From positions 4,770,910-4,834,909 of the forward strand of contig OY282382.1 of assembly GCA_958295905.1 (NCBI GenBank): a stretch of DNA of 64,000 nt. Reading direction: 5' to 3'. The position numbers were made by a program, and so were the translations under genes. The notes below the pieces were generated by a model. It was not told the origin of the DNA, ran no database searches, and saw nothing but the letters and a program-made list of their open reading frames with translations. This document shows positions 1 through 64,000 of the stretch, piece after piece (the first letter of the stretch is position 1; each line of letters starts with the position of its first letter). Origin of the DNA: an uncultured Vicinamibacterales bacterium (GTDB lineage Bacteria > Acidobacteriota > Vicinamibacteria > Vicinamibacterales > UBA8438).

Positions 1-572
1 CGGGACACGTCGGTGTGCTGGACGCGCGACGTCGGGACCGACGTGACGGTGCGCCAGACGACCCCGCGGCGGATGGTGACGCCGTGGGCGTCCAGGCGGT
101 AGCGGGTGTGCCGATACCGCACCGCCGGCCACTGGTAGCAGGCGGCGGCCGCCGCCACCGCCAACGTCACCACCGCGGCCACGAGAACGGCCGCGCGCAG
201 TCCGCCCAGCGGCGTCGCGAGGACGGCGACGAGGACCGCGACCAAGCCGGACAACGCCCCCGCCGCCACCCCGATCGCGCCGGCGAGACGCGCCGCGGTG
301 ACCGACGCCGGATCGAGCGGCTGGTCGCCGCCGCCCTCCGGAAGCCCGGCGCCGCGAACAGCGGCCGGGTGCCGGGGCGGCGGCGGGGCGCCGGCAGGGT
401 CCTCCGGCGGGCCTCCGGCCGGGGCCGCGCCCTCGGCCGCCGCCGCGTCACCTCCCGGGTCGGCGGCAGAGCCGGTCGGCGAGGCGCCGGCAGGATCCCC
501 GGGCAGGCCCTCGGCCGGGGCCGCGCCCTCGGCCGCCGCCGCGTCATTTCCGGGGTCGGCTTCGAGAGACAT
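1..572 (-). CDS. PH-domain (bPH2/YdbS-like) membrane protein, C-terminus off the left edge
   Basis: Reading the minus strand from an ATG at 572-570 gives an uninterrupted frame to the window edge (189 codons seen). Residues 1-95 are a low-complexity Ala/Gly/Pro/Asp/Glu region containing a near-repeat of the block DAAAAEGAAPA. Two hydrophobic segments follow (about 97-120 and 125-144). A bacterial PH domain then begins, with the typical RYRLDAHGVTIRRGVVWRT start and the R-x-Q-H-x-D-V element (residues 182-188) seen in YdbS/YdbT-type proteins. The family places a membrane hairpin next to a cytoplasmic PH fold; function is poorly known and probably envelope-related. No strong ribosome-binding site is visible, so the start is tentative. 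Confidence 0.75.
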   Translation of the reverse strand, partial: MSLEADPGNDAAAAEGAAPAEGLPGDPAGASPTGSAADPGGDAAAAEGAAPAGGPPEDPAGAPPPPRHPAAVRGAGLPEGGGDQPLDPASVTAARLAGAIGVAAGALSGLVAVLVAVLATPLGGLRAAVLVAAVVTLAVAAAAACYQWPAVRYRHTRYRLDAHGVTIRRGVVWRTVTSVPTSRVQHTDVS

Positions 573-598
573 GCGATGGAGTTGCGAGACCGATCATG

Positions 599-884
599 GG
601 AAGGCCGACACGTCCACACCGGGTCACCTCGACCCGAGGAACGGGCGCAGATCCTCCATCCAATTGACCACCACGTGGGATCTGCTTCAGCGTGTCGGCC
701 TGCTTGAACATCAGGAACCGCCCGTCGGGGGCGACGTCGTCTGTGAAGGCGACACGTCCACACCGGGTCACCTCGACCCGAGGAACGGGCGCAGATCCTC
801 CATCCCATTGACCACCACGTGGATCTGCTTCAGCGTGTCGGCCTGCTTGATCATCAGGAACCGCCCGTCGGGGGCGACGTCGTA
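599..884. repeat. direct repeat of the kinase 3' end (two copies, about 140 bp)
   Basis: Copy 599-738 repeats 747-884 almost exactly, apart from a few substitutions and single-base indels. The 747-884 copy contains the stop codon and last ~40 codons of the kinase-related pseudogene. The other copy lies immediately downstream of it in the direction of transcription and is not expressed as part of an obvious gene. Confidence 0.85.
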
Positions 885-1521
885 GTTGCGCGCGAGGTCG
901 TCGAGATACCGGCCCTCGAACAGCCGCACCGGCGGACGGGCGCCGAACGCGGCGCCCGTCCCGTCGACGGCGACCGCCATCATCGCCTGCCCCTGGCGAT
1001 AGAAGAGCTCCGCGCCGTCGGACGACCAGAGCGGCGCGGTGCCGCCGGCGGTCGAGATCTGGACCCGGCCGCCCATCTCGGGAAAGCGCTGCACGTAGAC
1101 CTCGTTGCGCCCGGACTCGTCCGACCGGTACGCGATCCAGCGGCCGTCCGGCGACACCGCCGGATTGCTCTCGGTGAAATCCGACACCGGCGAGCGTCTC
1201 CCCCGCGAGGCATTCCATGACGAGGAAGTCGACCGGCGGCTCCGGCTCCGACGCCGGCGCCGCCGCGCTCACCGGCCGCTGGCGGCCGACGTCGTGCAGC
1301 GTGCAGATGTTCGGGTGGTTGAGGCCCCCCACGGCGCGCGCCTCGCGCTCGAAGCGCTCGCGCAGGGCGGGGTCGGCGGACAGGTGCGCCGGCAGAACCT
1401 TGATGGCGACGGTGCGATCGAGGCGCCGGTCGGTGACCCGGTAGACCTCGCCCATGCCGCCCGCGCCGAGGGCGCCGACGACCTCGTAGGGCCCGAGCCG
1501 AACGCCTGGAGCCAGGGTCAT
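769..1521 (-). pseudogene. Ser/Thr protein kinase with PD40/WD40-like C-terminus, internal deletion
   Basis: The minus strand from ATG 1521 encodes the N-lobe of a Pkn-type kinase: the glycine loop GAGGMGEVY, the VAIK lysine, and the helix-C region ending in LNHPNICTLHD and LVMECLAGETLA. At about 1200-1187 the sequence jumps, in another frame, to the last ~130 residues of the usual extracellular PD40/WD40-like sensor (NPAVSPDGRWIAYRSDESG ... APDGRFLMIKQ), ending at 768-770. The catalytic loop, DFG, activation segment, transmembrane helix and most of the propeller are missing. Intact members of this Acidobacteriota family are around 850-900 residues. The frame change means no fusion protein can be made, so this is a pseudogene formed by an internal deletion. 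Confidence 0.8.
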
Positions 1522-1778
1522 GGGCTGGGTGCGTCGGGCCGCGTGCACCGGACCGACGGCCTGGATTCAGCCTATCACGGCCCGACGGTCCGCCGCGGGG
1601 GGCGCTCGACCGCGAGAAGCGCACGTTTTCGCAGCGCCGCCCGGAAGCCGCCCGCGGTGGAACGGTTCCCGAGTCAGGCTTCCGCGCCACGGGATTGAAG
1701 CGCCACCGCGCAACCGGAATGCTAAGATCGCCGGTCAAGGCGGCTCGTCTCCCCTGACCGCCACCCGAACGAGGCCAC

Positions 1779-3110
1779 ATGGGCAAGCCGACCCGCACCA
1801 CGGTCCGCACACCGGAATCCGCCGCGCCCGTCGGGCGGCGCCGCTTCCTGCAGGCAGTGGGCGCCGGAGCCGGGGCCGCCCTCGCCGCCGGCGGCGGGCC
1901 GCCGCCGGTCCGCGCCGTGGGCGGACGGACGCATGCGGCGCCGCCGCGGCCGTCACCCGACGTGGCGGTGGTCGGCGCGGGGACCTTCGGCATGTGGACG
2001 GCGCTGCACCTGCAGCGCCTGGGCGCCCGCGTGACGGTGGTCGACGCCTACGGCGCGGGGAACTCCCGGCAGACCTCCGGCGGCGAGACCCGGGGCGTCC
2101 GCACGTCGTACGGCAACCGCCCGCACGGGGCGCTGTGGACCGACTGGGCGGGAAGGGCCATCGAGCGGTGGCTCGCGTGGGACGAGGAAGGGCGCGACCG
2201 GCTGCTGCCCCGGCTCTTCTTCCAGACCGGGGATCTGATTCTGCGCGAGGCGGCCAACCGGTACTTCTCCGAGACGCGCCGCCACTGGGACGCCCTGGGC
2301 AACCCCTACGAGGTGCTGGAACCGGAGGAGGTCGCCTACCGTTGGCCCTGGATCCGCTACGACAACCTCGGGGCCGCGCTCTATGAGCCGGGCGCGGGCG
2401 TCGTCCGGGCGCGGCGGGCCATCGAGTCGGCGGCCCGCGTCTTCGAAGAGGAAGGCGGTGCCATCCGGATCGACCGCGCCGCCTTCGGTCCGCGGGACGG
2501 GCGGTCCCTCGCCGCCCTCCAACTCCAATCCGGCGAGTCCCTGTCGGCGCAGACGTTCATCCTCGCCTGCGGCCCGTGGTTCCCCAAGGTGCTGCCCGAG
2601 CTGATGGGACAGCGCATCCGCATCGCCATGGGCCACGTCTTCTATTTCGCGGCGCCCCCCGGCGACACCCGCTTCTCCTATCCGCACATGCCCAGCTACG
2701 GGGTGCCGGGCTGCACCGGCTGGCCGGCCCTGCCCCCCGACCACCGCGGATTCCGCGTGCGCACCGGCGGCCGCGCCCCGGAGGACCCCGACCTGTCCGA
2801 TCGCTGGATCGCGCCCGAGTACCACGACCGCCCGCGCCAGATCCTGGAACGGCACTTTCCCGACCTTGTCGGGGCGCCCATCAACGAGACCCGGGCCTGC
2901 CACTACGAGAGCAGCGTCGACGGGAACTTCATCGTCGACACCCACCCCGACTTCGACAACGTGTGGCTCGCCGGCGGCGGCTCCGCGGAGGCCTTCAAGT
3001 TCGGACCGGTGCTCGGCGACTACATCGCCCACCGGGTGCTCGACGACGACCGCGAGCCCGAGCTGGCGGACGGCTTCCGCCTGAAGGAGGCGGAGTTCGA
3101 GCCGCGATAG
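1779..3110 (+). CDS. Tat-exported FAD-dependent oxidoreductase (DAO/sarcosine-oxidase-like)
   Basis: 443 residues. A twin-arginine signal (RRRFLQAVGAGAGAALAAGG) lies at about residues 16-36, so the folded flavoprotein is probably exported. The dinucleotide-binding motif VVGAGTFGMWTALHLQRLGA and its terminal acidic residue (VVDAYG) follow at about 65-90. The remainder fits the DAO superfamily: TSGGETRGVRTSYG, a C-terminal substrate lobe with CHYESSVDGNFIVD, and a final FAD-binding stretch WLAGGGSAEAFKFGPVLGD. Relatives oxidise N-methyl or free amino acids such as sarcosine or N-methyltryptophan, releasing H2O2; the substrate here cannot be read from sequence. The gene appears monocistronic, with the ABC ATPase gene starting 146 bp further on. 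Confidence 0.85.
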   Translation: MGKPTRTTVRTPESAAPVGRRRFLQAVGAGAGAALAAGGGPPPVRAVGGRTHAAPPRPSPDVAVVGAGTFGMWTALHLQRLGARVTVVDAYGAGNSRQTSGGETRGVRTSYGNRPHGALWTDWAGRAIERWLAWDEEGRDRLLPRLFFQTGDLILREAANRYFSETRRHWDALGNPYEVLEPEEVAYRWPWIRYDNLGAALYEPGAGVVRARRAIESAARVFEEEGGAIRIDRAAFGPRDGRSLAALQLQSGESLSAQTFILACGPWFPKVLPELMGQRIRIAMGHVFYFAAPPGDTRFSYPHMPSYGVPGCTGWPALPPDHRGFRVRTGGRAPEDPDLSDRWIAPEYHDRPRQILERHFPDLVGAPINETRACHYESSVDGNFIVDTHPDFDNVWLAGGGSAEAFKFGPVLGDYIAHRVLDDDREPELADGFRLKEAEFEPR

Positions 3111-3256
3111 GCCGGCTCCGTCAGCCCGATGCCTCCTCCCGTACCGGCGATTCCGAGCATGACGTCTGTCGGGCGTCCCGGGAAGGCCGGCTCTCCCCGG
3201 ATCGTGCCGATACACCATCCCGGCGTTTCTGGAATCCCCGACAGGAGCCACCGCCG

Positions 3257-4627
3257 ATGCTGAACCGCCTGAGGCTCGAGAACTTCAAGGCGTGGCGTGA
3301 AGCCGATCTGACCTTCGGCAAGGTGACCGGCTTCTTCGGCGCCAACAGCGCCGGCAAGAGCAGCCTCCTCCAGTTTCTTCTGCTGCTCAAGCACACGAGG
3401 AATGCCACCGACCGAGGGTCGATCCTCGATTTCGGCGGTCCGCGCGAGTTGGTGAACCTGGGAGGATTCACCGACGTCGTTCACGGCCATGCCGAGGACG
3501 AACGCATAAGGTGGATACTCGACTGGATGCTCCCCCAACCCCTGAAGATCACAGACCCCGAAAAACCCCGCGGTAGACCGCGCTTCACCGGCGCACGCCT
3601 GCAGACCCAGTTCGAGGTCGGCTACCACGACAAGCGCCTGTGGCCTCGGGAGCTGGCCTACAAGTTCTCCGATGTGTGTTTCAGGGTGCAACCGGCGGCG
3701 GAAGCGAAACGGAAATTCACACTGGAAACCGACAGCCGGTACTTCCGATTCAAGCGCACGCAGGGGCGTGCGTGGCCGCTTTCGCATCCCGTCAAGACCT
3801 ACCTGTTTCCCAATGAGGTAAGGAGCTACTATCAGAACGCAGACTTCCTCGGTAAATTCGAACTCGCATACGAAAAGCTGATGGACTCGTTGTACTATCT
3901 CGGCCCGCTGCGTGAGTATCCGCATCGGGAATATCACTGGAGCGGATCCAGCCCGGAGGGCGTCGGTCAGCGCGGCGAGCGGACCGTGGACGCCATACTC
4001 ACCGCCACGCGAGACGGCGAGACGAGGCGCCTCCAGCCCAAAGCGAAGGGTGTACGGAAGAAGTCGTTTCAGGCGACGATCGCCCACTGGCTGAACAAGC
4101 TGGGGCTGATTCACGACTTTCATCTCGATGAAATCGCGAAGGGCACGAACCTGTATCGAGCGACCGTGAAAACCTCCTCATCAAGCGCACCGACGGCACT
4201 GCCGGACGTCGGTTTCGGCGTATCTCAGGTCCTGCCCGCCCTGGTCCTGCTCTACTACGTCCCGGAAGGCTCGACGGTGCTCATGGAACAGCCCGAGATC
4301 CATCTTCATCCCGCGGTGCAGAGCGGTCTCGCCGACGTGATGCTGAACGTCGCTCGCGTGCGAAACGTGCAGATCGTCGTGGAGAGCCACAGCGAGCACC
4401 TGATGCGGCGCCTGCAACGGCGGGTAGCCGAAGAAAAGGCATCCTCGGAAGACGTGAGGTTGTATTTCGTATCCTCGAATCGAGGCGCAGCCCAGCTCTC
4501 GGATCTGCGTCTGAACGAATGGGGAGAGATCGAGAACTGGCCGGACAACTTCTTCGGCGACGAGATGGGCGAGATAGCCGCAATCTCCGAGGCGTCCTTG
4601 AGAAGACGGATGGAGCGGTCCGGATGA
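3257..4627 (+). CDS. OLD-like/ABC-type AAA ATPase with DUF3696 C-terminus
   Basis: 456 residues from ATG 3257, preceded by a good ribosome-binding site (CAGGAG at 3242-3247). A longer in-frame extension upstream only overlaps the flavoprotein gene and is rejected. The N-terminus LRLENFKAWREADLTFG and Walker A GANSAGKSS (about 28-36) are typical of OLD/RecF-like ABC ATPases. Walker B with its catalytic acid and the following histidine is VLMEQPEIHLHP (about 341-352), and the H-loop region is VESHSEHLMRRLQRR. The tail LRLNEWGEIENWPDNFFGDE is the DUF3696 signature. No nuclease domain is fused, so the effector should be in trans. The next gene overlaps it by 4 bp (ATGA), implying translational coupling. 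Such ATPases are commonly sensor or motor components of anti-phage systems. Confidence 0.88.
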   Translation: MLNRLRLENFKAWREADLTFGKVTGFFGANSAGKSSLLQFLLLLKHTRNATDRGSILDFGGPRELVNLGGFTDVVHGHAEDERIRWILDWMLPQPLKITDPEKPRGRPRFTGARLQTQFEVGYHDKRLWPRELAYKFSDVCFRVQPAAEAKRKFTLETDSRYFRFKRTQGRAWPLSHPVKTYLFPNEVRSYYQNADFLGKFELAYEKLMDSLYYLGPLREYPHREYHWSGSSPEGVGQRGERTVDAILTATRDGETRRLQPKAKGVRKKSFQATIAHWLNKLGLIHDFHLDEIAKGTNLYRATVKTSSSSAPTALPDVGFGVSQVLPALVLLYYVPEGSTVLMEQPEIHLHPAVQSGLADVMLNVARVRNVQIVVESHSEHLMRRLQRRVAEEKASSEDVRLYFVSSNRGAAQLSDLRLNEWGEIENWPDNFFGDEMGEIAAISEASLRRRMERSG

Positions 4628-5115
4628 CGGCTTTCGTCGTGGACACGAACGTCGCGATAGTCGCGAATGGTCGTGGGACCCATGCTGATCTTCAGTGTCA
4701 GCGGTCGTGCGTGGAGAGGCTTGCGACCGTCGTCAGGGAGGAAATCATCGCCATTGACGACGCCGGTTTGATTCTCGCGGAGTACGCAAGCCGCCTCAGT
4801 CGCTCCGGACAACCGGGCATGGGCGACGCATTCCTCAAGCACCTGTTCGACCATCAGTATCAACTTGGTCGGGTTCGAAGGATCACGGTGAGGCCAACCG
4901 CCGACACCCAACGGGGCTTCCAGGAGCTCCCGGAGAACACCCTCGATCGTTCGGACCGTAAGTTCCTTGCCGTCGCCGTCGTCGCAAAGGCCGCCCTTCT
5001 GAATGCCACCGACAGCGATTGGAACGAGCAGAGAGCACTGCTGAACCGTCTCCAGGTACACGTCCACCAGCTCTGTCCGCAGCACGCCTCGAAGGCGGCC
5101 GGGCCCGACCGATGA
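4624..5115 (+). CDS. PIN-domain ribonuclease, partner of the upstream ABC ATPase
   Basis: 163 residues; its ATG overlaps the ATPase stop codon (ATGA at 4624-4627). The PIN-fold acidic residues are present: D7 in FVVDTNVAI, E53 in LILAEYASRL, D108/D111 in LDRSDRKFLAVA, and D130/D132 in LNATDSDWNE. PIN proteins are metal-dependent RNases, often toxins that cut tRNA or rRNA. Here no small VapB-type antitoxin precedes it. Instead it is coupled to an ABC ATPase and followed 31 bp later by an RNA ligase gene, so the ATPase is the likely regulator. Function is inferred from fold and context. Confidence 0.82.
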   Translation: MTAFVVDTNVAIVANGRGTHADLQCQRSCVERLATVVREEIIAIDDAGLILAEYASRLSRSGQPGMGDAFLKHLFDHQYQLGRVRRITVRPTADTQRGFQELPENTLDRSDRKFLAVAVVAKAALLNATDSDWNEQRALLNRLQVHVHQLCPQHASKAAGPDR

Positions 5116-5146
5116 TGCAGATGATGCAGGGAGGGCAAACTACGGA

Positions 5147-5803
5147 ATGCCGCCAGTCCCGAAGTATCCCGGCACCCCGTACTGGCCATGGTCGCCGGCC
5201 ACCGGTCGGGACGACGACATGCACGCGAATCCCGAGCGCTTCGTGGGGGACACCGTGGTGATGACCGAAAAGCTGGACGGGGGCAATACGCTGCTCCATG
5301 CCGGCGCGGTCTACGGACGGAGCGTTTCGGCGCCTTCGAAGGGCAAGTGGATGGCCATGGTGAAGAAGCACCACGCCTGGAAGGTGACCGAACCGGAGGT
5401 CTATCTCTACGGCGAGGACATCTACGGCGTGCGCAGCATCGCGTACGAGCCCGTGGCGGAAGAGCAGACCTTCCACGCCTTTGCGCTTCGGCGCGGCGAG
5501 GGCCGGTTCGGCTCGTTCGCCGAGGTCGAGGAATACGCGAGCCGCCGAGAGATACCGGTCGTGCCCGTTCTGTTCAGGGGTTGCTTCCGCTCGGTGGCCG
5601 AGATCCGCGCGTTCGTGGATAGGGCCCACGGCGAACCGTCCGCGCTCGGCGGCGAGCGGGAGGGTGTCGTGTTGAGGCTGGCGCGGGGATTCCCGGCGGC
5701 AGAGTTCCCGGACAACGTCTGCAAGAGTGTTCGCATCGACCACGTGCAGACGGACGAACACTGGACCCGAAGCTGGAGGCCGTGCCGAATCGCACGGCGT
5801 TGA
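5147..5803 (+). CDS. ATP-dependent RNA ligase (Rnl2-like nucleotidyltransferase)
   Basis: 218 residues. All nucleotidyltransferase motifs can be read: motif I EKLDGGNTLLH with the predicted AMP-accepting lysine K42; motif III YLYGEDIYG (86-94); IIIa FHAFAL (109-114); motif IV EGVVLRL (172-178); motif V KSVR (193-196), followed by the family tail HVQTDEHW. The N-terminal KYPGTPYWPWSP block also belongs to this RNA ligase family and supports the ATG at 5147. The reaction would be ATP-dependent sealing of 5'-phosphate/3'-hydroxyl RNA ends. There is no extra C-terminal domain, as is usual for the small bacterial members. Placement directly after an ATPase-PIN nuclease pair suggests repair of RNA cut by, or in opposition to, that nuclease. 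Confidence 0.85.
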   Translation: MPPVPKYPGTPYWPWSPATGRDDDMHANPERFVGDTVVMTEKLDGGNTLLHAGAVYGRSVSAPSKGKWMAMVKKHHAWKVTEPEVYLYGEDIYGVRSIAYEPVAEEQTFHAFALRRGEGRFGSFAEVEEYASRREIPVVPVLFRGCFRSVAEIRAFVDRAHGEPSALGGEREGVVLRLARGFPAAEFPDNVCKSVRIDHVQTDEHWTRSWRPCRIARR

Positions 5804-6135
5804 CGGCTGCTGTCACCCTGCCGAGAGGGCCTCCGCCGCCGGACCTGGTCATCGCAGCCTGCGCCCCACCACCCTGGTGCGGAGCGGAAACCGCGGACAC
5901 GGATTTCGAGTGACCGGGCGGCCTCTGGCGCGGGCGCGGGAGTCATGACCGACTACACGCCCGGCAGTGCGCCCGCCGGTCTTCCCTGTCCGCCACGCGG
6001 GGATGGTCGACGCGGCCGGCGTTCCACGGCCGCGCAGCCGGCGGCGGCGTGAGCCGGACGGCCGCCGAGGCCGCGCAACCACGTTGGTGCGCGTGATGCC
6101 GCCGTCGAAGGTGGAGCCGAGGCCGCGGCCCCGCC
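5804..6135. other. intergenic region, no gene seen
   Basis: Reading frames here are arginine- and proline-rich shadows without start context or recognisable motifs. Nothing further is supported before the VOC relic at 6136. Confidence 0.5.
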
Positions 6136-6225
6136 TCAGAGGCCGCGCAACCCCTCCGTCAGCGCAATGGACACCCCCCAGGGGTCGGTCAGGAAGGCAT
6201 AGCCGACGGCTCGCCCCCGATTCGA
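6136..6225 (-). pseudogene. C-terminal fragment of a VOC/glyoxalase-family protein
   Basis: The minus strand ending at TGA (6138-6136) reads RAVGYAFLTDPWGVSIALTEGLRGL, matching the final strand and tail of many glyoxalase/VOC proteins (usually YAF-x-DPWG-x-x-I-x-LTE). Only about 25-30 codons remain. Upstream in the gene direction the sequence runs straight into a dispersed intergenic repeat (6206-6343), so the body of the gene has been lost. The short length limits confidence. Confidence 0.5.
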
Positions 6226-6343
6226 GGGGTCGCCACCCGGCCGATGTCGCGTGAAACCCACGATTCAGCACGTCCGGAGCCCCAGGACCCGCCACGATTC
6301 CGCCTGCGCACGGCGGTGGCGGAGCGTGGGATGGTCCTGGCGA
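6206..6343 (+). repeat. dispersed intergenic repeat, family C copy 1
   Basis: This segment matches 61078-61223 at most positions, including the long shared core CCACGATTCCGCCTGCGCAC and the following GGCGGTGGCGGAGCGTGGGA. No protein motif is recognised in either copy. It sits just before the end of the AAA_14/DUF4143 gene and abuts the VOC relic. Confidence 0.75.
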
Positions 6344-6363
6344 TGGGGCGATGGCGCAGACGC

Positions 6364-7539
6364 CTACCCCGGATCGACGAGCAGCTCCCCGTCCCAGAGC
6401 CGGCGCAGGAACTCCATGACGGGCAGAATCAGGATGCCGTCGACCACGCGGGCGGCGGTCTCCCGGCAGATCACGATCCGTTCCGCCAGCGGCGTCTCCT
6501 CGGCCAACCGCCGCAGGCCGGTCAGATCGCGGCGGGTCACCGCGCCGGTCGCCTTCACCTCGATCGCGGCGGTTTCACCCACGACGAAATCGACCTCCGA
6601 ACCGTCGGCGGTGCGCCAGAAGGTCAGCGGCCGGGCGTCGCGGGCATAAGAGAGCCACGCGCGCAGCTCGCAGAAGATCAGTTGTTCCAGCGCCAGACCG
6701 AACGCCGGGCTCCCCGCCTCGACGCGGGTGATGCCGGCGAGCAGATTGGCGACGCCGACATCGAAGAAGTACAGCTTGGCGCGGGACGCCGGTTTGCGGC
6801 GGGGCCGGCGGGACGTGAACGGCGGCAGCAGCGTCGCGAGCAGGGTATCCTGCAATACCCGGAAGTACTCGCGGACGGTGCGCGGGGGCACGGCGGCGTC
6901 GGAAGCCAGCCGCTCGAACACGATCGGCTGGCCGCGGCTCACCGCCGCGGCGGTGAGGAACCGTGAGAACGGTTCGATGCCCCTCACCAAACCCTCCGCC
7001 TGAACCTCCAGTTGCAGGTAGTTGCCGCAATAGGCGCGGAGATCCTCGATGGGGTCCGAGGAGAAATAGACCGACGGAATGCCTCCGACGTTGACGGCGC
7101 GCAGCAGGTCCCAGCCCGGCACCTCCGCCGAGACGAACGGAAACAGCAGGCGCGTCCGCGCCCGTCCGCCCAGCAGGTTCACGCCGCCGCGCCTGAGCTT
7201 CGCCGGGCTGCTCGCGGCCAGCACGAACCGGAGTCCCCGGCCCTCCATCAGGTCGTGCACGTCGTCGAGGAGGCTCGGCAGCTTCTGGATCTCGTCGATG
7301 ATGACGGGGCCGCCGGCGCCGGGTACGGCCGCCAGCTCGGCGCGCAGCCGCCCCGGCTCCCGCGACAGGCGCAGGAACACGTCGCCCTGCAGCAGATTGA
7401 ACCACGGCGACTCGGGAAAACGCCGGCGCAGACAGGTGGTCTTGCCGGTCTGGCGTGGTCCGAAGAGAAACACGGAGCGGTCGCGCAGATCGCGGGCGAT
7501 GTCGAGCCGCCGCGGCAGTGCGGTCGTGTCCTCCACCAA
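6364..7539 (-). CDS. AAA_14/DUF4143 ATP-binding protein
   Basis: 391 residues. Walker A GPRQTGKTT lies at about 27-35 and Walker B VIIDEIQKLP at about 79-88, followed by the sensor region RFVLAASSPAKLRRGG. The second half is the DUF4143 domain: a winged-helix-like part (FERLASDAAVPPRTVREYF), a LYFFDVGVANLL motif and a nuclease-like GSEVDFVVG ... AIEVKAT core resembling PD-(D/E)XK folds. This is a widespread, often horizontally transferred family with no settled function; defence or mobile-element roles have been suggested. It is transcribed away from the palindrome at 7563-7591. Length is close to the family norm (about 380-400). Confidence 0.88.
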   Translation of the reverse strand: MVEDTTALPRRLDIARDLRDRSVFLFGPRQTGKTTCLRRRFPESPWFNLLQGDVFLRLSREPGRLRAELAAVPGAGGPVIIDEIQKLPSLLDDVHDLMEGRGLRFVLAASSPAKLRRGGVNLLGGRARTRLLFPFVSAEVPGWDLLRAVNVGGIPSVYFSSDPIEDLRAYCGNYLQLEVQAEGLVRGIEPFSRFLTAAAVSRGQPIVFERLASDAAVPPRTVREYFRVLQDTLLATLLPPFTSRRPRRKPASRAKLYFFDVGVANLLAGITRVEAGSPAFGLALEQLIFCELRAWLSYARDARPLTFWRTADGSEVDFVVGETAAIEVKATGAVTRRDLTGLRRLAEETPLAERIVICRETAARVVDGILILPVMEFLRRLWDGELLVDPG

Positions 7540-7562
7540 GACGGGATCATTCTAGCAATACT

Positions 7563-7591
7563 GTTGCCGAAAAAACCTCTTTTTCGGCAAC
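7563..7591. terminator. perfect 12-bp hairpin between AAA_14 and DUF5916 genes
   Basis: GTTGCCGAAAAA and TTTTTCGGCAAC form a perfect 12-bp stem with a 5-nt loop. It lies 38 bp beyond the stop of the minus-strand DUF5916 gene and 24 bp upstream of the AAA_14 start. The A/T-rich top of the stem could act as a terminator for DUF5916. Its position also allows it to be an operator for the AAA_14 gene. Confidence 0.55.
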
Positions 7592-7628
7592 TTGTCTGCC
7601 GATTCGGCGCCTCTCGGCGCCGGCGCGG

Positions 7629-9932
7629 TCACCGCGAGAACAGGTAGGTCATCTTGACGGCGAGCTGGCGATTGCGGAGCCACGGCGTCGGGTGGTAGCC
7701 GTACACGCCGGCCTGCGGGTCGAGCCGCAGCTCGTCGTAGGCGATGTAGATGTCGCTGCCCGGGCTGTAGATCCAGTTGAAGCGGACGCTGGTGCTGACC
7801 TCGCTGGTGGTCGAGTTGTACTGGGTCAGGGTGCGCAGGGTCATCTCCGGCGACAGGGCGAAGTCGAACCGCAGCGACGCGAGATCGGCCACGAAGGACG
7901 GCCCCACCGGCAGCTCCACGTCGCTGCGGTTCAGCCGCATCTCGACCGCGATCCGGCTGGTCGCCCGCAGTCCGAGGGTGGCGCTGACGTCGGTGCGGGT
8001 GCCGCCGAAGAAGGTCTGCGGCGAATAGCCCGCCTCGCCATAGAGGCGGCGCGACGCGTCGCTGCGAAAGCGGTAGTTCCATTCGCCGAAGCGGTAGGTG
8101 CCCGGCGGGATCACGACGTCCTGCTGGTGGATCCGAAACGGAACGTCGAGCTGCTCGAAGTGGTCGTTGTACCAGACGGTGAACGACGAGCCGTTGTCGA
8201 AGTAGGTCCCGATCATGTGGTGGATGCGCCGCGTCAGCAGCCGGTTGTTCTGATCGGTGGTGTACGTCATGTTCCACATCGGGTCGAACATGCGGATGCC
8301 CCAGCGCCCGGGGCGGGGATCCCACTCGCCGTGGAACTTCGAGGTGCGGATGCCGACGCGGGGAATGAACCCCACCTCGGCGTTGAAGTTCTCCTGCAGG
8401 TCGATGTACTCGCCGTAGACGCTCCACGACGGGCTCAGCCAGGTGGCGCGCGCGTACCCCGCCATGTCCTCCCCGGCCATGTCCGGCGTCTCGGTCCTGG
8501 CCAGGAATCCGTTGACCACGAAGTTGCGGTGCAGGGCCAGCGTGGTGTCGGCGGCGAACGTCCGGTTGAAGTGGGCGTCGTCCACCGCGTTCTTGTCGAT
8601 GATGATGCCCCCGACCTTCGACCGCGAGAGAATGTCGCGGCTGTAGCGTCCGACGAAGAAGTTCTCGCCGGGATTGCCCAACGCCCCCGTCGTGATGTTC
8701 ATCGCGGCGATGTTGTGGCGGTCCACCTTGCCCGACAGCCGCGCGCCCCCGACGATCGGCACCGGCTGGCCGTTGTTCAACCCGATGCGCCGGGTGAAGA
8801 ACAGGTCCGCGAGGCGGCTGAACCCGGAGGACGCCCCGACGTTGAACATGCCCGCGTTCTCGAGGAAGAAGTCGCGCTTCTCGGGGAAGAACAGGGGAAA
8901 GCGGGTCAGGTTGACCTGCTGCTCGTCGACCTCGACCTGGGCGAAGTCGGTGTTGAGGGTCACGTCGAGGTTGAGTCCCGACGCGAGGCCGTACTTGACG
9001 TCGAGGCCGACCTCGCGGAACCCGCTCCCGTCGAGCCCGCCGCCCCCCGCCCGATCCTGCCGCCCCCCCGACAGCACATAGGGGGTCACCCGCAGGTCCA
9101 TGCCCTGGTCGACGCCGCCGATGCCGGTCATCGTGCCGGCCAGGCTCACGCGCGTGAGGGTGTACTCCTTGGAGATCGGCGCCCAGAACACCTGCTCGTT
9201 CTTGCGGCGGATGTTCCGCATGAAGTTGACGCCCCACACCTGCTCGTCCGCGTCGGGAAAACGCAGGGTGATCATCGGAATCGCGATCTCGGCCGTCCAA
9301 CCGTCGGGGGTGCGGTGGGCCACCACGTCCCAGACCCCGTCCCAGTTCAGGTTGATGTTCGACGTGTTGGTGCCGCGCCAGCCCCCCTCGCCCTCCTCGG
9401 ACACCTGCTGCTCGAGCTTGGCCCCGAGGGGGCTCGTCACGAACATGTAGCCCGACCGACGGTCGTGGAAGGTGTCGAAGATGACTTGGAAGTTGTCCTC
9501 GTCGAACAGCCGCAGCGAGTCGCGGCGCATCTCCGTCGCGATGACCGCCTCGGGGGCCGAGTCGTAGGCTTCGACGCCGATGTACAGCGCCTGCGCGTCG
9601 TACAGCAGGCGCACCACCGTGCGCTCCGTGGCCGGCTCGCCCTCGGCCGGCTCCTGCTGCACGAAGTCGTCGACGACGGCCGCCGACAGCCACGCCTCCT
9701 CGTCGAGCCGGCCGTCCAGGACCGGCGGCTGGGCGACCCGCCGCGGCGTCACGCGAAGGGGCCCGGCCGAGGGCGGGCCCGCGCCGCCGGAGGCGCCGCC
9801 CCCCTCGAGGATCAGCGGCTGACGGCCGGCCGGGAGGCCGCCGTTCCCCGCCTCGACCGCCGACTGGGCGACCGCGGGCGCGGCGGCGCCGGCCGCGCAG
9901 AGTACGGACGCCAGGAGACAGGTTGTACGCAT
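7629..9932 (-). CDS. DUF5916 outer-membrane protein with CBM9-like N-terminal domain
   Basis: 767 residues with a Sec signal peptide (cleavage after APAVAQ, about 23). Residues ~57-215 form a carbohydrate-binding family 9-like domain (PVLDGRLDEEAWLSA ... LYDAQALYIGVEAYDS). The remainder is a long beta-rich DUF5916 region with many alternating hydrophobic strands, ending in the membrane-barrel-like tail LAVKMTYLFSR. Recognisable DUF5916 stretches include FPLFFPEKRDFFLENAGMF and VDVTLNTDFAQVEVDEQQVN in slightly varied form. Such proteins are common in Acidobacteriota and Bacteroidota and are thought to act in outer-membrane glycan binding or uptake; the substrate is unknown. A paralogue lies at 15.6-18.1 kb. 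Confidence 0.85.
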   Translation of the reverse strand: MRTTCLLASVLCAAGAAAPAVAQSAVEAGNGGLPAGRQPLILEGGGASGGAGPPSAGPLRVTPRRVAQPPVLDGRLDEEAWLSAAVVDDFVQQEPAEGEPATERTVVRLLYDAQALYIGVEAYDSAPEAVIATEMRRDSLRLFDEDNFQVIFDTFHDRRSGYMFVTSPLGAKLEQQVSEEGEGGWRGTNTSNINLNWDGVWDVVAHRTPDGWTAEIAIPMITLRFPDADEQVWGVNFMRNIRRKNEQVFWAPISKEYTLTRVSLAGTMTGIGGVDQGMDLRVTPYVLSGGRQDRAGGGGLDGSGFREVGLDVKYGLASGLNLDVTLNTDFAQVEVDEQQVNLTRFPLFFPEKRDFFLENAGMFNVGASSGFSRLADLFFTRRIGLNNGQPVPIVGGARLSGKVDRHNIAAMNITTGALGNPGENFFVGRYSRDILSRSKVGGIIIDKNAVDDAHFNRTFAADTTLALHRNFVVNGFLARTETPDMAGEDMAGYARATWLSPSWSVYGEYIDLQENFNAEVGFIPRVGIRTSKFHGEWDPRPGRWGIRMFDPMWNMTYTTDQNNRLLTRRIHHMIGTYFDNGSSFTVWYNDHFEQLDVPFRIHQQDVVIPPGTYRFGEWNYRFRSDASRRLYGEAGYSPQTFFGGTRTDVSATLGLRATSRIAVEMRLNRSDVELPVGPSFVADLASLRFDFALSPEMTLRTLTQYNSTTSEVSTSVRFNWIYSPGSDIYIAYDELRLDPQAGVYGYHPTPWLRNRQLAVKMTYLFSR

Positions 9933-9970
9933 CTGGCGCCATTATAGCCGCGTCCCGGCCGCCGGCCGCA

Positions 9971-10351
9971 TCAGCGCCGCGGCCGGTAGGTCCACTTCGT
10001 CAACCGGAGGGCGCCGCTGACATCGTCGTGCGATAGCGTGCCGTTCAACCGGGTGACCTCCTCGATGCGCGCCTCGATCCGGAAGTGCCCGTGCTCGGGG
10101 CTGATCGCTTCGGCCACGAGCTCGAGGGTGTCGGGGTCGAACTCGATACGGTCGAACGCCACGCTCTCCGGGTTCAGCATCTCGCCGGTGATGGCGTCGC
10201 CGTCCACCTCGAACCGCACCGTCGAGGCGTCGTATCCCAATTCGGGAATCCACTGCCCGGACCACGTCCCCCGCAGGGCGTCGTGCTGCGCGAAGGCCGG
10301 TGCGGTCACCAGGAACGTTCCAAGCAGCAGGCAGGCTCGGGTGGCTTTCAT
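9971..10351 (-). CDS. small secreted protein of unknown function
   Basis: 126 residues from ATG 10351, chosen over an upstream in-frame start because of the strong GGAGGAG ribosome-binding site 7 nt before it and the signal peptide it exposes (MKATRACLLLGTFLVTAPAFAQ). The mature part begins HDALRGTWSGQW and is predicted beta-rich. This GTWSGxW opening is seen in lipocalin-like and other secreted beta-barrel proteins of unknown role. It is transcribed towards the DUF5916 gene with a 38-bp gap, so it may be the first gene of that unit. Confidence 0.75.
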   Translation of the reverse strand: MKATRACLLLGTFLVTAPAFAQHDALRGTWSGQWIPELGYDASTVRFEVDGDAITGEMLNPESVAFDRIEFDPDTLELVAEAISPEHGHFRIEARIEEVTRLNGTLSHDDVSGALRLTKWTYRPRR

Positions 10352-10981
10352 GGCAATCTCCTCCACAGGACGTGCGCGGGCACGCGCCGCGGGCTGCGCC
10401 GCGAATCGGCGCCGACCGTCGATCGAGGCAGCCCACCTCATCTGTGCGCCCGCCGCTTCGAGGTTGCAGGTGACGGCGGCCCGCGACGGCCGCCGTCCGA
10501 TCCGGGGCCGGGGACCCGCCGCGGAGTCCCGTACCGGCGGTTGCCGGCGGCCGGGTCATTGAAGGCGGTGGACCCGCCCCGGAAAAATTCTACGAAAAAT
10601 CGGTTCCCGGGGTAAAGATCCCCGCGGGCGTGGGTGCGCGTCAAATTTCTTCTGAAAATACGGGGGGCGGCAGGAAAGGCTCTGGAGGTCAACAATCCCT
10701 TGCCCGCGGCGGTGCCTTGCAGAGGCCCCGTCGCGCCCGGTGGTCTTACTCGGCGACGGACGCGGCGCCCAGCGATGGTCAGCCCGGTACGCGTGCGGGC
10801 CGGGCCCGGCGCACGCCGGATCATCCGGCAGCCGCTCTACGGCCAGCCTGCCACAGGAGGTCCCCGTCGACGACGCGGCCATTTTCATCTCGCGGGGTGG
10901 GGCGGCCAAGCGCCCGCCGGGACGTTGCGGTGAAACAGGTCCCGACGTTTCGTGGCGTTGGGGTGATCGGCGTCCCCGATC
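10352..10981. other. intergenic region, no gene seen
   Basis: About 630 bp without a convincing frame. A modest inverted repeat (CGGGG-N7-CCCCG near 10609-10625) is the only structure noticed. Apparent frames are Arg/Pro-rich with no motif or ribosome-binding site. Confidence 0.5.
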
Positions 10982-11165
10982 ATGACGGTTTGTGAATTTG
11001 ACTGTCCCCGGCACTGTCAGGTCGGCGATTTCCGTGCCGTTCTCGGCATCGAGGCCCTCCCGAACCGGCCCTTGGGGCTTTGGCGCGCCCTGGAAAGGCT
11101 TCGGGGCCGGCCACGACGACTATTCCGGCGGCGGCGCCTCACTTTCTTGAGGTGCGCCCCGCGGG
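10982..11165 (+). repeat. dispersed intergenic repeat, family B copy 1
   Basis: The segment shares a core (CGATTTCCGTGCCGTTCTCG, GCATCGAGGCCCTC) and a closing CTCACTTTCTTGA with 37488-37647. It also shares a more diverged version of both with 61236-61408. All three copies are in the same orientation and about 160-180 bp long. No coding function is evident. Confidence 0.8.
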
Positions 11166-11403
11166 AATCGCGCACGTGGCGAATCCGCGGCGCATCTCCT
11201 ACACTCATGCAGGGAGCGGCGTAAAGAAGACGGATGTCCGCCGCCGGCATCGGCGATGCCATGGGCGTCCGCCGTCGGAGCCGCCAAGGATGCGCCCGCG
11301 CCGGATCCGGCCGGAGCAGGCGCGCAGCCGGGAACCGTCCGGAGGCGTACCGGCGGCCTGCCCGCCGCGCCGGACGACCACGAAGCAGATGAGGTACCGC
11401 CCC

Positions 11404-11973
11404 ATGCCATCGCCCGACCGCTTCCGCACCGCCTGCCTGGCCCTCGCCGCCAGCGTGCTGGCCGCGCCCGCCGCCGGGCAGCCGCAGATGCACGAGATAC
11501 GCGTCGAGAGCCCGGCCATGGCCTCGGGCGAGACGATGCCCCGGCGGTACACGCCGGACGGACACAACCTGTCCCCGCCCATCACCTGGACCGGCCTGCC
11601 GGACGGCGCCCGCGAGATCGCGGTCGTCTGCGCCGACTTCGGCGCCGGGAGTCCACCGCCGTGGGTACACTGGATCATCTACGGCATCCCCGCCACCGTC
11701 GGCGGGCTGCCCGAGGGCCTGCCGATCATGCCGGAGACCCCGATGCCGGCGGAGCTGCGCGGGGCGATCCAGGGCCTGAACGGGTGGCGGCGGCCCTATT
11801 ATCGGGGGCCCGCGCCGCCTGCGGGCACCCCGCACCTATACCACTTCACGGTGTTCGCGCTCGACGAGACGCTGGAGCTCGAACCCGGCCTGACCCGCCG
11901 GGAACTGCTCGAGGCGATGGAGGGCCATGTCATCGGGCGGGGCGACCTCGTGCCGATCTACGAACGGTTCTAG
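11404..11973 (+). CDS. secreted YbhB/YbcL-family (PEBP-like) protein
   Basis: 189 residues from ATG 11404 (GAGG ribosome-binding site at 11391-11394; ATG 11389 is an alternative). A signal peptide is present (TACLALAASVLAAPAAGQ). The PEBP fold is recognisable from YTPDGHNLSPPITWTGLPDG, the VHWIIYGIPA strand, the G-x-N-G-W ... YYRGPAPPAG block and HLYHFTVFALD, all characteristic of bacterial YbhB-like phosphatidylethanolamine-binding homologues. The bacterial members have no established biochemical role; exported forms occur widely. The gene is immediately followed by a short hairpin repeat starting at the base after the stop codon, which may terminate transcription. Confidence 0.88.
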   Translation: MPSPDRFRTACLALAASVLAAPAAGQPQMHEIRVESPAMASGETMPRRYTPDGHNLSPPITWTGLPDGAREIAVVCADFGAGSPPPWVHWIIYGIPATVGGLPEGLPIMPETPMPAELRGAIQGLNGWRRPYYRGPAPPAGTPHLYHFTVFALDETLELEPGLTRRELLEAMEGHVIGRGDLVPIYERF

Positions 11974-12075
11974 GAGTCTGCGCCGTAGAACGGCGCGGAT
12001 TCCTGGAGGGTTGGTTGGGCGGTGAGCGGAGCCGCAGGCGACGCTCTCCGGGCTAGCGGTCCGTCACGTCATAAT
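11974..12075 (+). repeat. dispersed hairpin repeat, family A copy 1
   Basis: The copy begins at the PEBP stop codon with the imperfect hairpin GGAGTCTGCGCCGT-AGA-ACGGCGCGGATTCC. It continues with TGGAGGGTTGGTTGGGCGG and a CCGCAGGCGACG block, and ends with CGTCACGTCATAAT. Other good copies are at 24581-24675 and 51431-51521 (minus) and 61467-61556 (plus). Diverged ones are at 14828-14905 and 60833-60905. Confidence 0.8.
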
Positions 12076-12349
12076 CGTCGGATATACGTACTTGAGTTCA
12101 CGGCTCACCCCGCTCCGTCGCATCCCCGCCATGAAGAGGAGCCCGCGATCACCGCGTCGAGGCGGCCGCGCGGACCTGTGGAATGGCGGCCAGCGGCTCG
12201 TCACGTCATAATATTAGAATAAATGACCTGAGCAACGGCTAACCCAGGACCGCAATCGGCACGGCGTTGCCAACTGCGCCCATGCGCAGTTTCGCGTGCT
12301 TGGCGCACGGCAAGGTAGTTTCCGTCAACGTCCTCAAGAGGAGCAATCC
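12076..12349. promoter_or_regulatory. leader region of the GMC operon, AT-rich patch
   Basis: A second CGTCACGTCATAAT motif lies at 12197-12210, followed by an unusually AT-rich patch (ATTAGAATAAATGAC) for this genome. This could be promoter DNA for the downstream dehydrogenase operon, but no clear -35/-10 pair was assigned. Confidence 0.3.
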
Positions 12350-13114
12350 ATGGAGAACAAGGGGCCACAGATCATATCCCGGCGCACGCTGTTGCGCCGC
12401 GCAGGCGCGGCCGGGGCGGCGGCGGCGGCCGGGGCCGCGGGCGTACCGGCCGGCGCGGAGGCGCCTCCGGCCGTCGCGGCAACGGCCCCGCCGGCCGGGC
12501 CGGTTCCCGGCTCCGTCCAGGCTCCGCGGCCGGATCCGCCGCGCGCCGCGTACGAGCAGTTGACGGCGGAGGAAGCGGACCTGCTCGAAGCGATCGCCGA
12601 CGAGTTGATCCCGAGCGACGACCTGGGACCGGGCGCGGTGGCGGCCGGGGCGGTGGTCTACATCGATCGAGCCCTGGGCGGCGCGCTGTCCGAATCGCGC
12701 AACGCCTACCGCGCGGGCCTGTCCGCCTTCGACCGCTACTGCCGGGCCTCGCGCGGCGCGCCGTTCCGCGAGCTGCCGCACGTCGATCGGGTCTCGGCCC
12801 TCATCGACGTCGAGACCGGGGCCGCGACGGGGGCGCGCACCGGCTTCGCGGGCAGCTCCGCCGGGTTCTTCAACATGGTGCGCAGCCATGTCCTGCAGGG
12901 CACGTTCGGGGACCCGCACTACGGCGGCAACCGCGGCTTCGTGGGCTGGGACCTGATCGGCTATCCCGGCGTGAGGACGGCCGTCCCGCCCCGGTTGCAG
13001 ACGCAGCTCGAGGCCGGCGAGCTGCCGGCGAACCGCCGGTCCGCCTACGAGTCCGAGTACTTCGACAAGGCGGTGGTCCGCGCCGCGCACGAGGAGACCC
13101 GCCATGGCGACTAG
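12350..13114 (+). CDS. gluconate 2-dehydrogenase subunit 3-family protein, Tat signal
   Basis: 254 residues from ATG 12350, with AAGAGGAG as ribosome-binding site. The N-terminus carries a twin-arginine signal (SRRTLLRRAGAAGAAAAAGA). The mature protein has the family features LTAEEADLLEAIADELIPSDDLGPGA and a conserved tail region FFNMVRSHVLQGTFGDPHYGGNRGFVGWDLIGYPG. Subunit 3 assists export and maturation of, and forms a complex with, a GMC flavoprotein. The next gene, overlapping by 11 bp, is exactly that partner. The co-exported complex would sit in the periplasm. No cytochrome c subunit gene follows, so the electron acceptor is unknown. Confidence 0.9.
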   Translation: MENKGPQIISRRTLLRRAGAAGAAAAAGAAGVPAGAEAPPAVAATAPPAGPVPGSVQAPRPDPPRAAYEQLTAEEADLLEAIADELIPSDDLGPGAVAAGAVVYIDRALGGALSESRNAYRAGLSAFDRYCRASRGAPFRELPHVDRVSALIDVETGAATGARTGFAGSSAGFFNMVRSHVLQGTFGDPHYGGNRGFVGWDLIGYPGVRTAVPPRLQTQLEAGELPANRRSAYESEYFDKAVVRAAHEETRHGD

Positions 13115-14810
13115 GCTGCCGGGAACCGACGTCGTCATCGTGGGGCTCGGCGCGGCCGGCGGCGTGGCCGCGCTCCCCCTCGCCGAGGCCGGGCTCGACG
13201 TGATCGGGCTCGAAGCCGGCGGGCGCCTCACGCGGCGCGACTTCGCCCCCGACGAGATCCGGAACAACGTGCGCGCCTGGCCGTTCTCGGTCCAGAAGTG
13301 CGCCAACGAGGTGCCGACCCTCCGCCGCACCCGGTCGGACACCGCGGCGCAGAGCGGCGGCCACCCGATGATGAACGCCGTCGGGGGCACGACGCTGCAC
13401 TACTGGGCGCAGAGCTGGCGGCTCAATCCGTGGGACTTCGAGGTCGTCTCGGCGACCACGCGCCGGTACGGCCGCTCACGCCTCCCGGCGGGCTCGACGG
13501 TCGAGGACTGGCCGTTCGGCTACGCCGAGCTCGAGCCCTGGTACGACCGGGTCGAGCACGAGATCGGCGTCTCGGGGCAGGCGGGCAACCTCAACGGCGA
13601 GCGCGGCGGGCGGGGCAACCCGTTCGAGGGCCCCCGCGCCCGCGACTATCCGATGCCCGCGCTGCGCTGGACGGGCTTCCTGGAGGGGATGGCGGATTCG
13701 GCGCGCTCGCTGGGGTGGCGGCCGTTCCCCGGACCCGCCGCCATCAACTCCCGCGCCTACCAGGGACGGTCGGGATGCCTGTACCACGGCTTCTGCAACC
13801 GGGGCGGGTGCCACGTCGACGCCAAGAACTCGCCCGCGGTGACGACGATTCCCCGGGCGGAGGCGACGGGGCGGCTCAAGGTGGTCACGCATGCCCACGT
13901 CCGGCGCATCGAGACCGACAACCGGGGCCGGGTGACCGGCGTCACCTATCTGCAGGATCGGGAAGAGTTCTTCCAGCCGGCCCGGTTCGTCCTCACCGCC
14001 AGTTACACCTACGAGAACGTGCGCCTGATGTTGCTGTCGAAGTCGCGGGCCTGGCCCCTCGGCCTCTCGAACAACCACTCGCAGGTCGGCCGGCACTATC
14101 TCAGCCATCATCAGGGGGCGGGGGTCACCGCGTTGTTCCCCTACGACCTGCACGCCTGGTACGGCCTGCCCGCGCAGGGGGTCGCCGTCGACGACTGGGC
14201 CGACGACAACTTCGACCACGGCGGCCTCGACTTCATCGGCGGCGGCAATCTCTGGGTCTACTCCGACCGGCGGCCGATCTCCGCCGCGGGCATGAGCACG
14301 TTCGGGCGCGCGCCCGCCTGGGGCTCGGCCTGGAAGGCGTTCGTCCGCGAGAACGCCGACCGTACGAACAGCGCCTACATTCAGAAGACCACGCTGCCCT
14401 ACGAATCCAACTACCTCGACCTCGACCCGGTGGTCACCGATCCGGTCGGCGATCCGGTGATCCGGGTGACGGCGGAGTACCAGCGGAACGAGCTGGCGAT
14501 CGCCGAGTTCCTGCAGGACCGGATGGAGCAGTGGTACCGCGCGGCCGGCGCGGTCGAGGTGCAGCGCGGCGGGCTGGGCGGACAGATGGGGGTCTCCACC
14601 CACGCCTACGGCGGGACCCGCATGGGCGACGATCCGGAGACCAACGTGGTCGATCGCTACGGACTGTCGCACGAGGTGCCGAACCTCGGCATCCTTGGCG
14701 CCTCGGTCATGGGGACGAGCGGCGCCCGGAACCCCACGCTGACGGTGCAGGCGCTGGCGTGGCGCACGGCCGATCATCTGGTGAACAACTGGCGTTCGAT
14801 CGTGGAGTAG
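13104..14810 (+). CDS. GMC-family oxidoreductase (sugar/polyol dehydrogenase large subunit)
   Basis: 568 residues. FAD-binding GLGAAGG lies at residues 14-20 with the downstream acidic residue in IGLEAGG. A GMC middle region follows (NAVGGTTLHYWAQSWRLNPWDF), with a Cys-rich loop (SGCLYHGFCNRGGCHVDAKNS). The C-terminal substrate/catalytic portion contains STHAYGGTRMGDDP and GARNPTLTVQALAWRTADHL, supplying the usual His/Asn pair. It has no signal peptide, in line with hitch-hiking export by the Tat-tagged subunit encoded just upstream. Relatives oxidise gluconate, 2-ketogluconate, sorbitol or other sugars; the substrate is not predictable here. Confidence 0.9.
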   Translation: MATRLPGTDVVIVGLGAAGGVAALPLAEAGLDVIGLEAGGRLTRRDFAPDEIRNNVRAWPFSVQKCANEVPTLRRTRSDTAAQSGGHPMMNAVGGTTLHYWAQSWRLNPWDFEVVSATTRRYGRSRLPAGSTVEDWPFGYAELEPWYDRVEHEIGVSGQAGNLNGERGGRGNPFEGPRARDYPMPALRWTGFLEGMADSARSLGWRPFPGPAAINSRAYQGRSGCLYHGFCNRGGCHVDAKNSPAVTTIPRAEATGRLKVVTHAHVRRIETDNRGRVTGVTYLQDREEFFQPARFVLTASYTYENVRLMLLSKSRAWPLGLSNNHSQVGRHYLSHHQGAGVTALFPYDLHAWYGLPAQGVAVDDWADDNFDHGGLDFIGGGNLWVYSDRRPISAAGMSTFGRAPAWGSAWKAFVRENADRTNSAYIQKTTLPYESNYLDLDPVVTDPVGDPVIRVTAEYQRNELAIAEFLQDRMEQWYRAAGAVEVQRGGLGGQMGVSTHAYGGTRMGDDPETNVVDRYGLSHEVPNLGILGASVMGTSGARNPTLTVQALAWRTADHLVNNWRSIVE

Positions 14811-14827
14811 GGAGTAGGGATCCCGCG

Positions 14828-14905
14828 CCGGGGAACGGCGCAGGCTCCCGGCCGGATGGGTTAGGCGGGAAGCGGAGCCGCAAGGCGGCGATTGCCGGGC
14901 GGGGG
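14828..14905 (+). repeat. diverged family A hairpin repeat
   Basis: The elements GGGGAACGGCGCAGGCTCCC, GGATGGGTTAGGCGGGAAGC and GGAGCCGCAAGGCGGCGATT align with family A but with many changes. It lies just after the GMC stop codon. Confidence 0.5.
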
Positions 14906-14936
14906 ATCCCGCGCCGGAGCGCGGGCGCGGGATCCC
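14903..14936. terminator. 13-bp hairpin between convergent genes
   Basis: GGGATCCCGCGCC (14903-14915) and GGCGCGGGATCCC (14924-14936) form a perfect stem with an 8-nt loop. It sits between the converging GMC and OmpA-like genes. There is no T-tract, so intrinsic termination is possible but not certain. Confidence 0.5.
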
Positions 14937-14979
14937 GGCGGATCGGCCGGCGCGGGACCGGGGCCGCCGGGGAGCCGTT

Positions 14980-15642
14980 CTACGCCAGCACGCGCACCAC
15001 GACCCGCCGGTTCTGCGCCCGCCCCTCGGCGGTGTTGTTGGGCGCCACCGGCCGGTCCTCGCCGTAGCTGATGATGCTCATCTTGTGGAGGGGGAGCTGA
15101 TGGGCCTCGTGGAGATACCGCCGGGCGTTGTCGGCGCGCTCCATGCCGAGCCGCGCATTGTTGGCGGCCGAGCCCGTCGAGTCGGTATGCCCTTCTATCT
15201 CCACGTGTGACGCGATCGGCATCGCGCGAAGATCATCGACGAACCGGTCCAGATACGCACGAACTTCGTCGGGCAGCGCGGCATCGGAGATCCGGAACCC
15301 GGCGACGATCTCGTCGATCACCATCTCGTACACCAGACGCCGGTTGGTGATCTCGAACGTGCCGCTCAACTCCTCGACGGTCCGTTGCGCCATGCCCGCC
15401 GCCTGTTCCGCCGAAGTGGCGACGGCGAACGCGTTCTGGGCGGCCTGCTCGGTCCCCTCAATCCGAACCGCCTGTTGCTGTACGATGGTCTCCACCTCGT
15501 TCAGCTCGCCGCGGATCTGCGAGATCTGCGCGCCGACCTGGGTTTGAAGCTGTGCGGCGGTTTCTTCCACGAAACCGGTCGTGGCGCAGCCGCCGAGCAG
15601 CGCTGCGCTCATCACCACCGCCGCCGATGCCGTCAGTCGCAT
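14980..15642 (-). CDS. OmpA-family peptidoglycan-binding lipoprotein
   Basis: 220 residues. A lipoprotein signal ends at lipobox LLGGC (Cys19). Residues ~28-85 are a heptad-rich coiled coil (TQVGAQISQIRGELNEVETI, EQAAQNAFAVATSAEQAAGM). The C-terminal ~100 residues form an OmpA-like domain with VEIEGHTDSTGSAANNARLG and RAQNRRVVVRVLA, containing the usual Asp/Arg meso-diaminopimelate contacts. The architecture is Lpp/coiled-coil plus OmpA, expected to tether the outer membrane to peptidoglycan from the periplasm. Its start codon overlaps the earliest possible start of the divergent DUF5916 gene, so the two may share a promoter region. Confidence 0.88.
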   Translation of the reverse strand: MRLTASAAVVMSAALLGGCATTGFVEETAAQLQTQVGAQISQIRGELNEVETIVQQQAVRIEGTEQAAQNAFAVATSAEQAAGMAQRTVEELSGTFEITNRRLVYEMVIDEIVAGFRISDAALPDEVRAYLDRFVDDLRAMPIASHVEIEGHTDSTGSAANNARLGMERADNARRYLHEAHQLPLHKMSIISYGEDRPVAPNNTAEGRAQNRRVVVRVLA

Positions 15643-18085
15643 GAGGGTCCTCCCTGCCGAGTCCGGTCCGCCTTGCCCATGCCCCTCTGCCGCGCCTCTC
15701 CGGCATCGGGGACCGCAGAGGCTCGCACCGGGACGAATCCCATACCGTGGGATTACCGACTGTATCGGCCGCGCACTCCCGGAACTTCATACGCCGCGCC
15801 GCCGCCTGCGGCAGTTCTTGCCGGTGTCGCTGGCGCTCTGTCTCGCCGGCGCCGCCGGTGCGGCGGCGCCGGCCCAGCCGCCGCCGGAGACGCCGCCTCG
15901 TCCCGGCGCCGCGGCCGGCGCGGGGCGGCCGATCGTCCGGCCGCCGCGGGCGCAGGCCCCCCCGGTGATCGACGGCCGGCTCGACGACCCCGTCTGGAGC
16001 GCCGCCGCCCACATCACCGCGCTCGTCCAGCGCCGGCCCCTCGACGGCCCCCCGGCCAGCGAAGCGAGCGACGTCTACGTCGCCTACGACAGCGCCAACC
16101 TCTATCTAGGCCTGCACGCCCACTACACCGATCCGGGCATGATGCGCGCGAACCGGCGCGACCGCGACCAGACCGTCGAGGACGACCTGTTCCTGGTCTA
16201 TTTCGACCCGTTCCTCGACCAGCAGCGGGCCTACGTCTTCACGGTGAACGGCTACGGGGTGCAGGGGGACGCGATTCTGCGGGCGGGGGCCCTGGGGGGC
16301 GGCCGCTTCGGCGTCCCCCGCGGCGACGCCTCCTGGGACGTGCTCTTCGAGACCGCCGCCCGCATCGTCGCCGACGGCTTCGTCGCGGAGATGGCCATTC
16401 CGTTCAAGAGCCTCCGGTATCCGCAACGGGAGGCGGGGACCGCCCACCGGTGGGGTCTGCAGATCGCCCGCACCATCGGCGGCAAGGACGAGGCCGACGT
16501 CTGGTCGCCCACGTCGCGCGACATCGCCGGCTTCCTGCCCCAGATGGGTCTCCTCGACGGCATGACCGACCTCTCGCGCAGCCACAACCTGGAGATCCTG
16601 CCCACCGTCACCGCGACCCGGTTCGGCTCCCTCGACCGCGGCACCGGCCGGTTCCGCGAGGGAGACCCGTCGCCCGAGGGCGGCGTCAACCTGAAGTACG
16701 GCGTCACGTCCAACCTCACCGCCGACGTCACCTTCAACCCCGACTTCTCGCAGATCGAATCGGACCTGCCGCAGATCGAGATCAACCAGCGGTTCGCGCT
16801 GTTCTACCCCGAGCTCCGCCCCTTCTTCCTGGAGGGGGCCGAGATCTTCAACATCCGGGCGCCGATCACCGCGGTCCACACCCGCACCATCGTCGATCCG
16901 GCGTACGGCGCCAAGCTGACCGGCAAGGTGGGACGGACCACCCTCGGGGTGATGTACGCCAACGACGCCGAGCCGGGGAACGTGGACGACGACACGGACC
17001 CGGCCTTCAGGCAGGCCGCGCACACGTTCGTGGGCCGGGCGCGCTACGACCTCTACACCGAGTCGCACGTCGGGGCCGTCTTCACCGACCGGGAGCTGCT
17101 CGACGGTTACAGCCGGCTCGCCGGCGTCGACTCGAACTTCCGCCTCGGCGACACCCACGCGGTCGCGTTCCGCGCCATGGGGACCGACCACCAGGACCGC
17201 CGGGGCGGGCAGACGACGGGCCATCTGCTCGACGCGAGGTTCAGCAAAAGCGGCCGGAACCTGCGCTACGCGGTGTCCTCGTACGCGCTGTCGCCCGAGT
17301 TCAAGACCGACGTCGGGTTCGTCCGCCGTAACGATCAACGCTACACGTCGGTGACCGGGGGCTACCGCTGGTGGCCGGAGCACTGGCTCCGCAACTGGGG
17401 GCCCGAGTTCGTCTACGGGCGGAACTACGGCTTCGCGGGGGTCCTGCAGGACGAGGTCGCCGACGCCGGCATCAACCTCGCCCTGGCCCGGAACATGTTC
17501 GTGGCCGGCAACGTCCGCCGCGAGCTGGAGCGGTTCGGCGGCATCGAGTTCGTCAAGACCCGCGGCCGGGTCTTCGGCCGGGTGGACACCAGCCGGCGGA
17601 TCGGCGTGTCCCTCGAGTACCGGCGCGGCGGGCAGATCCGCTTCGACGCCGACGCGCCCTACCTCGGCCGGGAGCACGGCATCTCCGCGTCCATCAACCT
17701 GCGTCCCGCACCGCGCCTGCGATCGGCGATCAACGTCACCACGAACCGGTTCACCGATCCCCGCCGCAACGGCCGCGCGGTCTTCGACGTCCAGATCTAC
17801 CGGGCCCTCACGACCTACCAGTTCAGCAACCGCCTGCTCTTCCGCAACATCAGCGAGTACAACACGCTCGACGGGACGCTGGACCTGAACTTCCTGCTCA
17901 CCTACCGGGTCAACGCGGGCACCGTCTTCTATGCCGGTTACGACGACCACTACCAGCGGGCGGACCTGATCGAGGGCGATCTCCTGGACTGGCGCGACGT
18001 CGGCGGCCGCGGCCTGCGCGCACTCGGGCGCCGGCGAACGAACCGCGCGGTCTTCCTGAAGCTCCAGTACCTCTTCCGGTACTGA
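15641..18085 (+). CDS. DUF5916 outer-membrane protein with CBM9-like domain (second paralogue)
   Basis: The frame is open from 15581. The true start is uncertain because the hydrophobic signal (FLPVSLALCLAGAAGAAAPA) begins at about 15815 and no ATG precedes it closely. ATG 15641 would overlap the divergent OmpA start, and non-ATG starts at 15806-15824 (CTG, TTG, GTG) are plausible. The mature protein has the CBM9-like domain (PPVIDGRLDDPVWSAAAHIT ... YDSANLYLGLHAHYTD). The long beta-strand DUF5916 region contains ALFYPELRPFFLEGAEIFNI and VTFNPDFSQIESD, ending in LKLQYLFRY. The expected location is the outer membrane. It is a paralogue of the protein at 7629-9932 but clearly diverged. Confidence 0.83.
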   Translation: MRVLPAESGPPCPCPSAAPLRHRGPQRLAPGRIPYRGITDCIGRALPELHTPRRRLRQFLPVSLALCLAGAAGAAAPAQPPPETPPRPGAAAGAGRPIVRPPRAQAPPVIDGRLDDPVWSAAAHITALVQRRPLDGPPASEASDVYVAYDSANLYLGLHAHYTDPGMMRANRRDRDQTVEDDLFLVYFDPFLDQQRAYVFTVNGYGVQGDAILRAGALGGGRFGVPRGDASWDVLFETAARIVADGFVAEMAIPFKSLRYPQREAGTAHRWGLQIARTIGGKDEADVWSPTSRDIAGFLPQMGLLDGMTDLSRSHNLEILPTVTATRFGSLDRGTGRFREGDPSPEGGVNLKYGVTSNLTADVTFNPDFSQIESDLPQIEINQRFALFYPELRPFFLEGAEIFNIRAPITAVHTRTIVDPAYGAKLTGKVGRTTLGVMYANDAEPGNVDDDTDPAFRQAAHTFVGRARYDLYTESHVGAVFTDRELLDGYSRLAGVDSNFRLGDTHAVAFRAMGTDHQDRRGGQTTGHLLDARFSKSGRNLRYAVSSYALSPEFKTDVGFVRRNDQRYTSVTGGYRWWPEHWLRNWGPEFVYGRNYGFAGVLQDEVADAGINLALARNMFVAGNVRRELERFGGIEFVKTRGRVFGRVDTSRRIGVSLEYRRGGQIRFDADAPYLGREHGISASINLRPAPRLRSAINVTTNRFTDPRRNGRAVFDVQIYRALTTYQFSNRLLFRNISEYNTLDGTLDLNFLLTYRVNAGTVFYAGYDDHYQRADLIEGDLLDWRDVGGRGLRALGRRRTNRAVFLKLQYLFRY

Positions 18086-18208
18086 GTCGGCCCGGTGCGG
18101 GGTCGGCCGCGCGGCAGACGCAGTTCGGCCGTACCAGCCCGTGGGTCGATCCCATTACGGCGTAACTGCGGCCTCTGAAAAGAGTCTAACCCTAGAACAG
18201 CAATCTTC

Positions 18209-18505
18209 ACCCGCGGGGTCCTCGACGCTCGGCCTTTCGGACTCCGGGAGGTGAAGGAGCGCATCGTCGAACACCTTGCCGTGCGGCGTCGGAAGGGTGA
18301 CGCACGGGGCGCGGTTCTCTGCTTTGCCGGACCGCCCGGCGTGGGCAAGTCGTCGCTGGCGAAGAGCATCGCCGAGGCGCTCGGTCGGCGGTTCGCGGAC
18401 CTGTCGTGCAACGGCATGCGGCAGGCCTCCGACGTGCGCGGCGAACACCGCAGTTGGACGGGGGCGCAGCCGGGACGGATCATTCGAGCCCGGCGCCGAC
18501 TCCAA
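18209..18505 (+). pseudogene. lon: Lon protease AAA+ fragment
   Basis: The frame reads TRGVLDARPFGLREVKERIV, EHLAVRRRKGDARGAVLCFA, then Walker A GPPGVGKSS and ADLSCNGMRQASDVRGEHRS-W-TGAQPGRII. This matches the Lon ATPase segment around Walker A (LDxDHYGLxxVKERILEYLAV, GPPGVGKTS, GHRRTYVGxxPGRII). Only about 95 residues of roughly 800 are left. Walker B, sensors and the Ser-Lys protease domain are absent, and similarity stops abruptly at about 18505. It is therefore a relic, either of a duplicate Lon or carried in with mobile DNA. Confidence 0.8.
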
Positions 18506-19070
18506 GATGTTGTGGTGGCCGGGGCATCGTCCGACCGACAGCTTCGGCGTGTGCTCACCGCCGTCAAGGCGCGTCGCTTCGCTCCGCCCCCGCTTCGCGG
18601 GGCTCTCGGCCTGGACGGCGGCTCCGCGCACGCCTGTCCAGACCGGGCATTTATCGGACGATGCCCAACCCTGACCCCCTACAGGTTGTGGTCGACGACC
18701 TGCCCAGATTGACGCACTTTCGGGTGACTGTTGACATCGCGGGCCTGATCGGCGGCGCGGCGCGGTTGTTTCCGTGGTGCAGGCGGTTTCGCGGTCGGCT
18801 GCGGCTGCTGCGGTGCCGCTGGGGATTTCGCCGGGTTGGCCCCCGTTTTGGGTTCTCCGGCTTGATGTCGCGCGGCAACTGCCCGGGCGCTGCCGCTCGT
18901 AAACCCGCCGCCGGCTGTTCCCCCGCGGTCGTCAGTCTCGGTCCGTCCGCTGCGTTGATCCGGTTGCCGATCTGGTGGTCGCCGTCTCAGCACGTGGGCG
19001 TGCAGGCGGCGATCCGCCGGCTATCGGTCGTCGTTCGGTCGCCCTTGGCGCGGTATGATCGGCGCAATTC
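18506..19070. other. intergenic accessory DNA, no gene assigned
   Basis: 565 bp between the Lon relic and the Rpn-type gene. Local composition is less C-rich than the core genes. Minus-strand frames contain a Lys/Pro/Ala-rich stretch of no recognisable family. It is probably scrambled mobile-element debris. Confidence 0.4.
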
Positions 19071-20042
19071 ATGGATGATCCTGCGTACAAACGATTGTTC
19101 TCGCGGCCTCGCATGGTCCAGGACCTGCTGCGCGGCTTCGCCGCCCGTGACTGGAGCAGCGACCTCGACTTGGCGTCGCTGACGCCGCTGCCGGCTAGCT
19201 TCGTCAGCCACGACCTGCGCCAGCGTCACGGCGACTTGGTGTGGCGCGTCCGGTTCAAGGACGATCGGTGGCTGTACGTCGTGCTGCTCTTGGAGTTCCA
19301 GTCGGCGGTTGACCGCTCGATGGCGGTCCGCATGCTGACGTACACGGGGTTGCTGTATCAGAAGTTGATCGCCGACGGCGTGCTGCGTGAGCACGGCGGC
19401 TTGCCGCCGGTGCTGCCCGTCGTGATCTACAACGGTCGGCGGCCGTGGACGGCGCCGGCGGACGTGTCGGCGCTGATCGCCTCGGGTGGCGGGGCGGCGT
19501 TGGCGCGGTATCAGCCGTCGCAGCGGTACTTCCTGCTGGACGAGGGTCGGGTCGGCGGTGCCGATCTGCCGTCCGGCAATCTCGTGTCGGCACTGATCGC
19601 GCTGGAGACGAATCCGGATCGGGTGCGGGCGGCGGCGTTGCTGGAGCCGTTGATCGAACTGCTGCAGAAGCAGGATGATGCGGAGCTGACGGCGGCGTTC
19701 ACCGAATGGGTGACGCAGGTGCTGCTGCCGCGACGGTTCCGCGGGTCGGTGTCGGGGCCGCTGCTGCGGCTTGAGGAGGTGAGGGCGATGTTGGCCGAAA
19801 CCGTTCAGGAGTGGACGGCCGAGTGGGTCGAGCAGGGCCGCGAAGAAGGCCGAGAGCAGGGCCAGCGCGCGTTGCTGTGCCGTCTGACTGCTCGGAAGTT
19901 CGACGAAGCTGCGGCGCAGCGGTTGGCCGCCGCGCTTGAGCATGTTGCGGACCCGGACCGCTTGGAGCAGGTCGGCGACTGGATCATCGAGTGCGACATG
20001 GCGGCCGATCTGTTCCGTCGTCTATCGGCCTGGTCGGAGTAG
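19071..20042 (+). CDS. Rpn-family recombination-promoting nuclease/putative transposase
   Basis: 323 residues starting MDDPAYKRLFSRPRMVQDLL, the standard opening of the Rpn/transposase_31 family. The PD-(D/E)XK-type nuclease core is visible as HGDLVWRVRFKDDRWLYVVLLLEFQSA (Asp ... Glu-x-Gln), followed by VLPVVIYNGRRPW. The C-terminal part contains Glu/Arg-rich EWVEQGREEGREQG and a DUF4351-like helical tail (LLCRLTARKFDEAAAQRL). Rpn proteins cut DNA with little specificity and promote RecA-independent recombination; some relatives have been linked to phage defence. The gene is intact and lies among IS fragments, in keeping with horizontal acquisition. Confidence 0.85.
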   Translation: MDDPAYKRLFSRPRMVQDLLRGFAARDWSSDLDLASLTPLPASFVSHDLRQRHGDLVWRVRFKDDRWLYVVLLLEFQSAVDRSMAVRMLTYTGLLYQKLIADGVLREHGGLPPVLPVVIYNGRRPWTAPADVSALIASGGGAALARYQPSQRYFLLDEGRVGGADLPSGNLVSALIALETNPDRVRAAALLEPLIELLQKQDDAELTAAFTEWVTQVLLPRRFRGSVSGPLLRLEEVRAMLAETVQEWTAEWVEQGREEGREQGQRALLCRLTARKFDEAAAQRLAAALEHVADPDRLEQVGDWIIECDMAADLFRRLSAWSE

Positions 20043-20048
20043 CAGCCC

Positions 20049-20477
20049 TTGGTGGTGCGCCGCGACGGAGCACGTACCAGCAGAGGCGCTTCAGGCGTTC
20101 CCGCCGGCCGGAACGCACAGCCCGCCATGCAGGTCGAAGCCGCGGTGGCGCGCGTGCCAGCGCCCCCGCCGCGGCGGTGCCGGGGCGGCAGCCGTCATCG
20201 CCAGCGGCAGCCGAAGCGCCGCATCCTCCCAGATGGCCGGCAATCGATCATCGACACGTGGTTGACTCCCTTGAGCCGGACGGTACCGGTTCCGATCAAG
20301 GTGGAGCAGGTGATGGCGAGCTACGACGCCGACGGGAGTGAGGTTTTCAGGGAGCAGATACAGGTGATCTCCACCGCCAGGGTCCCTCTCGTCGAGTCCC
20401 GGTTCGAGCCGGTTAGAACCTACGAGATACAGGAGCTGACCCCGGTGGGCAGGCCGAGACCGGGGATCAGGCGATGA
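20049..20477 (+). CDS. unidentified frame with coding-like C-terminal half
   Basis: The first half of this 142-codon frame is Arg/Pro-rich and unconvincing. The second half (from about 20258) has balanced composition and beta-strand character, for example VPVPIKVEQVMASYDADGSE and REQIQVISTARVPLVESRFE. It could be the tail of a truncated gene. No family is recognised, and no ribosome-binding site decides a start. Its stop overlaps the ATG of the frame carrying the ISKra4 relic. Confidence 0.25.
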   Translation: MVVRRDGARTSRGASGVPAGRNAQPAMQVEAAVARVPAPPPRRCRGGSRHRQRQPKRRILPDGRQSIIDTWLTPLSRTVPVPIKVEQVMASYDADGSEVFREQIQVISTARVPLVESRFEPVRTYEIQELTPVGRPRPGIRR

Positions 20478-20698
20478 AGCGGTTGCGTCCGGTAGCTGAC
20501 GGCGCGACCGTCGTTGTGGCCCTGGCAGTGCATCAAGGCGGAAATCCGCGAAGTCAGACGGTGACCGCGAGGTCCTGGCCGCCGTGTTCGGATGATACAC
20601 GCGGAGGGTCGAGGGTCGGGAGGGTCGGCGTCCACCCGGCCCTCTCTCCGCTTGCCGCCGGCAATGGACCGGCGGCGCGGCTTTCGATACCGCGGGGC

Positions 20699-20863
20699 GT
20701 CGTCCTCGACGGCGGCGCCGAGTGGATCTGGAATCGGTCCGCCGAACAGTTCCCCGGCGCCATCGAAATCGTCGACCTCTACCCCGCCAAGGGGCATCTG
20801 CGCGACGTGGCCAAAGCCGTCTGCGGCGCCGGCGCCGACCTCGCTACCCGGACGGACGAGCTC
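20699..20863 (+). pseudogene. ISKra4-family transposase fragment
   Basis: The frame reads VVLDGGAEWIWNRSAEQFPG and AIEIVDLYPAKGHLRDVAKA, followed by VCGAGADLA. This matches the conserved core of ISKra4 transposases (VVLGDGAxWIWN ... FPGAxxIVDLYHAxxHL). The flanking sequence in the same frame does not match, so about 55 codons survive from a roughly 450-residue enzyme. Confidence 0.75.
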
Positions 20864-20914
20864 GCGCAGGTGACGCGTCTGCGGATCACGACCTCCACCA
20901 CGGTATAGTAGGAC

Positions 20915-22513
20915 GTGACGACCGCTTCCGGGTCCGCGTCCGCCGACGCCCGGCCCGACCGCCCCATGGACGATCCCCGCGCCGCCCCGGCCGACCCCAT
21001 CGGCGCCGGCACCGGCGTTCTGCTGATCTCGGTCTTCACCATCGCGACCTGCGGCCTGATCTACGAGCTGCTCGCGGGCACCATCGCGAGCTATCTTCTG
21101 GGCGACAGCGTCACGCAGTTCTCGACGGTCATCGGCGTCTACCTGTTCTCGATGGGCGTGGGGTCTTACCTGTCCCGACACGTCCGCCGCGATCTGATCA
21201 CCCGCTTCATCGAGATCGAGATCCTGGTGGGGCTCGTCGGCGGCCTCTCCTCGCCCGCGCTCTTCTTCGCGTTCACCGAAATCAACGCCTTCCGGGTGGT
21301 GCTCTACGGTTGGGTGACGGCCACCGGGATCCTGGTCGGCCTGGAGATTCCGTTCCTCATCCGCATCCTCGAGGACGAGTTTCCGCTGCACGACCTCGTC
21401 TCGCGCGTCCTGTCGCTCGACTACCTGGGAGCGCTCGCGGCGTCGCTGCTGTTCCCGCTGTGGCTCGTGCCGCAGGTCGGACTGATGCGGTCGTCGTTCG
21501 TGTTCGGCGGTCTCAACGTGCTGGTCGCGGTGTGGACCAGCCACCGCTTCCGCCGGCACCACCGCCGGCCGTGGCTCACCGCGCAGGCCTGCGCCGCGCT
21601 CGTCGCGCTGGGGCTGGGCGGGGTGCTCGCGGACGACTTGATGACCTGGTCGGAGCGGCGGCTCTACGAAGACCCGGTCATCCTGTCGCGGTCGTCTCCC
21701 TACCAGCGCATCGTGCTGACGCGGGGCGACGACGGCGTCCGGCTGTTCCTGAACGGCAACCTGCAGTTCTCGACCCTCGACGAGTACCGTTATCACGAGG
21801 CGCTCGTCCATCCCGGGCTGGCCACGGTCGCCGCGCCCCGGCGGGCGCTGGTACTGGGCGGGGGCGACGGGATGGCCGTCCGCGAGCTCCTCAAGGACGA
21901 TCGCGTTCGGGAGGTCACGCTCGTGGACCTCGATCCGATGATGACGGAGATCTTCCGCGACCACGAGGCGTTCGCCGCCCTCAACGGCCACGCGCTGCAC
22001 TCGCCCCGGGTCGAGGTGGTCAACGCCGACGCGTTCGTCTGGCTCGAGTCGAACCGCTCCCGCTACGACTTCGTCGTCGTCGATTTCCCCGACCCCCGCT
22101 CCTACTCGCTGGGCAAGCTCTATACCACCACCTTCTACCGGCGGCTCGCGGGCCGGCTGAACCCCGGCGGCGCGGCCGCGATTCAGAGCACCTCGCCGCT
22201 CGTCTCCCGGCGGGCGTTCTGGTGCGTCGTCGAGACCGTCCGGGCGGCCGGGCTGCGGGCCAAGCCCTACCACGCGGCGGTCCCCACCTTCGGGGAATGG
22301 GGCTACGTGCTGGCGTCGCCGGAACCGCTGGCGCTGTCCGATGCGTTCCCGCCGGGGCTGCGGTTCCTGACCCCGGCGATCGCGCGGTCGCTGTTCGAGT
22401 TCCCGGCCGACATGGCGCCGGTTCCGGTGGACGTGAACCACCTGAACAACCAGATCCTGGTGCAGTACCACGCGGACGGCTGGCGGCAGTACGCGCGGAA
22501 CCGCCCCTACTAA
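20915..22513 (+). CDS. membrane-anchored polyamine aminopropyltransferase-like (spermidine synthase fold) protein
   Basis: 532 residues from GTG 20915; ATG 20966 (MDDPRAAP) is an alternative start. The N-terminal ~250 residues hold six or seven transmembrane helices. The C-terminal half is a SAM-type Rossmann domain of spermidine-synthase type: LVLGGGDGMAVRELL, the acidic VTLVDLDP, the NADAFVW segment and the catalytic-loop motif FVVVDFPDPRSYSLGKLYT. The whole matches the long membrane form of polyamine aminopropyltransferase (about 500 residues). Decarboxylated SAM as aminopropyl donor is the family expectation, but the substrate of membrane forms is unproven. Membrane spermidine-synthase genes are recurrent neighbours of DUF350/DUF4178/PspA genes elsewhere; here that cluster lies about 7 kb downstream. 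Confidence 0.85.
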   Translation: MTTASGSASADARPDRPMDDPRAAPADPIGAGTGVLLISVFTIATCGLIYELLAGTIASYLLGDSVTQFSTVIGVYLFSMGVGSYLSRHVRRDLITRFIEIEILVGLVGGLSSPALFFAFTEINAFRVVLYGWVTATGILVGLEIPFLIRILEDEFPLHDLVSRVLSLDYLGALAASLLFPLWLVPQVGLMRSSFVFGGLNVLVAVWTSHRFRRHHRRPWLTAQACAALVALGLGGVLADDLMTWSERRLYEDPVILSRSSPYQRIVLTRGDDGVRLFLNGNLQFSTLDEYRYHEALVHPGLATVAAPRRALVLGGGDGMAVRELLKDDRVREVTLVDLDPMMTEIFRDHEAFAALNGHALHSPRVEVVNADAFVWLESNRSRYDFVVVDFPDPRSYSLGKLYTTTFYRRLAGRLNPGGAAAIQSTSPLVSRRAFWCVVETVRAAGLRAKPYHAAVPTFGEWGYVLASPEPLALSDAFPPGLRFLTPAIARSLFEFPADMAPVPVDVNHLNNQILVQYHADGWRQYARNRPY

Positions 22514-22546
22514 CCGCAGGCAGGCTCTGACGGCGGCGGGGTTCCG

Positions 22547-22683
22547 CTCAAAGGCGGCGGGAAGAAGCTGCGGGGTTGGCGCATGCCCGACTCGCGCTTC
22601 GTGGTGTTGCGCGACCAGGACGGTGCGGATTGCTTGTAGGTCAAGAGCAGGCTGGTCGAAAGGTTCCTCAAGAAAGAAGACCA
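22547..22683 (+). pseudogene. DUF4276 (RloB-like) fragment with amber codon
   Basis: The plus-strand frame reads KKLRGWRMPDSRFVVLRDQD-GADCL, then TAG (22637-22639), then VKSRLVERFLKK. This matches the central part of DUF4276/TOPRIM-like proteins (WRxPxxxFVVLRDQDxxDC). About 40 codons survive. DUF4276 genes normally lie directly downstream of, and in the same orientation as, an AAA ATPase. Here the relic faces the ATPase gene (22693-23880) tail to tail, implying inversion or separate arrival. Confidence 0.7.
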
Positions 22684-22692
22684 AGTGGGTCA

Positions 22693-23880
22693 TTACGGAT
22701 CGGATCCTTCGAAAAAGCCCTGTTTCCACAAACGCCCCATCTGGTCTCCATCCGCCATGAAGGAGGAGATCTGCGCGTTGTCGCGGGCGCGACGCACTTC
22801 AGTGAAGCCCTGTCGTTTGACCAGCCAGAAAACCTCGTTGACCCCGACCGCGTTCAGGAAATCGGGCGAATGGGTGGACACGAACACCTGCCCCCCCCGA
22901 TTGGCGTACGCCCTGAATTCCTCCGCCAACTCCCACAGCAGGGTCGGGTAGAGCTGATTCTCCGGCTCCTCCACGCACAGCAGGGAATGCGGCTCCGGGT
23001 CGTACAAGAGCACGAGATACGCGAACATCTTGATGGTCCCGTCCGACACGTACCTGTCGACGAACGGGTCCACGAAGGAGTCGTCGCGAAAACGCAGCAG
23101 GAGCCTGCCGTCCGGCGTCGGCACGGGGGTCACTTCGCTGACGCCCGGCACGCGCCGCTTCATGGCTGCGACGATCCTGGCGAAAACATCGGGCGCACTC
23201 TCGTGAATGTTCTTGGCCACCAACTGGAGGTTGTCGCCCGTGACGGAAAGATGATCGGCGTACCCTGCCGCGTCCTTGCTGCCGCGGGCCAGATTGATGT
23301 GAAAATCGGAGACATGCCAATTCTCGATCAACTGCCGAAAGGCGCTCGCCGCCTTGAACCGCTCGAACTGCCCCAAACCTTTGATGGCGAGCACGTCCCT
23401 GCCCACGGACTGAGGCTCACGTATCAACTCTTCATCCGATTTGTCGAACAACTCTTCGTTGGTGATGGCGTAACCGGAACCGTCCGTGAAGTCCAGAAAG
23501 CGGAACGGAGAGCCGTAGCGCCCGCGCTTGTAGCGGAGTATTTCCCGCCGGACGACGGGCCGGTTCCGTTCCTGCCCGATTCTGAGAAGATAGGTGACGA
23601 GACGATTGACGCGCGCGATCTCTAGGCGGAACTTGACTTCGATCTCGATCGGCAAACTCGGATCTTCTCCCCGGCTGATGATCTCGGAATAGCCGCCCCG
23701 AGTCTGCAACGCCTGACGCACGTTGAACGTCAGGCAGTCCCTCAGAAAACCGAAGACGTCGAACAGTGTGCTCTTTCCGGCGCCGTTCGCGCCTACGACC
23801 ACGCAGCAGGACGGAATCTCCAGCATCTTGACGTCTTTGAAACTCTTGAAATTCTTCAGCCTGATGGACTCGATATGCAT
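22693..23880 (-). CDS. AAA_21-type ABC ATPase
   Basis: 395 residues from ATG 23880 (MHIESIRLKNFKSFKDVKML); a GTG at 23907 would add nine residues. Walker A is GANGAGKST (about 29-37). The signature region is YVSDGTIKMFAYLVLLYDPE. Walker B plus catalytic Glu is LLCVEEPENQLYP, and the H-loop is VFVSTHSPDFLNAV. The tail GDQMGRLWKQGFFEG is typical of this RloA-like group. These ATPases pair with DUF4276 proteins in presumed defence cassettes. Here the only DUF4276 sequence nearby is a broken fragment in the opposite orientation, so the ATPase is probably an orphan. The frame itself looks intact. Confidence 0.85.
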   Translation of the reverse strand: MHIESIRLKNFKSFKDVKMLEIPSCCVVVGANGAGKSTLFDVFGFLRDCLTFNVRQALQTRGGYSEIISRGEDPSLPIEIEVKFRLEIARVNRLVTYLLRIGQERNRPVVRREILRYKRGRYGSPFRFLDFTDGSGYAITNEELFDKSDEELIREPQSVGRDVLAIKGLGQFERFKAASAFRQLIENWHVSDFHINLARGSKDAAGYADHLSVTGDNLQLVAKNIHESAPDVFARIVAAMKRRVPGVSEVTPVPTPDGRLLLRFRDDSFVDPFVDRYVSDGTIKMFAYLVLLYDPEPHSLLCVEEPENQLYPTLLWELAEEFRAYANRGGQVFVSTHSPDFLNAVGVNEVFWLVKRQGFTEVRRARDNAQISSFMADGDQMGRLWKQGFFEGSDP

Positions 23881-24107
23881 CTCCGCCGCCCCGCCCTTCC
23901 CCGGCACCTGTCACGCCACCTCAAGGCCACCCCGGCGGACGGATTGCCCGGAATCCTCCCCGGATTCGCCCCGCGGCCGGCACAATATGCGCAACCGAGC
24001 CACGATATCCACGCGAGAGGCGCTCCGTCAAGGTCCAACTAACGCGCGCTGCCCGCGCGGACAAACCCCAGAGCCGCCTGTTCTTCCACCGTCGGCAGCC
24101 TGCGCAG
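23881..24107. other. intergenic, nothing recognised
   Basis: No coding or structural signal was found between the ATPase start and the IS1380 relic. Confidence 0.4.
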
Positions 24108-24353
24108 CTACCGCAGTGTCGAATCGATCCGCTGGCCGATCACGTCCGCGCGGGCGCGCCGAATCTTCTCCGGGGCACGTTTGTCGGTCAGACATCCTGC
24201 GAACGCCTTGACCAAGCCGTACACCCGCTCGGCCGCCTTGAGCAGCACCCCGCCGCGGTCAGAGCTTGCCTGCTGTTGATCGAACGTGGCGACGAGGGGC
24301 TTGTCGAAGAGATCCGGGAACCGGACAGTCTGTGATAGGGTGTCAGGCGTCAC
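24108..24353 (-). pseudogene. IS1380-family transposase N-terminal fragment
   Basis: 81 codons. The sequence FPDLFDKPLVATFDQQQASS, DRGGVLLKAAERVYGLVKAF and AGCLTDKRAPEKIRR match the start of IS1380 transposases (VxFDxxQASSDGGALLLKxxxRxxGL). The frame ends after IGQRIDSTLR, where the intact enzyme would continue for another ~350 residues including the DDE catalytic core. The insertion sequence is thus truncated. No terminal inverted repeats were matched. Confidence 0.8.
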
Positions 24354-24580
24354 GCAGAGCCTCCGTCGTTGCTAGATCGTTGTGGCTAAAGTGTTGTGTT
24401 CACTACGTTTACCACATGGTGGCTCCTGTGTCTCCACCAGGATCGGCTCTTCGGGCATCATCCAGGCCAGTGCTTCGCCACGATCAAATATTAGGATCAT
24501 TCCGGGAACTCACCTCGAACCCAGGAGGGTCCCCTATTCAGGAGAATTGCATCATTCGATTCAAGTCCGTCTATCTGAAG

Positions 24581-24675
24581 ATTATGACGTGACGAACCAC
24601 CAGCCCGGAAATCGTCGCCTGCGGCCCAACCAACCCTCCAGGCGTCCGCGCCGTGCTACCGGCGCAGACGCCTGG
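24581..24675 (-). repeat. dispersed hairpin repeat, family A copy 2
   Basis: Read on the minus strand it starts with a CAGGCGTCTGCGCC ... GGCGCGGACGCCTG hairpin. It continues TGGAGGGTTGGTTGGGC, CCGCAGGCGACGATTTCCGG and ends CGTCACGTCATAAT, like copy 1 at 11974-12075. It sits between the IS1380 relic and the Tat flavoprotein gene. Confidence 0.8.
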
Positions 24676-24823
24676 CAAAAGGCCCCGTTGGATTGCCGCG
24701 TTGCTCCGCGGTCACCCATGCCCAACATGCGCCCTCGTCACGCCTTGCCGCAAGGGCGCCTTGCCGTCCGCCGGCGCCGATCTCGGTGCGCGGCCGGGTC
24801 CTACCGTGGACGGTGACCCGCCG

Positions 24824-26506
24824 ATGGCCGAACCACGGATCCCTCCCCGCCGCGGACTGACCCGCCGGGACGTCCTGCGGGTCGGTCCCGGCGCGGCGGC
24901 GGCGATGGCCCTCGGGTGCGGACCCCGACCGCCCGCCCCCACCGAGCGGGCCCTCGACGCCGGGCGCATCACCGGCACGATCGTGGGCGCCTCGCACCGG
25001 ACCGGGCATCGGCTGCGGGACGGGGCCCGGCCCCAGCCGCGGGAGGTCCGCGACATTCCGGTGGTCATCGTGGGCGGGGGCGTCGCGGGGCTGTCCGCGG
25101 CGTGGAAGCTCGCGCGGAGCGGCCTGCGCGACTTCGTGGTGCTCGAACTCGAGCCGGACGCGGGCGGCAACGCGCGGTGGGGGGAGAACCACGTCTCCGC
25201 CTACCCATGGGGCGCGCACTATCTGCCGGTCCCCACCGCCGAGGCGACCGCGACTCGGGAGCTCGTCGCCGAGATGGGCCTGATCCTGGATACCGGCCCC
25301 GACGGCGGGCCGGTCTACGACCCGCGGCATCTGTGCCACGCCCCCCAGGAGCGGCTGTTCATCGACGGCGGGTGGCGCGGGGGGCTGTCGGCGCGCGATG
25401 TGGTGGACCCCGCCGCCGGTTCCGCCGCGGCGGCGGAACTCGCGGCGTTCGAGGCGCAGGCACGGCGGTATCGGGACTACCGGGACGGGCGGGGCCGCCG
25501 GGCGTTCGCCCTGCCGATCGCGGCCGGCGCCGACGACGCCGCGATCGTCGAGCTCGACCGGATGTCGATGCGCGAGTACTTCGACCGGGCCGGCTGGTCC
25601 TCCCGCCGGCTGCGCTGGTACGTCGACTACTGCTGCCGCGACGACTTCGGTTGCACGCTCGAGACGACCTCCGCCTGGGCGGCGTGGCACTACTTCTGCT
25701 CGCGCCCCGACGACGTCGAGTACCTGACGTGGCCCGAGGGCAACGGCCGCATCGTCCGGCACTTGCTGGAACGGGTGGGAGGCAACGTCCGCCCCGGGAT
25801 GCTCGCCTACCGCCTGCGGCCGACCGGGAACGCCGGCGACCGCGGCGTCCCGGGCGGCGGCGTCGACGTCGACGCGTTGGACACCCGCACCGAGACCGCG
25901 GTGCGGTTCCGGGCGCGCCACTGCATCTACGCCCTGCCCCGGTTCACGGCGCCCCACGTGATCGACGGCTACCCCGCGGCCGGTCTCGAGGCGTTCACCT
26001 ACAGTCCGTGGATGGTCGCGAACCTGACCGTCGACCGGGCGCCGGACGGCGCGGCCTGGGACAACGTGCTCTTCGACAGCCCGTCGCTCGGCTACGTCGT
26101 GGCCACCCACCAGGACCTGCGGACGGCGCCGGGGCCCAGCGTCCTGACCTACTACCTGCCGCTCACCGTCCCGAACCCCGGCGCCGCCCGCGCCTGGATG
26201 ATCGAGCGGCGGTGGCGCGATTGGGCGTCGCTTGTCCTCGCCGACCTCGTGCAGGCCCATCCCGACATCGAGTCCCGGGTGACCCACCTCGACGTCATGC
26301 TCTGGGGGCACGCGATGATCCGGCCGACCCCCGGTTTCATCTGGGGCGGGGCGCGGCGCCGGGCCGACGCGCCCCACGGGGCGATCCGATTCGCCCACTC
26401 CGACATGAGCGGCATCTCGGTCTTCGAGGAGGCGCAGTACCACGGCGTGAACGCGGCCGAGCAGGTGATGCGGGCGCTGGGCCACGCCCATGCGACCTCG
26501 CTTTAA
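24824..26506 (+). CDS. Tat-exported amine-oxidase-like FAD protein (probable lipoprotein)
   Basis: 560 residues from ATG 24824 (MAEPRIPPRRGLTRRDVLRV). The twin-arginine motif LTRRDVLRVGPG is followed by a hydrophobic stretch and lipobox-like MALGCG, so it may be a Tat lipoprotein. The FAD-binding Rossmann motif is VVIVGGGVAGLSAAWKLA with VLELEPDAGGNARWG (about 84-125), typical of NAD(P)-binding/amine-oxidase flavoproteins. Downstream are CIYALPRFTAPHVI and a C-terminal FAD contact region IRFAHSDMSGISVFEEAQYHG. The Trp- and Tyr-rich middle (RRLRWYVDYCCRDDFG) is probably the substrate domain. Relatives are often annotated as FAD-dependent or twin-arginine amine oxidases; the substrate is unknown. 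It stands alone. Confidence 0.85.
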   Translation: MAEPRIPPRRGLTRRDVLRVGPGAAAAMALGCGPRPPAPTERALDAGRITGTIVGASHRTGHRLRDGARPQPREVRDIPVVIVGGGVAGLSAAWKLARSGLRDFVVLELEPDAGGNARWGENHVSAYPWGAHYLPVPTAEATATRELVAEMGLILDTGPDGGPVYDPRHLCHAPQERLFIDGGWRGGLSARDVVDPAAGSAAAAELAAFEAQARRYRDYRDGRGRRAFALPIAAGADDAAIVELDRMSMREYFDRAGWSSRRLRWYVDYCCRDDFGCTLETTSAWAAWHYFCSRPDDVEYLTWPEGNGRIVRHLLERVGGNVRPGMLAYRLRPTGNAGDRGVPGGGVDVDALDTRTETAVRFRARHCIYALPRFTAPHVIDGYPAAGLEAFTYSPWMVANLTVDRAPDGAAWDNVLFDSPSLGYVVATHQDLRTAPGPSVLTYYLPLTVPNPGAARAWMIERRWRDWASLVLADLVQAHPDIESRVTHLDVMLWGHAMIRPTPGFIWGGARRRADAPHGAIRFAHSDMSGISVFEEAQYHGVNAAEQVMRALGHAHATSL

Positions 26507-26857
26507 CCCCCTCTCCACGCCCCCCCCTTCTCCAGGTGATCGACTACGCGGCTTGCTGTTGCGCATTGCCGGATCCCTGCCCGTCCGGCTGATGCTCTGC
26601 GCTGACAACAGGCCGTGGTGAACGCCGCGTCGCCCCGAGAGCAGCGGAGGAACCAGCGGGCTGAAGAACGCCCATGCCTGACCAAGCGTGAGGAGGGCGC
26701 CTATCGGGCATATTGCAACCGCGGACTGCAAGCAGTCCGGCGAGCAACGCAGTCAGGCGGATGCATCGCCGCTCGATGCAGCGGGGACTTCACCACGGGC
26801 TGATAAGATCGAGCCGCCCGAGCGGTCATCCTCCCGACGCCGAAGGGGAAGCGAACC
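26507..26857. other. intergenic, nothing recognised
   Basis: 350 bp between the flavoprotein and the ParB-like gene. A GAAGGGGAAG stretch just before ATG 26858 serves as ribosome-binding site. No other feature is supported. Confidence 0.4.
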
Positions 26858-27559
26858 ATGATGGATGAAACCCCGGAACAGATGCGCGGCAGGCGGCAAT
26901 CCGTGTCGCTCAGTCGCCTCTACCTCGACCCGAACAACTTTCGGTTCGTGGACCATCCTGAGTACCGGCTCGTACCACCCGAGCGCGTGTTCGATCCGGA
27001 CGTGCAGCGGCGCACGACCAGCTTCGTGCTGGGACGCCAACAAGAGAACGTTCGGGATCTGATCGCGAGCATCAAGGCCAACGGCTGGCTCGACATCGAT
27101 CCAATCCTGGTCCAGCGTACGGAAGCGGGTCGATTTCTCGTGGTCGAAGGGAACCGGCGCGTAGCGACGCTCAAGCATTTGCAGCGTCGCTACGAAGAAG
27201 GCGCCATCGATCTCGGCAAGCTCGACCGTGCGCTGTTTTCGGAGCTGCCCGTCGTTCTCTACCGAGACGCGGGCGAGCGCGATCGCCTGGTGATGATGGG
27301 GCTCCACCACATCTCGGGCAAGCGGCGTTGGCCCGCCATCAACCGCGCACGGGCGATGGAGCGGCTCCTCCCCCACTTCGGGAACGATACGGATGCGGTT
27401 TGCCGAGCTCTCGGCGTGAGCAAACGCGAGTTCAACCTGTCGATAAGAACGCTGGCGCTGGTGAACGCCTACAAGGAGAGCGACTACGGCGACCAGTTGC
27501 AGTCCGATCAGTACAACCTGTTTCGCGAGGTTCTCAAGAGCGGGGAGATCCGCACCTAG
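26858..27559 (+). CDS. ParB/Srx-fold nuclease-like protein, ended by an in-frame amber codon
   Basis: 233 residues. It begins MMDETPEQMRGRRQSVSLSR and shows a ParB/sulfiredoxin-type fold: VSLSRLYLDPNNFRF, then LIASIKANGWLDIDPILVQR, FLVVEGNRRVATLKHLQ (the conserved E-G-N-R-R element) and a helical HTH-like portion (VCRALGVSKREFNLSIRTLA). The TAG at 27557-27559 interrupts a frame that continues without another stop to 29050. The sequence just after it (LGWDHTAGAASNRSNLNRLF) is clearly coding-like and continues the ParB-type protein. A TGG-to-TAG mutation is a simple explanation. Related genes sit beside ABC ATPases in presumed defence loci. Confidence 0.75.
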   Translation: MMDETPEQMRGRRQSVSLSRLYLDPNNFRFVDHPEYRLVPPERVFDPDVQRRTTSFVLGRQQENVRDLIASIKANGWLDIDPILVQRTEAGRFLVVEGNRRVATLKHLQRRYEEGAIDLGKLDRALFSELPVVLYRDAGERDRLVMMGLHHISGKRRWPAINRARAMERLLPHFGNDTDAVCRALGVSKREFNLSIRTLALVNAYKESDYGDQLQSDQYNLFREVLKSGEIRT

Positions 27560-29050
27560 CTCGGCTGGGACCACACGGCAGGCGCCGCTTCCAACCGGTC
27601 GAACCTCAATCGGCTCTTTTCCTGGATGTCGCGGGAAGCGGGATCCGACGAGGGAGAGGAAGACGGCCAGGACGTCGACGTTCGGTCAACGCCCGATCCC
27701 GTAGTGACCACCGGGGGCCACGTTCGCGAGCTCGCCAAGATCATTGCGGACCCCGACGCCGTCAAGAGTCTCGACGAAACCCGCAGTCTTCAGGAGGCGA
27801 CGCTTTCCAGCAATCTCCTGGTCAGAAGCGAAATCGACGGCGCGTTCAAGTCGTGCGACAGCGGTATCCAGAAACTCGACCGACGGATCGGAGAACTGGA
27901 GTCCCGCGAACTCGACAGAGTCGAGCAACTCATCGGCAGGCTCCAGGGCATGGTGCTGGCCCGCAAACGCCAACCGCCGGGCGCCGGCTTCCGGTTGCCG
28001 CGGCAACCCTTCAACGAAATCACGCAATCGAGGTTCTCTTGCCTCCGCATCGAGAGCTACCGCAGCATCGACGGCCTCACCCTTGAGGCCCCGGGTCGAA
28101 TCAATCTCATCGTTGGTGTGAACAACGCCGGGAAGACGTCGCTGCTCGAAGCGATCTACCTGCTCGCCCACCAGAACGACGAGCGGGCTCTTCTGGACGC
28201 CATCCGCTGGCGCGGCCGGGTGGAGGGCGATCCCCCGGCGCTCTGGCTCGTCGAACAGCTTCCGCGCACCATCCGTATCTCGGGATGTTTCGACCGGCTC
28301 CCGGACAACACGACGAGCGTCGAGTTCGAGGTCGCCACCGAACCCGAACCGGACGTAGAAGACCAGACTTCCTTTCTTTCGAAGCTCGCCATCGAATCCA
28401 GCTACGGCGCGCGCGTTCAGAACACGGACGTCGTGTTCTTTGGGGATCGCCCCCGGCGGACCCGTTTCGAGGGGCAGCATTGGCTTTGCCGTTCTGCGTT
28501 CACGAGCCCGTTCTCGGCCAACCGCCCCGAGACGCTTGCGCGCTGCAACAAGGAAAGCCTGGAGGCGGGAACGAAGCGGCAGCTCATCGACTTCATCCGG
28601 GAACGGGTCGATCCCGGACTCCGGAACATCGAACTGGCCGATCGCTTCAACCGGTTTCTGGTCAGTCACGATGACTTCGAAAAGGCGCCGGACTTGGCGA
28701 CTTTCGGCGAGGGCGTGCGGCGTGTCTTCGAGATCGGCTTGCTCTTCGCCGACGTCCGGGGCGGCGTGCTGCTCGTCGACGAATTCGAGAACGCGATCCA
28801 CACGGAGCTCCTCGTGGAGTTCACGCGTCTGGTTCAGGACCTCGCGGTCAAGCTCAACGTTCAGGTCTTCCTGTCGACCCATAGCAAGGAGGCGATTGAC
28901 GCCTTCGTTCTGAACGAACACCGACCCGACGACGTCGTCGGCTATGCGCTCAATCGTACCGACGGCGGCGTCAGGGCCAAGCGCTACGACGGCAACAAGC
29001 TTCGCAAGCTCCACGACGCTGTGGATTTCGACCTGCGAGGCGTGCGATGA
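27560..29050 (+). CDS. C-terminal part of ParB-like protein fused in frame to an ABC (OLD-like) ATPase
   Basis: The frame is the same as the upstream ParB gene and open throughout; the first usable ATG is 27626. Residues ~1-145 continue the ParB-like protein, with a coiled coil (GIQKLDRRIGELESRELDRV). From about 28040 an ABC ATPase begins: FSCLRIESYRSIDGLTLEAP, Walker A GVNNAGKTS, Walker B GGVLLVDEFENAIH and H-loop VFLSTHSKEAIDAFV. The tail VRAKRYDGNKLRKLHDAVDF is typical of ATPases paired with a TOPRIM-like partner. The stop overlaps the ATG of such a partner's remnant. Without suppression the product would be an ATPase with a short N-terminal extension. Confidence 0.75.
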   Translation, partial: LGWDHTAGAASNRSNLNRLFSWMSREAGSDEGEEDGQDVDVRSTPDPVVTTGGHVRELAKIIADPDAVKSLDETRSLQEATLSSNLLVRSEIDGAFKSCDSGIQKLDRRIGELESRELDRVEQLIGRLQGMVLARKRQPPGAGFRLPRQPFNEITQSRFSCLRIESYRSIDGLTLEAPGRINLIVGVNNAGKTSLLEAIYLLAHQNDERALLDAIRWRGRVEGDPPALWLVEQLPRTIRISGCFDRLPDNTTSVEFEVATEPEPDVEDQTSFLSKLAIESSYGARVQNTDVVFFGDRPRRTRFEGQHWLCRSAFTSPFSANRPETLARCNKESLEAGTKRQLIDFIRERVDPGLRNIELADRFNRFLVSHDDFEKAPDLATFGEGVRRVFEIGLLFADVRGGVLLVDEFENAIHTELLVEFTRLVQDLAVKLNVQVFLSTHSKEAIDAFVLNEHRPDDVVGYALNRTDGGVRAKRYDGNKLRKLHDAVDFDLRGVR

Positions 29051-29378
29051 AGGCGGTGTTGGTGTTCTGCGAGGGGCACCATGCCGTCGTGTTCGCTCAA
29101 ATCATCTGGCGCCGATGGTCAGGGGGGCGTGGCCCGAAAGGTACTCGGGGGCCGAGCGTTTCGTCGACGACAACCGGGACGGCGACGACAAGGTGTCCGG
29201 CAGAGAGGCGGAGCGGCTGAAGGCGATCATCACGGTCACGGGACAGTTCGACCACCCGGGCGATCCCCTGTCGATCGTCATCGGCCGAACGGGCCTGCCG
29301 CGCGCGCAATTCGAAGCGTCTCCGCTGAGTGCGGGGCTCGCTGATTTCCTGGCGCGAGCCCCATGGAACGACGCGTGA
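29047..29378 (+). pseudogene. TOPRIM-like (DUF3226/DUF4276-type) partner gene, internally deleted
   Basis: ATG 29047 overlaps the ATPase stop (ATGA). The first ~18 codons (MKAVLVFCEGHHAVVFAQ) look like the beginning of a TOPRIM-type protein, where VEGxxDxxF is the usual start. The frame then fails. A different frame resumes at about 29145 with RYSGAERFVDDNRDGDDKVS and later SIVIGRTGLPRAQFEASPLS, reaching a stop at 29376-29378. The centre of the gene is missing and the two ends are out of frame, so the third component of this cassette is dead. Confidence 0.7.
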
Positions 29379-29496
29379 GAAAAGCGTGCAGGGGGCGGCG
29401 GGTCGCCTGAGAGCGCGCAGCTCCATCCGGCGGCGGACGGCAGGGGCCGCCAACACCGGCGTACAGGCGACACCGCCCCCGAGTCCGGGGTGGGCA

Positions 29497-30207
29497 CTAC
29501 GGCGCGGCGATGCCCATTTTCTTCTTCAACTCGGCCAGCGAGTCGGCGCCGGCGCTGGGGGAGGGCGCGGCGAGGGCCCGGTCGATGTCCTCGTCGATGG
29601 TGCCGCCGACGTCCGCGAGCTGGTCGTAGGCCTCGGCGAGCGACTCCTCCTCCTGCACCTTGTGCTTCATCTTCTCGAGCATGGCGACGGTGCCGGAGGC
29701 GTCGGCCCCCGCGAGCTGCTGGTTGATCTTGCGCATCGACGACGCGGTGCGGGCGCGGGCGCGCAGGGTGACCACCTCGTTCTCGTATTTGGCGATCTGC
29801 CGCTTGAGGTCCTCGACCTTGGCCTGAAGCTGGTCGGCCATCCGCCGCTGGGTCTCGTGATCGGCGCCCACCCGGCCCGCCTGCCGCACCGCGTCGTCCT
29901 TCTTCTCGAGAGCCGAGGTGGCCAGGCGCTCCGCCTCGGCCGCGGCCACCTCGCCCGCCTCCGCCCGCCGGAGCAGGAGCATCGCCTTGCGCTCGTACTC
30001 CGCCGCCCGCTTCTTGTGGTCGTCGCTCTCCTTCTGCAGGCGAATGGCGAGCGACTTCACCTGCGCGAGGCTCACCATGGCGGCCTGGAGGTTCTTCTTG
30101 AGATCCCGGATGCCCTGCTCGGTCATCTTGATCGGATCCTCCAACTGGTCCACCGCGGCGTTGGCGTTCGACTGCGCGACCTTGAACATTCTGCGAAAGA
30201 TACTCAT
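29497..30207 (-). CDS. pspA: PspA/IM30 (Vipp1) family membrane-stress protein
   Basis: 236 residues beginning MSIFRRMFKVAQSNANAAVD, the amphipathic N-terminal helix of the family. Long coiled-coil helices follow (DPIKMTEQGIRDLKKNLQAA, VKSLAIRLQKESDDHKKRAA, VEDLKRQIAKYENEVVTLRA). ESCRT-III-like PspA proteins coat damaged inner membranes and preserve the proton-motive force. It is the last gene of a same-strand series (DUF4178, lipoprotein, DUF350, K+ channel, YbjN-like), and its start lies 2 bp after the YbjN-like stop, so those two are surely co-transcribed. No PspF-type regulator gene is nearby. Confidence 0.92.
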   Translation of the reverse strand: MSIFRRMFKVAQSNANAAVDQLEDPIKMTEQGIRDLKKNLQAAMVSLAQVKSLAIRLQKESDDHKKRAAEYERKAMLLLRRAEAGEVAAAEAERLATSALEKKDDAVRQAGRVGADHETQRRMADQLQAKVEDLKRQIAKYENEVVTLRARARTASSMRKINQQLAGADASGTVAMLEKMKHKVQEEESLAEAYDQLADVGGTIDEDIDRALAAPSPSAGADSLAELKKKMGIAAP

Positions 30208-30209
30208 GG

Positions 30210-30605
30210 CTACTTCTTCCAGTAGGTGATCAGCTCGGCGCCGTACTCGGCCAGCGCCAGGGAGAGGGCCCGGATCGAGCCCTCGAGCTCGTTCAGGTCG
30301 AGGTTGGCGAGCTGCAGCGTGTCGCGGTAGAAGATGCGCCCGGCCGTCTCGTCGAGGACGAAGGCGCCGTGGACCAGCGTGTTGTTCATCTGCAGCAGCC
30401 GGGTGAAAAGGTCGCCCGGCTCGGACGGCACCTCGCCGATCAACTGTTCAAGAATGACGATGGGCGGCTCGCAGTCGATGACCAACTGCTTGATGCCGTT
30501 GTCCTCGTCGTCCACCACCACCAAGGCGTCGGCCTCGTTCTCAGTGACGATCGTGAGACCGAGATCGAGCAGATGGCCCTTCACCGTATCCAGATGCTCA
30601 GACAT
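30210..30605 (-). CDS. YbjN/CesT-like protein encoded next to pspA (YjfI-type)
   Basis: 131 residues. Sequence features are LTIVTENEADALVVVDDEDN, a central DLFTRLLQMNNTLVHGAFVL and the closing LELAEYG-like helix (ALSLALAEYGAELITYWKK). This is an alpha/beta sandwich pattern like YbjN, type III secretion chaperones and the DUF2170/YjfI proteins. The conserved partner of PspA in YjfI-YjfJ-type operons has this size and position. It may act as a chaperone or adaptor for PspA; the exact family label is tentative. Confidence 0.75.
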   Translation of the reverse strand: MSEHLDTVKGHLLDLGLTIVTENEADALVVVDDEDNGIKQLVIDCEPPIVILEQLIGEVPSEPGDLFTRLLQMNNTLVHGAFVLDETAGRIFYRDTLQLANLDLNELEGSIRALSLALAEYGAELITYWKK

Positions 30606-30854
30606 CCATCGCGCCTCCTTGCGCGTGCGTTCCCGCGCTCACCCGTCCTGCCGCCCGCCACGGGAAGCCCCGCCGCATTCGACGCAGGCTCTTCCGGGGG
30701 CCGCCCGCACCCACCGCTCGAACGGGGCATCGGGATTCTCTCTGATTTACGATCAATCGGCGCGCCGGGTTCAACCGCCCGCGGCGAGGGTCCCCGCGGC
30801 ATTCGAGCGCCGCGGCGGCTCTCGGTGGCACGCGGGGCTCCGACACGGCCGTCG
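30606..30854. other. intergenic with G+C-rich degenerate repeat text
   Basis: Contains short phrases such as CCACGGGAAGCCCCGCCGCA and CCCGCGGCGAGGGTCCCCGC, which recur in altered form near 33474, 37220, 57490 and 60885. No gene is seen. It lies between the channel tail repeats and the YbjN-like start. Confidence 0.4.
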
Positions 30855-31247
30855 CCGCGCGGAGACCGCCCTCCGCTTCCGGGCCGAAATCACCACCAAG
30901 CGATCCGCGGCCGCGACCTCGGCGTCCGCATCGGGGTTCGTCACGAGGGTCCCGGTCCCGTCCCGCTGGATCGCCACCGCAATCACCGCGCGGAGGCCGC
31001 CCTCCGCTTCCGGGCCGAAATCACCACCAAGCGATCCGCGGCCGCGACCTCGGCGTCCGCATCGGGGTTCGTCACGAGGGTCCCGGTCCCGTCCCGCTGG
31101 ATCGCCACCGCAATCACCGCGCGGAGGCCGCCCTCCGCTTCCGGGCCGAGATCACCACCAGGCGATCCGCGGCCGCGACCTCGGCGTCCGCATCGGGGTT
31201 CGTCACGAGGGTCCCGGTCCCGTCCCGCTGGATCGCCACCGCAATCA
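30855..31247. repeat. triple tandem repeat (131-bp period) of the K+-channel gene 3' end
   Basis: Three near-identical units at 30855-30985, 30986-31116 and 31117-31247. The last unit encodes the channel's C-terminal residues (IAVAIQRDGTGTLVTNPDAD onwards); the other two are downstream copies. Because 131 is not a multiple of three, the copies are out of frame. The channel's stop codon (31114-31116) is made by the first bases of the next unit. Confidence 0.92.
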
Positions 31248-32169
31248 TGTCCTGCTCCCGTTTCAGGGCGGAGAACACCTCGAAGAACGACCGGCCCGCC
31301 TGCGCCGGCGGCACCGCCATGGTGACCAGGTCCTGGCCGACCTGCGCGCTCAGCAGCTCGCGCAGCACCCGGGAGATGCCGTGGTCGAGGGCCGCGGTCG
31401 ACATGACCCGGCTGCACAGCTCGGCTCCCACGACGATCTCGTCGGCGCCCGCCCACTCGCAGTGGCGCGCGTTCGCCTCGCTGGCCAGCTCGACGATGGA
31501 GTAGACCTTCCGATTGAGGCTCTCGACGGTCAGCGTCGACAGCACCGTCTTGGCGTCCCGCGCGCTGTACTCCAGCGACCGGTCCCCCACGATGACGACG
31601 GTCGCCGCGGTCTCGATGCCCGCCCGCTTCAGCGCCTCCTCGGTCACGCCGCCCCGCACGAAGTGGAGCTGCTCGTCCGCGACCGGCGTGGCTTCGATGT
31701 CCGCCACCAGCACGATGGCGGCGCCGGCGGAACGCTCATCGGCCCGCAGGTCGGCCAGTATCTCCTGCATCCGGCCGTTCCAGCCGCACAGGATGATGTG
31801 CCCTTCGAGGTTGCACGACTCCATGCCCCGGTCCTTCCTCATGCGTTGCTCGACGAAGACCCCGGCGATGGTGGCGGTGAACATGCCGAGCACGCCGATG
31901 CCGAAGAACATCAGCACCACGCCGATCAGCCGGCCGCCGAAGGAGACGGGAGAGATGTCGCCGAAGCCGACGGTGGTCAGGGTGACGACCGACCACCAGA
32001 GCGCGTCGGGCAGCGATCGGCCCTCGAAGAACGCGAGCCCCAGCGTCCCGCCCAGGATCAGCACCGCGATGACCCCCGCGAGCCGGAACAGCTTCTCCCG
32101 ACGCATGAAGCCCAGAAACCTCCTGAGGATCCGCTCCACCTGCGCCACCGCGGACGCGAAGATGCTCAT
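31114..32169 (-). CDS. two-TM potassium channel with RCK/TrkA-N and TrkA-C domains
   Basis: 351 residues. TM1 is about 30-50 (FRLAGVIAVLILGGTLGLAF). The pore helix and selectivity filter are LWWSVVTLTTVGFGDISPVS, with the canonical TVGFGD. TM2 is GRLIGVVLMFFGIGVLGMFT. The RCK domain starts at GHIILCGWNGRMQEIL; the usual GxGxxG is altered to GWNGR, as in the Kch-like subgroup. A TrkA-C-like part follows (FEVFSALKREQDMIAVAIQRDG). It should gate K+ flux at the inner membrane. It lies in the psp-type cluster between DUF350 and YbjN-like genes. Its last residues (ARKRRAASAR) run into tandemly repeated DNA, so the native C-terminus has probably been altered. Confidence 0.9.
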   Translation of the reverse strand: MSIFASAVAQVERILRRFLGFMRREKLFRLAGVIAVLILGGTLGLAFFEGRSLPDALWWSVVTLTTVGFGDISPVSFGGRLIGVVLMFFGIGVLGMFTATIAGVFVEQRMRKDRGMESCNLEGHIILCGWNGRMQEILADLRADERSAGAAIVLVADIEATPVADEQLHFVRGGVTEEALKRAGIETAATVVIVGDRSLEYSARDAKTVLSTLTVESLNRKVYSIVELASEANARHCEWAGADEIVVGAELCSRVMSTAALDHGISRVLRELLSAQVGQDLVTMAVPPAQAGRSFFEVFSALKREQDMIAVAIQRDGTGTLVTNPDADAEVAAADRLVVISARKRRAASAR

Positions 32170-32520
32170 GTTCTGTGCGGCCGCACCGCCGACCGCGGCC
32201 GGGCGCCTGCCGCGAACGGACGCCTGCCGCCCGCCGGAGGCTCCAGCGCCCCCGGCTCGGGAGCCCGCGGCAAGCGCCCCGCGGTTTCGCCGCGGGCTCG
32301 CACGTCTGCGCAGCCGCGGAGCTCCCCGCCATGGCGGTCACCGCACTGTCAGATACCGAGCGCGATCGCTCGTACGTCTGCGCCGCCGCGGAGCCCCCCA
32401 GCCGGCGGCGGCAAAACGCCCCGCGAGTGTCATGCGTTTCGGGAATCGCATATCGGCTACGGCGCGGAGCCCCCCAGCCGGCGGTGGCAAACGCCCCCCG
32501 GTTCGCCATGGGCCGCTACC
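32170..32520. other. intergenic with imperfect internal repeats
   Basis: A phrase of about 35 bp beginning GCGGAGCCCCCCAGCCGGCG occurs at about 32389 and again at 32464, with a weaker relative at 32315. No gene is recognised. The region separates the DUF350 and channel genes. Confidence 0.5.
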
Positions 32521-32691
32521 GCGTCAGTCCGATCAGCATGGAAGCGGCGGGACAGCTCACGCCCTTGATGACGCCGGCGCCCGGATTCGGCCGCTCCCGC
32601 ACCTACAGCGTCAGTCCGATCAGCATGGAAGCGGCGAGATAGCTCACGCCCTCGATGACGCCGGCGCCCAGATTCGGCCGCTCCCGCACGA
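32521..32691. repeat. tandem duplication (about 86-bp period) of the DUF350 gene 3' end
   Basis: The unit starting CGTCAGTCCGATCAGCATGG occurs at about 32522 and again at about 32609. The second occurrence is the real end of the DUF350 gene (ERPNLGAGVIEGVSYLAASM to the stop at 32603). The first is a downstream copy with a few substitutions. Confidence 0.9.
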
Positions 32692-33448
32692 GCTCGTCGG
32701 TCAGGCGGGCGCCGGGCAGCAGCACCTTGTCGGCGAAGAGCCGGACCAGCGGCAGCAGGATCAACCCCACCGCCAAGTAGTACCCGAACTCGGCCATGCT
32801 CTCGTTCCACGACACGAAGTCCCCCTCGCCGGCGAGGCGGATGACGTTGCCGAACCCGACGAGGACCCCGGCGAAGGCGAGGGCGACCGCGACGTTGTTG
32901 CGTTCGATCTGGTCGTGGAGGTCGTACGACGTGAGCCGGTCGTACAGGACCCCGGCGAGGACGAGGGCGGCGAGACCGGTGACCCAGAACACCAGCCCCG
33001 GCAGCATGCCTCCCTCGCCGGACATCGCGCCGGCCGTGATCAGCCCGACCGCGACGTAGTTGGCCCCTTCGAGGATGCCCACCCCGACGTTGCGGTCCTC
33101 GACGATCTCACGCTCGTTGTCGAATCTCGAGAACACGAGCCGGTCGTTCACCCAGGCCGAGAGGTTGAGGAGGACGATGGCCAGCCCGCCGTAGATCGCC
33201 AGACCGATGACGTCGTCGAGGAGACTGAGGGAGGCGGGCCCGGACACCACCCCCCCGAGCACCACGACCAGCCCCAGATAGTAGCCGGCGACGGTGACGG
33301 CCAACGCCAGATTGTCCTTCTCGAGCAGCTCGACCCGGAGCACGAAACGCCGGTGGAGCCCGTCGTACACCCACTTGCCGAGGGTCAGCAGGCCGAGCAC
33401 CACGACGAGGTAGACGAAACCGGCCAGGATCTGATCCACGGACATCAC
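32603..33448 (-). CDS. DUF350 (YjfL-like) integral membrane protein
   Basis: 281 residues made of two tandem DUF350 modules, with about eight hydrophobic helices (FVYLVVVLGLLTLGKWVYDG, NLALAVTVAGYYLGLVVVLG, then a second set starting GVGILEGANYVAVGLITAGA). The repeated N-A-v-A-x-a-x-A-G-y signature of the family is present in both halves. DUF350 proteins recur with PspA, DUF4178 and spermidine-synthase-like genes and are presumed to act in the inner membrane in envelope stress. Starts 86 bp downstream of the lipoprotein gene. Confidence 0.88.
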   Translation of the reverse strand: MMSVDQILAGFVYLVVVLGLLTLGKWVYDGLHRRFVLRVELLEKDNLALAVTVAGYYLGLVVVLGGVVSGPASLSLLDDVIGLAIYGGLAIVLLNLSAWVNDRLVFSRFDNEREIVEDRNVGVGILEGANYVAVGLITAGAMSGEGGMLPGLVFWVTGLAALVLAGVLYDRLTSYDLHDQIERNNVAVALAFAGVLVGFGNVIRLAGEGDFVSWNESMAEFGYYLAVGLILLPLVRLFADKVLLPGARLTDELVRERPNLGAGVIEGVSYLAASMLIGLTL

Positions 33449-33534
33449 TCGCCTCCCGGGCTGTCAGCACGCGGCGGAAGCCCCGCTGCATTCGACCGCC
33501 GGTCTCGGTGCGGCGCGGGTTCCGCCACGGGCGC

Positions 33535-34305
33535 CTACTTGCCGAAGCTGCGGGCGCCTCCCGCCATGCGACTCTGGACCCGCTGGCCGAACGACCGGCT
33601 CTGCGCCGCCTGGCGCGTCTGTTGCCGGCGGTAAAAGTCGGGACTGGTCTGGCGGGTGGTGGCTCCGCCGGTGCCGTAGACGCCGCCGCCGGGGCCGTAG
33701 TACGTCTGGCCGCGGCCGCGCGCGTCGCGATAGCCGTTCCAGTCGTCCCGGTAGATCGGACGCCCGAAACCGCCCATGATGTGGCTCAGCAGGGCGTACT
33801 GGCCGTAGAACTCCCAGAACGACCGTCCGCCCCCGTCGTCGCGCCACCGCCCGTACCGCTCGTCCCCCACCTGCTGATAGCCAGGCGGATGCTCGGCCCG
33901 GTCCACGACGCCGTCAGCGCCCTTCGACAGGACGACCATGCCGAGCGAAGACTCGTAGCGCGCGTAAGTGCCGGAATCGACGTCCATCCAGTCGAGGACG
34001 GCCTCGCGGTAGACGGGTTCCTCGGAGCCGGCCTGCGGCCCGCCGAAGACGACGCGGTACTGATGCGCATGGCCGAACCCCTCGTCGGTCATGTCCTGCA
34101 GCACCACCGAGTACTCCGGGTACCGGTCGAGCTCCTGCTCGATCCGATCGAGGGGCGACTGCGTCTCGCAGGACGCGGCGGCGAGCAGCGCGGCGGCGAG
34201 CAGCGCGCGCCGGCAGCCCCGCCCGGCGATCCCGCCGCGGGCTGCCGGCGCCCGGCCGCAGCCACCGATCCACGGACGCGGCGCGGGACGGAAGCGGCGG
34301 TTCAT
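33535..34305 (-). CDS. lipoprotein of the psp-type cluster (YjfM-like, tentative)
   Basis: 256 residues from ATG 34305, which overlaps the DUF4178 stop codon (ATGA). A long basic N-region precedes the hydrophobic LLAAALLAAASC with lipobox Cys. The mature part has LDRIEQELDRYPEYSVVLQD and VYREAVLDWMDVDSGTYARY. A Gly/Arg/Tyr/Gln-rich C-terminal tail (YYGPGGGVYGTGGATTRQTS, GQRVQSRMAGGARSFGK) resembles the low-complexity ends of YjfM/DUF1190-like proteins. Family assignment is by context and composition only. It is a periplasm-facing lipoprotein if the lipobox is real. Confidence 0.75.
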   Translation of the reverse strand: MNRRFRPAPRPWIGGCGRAPAARGGIAGRGCRRALLAAALLAAASCETQSPLDRIEQELDRYPEYSVVLQDMTDEGFGHAHQYRVVFGGPQAGSEEPVYREAVLDWMDVDSGTYARYESSLGMVVLSKGADGVVDRAEHPPGYQQVGDERYGRWRDDGGGRSFWEFYGQYALLSHIMGGFGRPIYRDDWNGYRDARGRGQTYYGPGGGVYGTGGATTRQTSPDFYRRQQTRQAAQSRSFGQRVQSRMAGGARSFGK

Positions 34306-34850
34306 TCCGGACTCCCGGGAAGAATGTGCGTGAACTGATAGTCCTCGACCACGCGGCCGGCGGCGGCCGTGAACTCCGTCTCGCTCCACTGCTCGATGCC
34401 GACGAAGGCGGTCTCCGCCTCGTCCACGTACTCCCAGCGGATCACCGGCTCGCCGGCCCCGGCGCCGTCGGGAAACAGATGCCCGGCGCTGGAGGCGTCG
34501 AGACGGTACGCGGCGCCGTCGAAGACGATGCGTTCCGGCGGATCTTCGTGATCGAGGATATGCTGCCGGACGTCCCCGGCGATGTCGCCGATCGCGATGC
34601 GCCGCGACAGCGACCAGGCGTCGTCCGCCCGCTCCAGATAGCGCTGCTCGCCGCTCCGGGTGAGCTCCCACTCCTCGACGTCGTCGTCCCGGCCCGAGAA
34701 CCGGTACCGGCAGTAGCCGGTCACCTTCCAAGTGTCGAGATCGTAGTCGACCAAATAGCCGACCCTGAGCTTCTCGAGGACCAGATCGTCGAGCGGATCG
34801 GGGCCTTCATCCGCCGGTTTCCGGCCGAACCACCGATCTGTCAGACCCAC
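34302..34850 (-). CDS. DUF4178-domain protein, first gene of the psp-type cluster
   Basis: 182 residues. Reads LRVGYLVDYDLDTWKVTGYC and EEWELTRSGEQRYLERADDA, matching the DUF4178 pattern (hydrophobic-x-DYD-x-x-x-W-x-V ... W-x-L ... YLE). The tail QWSETEFTAAAGRVVEDYQF is conserved in partners of DUF350. No signal peptide, so probably cytoplasmic. It is translationally coupled to the next gene. In other bacteria DUF4178 genes accompany DUF350, spermidine-synthase-like and PspA genes. Confidence 0.8.
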   Translation of the reverse strand: MGLTDRWFGRKPADEGPDPLDDLVLEKLRVGYLVDYDLDTWKVTGYCRYRFSGRDDDVEEWELTRSGEQRYLERADDAWSLSRRIAIGDIAGDVRQHILDHEDPPERIVFDGAAYRLDASSAGHLFPDGAGAGEPVIRWEYVDEAETAFVGIEQWSETEFTAAAGRVVEDYQFTHILPGSPE

Positions 34851-34983
34851 GGGGCCACTCCTTCCGCGTACGGAACCTGTCCTAATGCTAATCGCTCCCG
34901 TGCGATTCGGCCAAGCCGCCCCGGGACGACGACCGGCCCGTGGTTGCGCAGGGTCACATCGACTTCAGCTATCATTGACCTTC

Positions 34984-35442
34984 ATGGAGCTACTGGTCGG
35001 CATCGTCAATCTCGTCGTCCTGCTGATCGTGATCGAGGGCTGGGTCAACGGCCGGATCCCCCGCGCCCTCGCGAGGACGATAGCCGAGCGGATTGACGAA
35101 CGGATCAACAGTCCCGGGAATCTGCCGAATACGCGGCTCGACGGCCTCGACGGCCGAATGCAGGCGCTTGATGCCCGGCTCGACGGCCTCGACCGCCTCG
35201 ACGGCCGAATGCAGGCGCTTGATGCCCGGCTCGACGGCCTCGACCGCCGCGCCGGCGGGCTCGACACCCGGATCGCCGAGCTCCACACCCGGATCGACCG
35301 GGTCGACGCCCAGGTCGCGGTGCTCAACGCCCAGATGTCGAAGCGGATTTCCGATCTCGACGCGCATGTGCGGGAACGGCTCCGCGACCTCGACAACCGC
35401 CTGCGCGCCCCGGAAGCGGAAGCCGGCGAGACGCCGAGCTGA
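34984..35442 (+). CDS. membrane-anchored coiled-coil protein with internal repeats
   Basis: 152 residues from ATG 34984 (MELLVGIVNLVVLLIVIEGW). A single N-terminal membrane helix (1-20) is followed by a long heptad coiled coil (RIDRVDAQVAVLNAQMSKRI, DAHVRERLRDLDNRLRAPEA). The block GRMQALDARLDGLD is repeated in tandem, from a near-identical DNA repeat at about 35144-35250. No family recognised. It is transcribed opposite to the psp-type cluster from the intergenic region at about 34.9 kb. Confidence 0.7.
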   Translation: MELLVGIVNLVVLLIVIEGWVNGRIPRALARTIAERIDERINSPGNLPNTRLDGLDGRMQALDARLDGLDRLDGRMQALDARLDGLDRRAGGLDTRIAELHTRIDRVDAQVAVLNAQMSKRISDLDAHVRERLRDLDNRLRAPEAEAGETPS

Positions 35443-35477
35443 CGTTCGGCGCCCCGCGACGCCGGTCACGAAACCGC

Positions 35478-37235
35478 TTACGGCTCCCCGCGGCCGAACA
35501 TCGTCTCCAGATTGTTCTGCGCCTGCACGATCTGGTCGGGCGTCATCCGGCCGGCGACGGCATCGCGGGCCTGGACGACGGCGGCGCGCTCCGCCGGGGG
35601 CACCTGCAGGGCGGCGAGGCTGAGCCACGTGTGCGCGGCCACGAGGTCGCGCGGCACGCCGCGGCCTTCGGCGTGCAGGCGGCCGAGGTGGCCCTGCGCG
35701 TAGGGGTGCCCCTGGTCGGCGGCGAGCCGCACCCACCGCGCCGACTCGGCGTCGTCCTGCGGAACCCCGCGGCCCTCGAGGTACGCGAATCCCAGGTAGT
35801 ACTGCGCGTCGGGGAATCCCTGGTCCGCCGCCCGCCGGAACCACCCCACCGCCTCGCCGTCGTCCTGCGGGACCCCGCTGCCTTCGAGGTAGGCGAACCC
35901 GAGGTGGTACTGCGCCTGGGGGTGTCCCTGGTCGGTGGCAAGGCGGAACCACCGCACCGCTTCCGCATCGTCCCGCGGAACCCCGCGTCCGCCGGCGTAC
36001 ATCGCGCCGAGATTGGCCTGCGCCTGCGCGTCCCCCTGTTCGGCGGCAAGGCGGAACCACCGCAGCGCCTCCTCATCATCCTGCGGAACCCCGAGCCCGC
36101 CGGCATGCATCGCCCCGAGGCTGGCCTGGGCCTGGGGATGTCCCTGGTCCGCCGCGCGGCGGAACCACTGCGCGGCCTCGGCATCGTCCTGCGTCACCCC
36201 GCCCCCCTGGGCGTGCAGGATCCCGAGCTGGAACTGCGCCTCGGCGACCCCCTGGTCCGCCGCAAGGCGAATCCACCGCGCCGCCTCCGTACCGTCCTGC
36301 GGGACCCCGCCGCCGATCAGGTACATCATCCCGAGCTGGCCCTGCGCGATGGCGTGTCCCTGCTCCGCCGCCAGCCGAATCCACCGCACCGCCTCCGCGT
36401 CGTCCTGCGGAACCCCGAGCCCTTCGCCGTACGCGAACCCCAGGTTGACCTGGGCTTGGGCATCCCCCTGCTCGGCCGCCAGCCGATACCACCGAACCGC
36501 TTCGGCATAGTCCCGCGGAACCCCAAGGCCCTCCGCGTACAGCAGGCCGAGCTGGCCCTGCGCTTCGGGAAGCCCCTGGTCCGCCGCGAGCCGGGTCCAC
36601 CGCAGGGCCTCGGCGTCGTCCCGGGGAACCCCGCGCCCCCCCGCGTAGAGCATGCCGAGCCGGCTCTGCGCCTCGGGGAGCTCCTGGTCGGCCGCGAGCC
36701 GAATCCAGCGCGCCGCCTCCGCGTCGTCCTGCGGAACCCCGCGCCCCCCCGCGTACAGCGCCCCGAGCTGCCCCTGCGCCCGGGCGTCACCCTGGTCGGC
36801 CGCCAGCCGGAGCCACCGCACCGCCTCCGCATCGTCCGGCGGGATCCCGCGGCCGCCGGCATAAAGCGCCCCGAGCTGCCCCTGCGCCGCCGCCAACCCC
36901 TGCTCGGCCGCCAACCGAAGCCACCGCGCCGCCTCCGCACCGCTCTGCGGAACCCCGCGGCCCTCCGCATACAGCGCCCCGAGTCGGCCCTGCGCCGCCG
37001 CCAGCCCCTGCTCGGCCGCCAGCCGAAGCCACCGCGCCGCCTCCGCGTCGTCCTGCGGAACCCCGCGGCCCTCGCCGTACATCGATGCGAGGTCGAGCTG
37101 CGCCTCGACGTCCCCCTGCTCGGCGGCGAGGCGGAGCGCGTCGACCCCGCCGGAGGGCGAGCATGCCCAGAGACCGACCAGCAGCCCGTAGACGACGGTG
37201 GAGACGAGGAGCCCGCGGCCGAAGCCACCCTGCAT
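35478..37235 (-). CDS. Sel1-repeat lipoprotein
   Basis: 585 residues from ATG 37235 (MQGGFGRGLLVSTVVYGLLV), with lipobox LWACS. Almost all of the rest is about 15 Sel1-like repeats of exactly 36 residues (A-x-x-G-x-A-x-A-Q-x-x-L-G-x-x-Y-x-x-G-x-G-V-P-x-D-x-x-E-A-x-x-W). The repeats are very uniform at DNA level (108-bp unit), pointing to recent expansion or homogenisation. Sel1 arrays are scaffolds for protein-protein interaction, here probably at the periplasmic face. The C-terminus (AGRMTPDQIVQAQNNLETMF) is non-repeat. A longer frame upstream of 37235 is not supported by composition. Confidence 0.88.
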   Translation of the reverse strand: MQGGFGRGLLVSTVVYGLLVGLWACSPSGGVDALRLAAEQGDVEAQLDLASMYGEGRGVPQDDAEAARWLRLAAEQGLAAAQGRLGALYAEGRGVPQSGAEAARWLRLAAEQGLAAAQGQLGALYAGGRGIPPDDAEAVRWLRLAADQGDARAQGQLGALYAGGRGVPQDDAEAARWIRLAADQELPEAQSRLGMLYAGGRGVPRDDAEALRWTRLAADQGLPEAQGQLGLLYAEGLGVPRDYAEAVRWYRLAAEQGDAQAQVNLGFAYGEGLGVPQDDAEAVRWIRLAAEQGHAIAQGQLGMMYLIGGGVPQDGTEAARWIRLAADQGVAEAQFQLGILHAQGGGVTQDDAEAAQWFRRAADQGHPQAQASLGAMHAGGLGVPQDDEEALRWFRLAAEQGDAQAQANLGAMYAGGRGVPRDDAEAVRWFRLATDQGHPQAQYHLGFAYLEGSGVPQDDGEAVGWFRRAADQGFPDAQYYLGFAYLEGRGVPQDDAESARWVRLAADQGHPYAQGHLGRLHAEGRGVPRDLVAAHTWLSLAALQVPPAERAAVVQARDAVAGRMTPDQIVQAQNNLETMFGRGEP

Positions 37236-37487
37236 TCGGGTCTCGGTGTGATGCGCGGTTTCGCCACGGGCGCCCGGCGGCCCGTGACCGGAGCCCCGCG
37301 GAGTCCCGCCACGGGCACCCAGGCGCCGGCCGGCCAGAATGATCGACGGCATCAGCGGGGTCGCGCAGTCACGCGGTAGCGCCGGAGACGGGCGCCGGGA
37401 TTCGGAAGGCATCGAAATGCGGTAGTGCTCGGCGATTATACGACAGGCGTCCGAGCCCGGCGGCGCGGCCGGCGAAGGGGGTGCACG
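37236..37487. other. intergenic, nothing recognised
   Basis: Upstream region of the Sel1 lipoprotein gene. Contains short G+C-rich phrases similar to those at 30.6 and 33.5 kb, but no clear promoter. Confidence 0.35.
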
Positions 37488-37647
37488 TCAGATTGTGAAG
37501 TGACTGCCCTGGCGCCGTCAGGTTGGCGGTTTCCGTGCCGTTCTCGGCATCGAGGCCCTCCCCCGAACGGCTTTTCTTGGGGCCTTGGCCCCTCGGGGGC
37601 GAGTTCCAGCGGGGGTATCTCACTTTCTTGACGTGCACCCGCCGAAG
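37488..37647 (+). repeat. dispersed intergenic repeat, family B copy 2
   Basis: Shares GTTTCCGTGCCGTTCTCGGC, ATCGAGGCCCTCCC and TCTCACTTTCTTGACGTGCA with copy 1 (10982-11165), and a diverged form with copy 3 (61236-61408). It contains an additional local hairpin (GGGGCCTTGGCCCC). Confidence 0.8.
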
Positions 37648-37742
37648 GGTCGGCAGGACGGACGGCGGCGCCGTGAGGCCACTGTTTCCCAGACCGGGGA
37701 ACGGGCCGCCGGCGCGTGTCCGGTCTGGTATAGTCGAGAGTG

Positions 37743-39056
37743 ATGTCACGCCGTCGCACGCCGGAAAGATCGACGGTCCCACGAACCGTCGGGGCGGGGG
37801 CCGGTCTGCTGTGCGCCGTTGCGTGGGCGTGCGGCGCGGCGCCCGGCGAGGTCCCGGCCGACGAGCGCCGCGCCATCCTGCCGGACGGGCCGCCGTCGGA
37901 CTTCTTCACGGCGCGGCCGGTCGGCGATCTCCGCGGCGACAACGAGCGGCCCCGGATCGCGCACGTCGAGATCGTCGACCTCGACGCCGACGGCCTCCCC
38001 GACATCCTGGCCTGCGACGCGTTCCGGAACCGGGTCGCCTGGATTCGCCAGTTTCCGGCGGGAACCTACACCGAACAGCCCGTCGCCGAAGACATCCGCG
38101 CGCCGGCGCACGTGGAGCCGACCGACTTCGACGGTGACGGCGACCTCGACCTGCTGGTCGCGAGCCTCGGCGAGCTCTTTCCGACCGACCTGCGGATCGG
38201 CGCTGTCGTGATTCTCGAGAACGACGGGAACCAGCGCTTCACGAGCCGCGTCGCGGCGGAAGGAATACCCCGGGTCGCCGACGTGCGGGCGGGCGATCTG
38301 GACGGCGACGGCGACCGCGACCTCGCGGTGGCCGCCTTCGGCTACGACCACGGCGAGACGCTGTGGCTCGAGAACCGGGGCGGATGGGAGTTCGAGGCTC
38401 ATGTCCTGCAGCGGTTCTCCGGCGCCATCAACGCGATCATCGCCGACCTCGACGGCGACGACGCCCTCGAGATCCTGACCTTGGTCAGCCAAGAATGGGA
38501 GGAGATCTGGGCCTTCGCGGGCGAGCCGTTGCGGCCGGAGCTGCTCTGGGGCACCACGAACCCGGACTACGGCTCGAGTTGGATCACCGTCGTCGACCTC
38601 GACCGGGACGGAGATCCGGACATCCTGCACAGCAACGGCGACGCGTTCGACTACGCGCCGGCCAACAGCCGGCCCTGGCACGGCGTGCAGTGGCTGGAGA
38701 ACCGCGGCGATCTTGAATTCGAGCCGCACCGCATCGCCGACCTGTCGGGGGCGTCGAGCCCCCAGGCCGCCGATCTCGACGGCGACGGCGACCTCGACGT
38801 GGCGGTCGTGAGCGCCTACAATCAGTGGGACGACGAGACCGCCCACAGCCTCGTCTGGCTGGAGAACAACGGACAGATGCAGTTCGCGATGCATCGCATC
38901 GCCCGCTCGCCGACGCACTTGATCACGCTCGCCGCCGGCGACCTCGACGACGACGGCGCGGCCGACCTCGTCACCGGCGGCATGCACATCAGCGGTCCCT
39001 TCGACCGGATGTCGCGGGTGACGGCTTGGAGCAATGGCGGCCCGCCGGCGCCGTGA
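37743..39056 (+). CDS. FG-GAP/VCBS-repeat secreted lipoprotein
   Basis: 437 residues from ATG 37743 (GTG 37740 adds one codon). The signal ends in lipobox-like AWACGA. The mature protein is a beta-propeller of FG-GAP/VCBS blades with Ca2+-binding loops, e.g. DLDADGLPDIL, DFDGDGDLDLL, DLDGDGDRDLA, DLDRDGDPDIL, DLDGDGDLDVA and DLDDDGAADLV. Such integrin-alpha-like propellers bind ligands on the cell surface; the ligand is unknown. The stop overlaps the start of the next gene by 23 bp, so they form one transcript. Confidence 0.87.
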   Translation: MSRRRTPERSTVPRTVGAGAGLLCAVAWACGAAPGEVPADERRAILPDGPPSDFFTARPVGDLRGDNERPRIAHVEIVDLDADGLPDILACDAFRNRVAWIRQFPAGTYTEQPVAEDIRAPAHVEPTDFDGDGDLDLLVASLGELFPTDLRIGAVVILENDGNQRFTSRVAAEGIPRVADVRAGDLDGDGDRDLAVAAFGYDHGETLWLENRGGWEFEAHVLQRFSGAINAIIADLDGDDALEILTLVSQEWEEIWAFAGEPLRPELLWGTTNPDYGSSWITVVDLDRDGDPDILHSNGDAFDYAPANSRPWHGVQWLENRGDLEFEPHRIADLSGASSPQAADLDGDGDLDVAVVSAYNQWDDETAHSLVWLENNGQMQFAMHRIARSPTHLITLAAGDLDDDGAADLVTGGMHISGPFDRMSRVTAWSNGGPPAP

Positions 39057-40767
39057 ACGCGGGCGCCGGACCGCCCCGCCGGCCGCGTCGCCCGCCGGCG
39101 CAACCACGCGCCACGACGCGCCCGGCGCCGGACCGTCGGCTGAACCGCCCGCCGCGGGCACCGTCGCGGCCCGGCGCCCGCGGCCGGACACGCCGCGGGG
39201 AACCGCGGCGGCCGCCCCCACCGCCGCGGCGGAAGATCGGCCCGCCCGCGGGGATGCGCCCCGGAGGGCCGCGACCGGACCCTCGGCCGCGGTCACGCGT
39301 CCGGGGCCGCGCGGACGCCGGTGGCTGACCTGGACCGCCGCCGCGGTGGCCGCAGGCTTGCTGCTCCATGCCGGCGGCTCTCAGGCGAGGCGGGCGCTGC
39401 ACGCGGCGCGGCTTCCCGCGCTTCCCGAGCTCTCGGGCCAACCCCCGGCGCTGCGCGGGCACCTGGAAGCCGCCGACCGCGCCGCCAGAGACCGGCCGAC
39501 TTCCCCCGACACGGTGGGGGCGCTCGCCCTCGCCTACCACGCCGACCTGTTCCTGGACCACGCCGACCGGGCCTACGCGGTGGCCGAGGAACTGACCGGC
39601 GGCGCGTGGCGCTGGACGTACTACCGGGCGCTGGCGCACGGGATGCGCGGCCACACCGAGGAGATGGCGGCCGGGCTGCGCCGGGTCGCCGCCGCCGCCC
39701 CCGACTTCGGCCCCGCCTGGTGGCGGCTCGGGGAGGCCGAGTTCAAGGCGGGAGACCACGACCGCGCCGCCGAGGCGTGGCGCCGGGCCCGGTCTCTGGA
39801 CGAGCCGGCCCCGGCGGACGAGCCGGCCGGACCGGGGGACCGCGCCCCGGGCGCGCCGGTCTCCGCCTACGCGGCGCTCGGTCTCGCCCGGATTGCGCTG
39901 GTGCAGGGGGACGCGGAGGGCGCGGCGGCTCTGCTGGAGGACACGACGGCGGCGGCGCCCGGGTTCGGCCCCGCCTTCCGGCTGCTCGGCGACGCCTACG
40001 CGACCCTGGGCCGGGTCGAGGACGCGGCGCGGGCGGTGCGGACGGCGGACCGGTTGCCCCCGTACGAGCCCTATCTCGACCGGCTGTCCGAGGCGCTCGT
40101 CCGCGAGTCGCGGAGCACCACGTTTCTGCTCCAGCAGGCCGCCACCGTCGACCTCACGACGAACTCCGCCTGGCGCGAGCACTTGATTCGACGGGCTCTG
40201 GAGTTCGACCCCGACCACCCCGTCGCCCTCGCCGAGCTGGCCACGATGTTCCGGGTGCTCCGGCGCTACGAAGAAGCCCTGGAGCTGCTGGAGCGCCGGC
40301 GGCGCCGGCAGCCCGACGACGCCGGCGTGCTCGCCGACATCGGCCGGTGCCTCTCCGGCCTGCGGCGCTACGCGGAGGCCGAGCCGGTGCTGCGGCAGGC
40401 ACTCGAGGGCCTGGACAACGCGCCCACCCGCTACGAGCTCGGGCTCGTGCTCGATCGGACGGGTCGGCGGAGTGAGGCCGTCGCCGAGTACCGGCGCGCC
40501 CTCGACCGCGACCCGAACCATCCGAGCGCCCTCAACAACCTCGGGGTGGCGTTGGCGGGCCAGGGCCGGATGGACGAGGCCGCCCGCCACTTCGAACGGC
40601 TGGTTGCCGTCAGCCCCGAGAGCGCCGAAGCGCACGCCAACCTCGGGCTCGCGCTCGCGGCCGCCGGCGCGCCCGATCGGGCGGCCCGCGCGTTCCGGGA
40701 TGCGTTGCTCCTCGATCCCGATCACGCGGACGCGCGCGGGGGGCTGCAGGACCTCGGGTTGCGGTGA
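39034..40767 (+). CDS. TPR protein with N-terminal membrane anchor
   Basis: 577 residues. Residues 1-95 are Arg/Ala/Pro-rich and disordered, then comes one membrane helix (WLTWTAAAVAAGLLLHAGG). The rest is tetratricopeptide repeats: ALGLARIALVQGDAEGAAAL, LRRYEEALELLERRRRRQPD, ALNNLGVALAGQGRMDEAAR and AHANLGLALAAAGAPDRAAR. The 23-bp overlap with the FG-GAP gene indicates coupling; a later start is possible because the N-terminus is low complexity. FG-GAP plus TPR pairing recurs in this window at 54-61 kb. Confidence 0.83.
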   Translation: MAARRRRERGRRTAPPAASPAGATTRHDAPGAGPSAEPPAAGTVAARRPRPDTPRGTAAAAPTAAAEDRPARGDAPRRAATGPSAAVTRPGPRGRRWLTWTAAAVAAGLLLHAGGSQARRALHAARLPALPELSGQPPALRGHLEAADRAARDRPTSPDTVGALALAYHADLFLDHADRAYAVAEELTGGAWRWTYYRALAHGMRGHTEEMAAGLRRVAAAAPDFGPAWWRLGEAEFKAGDHDRAAEAWRRARSLDEPAPADEPAGPGDRAPGAPVSAYAALGLARIALVQGDAEGAAALLEDTTAAAPGFGPAFRLLGDAYATLGRVEDAARAVRTADRLPPYEPYLDRLSEALVRESRSTTFLLQQAATVDLTTNSAWREHLIRRALEFDPDHPVALAELATMFRVLRRYEEALELLERRRRRQPDDAGVLADIGRCLSGLRRYAEAEPVLRQALEGLDNAPTRYELGLVLDRTGRRSEAVAEYRRALDRDPNHPSALNNLGVALAGQGRMDEAARHFERLVAVSPESAEAHANLGLALAAAGAPDRAARAFRDALLLDPDHADARGGLQDLGLR

Positions 40768-40880
40768 CGCGCCCGCGCCGGTCGACGAGACGCCCTTCCG
40801 GCCGCCCGTGATGGAACCCGCGTTGCCCCGGAGAGCGGGGAGGACCGCGCGAACGCCGCGGGGACTTTCGGCGCGGGCGG

Positions 40881-41300
40881 CTACGGCCCGGCGGCGACGT
40901 GGGGGCGCACGAGCCCCACGACCCGACGTGCGGCCTCTCGGGCGCCGGCCGCGTCGGTCTCCCGGTAGAACTCGGACGGCGTCAGGTCCTCCGCGCCGTA
41001 GAACGCCAGCTCGAGATCGCGCCGCAGGTCGCGGGACGCGGCAGCGAGCCGCGCCACGTCATCGTCCGCCAGCGCCGCCGGCAACCGGTGGCGCTCGGCC
41101 ATGAGTACGTCCGCGACGTCGTGCGTCCGCGGCGGATCGATGCCGGCGGCGCGCAACAATCCCTTCAGCGCCAGCTCCACGACCTCCTGCGACTCCCGCA
41201 CCACGTCAGCCCAGCTCTCGGCCTCGTACAGGACGTCGAGCGACCGCAGGCGAACCCCGGCGCGCCGCACGTAGTCGACGGCCAGCGTCCGGTTGCGCAT
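40881..41300 (-). CDS. HEPN-domain protein (toxin of an MNT/HEPN pair)
   Basis: 139 residues from ATG 41300 (MRNRTLAVDYVRRAGVRLRS). Helical HEPN features are ESWADVVRESQEVVELALKG and LLRAAGIDPPRTHDVADVLM, where the PPRTHDV region is the usual HEPN motif area. The start overlaps the stop of the upstream MNT fragment (TGATG), the standard arrangement of MNT/HEPN toxin-antitoxin pairs. There the nucleotidyltransferase neutralises the HEPN RNase by AMPylation. Since the MNT gene is truncated, either the toxin is inactive or control comes from elsewhere. Confidence 0.82.
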   Translation of the reverse strand: MRNRTLAVDYVRRAGVRLRSLDVLYEAESWADVVRESQEVVELALKGLLRAAGIDPPRTHDVADVLMAERHRLPAALADDDVARLAAASRDLRRDLELAFYGAEDLTPSEFYRETDAAGAREAARRVVGLVRPHVAAGP

Positions 41301-41486
41301 CAGAGGGTCTCGGTCCAGTAGGGCTGTCCGTGCACCACTCGACGCACGAACCGGCCCCCGGCGACAGCCCGCCGGATGCGCGCGAGGGCGGCGGAAATCC
41401 GCCGGTCCCGATCGAAGAGCACCCGTCCGTCGATAGCCACCTCGCCCCACAACCCGCTCGGCCTCCCATCCGACGGCGGATGCGCG
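41300..41486 (-). pseudogene. C-terminal remnant of MNT nucleotidyltransferase antitoxin
   Basis: The minus-strand frame reads GLWGEVAIDGRVLFDRDRRI, SAALARIRRAVAGGRFVRRV and VHGQPYWTETL followed by TGA at 41302-41300. This matches the C-terminal end of minimal nucleotidyltransferases (E-x-x-I-x-G-x-V-L-Y/F-D-R-D). The GS-x10-D-x-D active site lies in the missing N-terminal part. Similarity ends where the 4.7-kb receptor duplication unit begins (41486-41490). Confidence 0.75.
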
Positions 41487-41517
41487 TCAACAGCCTGGAG
41501 GGAGCAAGCCGGCCGAC

Positions 41518-41562
41518 AAAAAAACCCGGAGCCGGGAGAGGAGGACTCTCCCGACCCCGGGG
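41518..41562 (-). terminator. intrinsic terminator of TonB receptor copy 1
   Basis: In the receptor's direction of transcription a long G+C-rich stem (CCCGGGGTCGGGAGAG paired with CTCTCCCGGCTCCGGG) is followed immediately by seven T residues. This is a textbook rho-independent terminator about 55 bp after the stop codon. Confidence 0.9.
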
Positions 41563-41615
41563 GAAGGAGGGTGGGACCACACCCGGAAATCAGGCTTGGT
41601 CCCCGCGGGGCCCGC

Positions 41616-44600
41616 TCAGAAGCGGGCGGTGACCGCGAAGCGGATGACCCGGCCGGGCAGCAGCCTGACCGCGCGCTCCCAACCCGACAGGGACTGGTAC
41701 CCGGCTCCGGTGCTGCCGCTGTGGTTGAAGGTGTTCTCCAACTCGACGCCGTTGTTCATCATGTTGAAGAACTCCCACCGCGCCTCGTAGCGCCACGACC
41801 CGACGTTGAACACCTTCAGGAAGTTCATGTCGAGCTGCGTCCAGTACGGCAGGAACTTCACGCTGGCCAGCGGAACCATCGGCGCCCAGTATCCACTATC
41901 GGAGGTGGACACCGTGGGCACGCCCTCCGGCACCAACCGCTCGCCGAGCACGCACGGCGCCACGCAGTGCCCCGGCTGCCCATAGAGCCGATTGGAGTAG
42001 GTGCCGAGCAACTCGTTGGGCTCACCGCTGTAGCGGCGGACGTTGAGCCCTTCCTGGAAAGCGCCCCAGCGGATGTTCCCGCCGCCCGGATACGCCTGCA
42101 GCGAAGCGCCGAACTGCATGTCCCCGAGGCCCGGCAGCGAGAACGGCTGCGTGCCCGACAGCTTGAACTCGTGCCGGAACGGGCGCGGGAAGCTGCCCTG
42201 GTCGCAGAAGCGCATCTCGTTGGGGTTGTCTCCGCGATGCATGACGTCCGAGCACAGATTGGTCTCGCCGCCGTAGCTGCCGCCCCCGGCGGTGGAGTCG
42301 AAGTTGTAGATGGTGGTGCGGCCGGTGTCCTCCATCGACCAGCCTCCGAAGAGGGTGCCGCCGCCCGCCAGACGGCCCTGCGCGCTCAACTCGAATCCGT
42401 GGTAGATGTTCGAGTAGCCGTCGACCGTCGTCTGCTCCCAGACGTTGTCGTCCACGCCGCGGAGGTCCGGGTCGAGGTTGAAGACCGTGAACGAGCCGGT
42501 CATCGGATACGGCCGCGCCACCTGGATGTAGCGGCCCGTTCCGGCGTACGCGGGGTCGGGGCTGCCGTCGGGAAGCGCCCCGAAGTCGGAGAAGTTGACG
42601 TCGAGATTGTCCCGGCTGAACGTGTTGCGGAAGTACCGGCGGCGGTACTCCGCGCTGAGCGACAGACCCGGGAAGATCTCCTGCTGGATGCCCCCCGTCC
42701 AGATGTGGTTGTACTCCCGCGCGAAGTCGTCCAGGTTCGGGTTGGCCGAAGGAATGGTGAACGAACCGAAGGCCTGGGACCGACGCGGCCCGATCTCCCA
42801 GTTCTGGGCGATGTCGTCGTTCTGGCTGCCGGCGTACATGAGCGCCGTGGCCGATCCCGGCGCGGCGCACTCCGCATCGCCGGCGGCCGCCGCGGTCGGG
42901 TTCAGCGCGCAGTCCAGCCACACCCGCCGGTCGGTCCGGGCGCCCCCGTACTGGTAACGGGAAGGCAGGCCGGTGCCGACGTCCCGCACGTACTTGTTCC
43001 AACTGAACTTCAGGGCGGTCTTGGCGTCGCCGAACACGTCGTAGGCCAAGCTGAACCGCGGCGAGAAGTCCGGACCGTAGCTGGGCAGCTCATTCCGCGC
43101 GCGTCCGGGCCGGGTGGCCGACGGCGTGAACCGCCCCAAGCCCTTGGGGGTATCCGGAATCGACACCGCGGCCCAGTCGACCCGCAGACCGTAGTTGAGG
43201 GTCAGCCGGTCGACCGTCCAGGAGTCCTGCGCGTAGATGCCCCCGTTGTAGTCGAGGTTGTAGGCGCGGTATTCCGGGAAGTTGTAGACATCGACGAATT
43301 CAGGAGCGCCGATGGTTCCGGGGGGCAGGCCCAGCGCGAGGTTCGACTCCGCCGCGAAATGAGCGGCGTCAACGAAGCCCAAGACACCCCCGTAGGAGTT
43401 CGGCGAATCATCGTAACGTTGCGTCAAGTGGGCGTTGGCATTCCTGGTGTGCCGGTTCTGACCGTTGGAGAAGTTCATCCCCACCTTGAAGCTGTGCGAC
43501 CCCGTCACGTACGACACCGCACTCTGATACGCCCAGCGGTGCGAGTAGTTGTTCTCCTCGCCCTGTTCCTTGAGGCCGTACAACAACCCCAGGTGGGCGT
43601 CCCGCTTGGGAACCCTGCTGTACCAGAGGTCGCCGCCCGCCACCTGCGCGTTATACGCGGGCGAGCCGGGCTCGTGGTAGCAGGGCGTGGAGAAGCAGGT
43701 GGCCAACGAGTCGTCCGACGGCTTCGGCTGCCTGAAGTACTCATAGTCCCCGAGGGAGCTGAAGCGGTAGTAGCCGGGGTCCCAGTCCTCGTAGACCAGC
43801 GAGAATCCGAACTCGGCCAGCATCCGGTTGCTCAGCGTGCCGGTCCACTTCGCGGTCCCCGTGTCGTAGTGCGGCGAGGTCCAGGACGACGCCGCGGTCT
43901 CCAGGTCGGTGCCGGGGCCGTGATTGCTGAACCGGCGCTTCCGCACCTTGTCGAACATGGCCGAAATCTTGTGCTGCGGGTTCATCTGCCACGTCAGCCG
44001 CGCATTGGCGCTGGTGATGCTGTTTCGGTCGAGGGCCGGCGACCCGTCCCGGTTGACGCTGTTCAGCACGCCGTCGTCGATGACGTTCCGCCGCGCCGAC
44101 GAGAAGAACCACAGCTTGTCGCGGAACACCGGACCGCCGATCGACCCGTTGAAGTCGTAGATGATGGAGACCCTGGGGGTCTCGAGAACGCCCAAGTCCT
44201 GCAGCCGCGGGTTCAGGTTGTCGGCCTGCCACGACCCCGGGGTCCCGCCCGCGAAGAAGTTGCCGCTGAACTGGTTGCCGCCCTCGTTCGGGATCATGTT
44301 GATGCGCAGGCCGCCGTTCTGCGTCTCCGCCGTCGCGCCCGACGTCGTGTACGACGTCTCGGCCGCCATCATCGGGTTCATGTAAGCCTGGTAGCGGCCG
44401 TCGCTGATCAACGTGTTGATCATCATGCCGTCGATCTCGACCGTGGTGTGCGCCGCGTCGAGGCCGCGGCCCATCATCTCGGACTGCTGCGCGCCGGCGG
44501 TGCCGCCCATGTCGGGGGCCCGGGCCTTGACGCCGGGGATCAGCAGGGCGTACGACCACGTGCTGCGACCGGTCGGAATCGCTTCCTGCGTCTCGCGCGT

Positions 44601-45014
44601 CATCACCTCGATGCGCTGCACCTGCTGCACGTCGACGACCGGCGTCTCGCCGGACACCGTGATGGTCTCTTCGACCGACCCGACCGACATCACCGCGTCG
44701 ATCGGCAACGCCACGTCGGCCCCGAGGATGAGCTCGTCACGCACCAGCGTGCCGAAGCCCGGCAGCGTGAAGACCACCGTGTACTCGCCCGGCCGCAGGT
44801 CGATGATGTTGTAACTTCCCGTGCCGTCGGTGAAGACCACACGCGACCCTTCGATCAGGACGTCGCTCGACGCCTCGACGGTCACACCGGGCAGCACGCC
44901 GCCGGTGTCGTCCGTGACCGAGCCCGAGATCGAACTCTGGGCCACGGCAACAGCGGGCGCCAGCAGCAGAGCCGCTGCCGCGACCGCAAGAAACCTCCTC
45001 AACCTCATGCGCAC
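41616..45014 (-). CDS. TonB-dependent receptor with carboxypeptidase-regulatory-like domain, copy 1
   Basis: 1,132 residues from ATG 45014, with a GAGGAGG ribosome-binding site. A signal peptide (LRRFLAVAAAALLLAPAVAV) is followed by a CarboxypepD_reg-like/Oar-type Ig domain (ISGSVTDDTGGVLPGVTVEA, about 28-110). The plug follows (SGETPVVDVQQVQRIEVMTR ... AHTTVEIDGMMINTLISDG), then a 22-strand barrel ending in PGRVIRFAVTARF. These Oar-like receptors import large substrates such as oligosaccharides or peptides using TonB energy. The gene follows a small OMP gene by 121 bp. Compared with copy 2 it differs mostly in residues ~424-487 and ~525-582, likely surface loops; elsewhere the two are nearly identical. 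Confidence 0.93.
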   Translation of the reverse strand: MRMRLRRFLAVAAAALLLAPAVAVAQSSISGSVTDDTGGVLPGVTVEASSDVLIEGSRVVFTDGTGSYNIIDLRPGEYTVVFTLPGFGTLVRDELILGADVALPIDAVMSVGSVEETITVSGETPVVDVQQVQRIEVMTRETQEAIPTGRSTWSYALLIPGVKARAPDMGGTAGAQQSEMMGRGLDAAHTTVEIDGMMINTLISDGRYQAYMNPMMAAETSYTTSGATAETQNGGLRINMIPNEGGNQFSGNFFAGGTPGSWQADNLNPRLQDLGVLETPRVSIIYDFNGSIGGPVFRDKLWFFSSARRNVIDDGVLNSVNRDGSPALDRNSITSANARLTWQMNPQHKISAMFDKVRKRRFSNHGPGTDLETAASSWTSPHYDTGTAKWTGTLSNRMLAEFGFSLVYEDWDPGYYRFSSLGDYEYFRQPKPSDDSLATCFSTPCYHEPGSPAYNAQVAGGDLWYSRVPKRDAHLGLLYGLKEQGEENNYSHRWAYQSAVSYVTGSHSFKVGMNFSNGQNRHTRNANAHLTQRYDDSPNSYGGVLGFVDAAHFAAESNLALGLPPGTIGAPEFVDVYNFPEYRAYNLDYNGGIYAQDSWTVDRLTLNYGLRVDWAAVSIPDTPKGLGRFTPSATRPGRARNELPSYGPDFSPRFSLAYDVFGDAKTALKFSWNKYVRDVGTGLPSRYQYGGARTDRRVWLDCALNPTAAAAGDAECAAPGSATALMYAGSQNDDIAQNWEIGPRRSQAFGSFTIPSANPNLDDFAREYNHIWTGGIQQEIFPGLSLSAEYRRRYFRNTFSRDNLDVNFSDFGALPDGSPDPAYAGTGRYIQVARPYPMTGSFTVFNLDPDLRGVDDNVWEQTTVDGYSNIYHGFELSAQGRLAGGGTLFGGWSMEDTGRTTIYNFDSTAGGGSYGGETNLCSDVMHRGDNPNEMRFCDQGSFPRPFRHEFKLSGTQPFSLPGLGDMQFGASLQAYPGGGNIRWGAFQEGLNVRRYSGEPNELLGTYSNRLYGQPGHCVAPCVLGERLVPEGVPTVSTSDSGYWAPMVPLASVKFLPYWTQLDMNFLKVFNVGSWRYEARWEFFNMMNNGVELENTFNHSGSTGAGYQSLSGWERAVRLLPGRVIRFAVTARF

Positions 45015-45059
45015 ACCTCCTCGATAGACACGACCGTCAACTTCGATTCAACTCTCAAC

Positions 45060-45077
45060 ATCGTTCACATCGTTCAC
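45060..45077 (-). promoter_or_regulatory. tandem 9-mers upstream of TonB receptor copy 1
   Basis: On the transcribed strand GTGAACGAT occurs twice in tandem, 46-63 bp before the receptor start codon. The same arrangement is at 49873-49890 in copy 2. It could be an operator, but no regulator is known. Confidence 0.35.
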
Positions 45078-45135
45078 GCCGACCGGGCGCGTTTTCTTTT
45101 CCCCGCGCCAATACCCTCCCGGAGCGATCCGGCGG

Positions 45136-45912
45136 TCAGTTCCGCCGGGAGCCCAGCCGGACCACCGCGCCGATCGAGATCGAGAAGTCCTTGTAGTTGG
45201 CCCCGCCCGCGTTCAACAGCGACGCCTGCGACCCCGGATCCGACAAGTCCGGATCGGGGAAGAAGGTGACCCGATAGTCCGCCTGCACCCGGAACGCGGT
45301 GTTCTCGGTCATGTCGATGTCGACGCCGCCGCCGGGCTGAATCGCCCAGTGCGTCGCGGTGTGACCGAAGAACCCGATCTTGCGCAACCCGCGCGTGACC
45401 CCGACCAGCCCGTGGAAGAACGGACGAGCGCCGCCGGTGTCGAAGTGAAACCGGGGGCCGCCCAGAACGCCGACCGTCTGGATGTTCACGTGGCACGTCG
45501 ACAGAACGTCCTCATAGTCGTATTGATCGCGCGACAGCCTCGGCGAGCAGTACTCATCCTCCGGCCGCGAGATCGAGAACGCCTGGAAATCCTGGTCCGG
45601 CGGCGACTTCACCACCGGGTCGCTCGGTCCGCCGGAGTACGTGTCGCTCGGCGTGATGCCGCGCCGGTAGTGGCCGTTCAGGTCGAACGCGAACGACATG
45701 AAGTCGTTCAACTGAATCGACGAATCGAAGAAAAACCCGAACGGCAGGTTGGACGCGTTGGCGGCCAACTCGTTGTTCGACAGGAACGAGTACCCGATGG
45801 CCACGTCCCCGCCGGTCTGCGCCGCCGCCGGCTGGGGCAGGCCGAACGCCAGGGCCGCCAGAACACCACCGAGCACAAGACGCCTGCGTCTACGTATCAT
45901 CCACCGCATCAT
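45136..45912 (-). CDS. small outer-membrane beta-barrel protein, copy 1
   Basis: 258 residues from ATG 45912, selected for its GGAGGAGG ribosome-binding site 6 nt upstream and the signal peptide (RRRLVLGGVLAALAFGLPQP-AAAQ). The mature chain is an eight-strand-barrel-like protein: GDVAIGYSFLSNNELAANAS, FFFDSSIQLNDFMSFAFDLN, GGPRFHFDTGGARPFFHGLV and a closing DFSISIGAVVRLGSRRN. It resembles porin-family/OmpW-like outer-membrane proteins. It is the first gene of a two-gene unit with the TonB receptor and may be an accessory pore or receptor component. Copy 2 encodes an identical protein. Confidence 0.85.
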   Translation of the reverse strand: MMRWMIRRRRRLVLGGVLAALAFGLPQPAAAQTGGDVAIGYSFLSNNELAANASNLPFGFFFDSSIQLNDFMSFAFDLNGHYRRGITPSDTYSGGPSDPVVKSPPDQDFQAFSISRPEDEYCSPRLSRDQYDYEDVLSTCHVNIQTVGVLGGPRFHFDTGGARPFFHGLVGVTRGLRKIGFFGHTATHWAIQPGGGVDIDMTENTAFRVQADYRVTFFPDPDLSDPGSQASLLNAGGANYKDFSISIGAVVRLGSRRN

Positions 45913-46190
45913 CCACAACCTCCTCCGAGAGCCGAATCCACCGTTCACACCCAGCCGGATACCGATCTGGGGCTCCACGACGCGACCGAACGCTGACGCG
46001 GAGCGCCAGCAACCTCCCGTGCTGCGCCAGTATCAGAAGCAAGTACCGTGCCGTCTACATGCCGGAACTCAGGGCGCTCGAGCCGCGTATAGCCCCTGCC
46101 CTCGGCCGACGGCGAGCCCGCGTAAACATCCAAAACATTGGAGCGGCATCCAACGAATTGGTGACGGGCGTGTTGCGTACGATCGCAACA

Positions 46191-46328
46191 AGGAATCGAA
46201 TCAACCGGATTTCACGGAAACGGAGCGGGAGGTCATCGAATCGGCCCCCGGCGATATCAAATGTCACCACACCGATGACACCACTCGGTCGTCCTCGTCA
46301 ACAGCCTGGAGGGAGCAAGCCGACCGAC
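46191..46328. other. spacer between the two duplication units
   Basis: About 107 bp (46191-46296) have no counterpart in the other copy; the second unit then begins at about 46297. No gene is seen. Confidence 0.5.
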
Positions 46329-46373
46329 AAAAAAACCCCGGAGCCGGGAGAGGAGGACTCTCCCGACCCCGGG
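46329..46373 (-). terminator. intrinsic terminator of TonB receptor copy 2
   Basis: Same G+C-rich stem-loop and seven-T tract as the terminator of copy 1, with a one-base difference at the stem/T-tract boundary. Confidence 0.9.
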
Positions 46374-46428
46374 GGAAGGAGGGTGGGACCACGCCCGGAA
46401 ATCAGGCTTGGTCCCCCGCGGGGCCCGC

Positions 46429-49400
46429 TCAGAAGCGGGCGGTGACCGCGAAGCGGATGACCCGGCCGGGCAGCAGCCTGACCGCGCGCTCCCAACCCGA
46501 CAGGGACTGGTACCCGGCTCCGGTGCTGCCGCTGTGGTTGAAGGTGTTCTCCAACTCGACGCCGTTGTTCATCATGTTGAAGAACTCCCACCGCGCCTCG
46601 TAGCGCCACGACCCGACGTTGAACACCTTCAGGAAGTTCATGTCGAGCTGCGTCCAGTACGGCAGGAACTTCACGCTGGCCAGCGGAACCATCGGCGCCC
46701 AGTATCCACTATCGGAGGTGGACACCGTGGGCACGCCCTCCGGCACAAACCTGGCGCCGAGCTCGCAAGGCGCCACGCAGTGCCCCGGCTGCCCATAGAG
46801 CCGATTGGAGTAGGTGCCGAGCAACTCGTTGGGCTCACCGCTGTAGCGGCGGACGTTGAGCCCTTCCTGGAAAGCGCCCCAGCGGATGTTCCCGCCGCCC
46901 GGATACGCCTGCAGCGAAGCGCCGAACTGCATGTCCCCGAGACCCGGCAACGAGAACGGCTGCGTGCCCGACAGCTTGAACTCGTGCCGGAACGGGCGCG
47001 GGAAGCTGCCCTGGTCGCAGAAGCGCATCTGGTTGGGGTTGTCTCCGCGGTGCATGACGTCCGAGCACAGATTGGTCTCGCCGCCGTAGCTGCCGCCCCC
47101 GGCGGTGGAGTCGAAGTTGTAGATGGTGGTGCGGCCGGTGTCCTCCATCGACCAGCCTCCGAAGAGGGTGCCGCCGCCCGCCAGACGGCCCTGCGCGCTC
47201 AACTCGAAACCATGGTAGATGTTCGAGTAGCCGTCGACCGTCGTCTGCTCCCAGACGTTGTCGTCCACGCCGCGGAGGGCCGGGTCGAGGTTGAAGACCG
47301 TGAACGAGCCGGTCATCGGATACGGCCGCGCCACCTGGATGTAGCGGCCCGTTCCGGCGTACGCGGGGTCGGGGCTGCCGTCGGGAAGCGCCCCGAAGTC
47401 GGAGAAGTTGACGTCGAGATTGTCCCGGCTGAACGTGTTGCGGAAATACCGGCGGCGGTACTCTCCGCTGAGCGACAGGCCCGGGAAGATCTCCTGCTGG
47501 ATGCCGACCGTCCAGATGTGGTTGTACTCCCGCGCGAAGTCGTCCAGGTTCGGGTTGGCCGAGGGAATGGTGAACGAACCGAAGGCCGCGGACCTCTGCG
47601 GCCCGATCTCCCAGTTCTGGGCGACGTCGTCGTTCTGGCTGGCGGCGTACATGAGCGCCGTGGCCGATCCCGGCGCGGCGCACTCCGCATCGCCGGCGGC
47701 CGCCGCGGTCGGGTTCAGCGCGCAGTCCAGCCACACCCGCTGGTCGGTCCGGGCACCCCCGTACTGGTAACGGGAAGGCAGGCCGGTGCCGACGTCCCGC
47801 ACGTACTTGTTGTAGCCGAACTTCAGGGCCGTCCTGGCGTCGCCGAACACGTCGTAGGCCAAGCTGAACCGCGGCGAAAAGTCCGGACCGTAGCTGGGCA
47901 GCTCGTTCCGCGGGCGTCCGGGCCGGATGTCCGACTCCGTGAACCGCCCCAAGCCTTTCGGGGTGTCCGGAATCGACACCGCGGCCCAGTCGACCCGCAG
48001 ACCGTAGTTGAGGGTCAGCCGGTCGACCGTCCAGGAGTCCTGCGCATAGATGCCTCCGTTGTAGTCGAGGTTGTAGGCGCGGTTCTCCGGAAAGTTGTGG
48101 ACGTCGGCCCACTCGGCCGCCCCGGTGGTGCCGGGGGGCAGGCCCAGCGCGTTGTTCGCCTCAGCCGCGAAGTGCGAGGAGGTGACGAAGTCCAGCGTGC
48201 GCCCGTACGTGTTCGGCGAATCGTCGTAACGCTGCGTCAGGTCGCCGTTGCCGGTCCTCGTGTGCCGGTTCTGGCCGTGGGAGAAGTTCATCCCCACCTT
48301 GAAGCTGTGCGAACCCGTCACGTACGACACCGCGCTCTGATACGCCCAGCGGTGCGAGTAGTTGTTCTGCTCGTGCTCGTCCGAAACGCCGTACGTCATC
48401 CCCAAGTGCGAGTCGATTTTGGGAACGACATTGTACCAGTTGGCGCCGGGTGCCATCTGCGCCATGTACGCGGCCGAGCCGGGTGCGTCATAGCAGGGCG
48501 TCGAGAAGCAGGTGGCCAGCTCGCCGCCCGCCGGCTTCGTCTGACTGAAGTAGTCGTAGTCGCCGAGCGAGCTGAAGCGGTAGTAGCCGGGGTCCCAGTC
48601 CTCGTAGACCAGCGAGAACCCGAACTCGGCCAGCATCCGGTTGCTCAGCGTGCCGGTCCACTTCGCGGTCCCCGTGTCGTAGTGCGGCGAGGTCCAGGAC
48701 TGGGCCGCCGTCTCGATGTCGTCCCCGGGGCCGTGCTCGCTGAACCGGCGCTTCCGCACCTTGTCGAACATGACCGAGAGCTTGTTCTGCTGGTTCATCT
48801 GCCACGTCAGCCGCGCGTTGGCGCTGGTGATGCTGTTCCGGTCGAGGGCCGGCGACCCGTCCCGGTTGGTGCTGTTCAGCACGCCGTCGTCGATGACGTT
48901 CCGCCGCGCCGACGAGAAGAACCACAGCCTGTCGCGGAACACCGGACCGCCGATCGACCCGTTGAAGTCGTAGATGATGGAGACCCTGGGGGTCTCGAGA
49001 ACGCCCAGGTCCTGCAGCCGCGGGTTCAGGTTGTCGGCCTGCCACGCCCCCGGGGTCCCGCCCGCAAAGAAGTTGCCGCTGAACTGGTTGCCGCCCTCGT
49101 TCGGGATCATGTTGATGCGCAGACCGCCGTTCTGCGTCTCCGCCGTCGCGCCCGACGTCGTGTACGACGTCTCGGCCGCCATCATCGGGTTCATGTAAGC
49201 CTGGTAGCGGCCGTCGCTGATCAACGTGTTGATCATCATGCCGTCGATCTCGACCGTGGTGTGCGCCGCGTCGAGGCCGCGGCCCATCATCTCGGACTGC
49301 TGCGCGCCGGCGGTGCCGCCCATGTCGGGGGCCCGGGCCTTGACGCCGGGGATCAGCAGGGCGTACGACCACGTGCTGCGGCCGGTCGGAATCGCTTCCT

Positions 49401-49827
49401 GCGTCTCGCGCGTCATCACCTCGATGCGCTGCACCTGCTGCACGTCGACGACCGGCGTCTCGCCGGACACCGTGATGGTCTCTTCGACCGACCCGACCGA
49501 CATCACCGCGTCGATCGGCAACGCCACGTCGGCCCCGAGGATGAGCTCGTCACGCACCAGCGTGCCGAAGCCCGGCAGCGTGAAGACCACCGTGTACTCG
49601 CCCGGCCGCAGGTCGATGATGTTGTAACTTCCCGTGCCGTCGGTGAAGACCACACGCGACCCTTCGATCAGGACGTCGCTCGACGCCTCGACGGTCACAC
49701 CGGGCAGCACGCCGCCGGTGTCGTCCGTGACCGAGCCCGAGATCGAACTCTGGGCCACGGCAACAGCGGGCGCCAGCAGCAGAGCCGCTGCCGCGACCGC
49801 AAGAAACCTCCTCAACCTCATGCGCAC
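46429..49827 (-). CDS. TonB-dependent receptor with carboxypeptidase-regulatory-like domain, copy 2
   Basis: 1,132 residues, the same length and architecture as copy 1: signal peptide, regulatory Ig-like domain, plug, barrel. The N-terminal ~330 residues and C-terminal ~450 residues are nearly unchanged. Differences concentrate in residues ~424-487 (for example YDYFSQTKPAGGELATCFST here versus YEYFRQPKPSDDSLATCFST) and ~525-582 (NGDLTQRYDDSPNTYGRTLD versus NAHLTQRYDDSPNSYGGVLG). No net indels have accumulated, so the reading frame is under selection. This indicates functional divergence in ligand or phage-facing loops after duplication, or gene conversion with another paralogue. Confidence 0.93.
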   Translation of the reverse strand: MRMRLRRFLAVAAAALLLAPAVAVAQSSISGSVTDDTGGVLPGVTVEASSDVLIEGSRVVFTDGTGSYNIIDLRPGEYTVVFTLPGFGTLVRDELILGADVALPIDAVMSVGSVEETITVSGETPVVDVQQVQRIEVMTRETQEAIPTGRSTWSYALLIPGVKARAPDMGGTAGAQQSEMMGRGLDAAHTTVEIDGMMINTLISDGRYQAYMNPMMAAETSYTTSGATAETQNGGLRINMIPNEGGNQFSGNFFAGGTPGAWQADNLNPRLQDLGVLETPRVSIIYDFNGSIGGPVFRDRLWFFSSARRNVIDDGVLNSTNRDGSPALDRNSITSANARLTWQMNQQNKLSVMFDKVRKRRFSEHGPGDDIETAAQSWTSPHYDTGTAKWTGTLSNRMLAEFGFSLVYEDWDPGYYRFSSLGDYDYFSQTKPAGGELATCFSTPCYDAPGSAAYMAQMAPGANWYNVVPKIDSHLGMTYGVSDEHEQNNYSHRWAYQSAVSYVTGSHSFKVGMNFSHGQNRHTRTGNGDLTQRYDDSPNTYGRTLDFVTSSHFAAEANNALGLPPGTTGAAEWADVHNFPENRAYNLDYNGGIYAQDSWTVDRLTLNYGLRVDWAAVSIPDTPKGLGRFTESDIRPGRPRNELPSYGPDFSPRFSLAYDVFGDARTALKFGYNKYVRDVGTGLPSRYQYGGARTDQRVWLDCALNPTAAAAGDAECAAPGSATALMYAASQNDDVAQNWEIGPQRSAAFGSFTIPSANPNLDDFAREYNHIWTVGIQQEIFPGLSLSGEYRRRYFRNTFSRDNLDVNFSDFGALPDGSPDPAYAGTGRYIQVARPYPMTGSFTVFNLDPALRGVDDNVWEQTTVDGYSNIYHGFELSAQGRLAGGGTLFGGWSMEDTGRTTIYNFDSTAGGGSYGGETNLCSDVMHRGDNPNQMRFCDQGSFPRPFRHEFKLSGTQPFSLPGLGDMQFGASLQAYPGGGNIRWGAFQEGLNVRRYSGEPNELLGTYSNRLYGQPGHCVAPCELGARFVPEGVPTVSTSDSGYWAPMVPLASVKFLPYWTQLDMNFLKVFNVGSWRYEARWEFFNMMNNGVELENTFNHSGSTGAGYQSLSGWERAVRLLPGRVIRFAVTARF

Positions 49828-49872
49828 ACCTCCTCGATAGACACGACCGTCAACTTCGATTCAACTCTCAAC

Positions 49873-49890
49873 ATCGTTCACATCGTTCAC
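49873..49890 (-). promoter_or_regulatory. tandem 9-mers upstream of TonB receptor copy 2
   Basis: Two tandem GTGAACGAT motifs, as in copy 1, in an identical upstream region. Confidence 0.35.
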
Positions 49891-49948
49891 GCCGACCGGG
49901 CGCGTTTTCTTTTCCCCGCGCCAATACCCTCCCGGAGCGATCCGGCGG

Positions 49949-50725
49949 TCAGTTCCGCCGGGAGCCCAGCCGGACCACCGCGCCGATCGAGATCGAGAAG
50001 TCCTTGTAGTTGGCCCCGCCCGCGTTCAACAGCGACGCCTGCGACCCCGGATCCGACAAGTCCGGATCGGGGAAGAAGGTGACCCGATAGTCCGCCTGCA
50101 CCCGGAACGCGGTGTTCTCGGTCATGTCGATGTCGACGCCGCCGCCGGGCTGAATCGCCCAGTGCGTCGCGGTGTGACCGAAGAACCCGATCTTGCGCAA
50201 CCCGCGCGTGACCCCGACCAGCCCGTGGAAGAACGGACGAGCGCCGCCGGTGTCGAAGTGAAACCGGGGGCCGCCCAGAACGCCGACCGTCTGGATGTTC
50301 ACGTGGCACGTCGACAGAACGTCCTCATAGTCGTATTGATCGCGCGACAGCCTCGGCGAGCAGTACTCATCCTCCGGCCGCGAGATCGAGAACGCCTGGA
50401 AATCCTGGTCCGGCGGCGACTTCACCACCGGGTCGCTCGGTCCGCCGGAGTACGTGTCGCTCGGCGTGATGCCGCGCCGGTAGTGGCCGTTCAGGTCGAA
50501 CGCGAACGACATGAAGTCGTTCAACTGAATCGACGAATCGAAGAAAAACCCGAACGGCAGGTTGGACGCGTTGGCGGCCAACTCGTTGTTCGACAGGAAC
50601 GAGTACCCGATGGCCACGTCCCCGCCGGTCTGCGCCGCCGCCGGCTGGGGCAGGCCGAACGCCAGGGCCGCCAGAACACCACCGAGCACAAGACGCCTGC
50701 GTCTACGTATCATCCACCGCATCAT
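49949..50725 (-). CDS. small outer-membrane beta-barrel protein, copy 2
   Basis: 258 residues, translated sequence identical to copy 1 (45136-45912), with the same ribosome-binding site and 121-bp spacing to its TonB receptor. Complete identity contrasts with the diverged receptor segments. Its upstream region carries the 108-bp MITE-like insertion starting about 200 bp before the start codon, so its promoter may differ from copy 1. Confidence 0.85.
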   Translation of the reverse strand: MMRWMIRRRRRLVLGGVLAALAFGLPQPAAAQTGGDVAIGYSFLSNNELAANASNLPFGFFFDSSIQLNDFMSFAFDLNGHYRRGITPSDTYSGGPSDPVVKSPPDQDFQAFSISRPEDEYCSPRLSRDQYDYEDVLSTCHVNIQTVGVLGGPRFHFDTGGARPFFHGLVGVTRGLRKIGFFGHTATHWAIQPGGGVDIDMTENTAFRVQADYRVTFFPDPDLSDPGSQASLLNAGGANYKDFSISIGAVVRLGSRRN

Positions 50726-50927
50726 CCACAACCTCCTCCGAGAGCCGAATCCACCGTTCACACCCAGCCGGATACCGATCTGGGGCTCCACGACGCGACC
50801 GAACGCTGACGCGGAGCGCCAGCAACCTCCCGTGCTGCGCCAGTATCAGGAACAAGTACGTGCCGTCTACATGCCGGAACTCAGGGCGCTCGATCCGCGT
50901 ATAGCCCCTGCCCTCGGCAGACGGCGA

Positions 50928-51035
50928 GGAGTCTGCGCCGCAGGAAATCATGACCATATATTGCGCAAGCGCATACCATTGACCGCTACATATTGTGTCA
51001 GATCGGACCCAAAACCGTTCTGCGGCGAAGACTCC
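50928..51035. mobile_element. 108-bp MITE-like insertion, present only in duplication unit 2
   Basis: The ends are 16-bp inverted repeats with one mismatch: GGAGTCTGCGCCGCAG (50928-50943) and CTGCGGCGAAGACTCC (51020-51035). The interior is AT-richer than the genome and has no coding capacity. Unit 1 has the uninterrupted sequence GGCGAGCCCGCG at the equivalent place. Here it reads GGCGA-element-GAGCCCGCG, consistent with a GA (2-bp) target duplication. The left terminal sequence resembles the start of family A repeats. Confidence 0.85.
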
Positions 51036-51430
51036 GAGCCCGCGTAAACATCCCAGACGTTGGAGCGGCATCCAACGAATTGGTGCCAAGCGTGTTACGC
51101 ACGATTCAACGGTGACCGTAAACCGTTTGCGGCCCGCGGTCAACAAGAATCTCGATCGGGGCGGGTCGCGGCCCCCCGCCAAATGCTCTGTCCGAGTTTG
51201 CTACACTGGACCTGCGTGCGCGGGGGGGGGGGGTGCCGCCGTCCGGCTGGGTCAGTCGGCCGAGAGGAACACGGGACTTGCGTGCGCGAGGGGGCGCCGC
51301 AACGCCCGCGTCCGCCGAAGCGCCCGGCGCGTGGAGGGTCGCACGCGGGTGATGCGTGCAGTCTGACGCCGCAACACCCGCGTCCGCCGAAGCCCGGCGC
51401 GCGCCGGCGCTACCCCCCGTCCGGCGTGAA
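51036..51430. other. intergenic with poly-G tract and short direct repeats
   Basis: Holds a run of 12 G (about 51222-51233) and two copies of a CGCCGCAAC(G/A)CCCGCGTCCGCCGAAG phrase (near 51290 and 51367). No gene is recognised. The poly-G is not inside a credible reading frame. Confidence 0.5.
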
Positions 51431-51521
51431 CCTGGCCCGGAAATCATCGCCTGCGGCTCCGATTGCCGCGCAACCAACCCTCCAGGCCTCCGCGCCGTTC
51501 TACGGCGCAGAGGCCTGGCCG
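51431..51521 (-). repeat. dispersed hairpin repeat, family A copy 3
   Basis: On the minus strand: CAGGCCTCTGCGCCGTAGAA, CGGCGCGGAGGCCTGGAGGG, TTGGTTGCGCGGCAATCGGA and GCCGCAGGCGATGATTTCCG. It retains the perfect CTGCGCCGTAGAACGGCGCG core hairpin and lies just upstream of the glycosyltransferase-TPR gene. Confidence 0.82.
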
Positions 51522-51593
51522 GAGAACGCCGGAGCCTGACCAATCCGCTCTCCACCGGAGGACGCTTCCCGCTCCCGGCCAAAGTGAACCGCC

Positions 51594-53708
51594 ATGTCCT
51601 CCGGTCGCCATCGACGCCGCCGGCCGTCCCGGCCGGGACGCCAGCCGGCGGCCAACCGCCAGCCGCCCGATCCGCCCGCCGGGACATCAGGTCGGGACGG
51701 TTTCCGGCGGTTCTCACTCGGCATCTTCGGCCTCGCCCTCGCCATCCGGCTCGTCCACGTCTGGCAGCTCCGGTCGGCCCCGTTCTTCGGGCTCGCGATG
51801 GGCGACGCGCAGAGCTACCACACATGGGGGCTGGAGGTCGCCGGCGGCGATTGGCTCGGCCGCGGGACCTTCTACCAGGCGCCGCTCTATCCGTACTTCC
51901 TCGGATTCGTCTACACGCTGTTCGGTCCGAACCTGCTGGCGGCGCGCCTGTGCCAGGCCGTGCTCGGCGCGGCCTCCTGCGCCCTGCTGGCGGTGGCCGG
52001 GCGCCGGCTGTTCTCGCCGGCGGCGGGCATCGTCGCCGGCCTCATGCTGGCCGTCTATCCACCGGCGCTCTTCTTCGACGGGCTGATTCAGAAGACCTCG
52101 CTCGGCCTGTTCCTGCTGTCCCTCCTCCTCGCCCTGCTGAGCCGGCTGGCCGCCGAACCGGGACCGCCCCGGGCCTGGGTCTGGCCCGGCGTGGTCCTTG
52201 GCGGGCTCGTGCTGACGCGCGAGAACGCCCTCGTCTTCGCCGCCGCCCTGCTGGGGTGGCTGGTGCTGTCGCGCGCCGCGGGGCGGCGGCGTTTCGCGCA
52301 GGCGGGGGCGCTGGCGCTGGGACTGGCCCTCGTGCTCCTGCCGGCGGCGGTGCGGAACCGGGTGGTCGGCGGCGAGTTCGTGCTCACGACGGCCCAGTTC
52401 GGACCCAACCTCTATATAGGCAACAACCCGGACGCCGACGGCACCTACCGCCCCCTCGTGGTCGGGCGGGGCGACCCCCGGTTCGAACGCCGGGACGCGA
52501 CACAGATCGCCGAGCGCGAGGTCGGCGCGCGGCTGACCCCCGGACAGGTCTCGCGCTACTGGGCGGGCCGCTCGCTGGAATACATCCGCAGCCAGCCGGG
52601 GGACTGGCTGCAGCTCACCGGACGCAAGGCGCTGCTGACGTTGAACGCGTCGGAGGTGGCCGACACCGAAGATCAGCTCAGCCACGCCGACTGGTCGGCC
52701 CCGCTCCGGCTCGCCGGCTACGTGTGGCACTTCGGCCTGCTCGCGCCGCTGGGGGTCGCCGGCCTCTGCCTGACGTGGGGCCGGCGCCGGCAGTTGCGGC
52801 CGTTCCATCTGATGCTCGCGGCCTATGCGGCGAGCGTGGTGCTGTTCGCGGTGATGGGGCGCTACCGCCACCCCTTGGCGCCGATGCTGATGCTGTTCGC
52901 GGCCGCAGGGGTGGTGGCGGCCTGGCGGATGGCCAGGACGGGGACCGGCTGGAGGACGCCGCAGGCGGCCCGAGCGGCGGCGGCCGCCGCCGGCCTGCTG
53001 GTCCTGTGCAACTGGCCACTGCTCTCGATGAGCGAAATGCGGGCCATCACCGCCCTGAATGTGGGGACCGAGCTGCAGGCCGAGGGCCGGCTCGACCAGG
53101 CGATCGAGCAGTACCGGCAGGTGCTCGCCCTGACGCCGGACGACGCCCTCGCCCACAGCAACCTCGGCACCGCCCTCGCCGCCCAGGGCCGGCTGGACGA
53201 AGCCGTCGGCCACTACGAGCGGGCGCTGGCGCTGGCCCCCGGGGACGCCGACGCCCACTCCAACCTGGGCAACGCCCTGCTCGCGCAGGACCGCAGCGCC
53301 GAGGGCGTCGCGAGCCTGCGTCGGGCCCTCGACATCGACCCGAGCTCGGCCGAGGCGCACGCCGCCCTCGGCATCGCCCTGCATGACGGCGGCGCGCTCG
53401 AAGACGCCGCCGCGCATCTCCGCCGCGCCGTCGACCTCGGCGCCGCCACCGCCGACCTCCACAACCGGCTGGGCATCGTGCTGGGCTCGCAGGACCGGCT
53501 CGACGAGGCGGCGGTCCAGTTCCGGCGGGCCCTCGATCTCGCCCCGGACCATATCGACGCCCACGCCAACCTGGGCACCGCGCTCCAGATGCAGGGCCGG
53601 CTCGACGAAGCCGTCGCCCGGTTCCGGGAGGCGATGCGGATCGCGCCCGATCATCCCGACCTGCAGGCCCGGCTCGACGCGGCGCTCGCCGAGCTCGCGG
53701 GGCGCTGA
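51594..53708 (+). CDS. GT39/ArnT-like membrane glycosyltransferase fused to TPRs
   Basis: 704 residues. A basic disordered N-terminus (1-35) is followed by about ten transmembrane helices of a GT-C enzyme. The first periplasmic loop carries the expected acidic residue (GLAMGDAQSYHTWGLEVAGG), then YPYFLGFVYTLFGPNLLAAR and RENALVFAAALLGWLVLSRA. GT-C enzymes use polyprenyl-phosphate sugars to glycosylate lipids or proteins on the outer face. From about residue 480 there are six or so TPRs (IEQYRQVLALTPDDALAHSN, VGHYERALALAPGDADAHSN). This O-mannosyltransferase-like plus TPR fusion is known in Acidobacteriota-type genomes. The 3' end is duplicated just after the stop codon. Confidence 0.85.
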   Translation: MSSGRHRRRRPSRPGRQPAANRQPPDPPAGTSGRDGFRRFSLGIFGLALAIRLVHVWQLRSAPFFGLAMGDAQSYHTWGLEVAGGDWLGRGTFYQAPLYPYFLGFVYTLFGPNLLAARLCQAVLGAASCALLAVAGRRLFSPAAGIVAGLMLAVYPPALFFDGLIQKTSLGLFLLSLLLALLSRLAAEPGPPRAWVWPGVVLGGLVLTRENALVFAAALLGWLVLSRAAGRRRFAQAGALALGLALVLLPAAVRNRVVGGEFVLTTAQFGPNLYIGNNPDADGTYRPLVVGRGDPRFERRDATQIAEREVGARLTPGQVSRYWAGRSLEYIRSQPGDWLQLTGRKALLTLNASEVADTEDQLSHADWSAPLRLAGYVWHFGLLAPLGVAGLCLTWGRRRQLRPFHLMLAAYAASVVLFAVMGRYRHPLAPMLMLFAAAGVVAAWRMARTGTGWRTPQAARAAAAAAGLLVLCNWPLLSMSEMRAITALNVGTELQAEGRLDQAIEQYRQVLALTPDDALAHSNLGTALAAQGRLDEAVGHYERALALAPGDADAHSNLGNALLAQDRSAEGVASLRRALDIDPSSAEAHAALGIALHDGGALEDAAAHLRRAVDLGAATADLHNRLGIVLGSQDRLDEAAVQFRRALDLAPDHIDAHANLGTALQMQGRLDEAVARFREAMRIAPDHPDLQARLDAALAELAGR

Positions 53709-53743
53709 CGACCTCAGGCTCGCGGGGCGCTGACGACCTCAGG
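53694..53743. repeat. perfect 25-bp tandem duplication spanning a stop codon
   Basis: CTCGCGGGGCGCTGACGACC plus TCAGG occurs at 53694-53718 and again at 53719-53743. The first copy includes the last codons and TGA of the GT-TPR gene, so the same four C-terminal codons and stop are written twice. Confidence 0.95.
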
Positions 53744-54143
53744 GTTGGCGGACCTGAAGAATTCTCTGCCTGGCCTCCTTCCGGGACAGCCCCTGGAGCT
53801 GCTCCCAGGACCCCAGGATACGCTTGCGCTCCTTCTCGACCGCCTTCTGGACCGCCTCTTGGACCGCCTTGTCGACCACCCTCTGGACGCCCTTGCTGAT
53901 CGCCTTCTCGATCGCGGCTTCCCTGATGGCTTGGCGCGTTTCAAACATTCTTCTCCCCCAATCGAACAACGCGGCCAACGGAACCACGAACGCCCAGTAC
54001 AACCGGACGACCGCCGTCTCGAAGCTCTGGTACGCCCACGAACTCGACTCCGGGCTGACCTGCAGAATCGCCACGCCGGCGCAGCCGACAATGGCGAATC
54101 CGACGGCCTGAAACCCGATACCCCGTTCGGAAGGATCGTTCAT
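53739..54143 (-). CDS. small membrane protein with basic coiled-coil tail
   Basis: 134 residues from ATG 54143 (MNDPSERGIGFQAVGFAIVG); ATG 54161 is equally possible, and neither has a clear ribosome-binding site. Two membrane helices (about 11-27 and 46-62) are followed by a charged helix (AIREAAIEKAISKGVQRVVD, KAVQEAVQKAVEKERKRILG). Not a recognised family. Its end touches the 25-bp repeat of the convergent glycosyltransferase gene. Confidence 0.6.
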   Translation of the reverse strand: MNDPSERGIGFQAVGFAIVGCAGVAILQVSPESSSWAYQSFETAVVRLYWAFVVPLAALFDWGRRMFETRQAIREAAIEKAISKGVQRVVDKAVQEAVQKAVEKERKRILGSWEQLQGLSRKEARQRILQVRQP

Positions 54144-54331
54144 CGAGCCGGACGTCTTCATCGGCCGACGCAATTGCAAGTACGCTGCCACCCGCAAGTA
54201 CGCTGCCACCAGGCACGGTTCGGGGGCGCCCCGCAACTGTCGCGCCCTTGCCGGTGTTCGACGTCATCACGTCTCCGCGGGTTGCACGTCATACGCGCAT
54301 CGGCCCGAACGCACCGTGGAAGCTCCGCACG

Positions 54332-57300
54332 CTACTCCAGCTCGTCGTCCTGCCACGGGACGCGGCAGGGGTCGCCCCGGAGATATCCCGCGAGGTTGGC
54401 GGACATGCGCTGCACCGCCGCCGACTGCCCGGCCTCGGCCGCGACGGACATCGCGAGGCGCTGCCACTCGACCGCCCCCGCGAACTGTCCCAGCTCGGCG
54501 TGGGCCATGGCCATGGTCTCGGCGACTGCCGTCGTGCGGATCTCCTCGGCCAACGCCTGCGCCAGGGCCAGGGCCCGCCCGCCGTCGCGCAGCGCATCGT
54601 CGGGGGCGGCGGCGAGCAGACGGGCCAGCGCGAGGCGGAACGCGGGCTCCCACGGATGCCGCTCGACCCCGGCCGCCAAGCGGTCGTGGGCCTCGCGATA
54701 ACGGCCCAGCTTCACGAGGGCGAGCACCTCGCCGAAACGGGCGTCGCGGCGGTCGGGAACCCGCTCGTAGTAGGCCAGCGACGCCTCGGGCCGGCCGGAT
54801 CGGCGCAGCGCCGCGGCGAGCCGGAAGTGCGCCTCGCCGCCGTCCGGCGTCTGCGACGCGGCCAGCGTGAAATGGCCGATCGCCTCCTCGGCGCGCCCGC
54901 TCCGCTCGCGCGCCGCACCGATGGTGAGGTGCGCCCGGGCCGCGAGCGCCGGGTCGAGCCGCGCCGCTTCCGCCAGGTACGCCACCGCCGCCTCCGCATC
55001 ATCGCCCGACAGCAGCAGGGCCATCCCCAGATACCAGTTCAGCATCGGGTCGGCCGGGGCGGACGCGAGCGCCTGCCGAAACCGCGCGAGGGCTTCCGGC
55101 CAGTCACCGACGGCGCTCGCGTCCAGGCCGCGCGCCCGGTGGTCCTGCGGCTCCGCCGGACCGGCGGGCGCCTGCAGATCGAGCGGGTCGAGCACGACCG
55201 GGGTCAGCGCCGCGTCGCCTTCCCGCACGTGATACGCGCGGTCGAGTCCGACGCCGGCGTACACGTCGGTCTTCCCGGTGACCGGCCAGGTGACCGCCAC
55301 CGTCCGGATCGCCGTCGCCGGCCCGAGCCCAATCTCCTGCTGCAGACTCGACCCGCCGAAGCTGCCGCCGCCCCCGACGGTGACGTGGATCCCGCGGTCG
55401 CCGTCCGGGGTGACCGCGGTAACCGCGATCCGGGCGCCGATGGCGGCCCGGTTCGAGGCCACCCCCTCCAGCCGCAGGGTCAACCAGCGGTTGCCGTGGC
55501 CGGGGTTCAAGTAGAGCGCGTTCGGGAAGGTGTCGCCCTCGAAGGCGCCGCCGGAGACGTGGTACAGGTCCTGATCGCCGTCGGCATCGACGTCCCCGAA
55601 CGACACCCCGTGGCCCTTCTGGAGGTGACCGAAGCCGCCGGAGGAGGTGACGTCCTCGAAGCGCTTCCCCGCCGCGTTCCGGAACATCAGGTTGGGAATG
55701 AGCATCCGGTAGTCGGGATCCCCGGTGCCCAGGTACATGTCGAGGAAACCGTCGTTGTCCAGGTCGCCGAAGTTCGACCCCATGCCGACCATGATCCGGT
55801 CGAGCCCCATCGCCCGGGTGACGTCGGTGAACGTGCCGTCGCGGTCGTTGCGATAGAGGCGCGGCAACTGGCCGCGGTGCGGTCGTCCCAGGCGCTCGAG
55901 GACCACGTCGGCCAGCCCCCCGCTGAATCCGCTGACGAAGAGATCGTCCCAACCGTCGTTGTCGTAGTCGAAGAACCAGGTCGGAAAGCTCACCGGCGGC
56001 CCCTCGACCCCCGCCTCGGCCGCCACGTCGCGGAACGACCAGGCGCCGCCGGGGCGGGGACCGTCGTTGTGGAAGAGCAGGTTCGGTTGATCGGGGCGAA
56101 GCCGCGTCACGTAGAGATCGAGCCGGCCGTCGTTGTCGTAGTCGCCCCAGACGACCCCCTTGACGAATCCGATCACCGCCACCCCGGCCTCGGCCGCGAC
56201 GTCCGTGAACGTCCCGTCGCCGTTGTTGCGGAACAGGCGGGACGGATGGACGGCCGCGCCGGCCGATTCCCCGCCCCGGGTCTCGTTGCCGATGAACAGG
56301 TCGATCCAGCCGTCGTTGTCGTAGTCGCCCCACGCCCCGGCCTGGGTCGGCGCCGGCATCAACAGGCCCGCCGCGGCCGTGACGTCGGTGAACGTGCCGT
56401 CGCCGTTGTTCCGCAGCAGCGAGTTCGGGTGCCCGGCGTCCAGCCACGCGCCGCGCAGGACCAGCAGATCGAGGAACCCGTCGTTGTCGTAGTCGGCGTG
56501 GATGACGTGCAGGCCGCTCGCGAGGCCGTCGAGCCCGGCCTCCGTGGTCCGATCCGCGAACGTGCCGTCGCCGTTGTTGCGGAAGTACCGCAACTGGTTG
56601 GGATTCTCCCCGGCCGCGACCGTGAACAGGCCGGCCGACGACGCGACGACGTCGAGACGCCCGTCGCCGTCGAGATCGTCGAGGACGCTGCCGCCCTTCC
56701 GGCCCGCGGCGTCGACCCCGAGCCGCCCCGCCACGTCGACGAACCGTCCGACGTCATGCTCCGCCCGAAACGCGGCCGGCGGCACGAGCCACCGCTCGGG
56801 CACGTGGAACGGGTACTCCCCGACGGTCATGTAGGCGAGATTGAGCAGCCACTGCGCGGCGAGGGCGGTCGACTCGTCCGGCGGATCGCCCAGAACGCGG
56901 GTGTACTCCTCGATGGCCCGCCGGGCCGCGCGGTCGTCCGGGTGCACCGCCCCCCGATCCACCGGCGCCGAGCAGCGGGCGGTGGCCGGACCGGATACGC
57001 AGTTGCGCTGCATCGCCAGGCGCAGATGGGACAGGGCGAGAAGCTGCCGCACCGCGCTCACGAACGCGGGCGAGACCGACGGGTCGGCCGGCGCCTCCCG
57101 CAGGATGTCCTCGAACGCGGCCGCCGCCTCTTCGCTCCGGCCGGCGTAGAGGAGATAACGCGCGATCTCCGAGCGGTACCTCAGCAGATCCGGCAGCGCC
57201 GCCGGCGGGGTCACCGCCGCGAGGGCCTCGGCCCGCATCGAGCCGGCGTAGGGGTTCGTGTAGGCCCCGGCGGCGGCTATCGCCTCCAGACGCGCCACCA

Positions 57301-57412
57301 TGGCGGCCGTCCCGGATTCCCCCGCATTCTCCTCCTGGGCGGCGGCGGGACCCGCCCCGAGAACGGCCGCCGCAACCAAAAGCCCGATTCGACGGACGAG
57401 ACGCGGCGTCAC
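54332..57412 (-). CDS. CRTAC1-type FG-GAP/ASPIC-UnbV protein with C-terminal TPRs
   Basis: 1,026 residues from GTG 57412, chosen for GGGGAG just upstream and the signal peptide it begins (TPRLVRRIGLLVAAAVLGAG). After a helical N-terminal domain (to ~250) come FG-GAP/VCBS blades with Ca2+ loops (DLDGDGRLDVV, and repeated DYDNDG and RNNGDGTF). An ASPIC/UnbV domain follows (NRWLTLRLEGVASNRAAIGA, VGGGGSFGGSSLQQEIGLGP), then several TPRs (LARFRQALASAPADPMLNWY). The ASPIC domain occurs in cartilage acidic protein-like and UnbV proteins; bacterial members are secreted and of unknown role. It lies last in a same-strand cluster with another TPR lipoprotein and a second CRTAC1-like protein. Confidence 0.88.
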   Translation of the reverse strand: MTPRLVRRIGLLVAAAVLGAGPAAAQEENAGESGTAAMVARLEAIAAAGAYTNPYAGSMRAEALAAVTPPAALPDLLRYRSEIARYLLYAGRSEEAAAAFEDILREAPADPSVSPAFVSAVRQLLALSHLRLAMQRNCVSGPATARCSAPVDRGAVHPDDRAARRAIEEYTRVLGDPPDESTALAAQWLLNLAYMTVGEYPFHVPERWLVPPAAFRAEHDVGRFVDVAGRLGVDAAGRKGGSVLDDLDGDGRLDVVASSAGLFTVAAGENPNQLRYFRNNGDGTFADRTTEAGLDGLASGLHVIHADYDNDGFLDLLVLRGAWLDAGHPNSLLRNNGDGTFTDVTAAAGLLMPAPTQAGAWGDYDNDGWIDLFIGNETRGGESAGAAVHPSRLFRNNGDGTFTDVAAEAGVAVIGFVKGVVWGDYDNDGRLDLYVTRLRPDQPNLLFHNDGPRPGGAWSFRDVAAEAGVEGPPVSFPTWFFDYDNDGWDDLFVSGFSGGLADVVLERLGRPHRGQLPRLYRNDRDGTFTDVTRAMGLDRIMVGMGSNFGDLDNDGFLDMYLGTGDPDYRMLIPNLMFRNAAGKRFEDVTSSGGFGHLQKGHGVSFGDVDADGDQDLYHVSGGAFEGDTFPNALYLNPGHGNRWLTLRLEGVASNRAAIGARIAVTAVTPDGDRGIHVTVGGGGSFGGSSLQQEIGLGPATAIRTVAVTWPVTGKTDVYAGVGLDRAYHVREGDAALTPVVLDPLDLQAPAGPAEPQDHRARGLDASAVGDWPEALARFRQALASAPADPMLNWYLGMALLLSGDDAEAAVAYLAEAARLDPALAARAHLTIGAARERSGRAEEAIGHFTLAASQTPDGGEAHFRLAAALRRSGRPEASLAYYERVPDRRDARFGEVLALVKLGRYREAHDRLAAGVERHPWEPAFRLALARLLAAAPDDALRDGGRALALAQALAEEIRTTAVAETMAMAHAELGQFAGAVEWQRLAMSVAAEAGQSAAVQRMSANLAGYLRGDPCRVPWQDDELE

Positions 57413-57534
57413 CGGTCTCCCCGCCCCGCGCCCTCGTTCCCGAGATGCGCCCGACCGCCGCCTACCGCCGGTGCGGGCGCGCGCGGCGGGAACCCCGCGG
57501 TTCGACCACGGGCTCCCCGCCGGGCCTCGCCCGG

Positions 57535-58896
57535 TCACGGCAACCCCGCCCGCAACCGGGCGAGGCCCGGGTGACCGGGAAGAATCGCCAGCGCCTCTCC
57601 GAGGCGGTCGCGCGCTTCGTCCCGGCGGCCCAGGTCGGCGAGGGCCAGCACATATCCCATCCACGCGTCGGCGAACTGCGGATCGGCCACCACCACTTGC
57701 CGGTAATGCGCGAGCGACGCGTCCGCCCGCCCCGTCACCCGCAACCCGTCGGCGAGACCGACCCGCGCCTCCAGATAGTCAGGCTGATGCCCGACCGCCG
57801 CCGAGAACCGTGCGACCGCCTCGGGGTAGCCGCCGTTCAGCATCGCGACCATGCCGAGGCCGAAGTGCGCCTTGGCGAAGTCCGGAGACCGGCGGATGGT
57901 CTCTTCGAACTGCTCGACCGCGCCGCGCGGGTTGCCCGCCATCATCAACACCGTGCCCAACCGATGCCGCAGCGCGGGGTCGTCCGGCGCCAGCGCCAGC
58001 CCCCGGCGGAACAGGTCTTCCGCCGCCGCCAACTGCCCGCCCTGGAGCGCCCGCATCCCGCGGGTCTCGTAGGTAATCGCGCTCTCCAGCACCCCCGAGT
58101 AGACGTCCAACAGCGGATCCGGCACCGCCGCCGTGCCGCTCCCCCGCCGGCGGAGATGCGCCTGGGCCTCGTCGAGCCGGCCGAGCTGCCGATAGGCCAT
58201 CGCGAGCGGATAGTGCAGGCTGGTCGCGCGCTCGTCGGCGGACAGCGCGCGGCCCAGGTACTCGGCCGCCCGCGCCGCATCCCCTCCCGCCAGCGCGGCG
58301 CGTCCCGCGCCGGCCAGGGCGGCAGCCGAGCCGGGATCGAGGGCCAGAGCCCGCATGAACGCCTGCTCGGCCGCCGCGGGCCGGCTCTGGTCGAGCAACG
58401 TATCGCCCAGTCGGACCAGCGTGGGCAGGTCCGACGGCCGCAGCTCATGCGCACGGGCGTAGAGCTCGGCCGCCGCCGCGCGGTCTCCCTGCACCGCGTG
58501 GAGATGGCCGAGATAGTACGGCCACCGCGCGGCGTCGGGCGCGAGGTCGATCGCGCTCTCGAGACAGGCTGCGGCCGCGTCGTGGTACTCCGCCGCCATG
58601 AGCACCAGGCCCAGCTCGCCGAAGGCGTTGCCGAGTTCGACCGGCGGGGTCCCCGGCTCGGTGAGCTTCTCGGTCAGGCGCGCGTGATGCCCGCGCACCT
58701 GACGCTGAACCGATACGGCCACGCCGGAGAGATCCGGCAGGGTGACGGGCTGCCGCGGGCCGCCCGCACGCATCGCCCGCCCGGTCCCCCGGGGCAGCGC
58801 CGACGCGACATCCTCCGGCGCGGCGCAGCCGCCCGAGAGGACCACGACGCATCCCAGAAACCCCAGGAGACCCGTCCCCGGCCGGTGTCCCGTCAT
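57535..58896 (-). CDS. TPR lipoprotein
   Basis: 453 residues from ATG 58896 (MTGHRPGTGLLGFLGCVVVL), lipobox LSGGC. Consists mainly of TPRs: AAACLESAIDLAPDAARWPY, AELYARAHELRPSDLPTLVR, AEQAFMRALALDPGSAAALA, VEQFEETIRRSPDFAKAHFG. The start is 2 bp after the CRTAC1-like stop upstream, so the genes are co-transcribed. A membrane-attached TPR scaffold working with ASPIC/FG-GAP proteins is the likely role. The longer frame reaching 59481 overlaps the neighbouring gene and is not real. Confidence 0.87.
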   Translation of the reverse strand: MTGHRPGTGLLGFLGCVVVLSGGCAAPEDVASALPRGTGRAMRAGGPRQPVTLPDLSGVAVSVQRQVRGHHARLTEKLTEPGTPPVELGNAFGELGLVLMAAEYHDAAAACLESAIDLAPDAARWPYYLGHLHAVQGDRAAAAELYARAHELRPSDLPTLVRLGDTLLDQSRPAAAEQAFMRALALDPGSAAALAGAGRAALAGGDAARAAEYLGRALSADERATSLHYPLAMAYRQLGRLDEAQAHLRRRGSGTAAVPDPLLDVYSGVLESAITYETRGMRALQGGQLAAAEDLFRRGLALAPDDPALRHRLGTVLMMAGNPRGAVEQFEETIRRSPDFAKAHFGLGMVAMLNGGYPEAVARFSAAVGHQPDYLEARVGLADGLRVTGRADASLAHYRQVVVADPQFADAWMGYVLALADLGRRDEARDRLGEALAILPGHPGLARLRAGLP

Positions 58897-58898
58897 GT

Positions 58899-60689
58899 TC
58901 AGCCGCCCCCGCCTTCGCGCAGGGTCGTGTAGCGGCCGGCCGGCACGTCCTGCCACGCCTCGTGGCGCCCGCTCGGCCACGTGACGCGCACCTCGACCGG
59001 CGCCCCGCTCGTGCCCAGCCCGATCAGGACCCGCGGATCCTGCGCCGAAGCATAGCTGCCGTCGGCTCTCGCGCGGCGCCATATGGAGGCTCCATCCCCG
59101 CGAACGATCTCCACGCGGGCGCCGACCAGGTCCCTGGGCGGGGTCCCCCCGACGAGCCGCAGGCCCACCCACCGGTTTCGATCGCCGATGCGGTTGACGA
59201 GCAGGCGCACGGGGCCCGCCCCGTTGCCGACCAGCACGTCCACGTCGCCGTCGTTGTCGATATCGCCGAACGCGGCGCCCCGGCTCACCTCCGACAAGCG
59301 GAACACCTCGCCGGCACGGGCCGTCACGTCCTCGAACCGCCCGTCCCCCCGGTTGCGGAACAACAGGTTGCGCTGCTGCAAAGGGAACGGGTTGTCCGGC
59401 CCGAGGGCGTCCATGTTTCGTGTGACGTGGCCGTTGACGGAGAACAGATCCAGCCAGCCGTCGTTGTCGAAGTCGAGCCACGCGGTCCCGAAGCCGGTAT
59501 AGGGCAGGCTGGGCAGACGAACGAAGGTCTGCATGCTCTGCTCCTCGAACAGCCCGGCGCCGTCGTTGACGTAGAGGGTGCTGCCCTGACCGACGAGCTC
59601 GGTGACGAACAGATCTTCGTCACCGTCGTTGTCGAAGTCGCCGGCATCGACGCCCATGTCCGCCTTCGCCCCGCCGCCGGCGCCCACCGCCGCCCCCCGC
59701 AACGGCGCCTGGTTGGCGAAGGTGCCGTCGCGCCGGTTGATCCACAACTGGTTCTCCTGCTGATCGTTGGCGACGAAGATGTCGATCCAGCCGTCGTTGT
59801 CGAAGTCCGCCGTCGACACCCCGAGCGCCGGCCCGAACTCGTAGGCGACGCCGGCCTCCGTCGTCGCATCGACGAACGTGCCGTCGCCTCGGTTCCGATA
59901 CAGCCGGTCCGGTTGGGCGCGGTACACCTCGGGGGGGCAGTAGTCGGGCGGTCCGGACCGGTTGAAGCACGGGATGTGCGTGTCCAGATTGAAGCTCAGG
60001 TAGTTGCCGACGAAGAGATCGAGCCAGCCGTCGCGGTCGTAGTCGAGAAACGAGGCCGACACCCCCCACCGGTCGGGATCGTGCGTGCCGCTCTCCTCCG
60101 ACACGTCGGAGAACGTGCCGTCGCCGTTGTTCCGGAGCATCCGGTTCCGCTCGAACCCGGTCAGGTAGAGGTCGACCCAGCCGTCGTTGTCGATGTCGCC
60201 GGCCGCGACCCCCATGCCGTGCCCGCCCGGGTTCAGCCCGCTCTCGGCCGTGACGTCCGTGAACCGCAACCGGGGCCCGTCCGGTGACGGCTGCAGCTCG
60301 TTGCGGTAGAGCCGGTCGGTGAGGGGTCCGTCCGGCGGCGGCATCAGCGGTTCGTCGCTGCCGAGGGTCCGACCCTGCACGAGATAGACGTCGAGGTCGC
60401 CGTCGTTGTCGTAGTCGAACAACGCCACGCCGGGTCCCATGATCTCCGTCTGATAGAAGTTGCCCGACATGCCGTTGAAGTGCACGAAGCCGAGTCCGGC
60501 CGCCGCCGCGCCGTCCGTGAACCACTCCCCGGGGGCCGGCCCGGGCGCGGCGGCGTCCGTCCCCGACGGCGCGCCGCCGGCGGTGGAATCGGACGGCGGC
60601 GCGCAGCTTCCGCCCGCGCACGCCAACGCCAGCACCAGCAGCCCCGCGCCGCCGGCGGGCCGGGTCGACGGTCGCAGGGCCACGCGCAT
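58899..60689 (-). CDS. CRTAC1-type FG-GAP/ASPIC-UnbV lipoprotein
   Basis: 596 residues from ATG 60689 (MRVALRPSTRPAGGAGLLVL), lipobox-like ALACAGGSC. The mature protein opens with WFTDGAAAAGLGFVHFNGMS and repeated FG-GAP blades with DYDNDGDLDVYL, DIDNDGWVDLYL, DYDRDGWLDLFV, DFDNDGWIDIFV and DIDNDGDVDVLV. It ends with an ASPIC/UnbV domain (NRWVGLRLVGGTPPRDLVGA, RADGSYASAQDPRVLIGLG). It is a surface beta-propeller and first gene of the three-gene minus-strand cluster. Two copies of a 36-bp sequence containing the start codon lie upstream. Confidence 0.88.
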   Translation of the reverse strand: MRVALRPSTRPAGGAGLLVLALACAGGSCAPPSDSTAGGAPSGTDAAAPGPAPGEWFTDGAAAAGLGFVHFNGMSGNFYQTEIMGPGVALFDYDNDGDLDVYLVQGRTLGSDEPLMPPPDGPLTDRLYRNELQPSPDGPRLRFTDVTAESGLNPGGHGMGVAAGDIDNDGWVDLYLTGFERNRMLRNNGDGTFSDVSEESGTHDPDRWGVSASFLDYDRDGWLDLFVGNYLSFNLDTHIPCFNRSGPPDYCPPEVYRAQPDRLYRNRGDGTFVDATTEAGVAYEFGPALGVSTADFDNDGWIDIFVANDQQENQLWINRRDGTFANQAPLRGAAVGAGGGAKADMGVDAGDFDNDGDEDLFVTELVGQGSTLYVNDGAGLFEEQSMQTFVRLPSLPYTGFGTAWLDFDNDGWLDLFSVNGHVTRNMDALGPDNPFPLQQRNLLFRNRGDGRFEDVTARAGEVFRLSEVSRGAAFGDIDNDGDVDVLVGNGAGPVRLLVNRIGDRNRWVGLRLVGGTPPRDLVGARVEIVRGDGASIWRRARADGSYASAQDPRVLIGLGTSGAPVEVRVTWPSGRHEAWQDVPAGRYTTLREGGGG

Positions 60690-60775
60690 CACGCCCGCAT
60701 CCTGTCGTGCGGCACCCGGCGCGAGCGCGTCCCATCGGGCAGTCGCAGGGCCACGCGCATCACGCCCGCATCCTG
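60671..60775. repeat. direct repeat of a gene 5' end (about 36 bp, 69-bp period)
   Basis: CGCAGGGCCACGCGCATCAC plus GCCCGCATCCTGTCG occurs at about 60673-60706 and 60742-60775. The first holds the start codon of the CRTAC1 lipoprotein; the second lies upstream and gives a decoy ATG that soon leaves frame. Confidence 0.85.
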
Positions 60776-61077
60776 TCGGCACGGAGGAGCCGGGTAGTCC
60801 GCGCAAGAACCCCGTGCGGACCCGGCCCGCAACCGCCGCCCGAGGATCCGCTTGCCGCCCAACCGACCCTCCAGCCGCCCGCGGCGAAAGTCCCCGCCAC
60901 CTTCGAGCGGCGATGCATCCCGCCTGACCGCGTTGTTTCGTCGGTTCGTCGGTTGCCCATGCCCAAACAGCCCGTGGCAAACTCCGGTCACGGACCTGCG
61001 TCGATTATCCCACCGCCTCCCGGCCCCCCGCAAGACGCGCGCGGACGGCGGCAGGAGCATCCCACGCTGACTGCGCG
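60776..61077. other. intergenic with a diverged family A repeat
   Basis: On the minus strand 60905-60833 reads GCTGGAGGGTCGGTTGGGCG followed by GCAAGCGGATCC, a worn copy of family A. No gene is supported in the remainder. Confidence 0.45.
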
Positions 61078-61223
61078 TGACGGCTCGCCCCGATTCGAGG
61101 GGGCGCCACCGTCTTGCCGACCGGCCGGCGCCGCGTGAGACCCACGATGCCGCACGTCCGGAGCCCAGGACCCGCCACGATTCCGCCTGCGCACGGCGGT
61201 GGCGGAGCGTGGGATGGTCCTGG
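61078..61223 (+). repeat. dispersed intergenic repeat, family C copy 2
   Basis: Matches 6206-6343 over about 140 bp, sharing GACGGCTCGCCCC, CGATTCGAGG, GCACGTCCGGAGCCC-AGGACCCG and the 3' GTGGGATGGTCCTGG. It is followed directly by family B copy 3 and family A copy 4, so three repeat families are stacked upstream of the aminotransferase gene. Confidence 0.75.
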
Positions 61224-61235
61224 GACGGCGGGCGG

Positions 61236-61408
61236 CATGTCAAGTTGTGAGACCACTGCTCCTGAAACTGTCAGCGTTGGCGATTTCGGTCTCGTTCTCG
61301 GCCTCGAGGCCGAACGGGCCTTCCGGGCTCTGGCGCCAACGGGCGCCTCGGGGAACGGTCGAGCCGGATACCTCCGGCGGCGACGTCCCACGTTCCTGAC
61401 GTGCGCCC
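61236..61408 (+). repeat. dispersed intergenic repeat, family B copy 3
   Basis: Diverged relative of 10982-11165 and 37488-37647, retaining ACTGTCAGCGTTGGCGATTTCG, the CTCGTTCTCGGCCTCGAGGCC block and a closing CGTTCCTGACGTGCGCCCGC. Confidence 0.7.
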
Positions 61409-61466
61409 GCGGACCGCGTTTTCGCCACCGCCTCGGCCTCGGTCGGCGACCGTACGGTTCGGCCAA

Positions 61467-61556
61467 GCCGGGCTGCGCCGTAGAACGGCGCGGACCCCTG
61501 CTGGAGGGTTGGTTGGGCGGCAATCGGAGCCGCGGGCGACGATTTCCGGGCCAGGC
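61467..61556 (+). repeat. dispersed hairpin repeat, family A copy 4
   Basis: Contains CTGCGCCGTAGAACGGCGCG, CTGGAGGGTTGGTTGGGCGG, CAATCGGAGCCGCGGGCGAC and GATTTCCGGGCCAGG, closely matching copies 1-3. It lies 94 bp before the aminotransferase start. Confidence 0.82.
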
Positions 61557-61649
61557 CGGGCTGCGCGGCATCCGCCCGCTGACCGGGCGCCCGGGGACGG
61601 GGACGGCGCCGACGCCGGGTCCTGTAACATGAAAGGCCATGGAGGCGCT

Positions 61650-62936
61650 TTGACGACAACGACCCCGGTCCGTTTCAATCTCGAGACTCTACGTTCCCGC
61701 GAAAGCGAGCTGACCGCCGTTCACGAGGGATTCCGCTCCGCCCGTTTATCCTTGGACCTGACCCGCGGCAAGCCGAGTCCGGCCCAACTCGCGCTGTCCG
61801 ACGACCTCGACGCCGCAAACGGCCCGCCCGCCGCCGCCGACGGGACCGACGTCCGAAACTACGGTGGACTCGACGGCCTGCCGGAAGCCCGGCAACTCGG
61901 CGCGGCGTGGCTCGGCGTACGTCCCGACGAAGTGATCGCGGGAGGCAACAGCAGCCTCACGCTGATGTATCTCTATCTACTGAACGCGTGGCTTCACGGC
62001 CCGGCCGGGCCGGACACCGCGTGGCGGGCATCAGGACCGGCGCGGTTCCTCTGCCCGGTGCCCGGCTATGACCGGCACTTCGCGATTCTCGAGGACCTCG
62101 GCATCGAGATGATCAACGTGCCGATGCGGGACGACGGTCCGGATATGGATCAGGTCGAGGAGCATGTGCGCACCGACGCGTCGATCCGGGGCATCTGGTG
62201 CGTGCCGAAGTACTCCAATCCCGGCGGGCAGGTCTATTCCGAGAACACCATCGACCGCCTTGCGCGGCTCGCCACCATCGCCGGCCCGCACTTTCGCATC
62301 CTGTGCGACAACGCCTATGCGTTCCACGATCTGGACGACGAGCCGCCGCGTTTGGCCAACATCATGGACGCGTGCCGGCGCCACCACACCGAAGACAGCC
62401 TGGTGCTGTTCGCATCGACGTCCAAGGTCACGCGGGCCGGCGCAGGCATCTGCTTCATGGGGGGCTCACCCGCCACCCTGGACTGGTTTCGGCGGCGGCT
62501 GCAGGTCGTGACCATCGGACCGGACAAGGTGAACCAGTTGCGGCACGTCCGCTTCCTGCGCGACCTCGACCACGTCCGGGACCACATGCGAAAGCACGCC
62601 GCGATCCTGCGTCCCAAGTTCGATCTGGTGTGCCGCCGCCTGTCGGAGGGGCTGGACGGAACCGCGACCGGCACCTGGACGACCCCGCGCGGGGGCTACT
62701 TCGTTGCGTTCGACGCCCGCCCCGGTCTGGCCGGCGAGATTGTCCGCCTCGCCGCCCACGCAGGGGTGAAGCTCACACCGGCCGGGGCCACGTTTCCGTA
62801 TCGCCGGGACCCCGACGACACGAACATCCGGCTGGCGCCGACGTTTCCCGAGCTCACCGATCTCGATCAGGCGATGCGGGTATTCGTGGTATGCGTCGAG
62901 CTCGCCTCGATCAGACAGACGCTGGCGAACCGGTAG
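61650..62936 (+). CDS. class Ic aspartate aminotransferase-like PLP enzyme
   Basis: 428 residues from TTG 61650, preferred because GGAGG lies 5 nt upstream; ATG 61629 in the same frame lacks a ribosome-binding site. Family features are SLDLTRGKPSPAQLALSDDL near the N-terminus, NYGGLDGLPEARQLGAAWLG, AGGNSSLTLMYLYL, PGYDRHFAILEDLGIEMINV, WCVPKYSNPGGQVYS, LCDNAYAFHDL and the PLP lysine in FASTSKVTRAGAGICFMGG. These fit the aspartate aminotransferase group Ic/MocR-like proteins. Predicted reaction: aspartate + 2-oxoglutarate to oxaloacetate + glutamate in the cytosol. The gene is solitary and full length. Confidence 0.88.
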   Translation: MTTTTPVRFNLETLRSRESELTAVHEGFRSARLSLDLTRGKPSPAQLALSDDLDAANGPPAAADGTDVRNYGGLDGLPEARQLGAAWLGVRPDEVIAGGNSSLTLMYLYLLNAWLHGPAGPDTAWRASGPARFLCPVPGYDRHFAILEDLGIEMINVPMRDDGPDMDQVEEHVRTDASIRGIWCVPKYSNPGGQVYSENTIDRLARLATIAGPHFRILCDNAYAFHDLDDEPPRLANIMDACRRHHTEDSLVLFASTSKVTRAGAGICFMGGSPATLDWFRRRLQVVTIGPDKVNQLRHVRFLRDLDHVRDHMRKHAAILRPKFDLVCRRLSEGLDGTATGTWTTPRGGYFVAFDARPGLAGEIVRLAAHAGVKLTPAGATFPYRRDPDDTNIRLAPTFPELTDLDQAMRVFVVCVELASIRQTLANR

Positions 62937-63138
62937 CGTCCGCCGTCCAGTCGACGGCGAACGCTCTGTCCCGGGCGCCCGCCGCAGGGACCCGCGGCCT
63001 ACCGCCGGTGGCTCGCCCGCTGTAGATCCTCTTCTTTCGCAGGTCCCGGGCAACGCCGCAGAACCCGCGGTCTACCCGAGACCGGCCGGGGTCCTGCGGC
63101 CTTCGCCGACCATTCGACCGGTTACGGCCGGCGGCCGC

Positions 63139-63462
63139 CTACTTCGCGCCTTTCTTTCTCCGCGCCGCCCAATAGGCCGTCATCCGCTCGGATACCGCCT
63201 TTTTCTCTTCGGGCGACATCTGGCGGCGCTTGCGCGCCGGCTTGGCCTCGGACTTACCCTCCGCGGCCGCACCCGGCGCTGCGGCAGGCGCAGCCGCAGC
63301 CGCAGCCGTCTTCCTTGGTCGGGAGGATCGCCGCGGCGCCGGCTTGGCCTGCGGGGCGGAGCCCCCCAGGAGCGTCTCGACGTCGCTCAGCGCCTTGATC
63401 TCCGCCTGCAAGCGCTCGATTTCACTCTGCCGGTCGGCAATTGCCTGTGCTATGAGACTCAT
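63139..63462 (-). CDS. small basic coiled-coil protein, putative nucleic-acid binding
   Basis: 107 residues. An N-terminal coiled coil (AQAIADRQSEIERLQAEIKA) is followed by an Ala/Pro/Lys-rich linker of histone H1 type (RRSSRPRKTAAAAAAPAAAP). The basic C-terminal motif RRQMSPEEKKAVSERMTAYW-AARRKK resembles the S-x-E-x-R-x-x-I-s-x-a-x-x-x-R-W-A motif of small DNA-binding proteins. A role in nucleoid association is a guess from composition. Solitary, 195 bp upstream of the tRNA gene and divergent from it. Confidence 0.72.
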   Translation of the reverse strand: MSLIAQAIADRQSEIERLQAEIKALSDVETLLGGSAPQAKPAPRRSSRPRKTAAAAAAPAAAPGAAAEGKSEAKPARKRRQMSPEEKKAVSERMTAYWAARRKKGAK

Positions 63463-63657
63463 GGTGACAAAGAGTAGTAGCGTGCCCTAGGAAATGTCAA
63501 ACCCCCCCAAGGCTGGCGTCGCGCCGTGCGCCACGGGCGGAGCGACCTTCGGTCGGCCGGCGGCGCCCCCCGCGGCCTGCCGCCACCGGCGGCCGAGCCG
63601 CGGAACCGATGTGAACCGGGGTGGTTGTGATAACTTAGGCGGGACGGCCGCATCCGT

Positions 63658-63734
63658 CGGGGCGTGGCGCAGCCTGGTAGCGCGCCTGCTTTGGGAGCAG
63701 GAGGCCCCCGGTTCGAACCCGGGCGCCCCGACCA
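63658..63734 (+). tRNA. tRNA-Pro (anticodon UGG)
   Basis: 77 nt. The acceptor stem CGGGGCG/CGCCCCG, D-arm around GCGCAGCCTGGTAGCGC, anticodon stem CCTGC/GCAGG with loop TTTGGGA (anticodon TGG), variable region, T-arm CCCCGGTTCGAACCCGGG and an encoded CCA end are all present. UGG reads all proline codons with wobble. Confidence 0.97.
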
Positions 63735-63794
63735 CCCTTTTGCGGCTGGAGGCTCCGGCCTGCCGCCGGAGGCCCGTGGCGGGAACCCCGCGGT

Positions 63795-64000
63795 TCAGAA
63801 GAAAGCGGCTCCGTGCCACGACTCGCCGGCCGGCAGCTCCCAACGGCCGGTTCGAACCTGCTCGACCTTCGTCAACGTGTTGTCGAACACCACGGTCCGG
63901 GGGCCGACCGCCCCGCTCTCCACGAGGTCGGCGAACCGTTCACGGGAAACCCTCGCGATACCGGTCTCACCGCGATAGAGCACCGGCGCATGGTTCACGA
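63795..64000 (-). CDS. C-terminal part of an unrecognised protein, runs off the right edge
   Basis: The minus-strand frame is open to the window end (a GTG at 63998 could be a start but is more likely internal). Visible text includes LYRGETGIARVSRERFADLV, SGAVGPRTVVFDNTLTKVEQ and GRWELPAGESWHGAAFF before the stop. Composition is protein-like and the V-G-P-x-T-V-V-F-D-N pattern seems conserved in character, but I do not recognise a family. Confidence 0.5.
   Translation of the reverse strand, partial: VNHAPVLYRGETGIARVSRERFADLVESGAVGPRTVVFDNTLTKVEQVRTGRWELPAGESWHGAAFF

Follow-up and report, generated by a model that had tools for sequence, protein, structure and literature searches.

A very probably pseudogenised copy of the candidate defence system PDC-M38 in an uncultured Vicinamibacterales bacterium

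A PDC-M38-like two-gene cassette at positions 26808-29378 (+) of the window, the 64,000-nucleotide stretch of a Vicinamibacterales contig (OY282382.1) analysed here, is a broken representative of a candidate system which is known, already in the databases and apparently untried. The bounds of the cassette are those of its DNA homology to a locus from the same genus (L013) and one from the same family (L014). The first gene, gene A, is interrupted by an in-frame TAG, and the second, gene B, has lost most of its length to a deletion. That a single cassette carries two independent lesions suggests that its function has been lost, and the whole is very probably a pseudogenised copy of PDC-M38. The event itself is an ordinary one, the making of a pseudogene, and the family is of modest interest. 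The split frame is nevertheless settled as a broken gene rather than a new architecture, and the likely annotation of gene A as two separate proteins is corrected.

An interrupted ParB–ATPase fusion gene

The frame from 26858 to 29050 translates as 731 codons, with a terminal TGA and a sole internal stop, the TAG at codon 234 (27557-27559), as a first-pass annotation made from the letters alone had reported. At this base composition, one stop or none in 730 random codons would arise by chance with a probability of ~1e-5. A purine-rich stretch, AAGGGGAAG, lies immediately 5' of the ATG at 26858. The same annotation had described protein-like sequence in one frame on both sides of the stop, and this is borne out. 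Both sides match a single PADLOC model, PDC-M38A (715 positions), of which positions 6-227 align with residues 9-232 before the TAG and positions 230-715 with residues 1-494 after it. The GC content at the three codon positions is likewise similar, at 0.68/0.40/0.79 before the stop and 0.67/0.42/0.80 after it.

The 5' part of gene A (26858-27556, +) encodes a ParB-like module of 233 amino acids (PDC-M38A, E 7.9e-87). Its Box II GxxR motif, GNRR (G98, N99, R100 and R101), is invariant in 30 sequences. The ParB/Srx fold proposed at first pass is favoured by this motif, although the Pfam ParB_N match falls just under the curated cut-off (23.9 versus 26.3 bits). The 3' part (27560-29050, +) encodes a helical hairpin followed by an OLD/Rad50-type ABC ATPase (PDC-M38A, E 1.1e-128; Pfam AAA_21 and AAA_15). 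The ABC ATPase was correctly named at the outset, whilst the supposed coiled coil is predicted instead to be the helical hairpin (residues 322-345 and 352-374 of L013). Structural comparison of the ATPase part alone retrieves the ATPases of Rad50/SMC, PtuA and GajA, with Z scores of 16-19.

Two origins had been offered for the shared frame: a nonsense mutation in a fusion protein, or a deletion joining two adjacent genes. A homologue scan with one genome per species yielded 42 loci. All 34 of the genome loci covering the stop position encode Trp there, and in all 34 the ParB part runs in one frame into the ATPase. The codon is TGG in each of the seven close relatives compared at this level. 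Among 15 loci from viral contigs, a few of them near-identical copies, 14 can be aligned at the position; Trp is present in every one of these, and the frame continues into the ATPase in 12. The viral loci L114 and L115 have the ParB-like module without this ATPase, other genes following instead. They keep the Trp, and their proteins stop at ~364-396 residues, some 130 residues beyond it. Thus the TAG is not the natural end of the module, as it would be if the shared frame were incidental. The closest relative, L013, shares 80% identity across the full 730 residues, and its frame stays open for 733 codons with no stop.

Since every covering genome locus is fused and carries Trp, comparison of the sequences identifies the TAG as a nonsense substitution in a natural ParB–ATPase fusion gene. 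That two neighbouring genes, one ParB-like and one for an ATPase, were instead fused in frame through a deletion is scarcely credible. The parts are indeed separable in evolution, for L044 has the ATPase only and L048 a different N-terminal domain. However, the sequence is colinear on both sides of the position in the 34 fused loci, and DNA homology to L013 is unbroken across the TAG (26808-29100).

Loss of gene B and the decay of the cassette

The first-pass annotation made no mention of gene B, which starts at 29047 and is also broken. In nearly all relatives the start of gene B coincides with the gene A stop or lies no more than a few bases from it, mostly as ATGA. The intact, Toprim-like gene of L014 has 285 codons. 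The window retains its first 18 codons at 29047-29100 (+), the start overlapping the gene A stop as ATGA (tblastn, residues 1-18 of L014 gene B), and a C-terminal remnant in another frame at 29101-29378 (+). The latter corresponds to residues ~194-285, as judged by tblastn with L014 gene B, by DNA alignment and by a weak match to PDC-M38B (E 3e-4). Between the two lies an out-of-frame deletion of net 526 nt, into which the conserved DxD of gene B falls. Across relatives E9-G10 is invariant, as is D136 of the DxD, whilst D138 is nearly so.

The predicted structure of gene B (pLDDT 88) supports a Toprim fold in general. Its best structural match is 2p62 (Z 14.7 over 220 residues, rmsd 3.6). The model also aligns with the C-terminal Toprim domains of OLD nucleases (Z 8.0-9.2 over 171-177 residues, with 171-173 residues at an rmsd of 4.1-4.5 for Z 9.2) and with the Toprim part of retron Eco2 (Z 7.1). 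The natural products are, for gene A, a protein of ~725 residues comprising the ParB-like module, the helical hairpin and the ATPase, and, for gene B, a Toprim-like protein of ~285 residues. In the window the nonsense substitution at the invariant Trp cuts the first short before its ATPase, and the deletion deprives the second of its Toprim core.

The TAG might alternatively be a sequencing or assembly error, with gene A intact in the organism and gene B alone broken. A single base separates the TAG from the conserved Trp codon, and gene A is otherwise under normal constraint and has no second lesion. The context, CCTAG, differs by one base from CCTGG, a methylation-type site, and the genome carries several genes for cytosine-5 methylases. 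Long-read base callers can err in contexts near methylation-type sites of this kind. A base error could account for the TAG but hardly for the 526-nt deletion, and so gross a loss in gene B of the same cassette indicates that the locus is decaying anyway. An error is distinctly unlikely when this is taken into account, though it is the chief source of doubt about the broken-cassette reading. Deamination of a methylated cytosine (CCTGG to CCTAG) was considered as the cause of the TAG and set aside; it is possible but only a guess, and the window shows no shortage of CCWGG (211 occurrences versus 163 in dinucleotide shuffles).

The substitution in gene A appears to be young. Pairwise dN/dS for gene A is ~0.22 against both L013 and L014, the value for the L013–L014 pair being 0.24. 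At 412 columns which are invariant in the outgroup, lineage-specific departures number 10 in the window, 9 in L014 and 24 in L013. Gene A is thus still conserved, and on these comparisons the stop is recent, the gene not having drifted for long without selection. The lack of any sign of relaxed selection could possibly reflect either a recent event or a fragment that is still used.

It has also to be considered whether the TAG is read through, or translation restarted downstream, to give a working full-length or split product. The dN/dS of gene A does resemble that of intact relatives, and the ATG at 27626, the earliest start codon 3' of the TAG, is in frame. No ribosome-binding site is visible in the sequence preceding this ATG, however, and a separate ATPase start at 27626 was ruled out for want of one. 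Amber suppression is unlikely on the tRNA complement. The search for suppressors proposed at first pass found the anticodon CTA in none of the 47 typed tRNA matches of the genome, amongst which there is one tRNA-Trp (CCA). Furthermore, a stop at this position is seen in no relative, and destruction of the Toprim partner leaves nothing obvious to control. A working product by either route is highly improbable, and a pseudogenised cassette is by far the better reading.

The cassette of L013 may be decaying too, to judge from its sequence. There gene B carries a frameshift, and in gene A an Asp stands in place of the nearly invariant H678 (L013 numbering), the position expected for the ABC switch histidine. 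More widely, gene B has a frameshift, a stop or an internal deletion in four relatives in which gene A is open (L013:6979-7828, L022:8184-9054, L030:8166-8637 and L038:8058-8412). This hints that the effector-like gene B is lost first, in a sample that is small, includes some draft assemblies and is biased because the loci were found by gene A.

Related systems, and how intact relatives probably work

Gene A matches the PADLOC model PDLC04607 of PDC-M38 lengthwise on both sides of the TAG, and the PDC-M38B models (PDLC04612-04617) match the gene B remnant as well as the intact gene B of relatives. Both genes of the window are broken, in contrast to those of a working member, and the cassette is a broken copy by descent. 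There is a likeness to PARIS, in which an ABC ATPase is also followed by a Toprim-type protein; the ATPase of gene A matches AriA with an E-value of 1e-19. Gene A nevertheless scores 428.6 bits with PDC-M38A versus 69.3 bits with AriA, and it has an N-terminal ParB-like module of ~230 residues and a linker, both absent from the AriA models. Gene B has no match to AriB, and for the intact genes of relatives no models other than those of PDC-M38B reach E <= 0.01.

Outside PDC-M38, the best match of the ATPase part is AbiLi of AbiL (E 2e-31), an ATPase with a Toprim partner whose model (340 positions) lacks a ParB-like module. The N-terminal region of the PD-Lambda-5 A protein resembles the ParB-like module (E 7e-12), but its C-terminal part is different and the best match spans residues 13-110 only. 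The module shares its GxxR Box II and its fusion to another domain with the ParB-CTPase-fold proteins of a recent survey (PMC12704722), the available part of which names HNH, methyltransferase and other fusions and not an ABC-ATPase one. According to the survey, the nucleotide bound by this fold is reliably predicted neither by sequence analysis nor by AlphaFold3 (PMC12704722).

The N-terminal module of gene A is, on sequence comparison, exchangeable between relatives. In L048 (4573-7029) an AAA-type NTPase domain takes the place of the ParB-like one, whilst the ATPase and the partner gene are the same. The ATPase-only gene of L044 has as neighbours a small gene and one for a second ABC-type ATPase. 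In the wider family the ParB-like module is joined to an ATPase of the PARIS/OLD type that is paired with a Toprim protein, and some relatives have other N-terminal parts.

By analogy, intact relatives probably work like PARIS/OLD-type ATPase–Toprim systems. In PARIS the ATPase, AriA, senses a phage protein and frees AriB, a Toprim protein which cuts tRNA (PMC12409363). The ATPase of intact relatives would similarly hold or activate the Toprim nuclease and release it on a phage trigger, and the ParB-fold module would supply nucleotide-dependent input or regulation. The release-type action and the regulatory input are both inferred from these likenesses. PDC-M38 remains a candidate for an antiviral role on the basis of its listing as a database candidate, its likeness to related families and the genes found beside it. 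A literature search found no experiment on PDC-M38 and no paper naming it.

Genomic setting and distribution

The position of the A–B pair among BREX genes supports a defence role for intact relatives. The order is PglX–A–B–PglZ in L028 (1243-11887) and L035 (1138-12750), and BrxC–PglX–A–B in L050 (96-9056). A survey of BREX loci has described OLD-ABC/Toprim pairs as back-up effectors (PMC12839542), modules which these three pairs resemble. The window cassette differs from BREX-embedded modules in having no PglZ neighbour; no PglZ match lies within the window range, and three PglZ loci are found elsewhere in the genome. Two of the genomic PglZ matches, at 664490-665008 of the main contig (G000:C1) and 16264-16782 of a small contig (G000:C3), are equal in score, model range and open-frame length and are possibly a duplicate or an assembly repeat.

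The fused architecture of the wider family, its alternative N-terminal parts and the three cases beside or within BREX together make it a testable proposition that a nucleotide switch controls a defence nuclease. A fuller scheme, speculative and on the doubtful side, would have an exchangeable ParB-fold nucleotide switch (an AAA-type NTPase in L048) gate an OLD-type ATPase which restrains a Toprim toxin, at times as a back-up layer to BREX, with the toxin-like partner lost before the ATPase gene when the cassette decays.

The homology which bounds the cassette is limited to it. In blastn against L013 it consists of two blocks, 82% and 80% identical, which meet at 29100/29101. Homology to L014 covers 26893-29381, the L014 locus starting at its contig end. 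Neither locus has flanking genes in common with the window. The fused architecture had been called uncommon at first pass. As a catalogued candidate-defence architecture, with the 42 loci spread over many phyla, it is not so in general. The remark does hold within the phylum, where the only strong match to the cassette, in 1 of 396 sampled genomes, is in the window's own genome. Homology confined to the cassette and a sparse distribution in the phylum are as expected of a cassette moving between lineages. In plasmid records relatives appear only as partial, weak matches, and in phage records the matches are only partial and to the ParB-like part.

Two further features lie upstream of the cassette in the window. 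A second ABC-type ATPase gene at 22693-23907 (-) matches PADLOC HEC-01B over almost the entire length (E 3e-211). A short ORF at 24108-24353 (-), judged by eye only, resembles the start of an IS1380-type transposase and may be a sign of mobile-element activity near the cassette.
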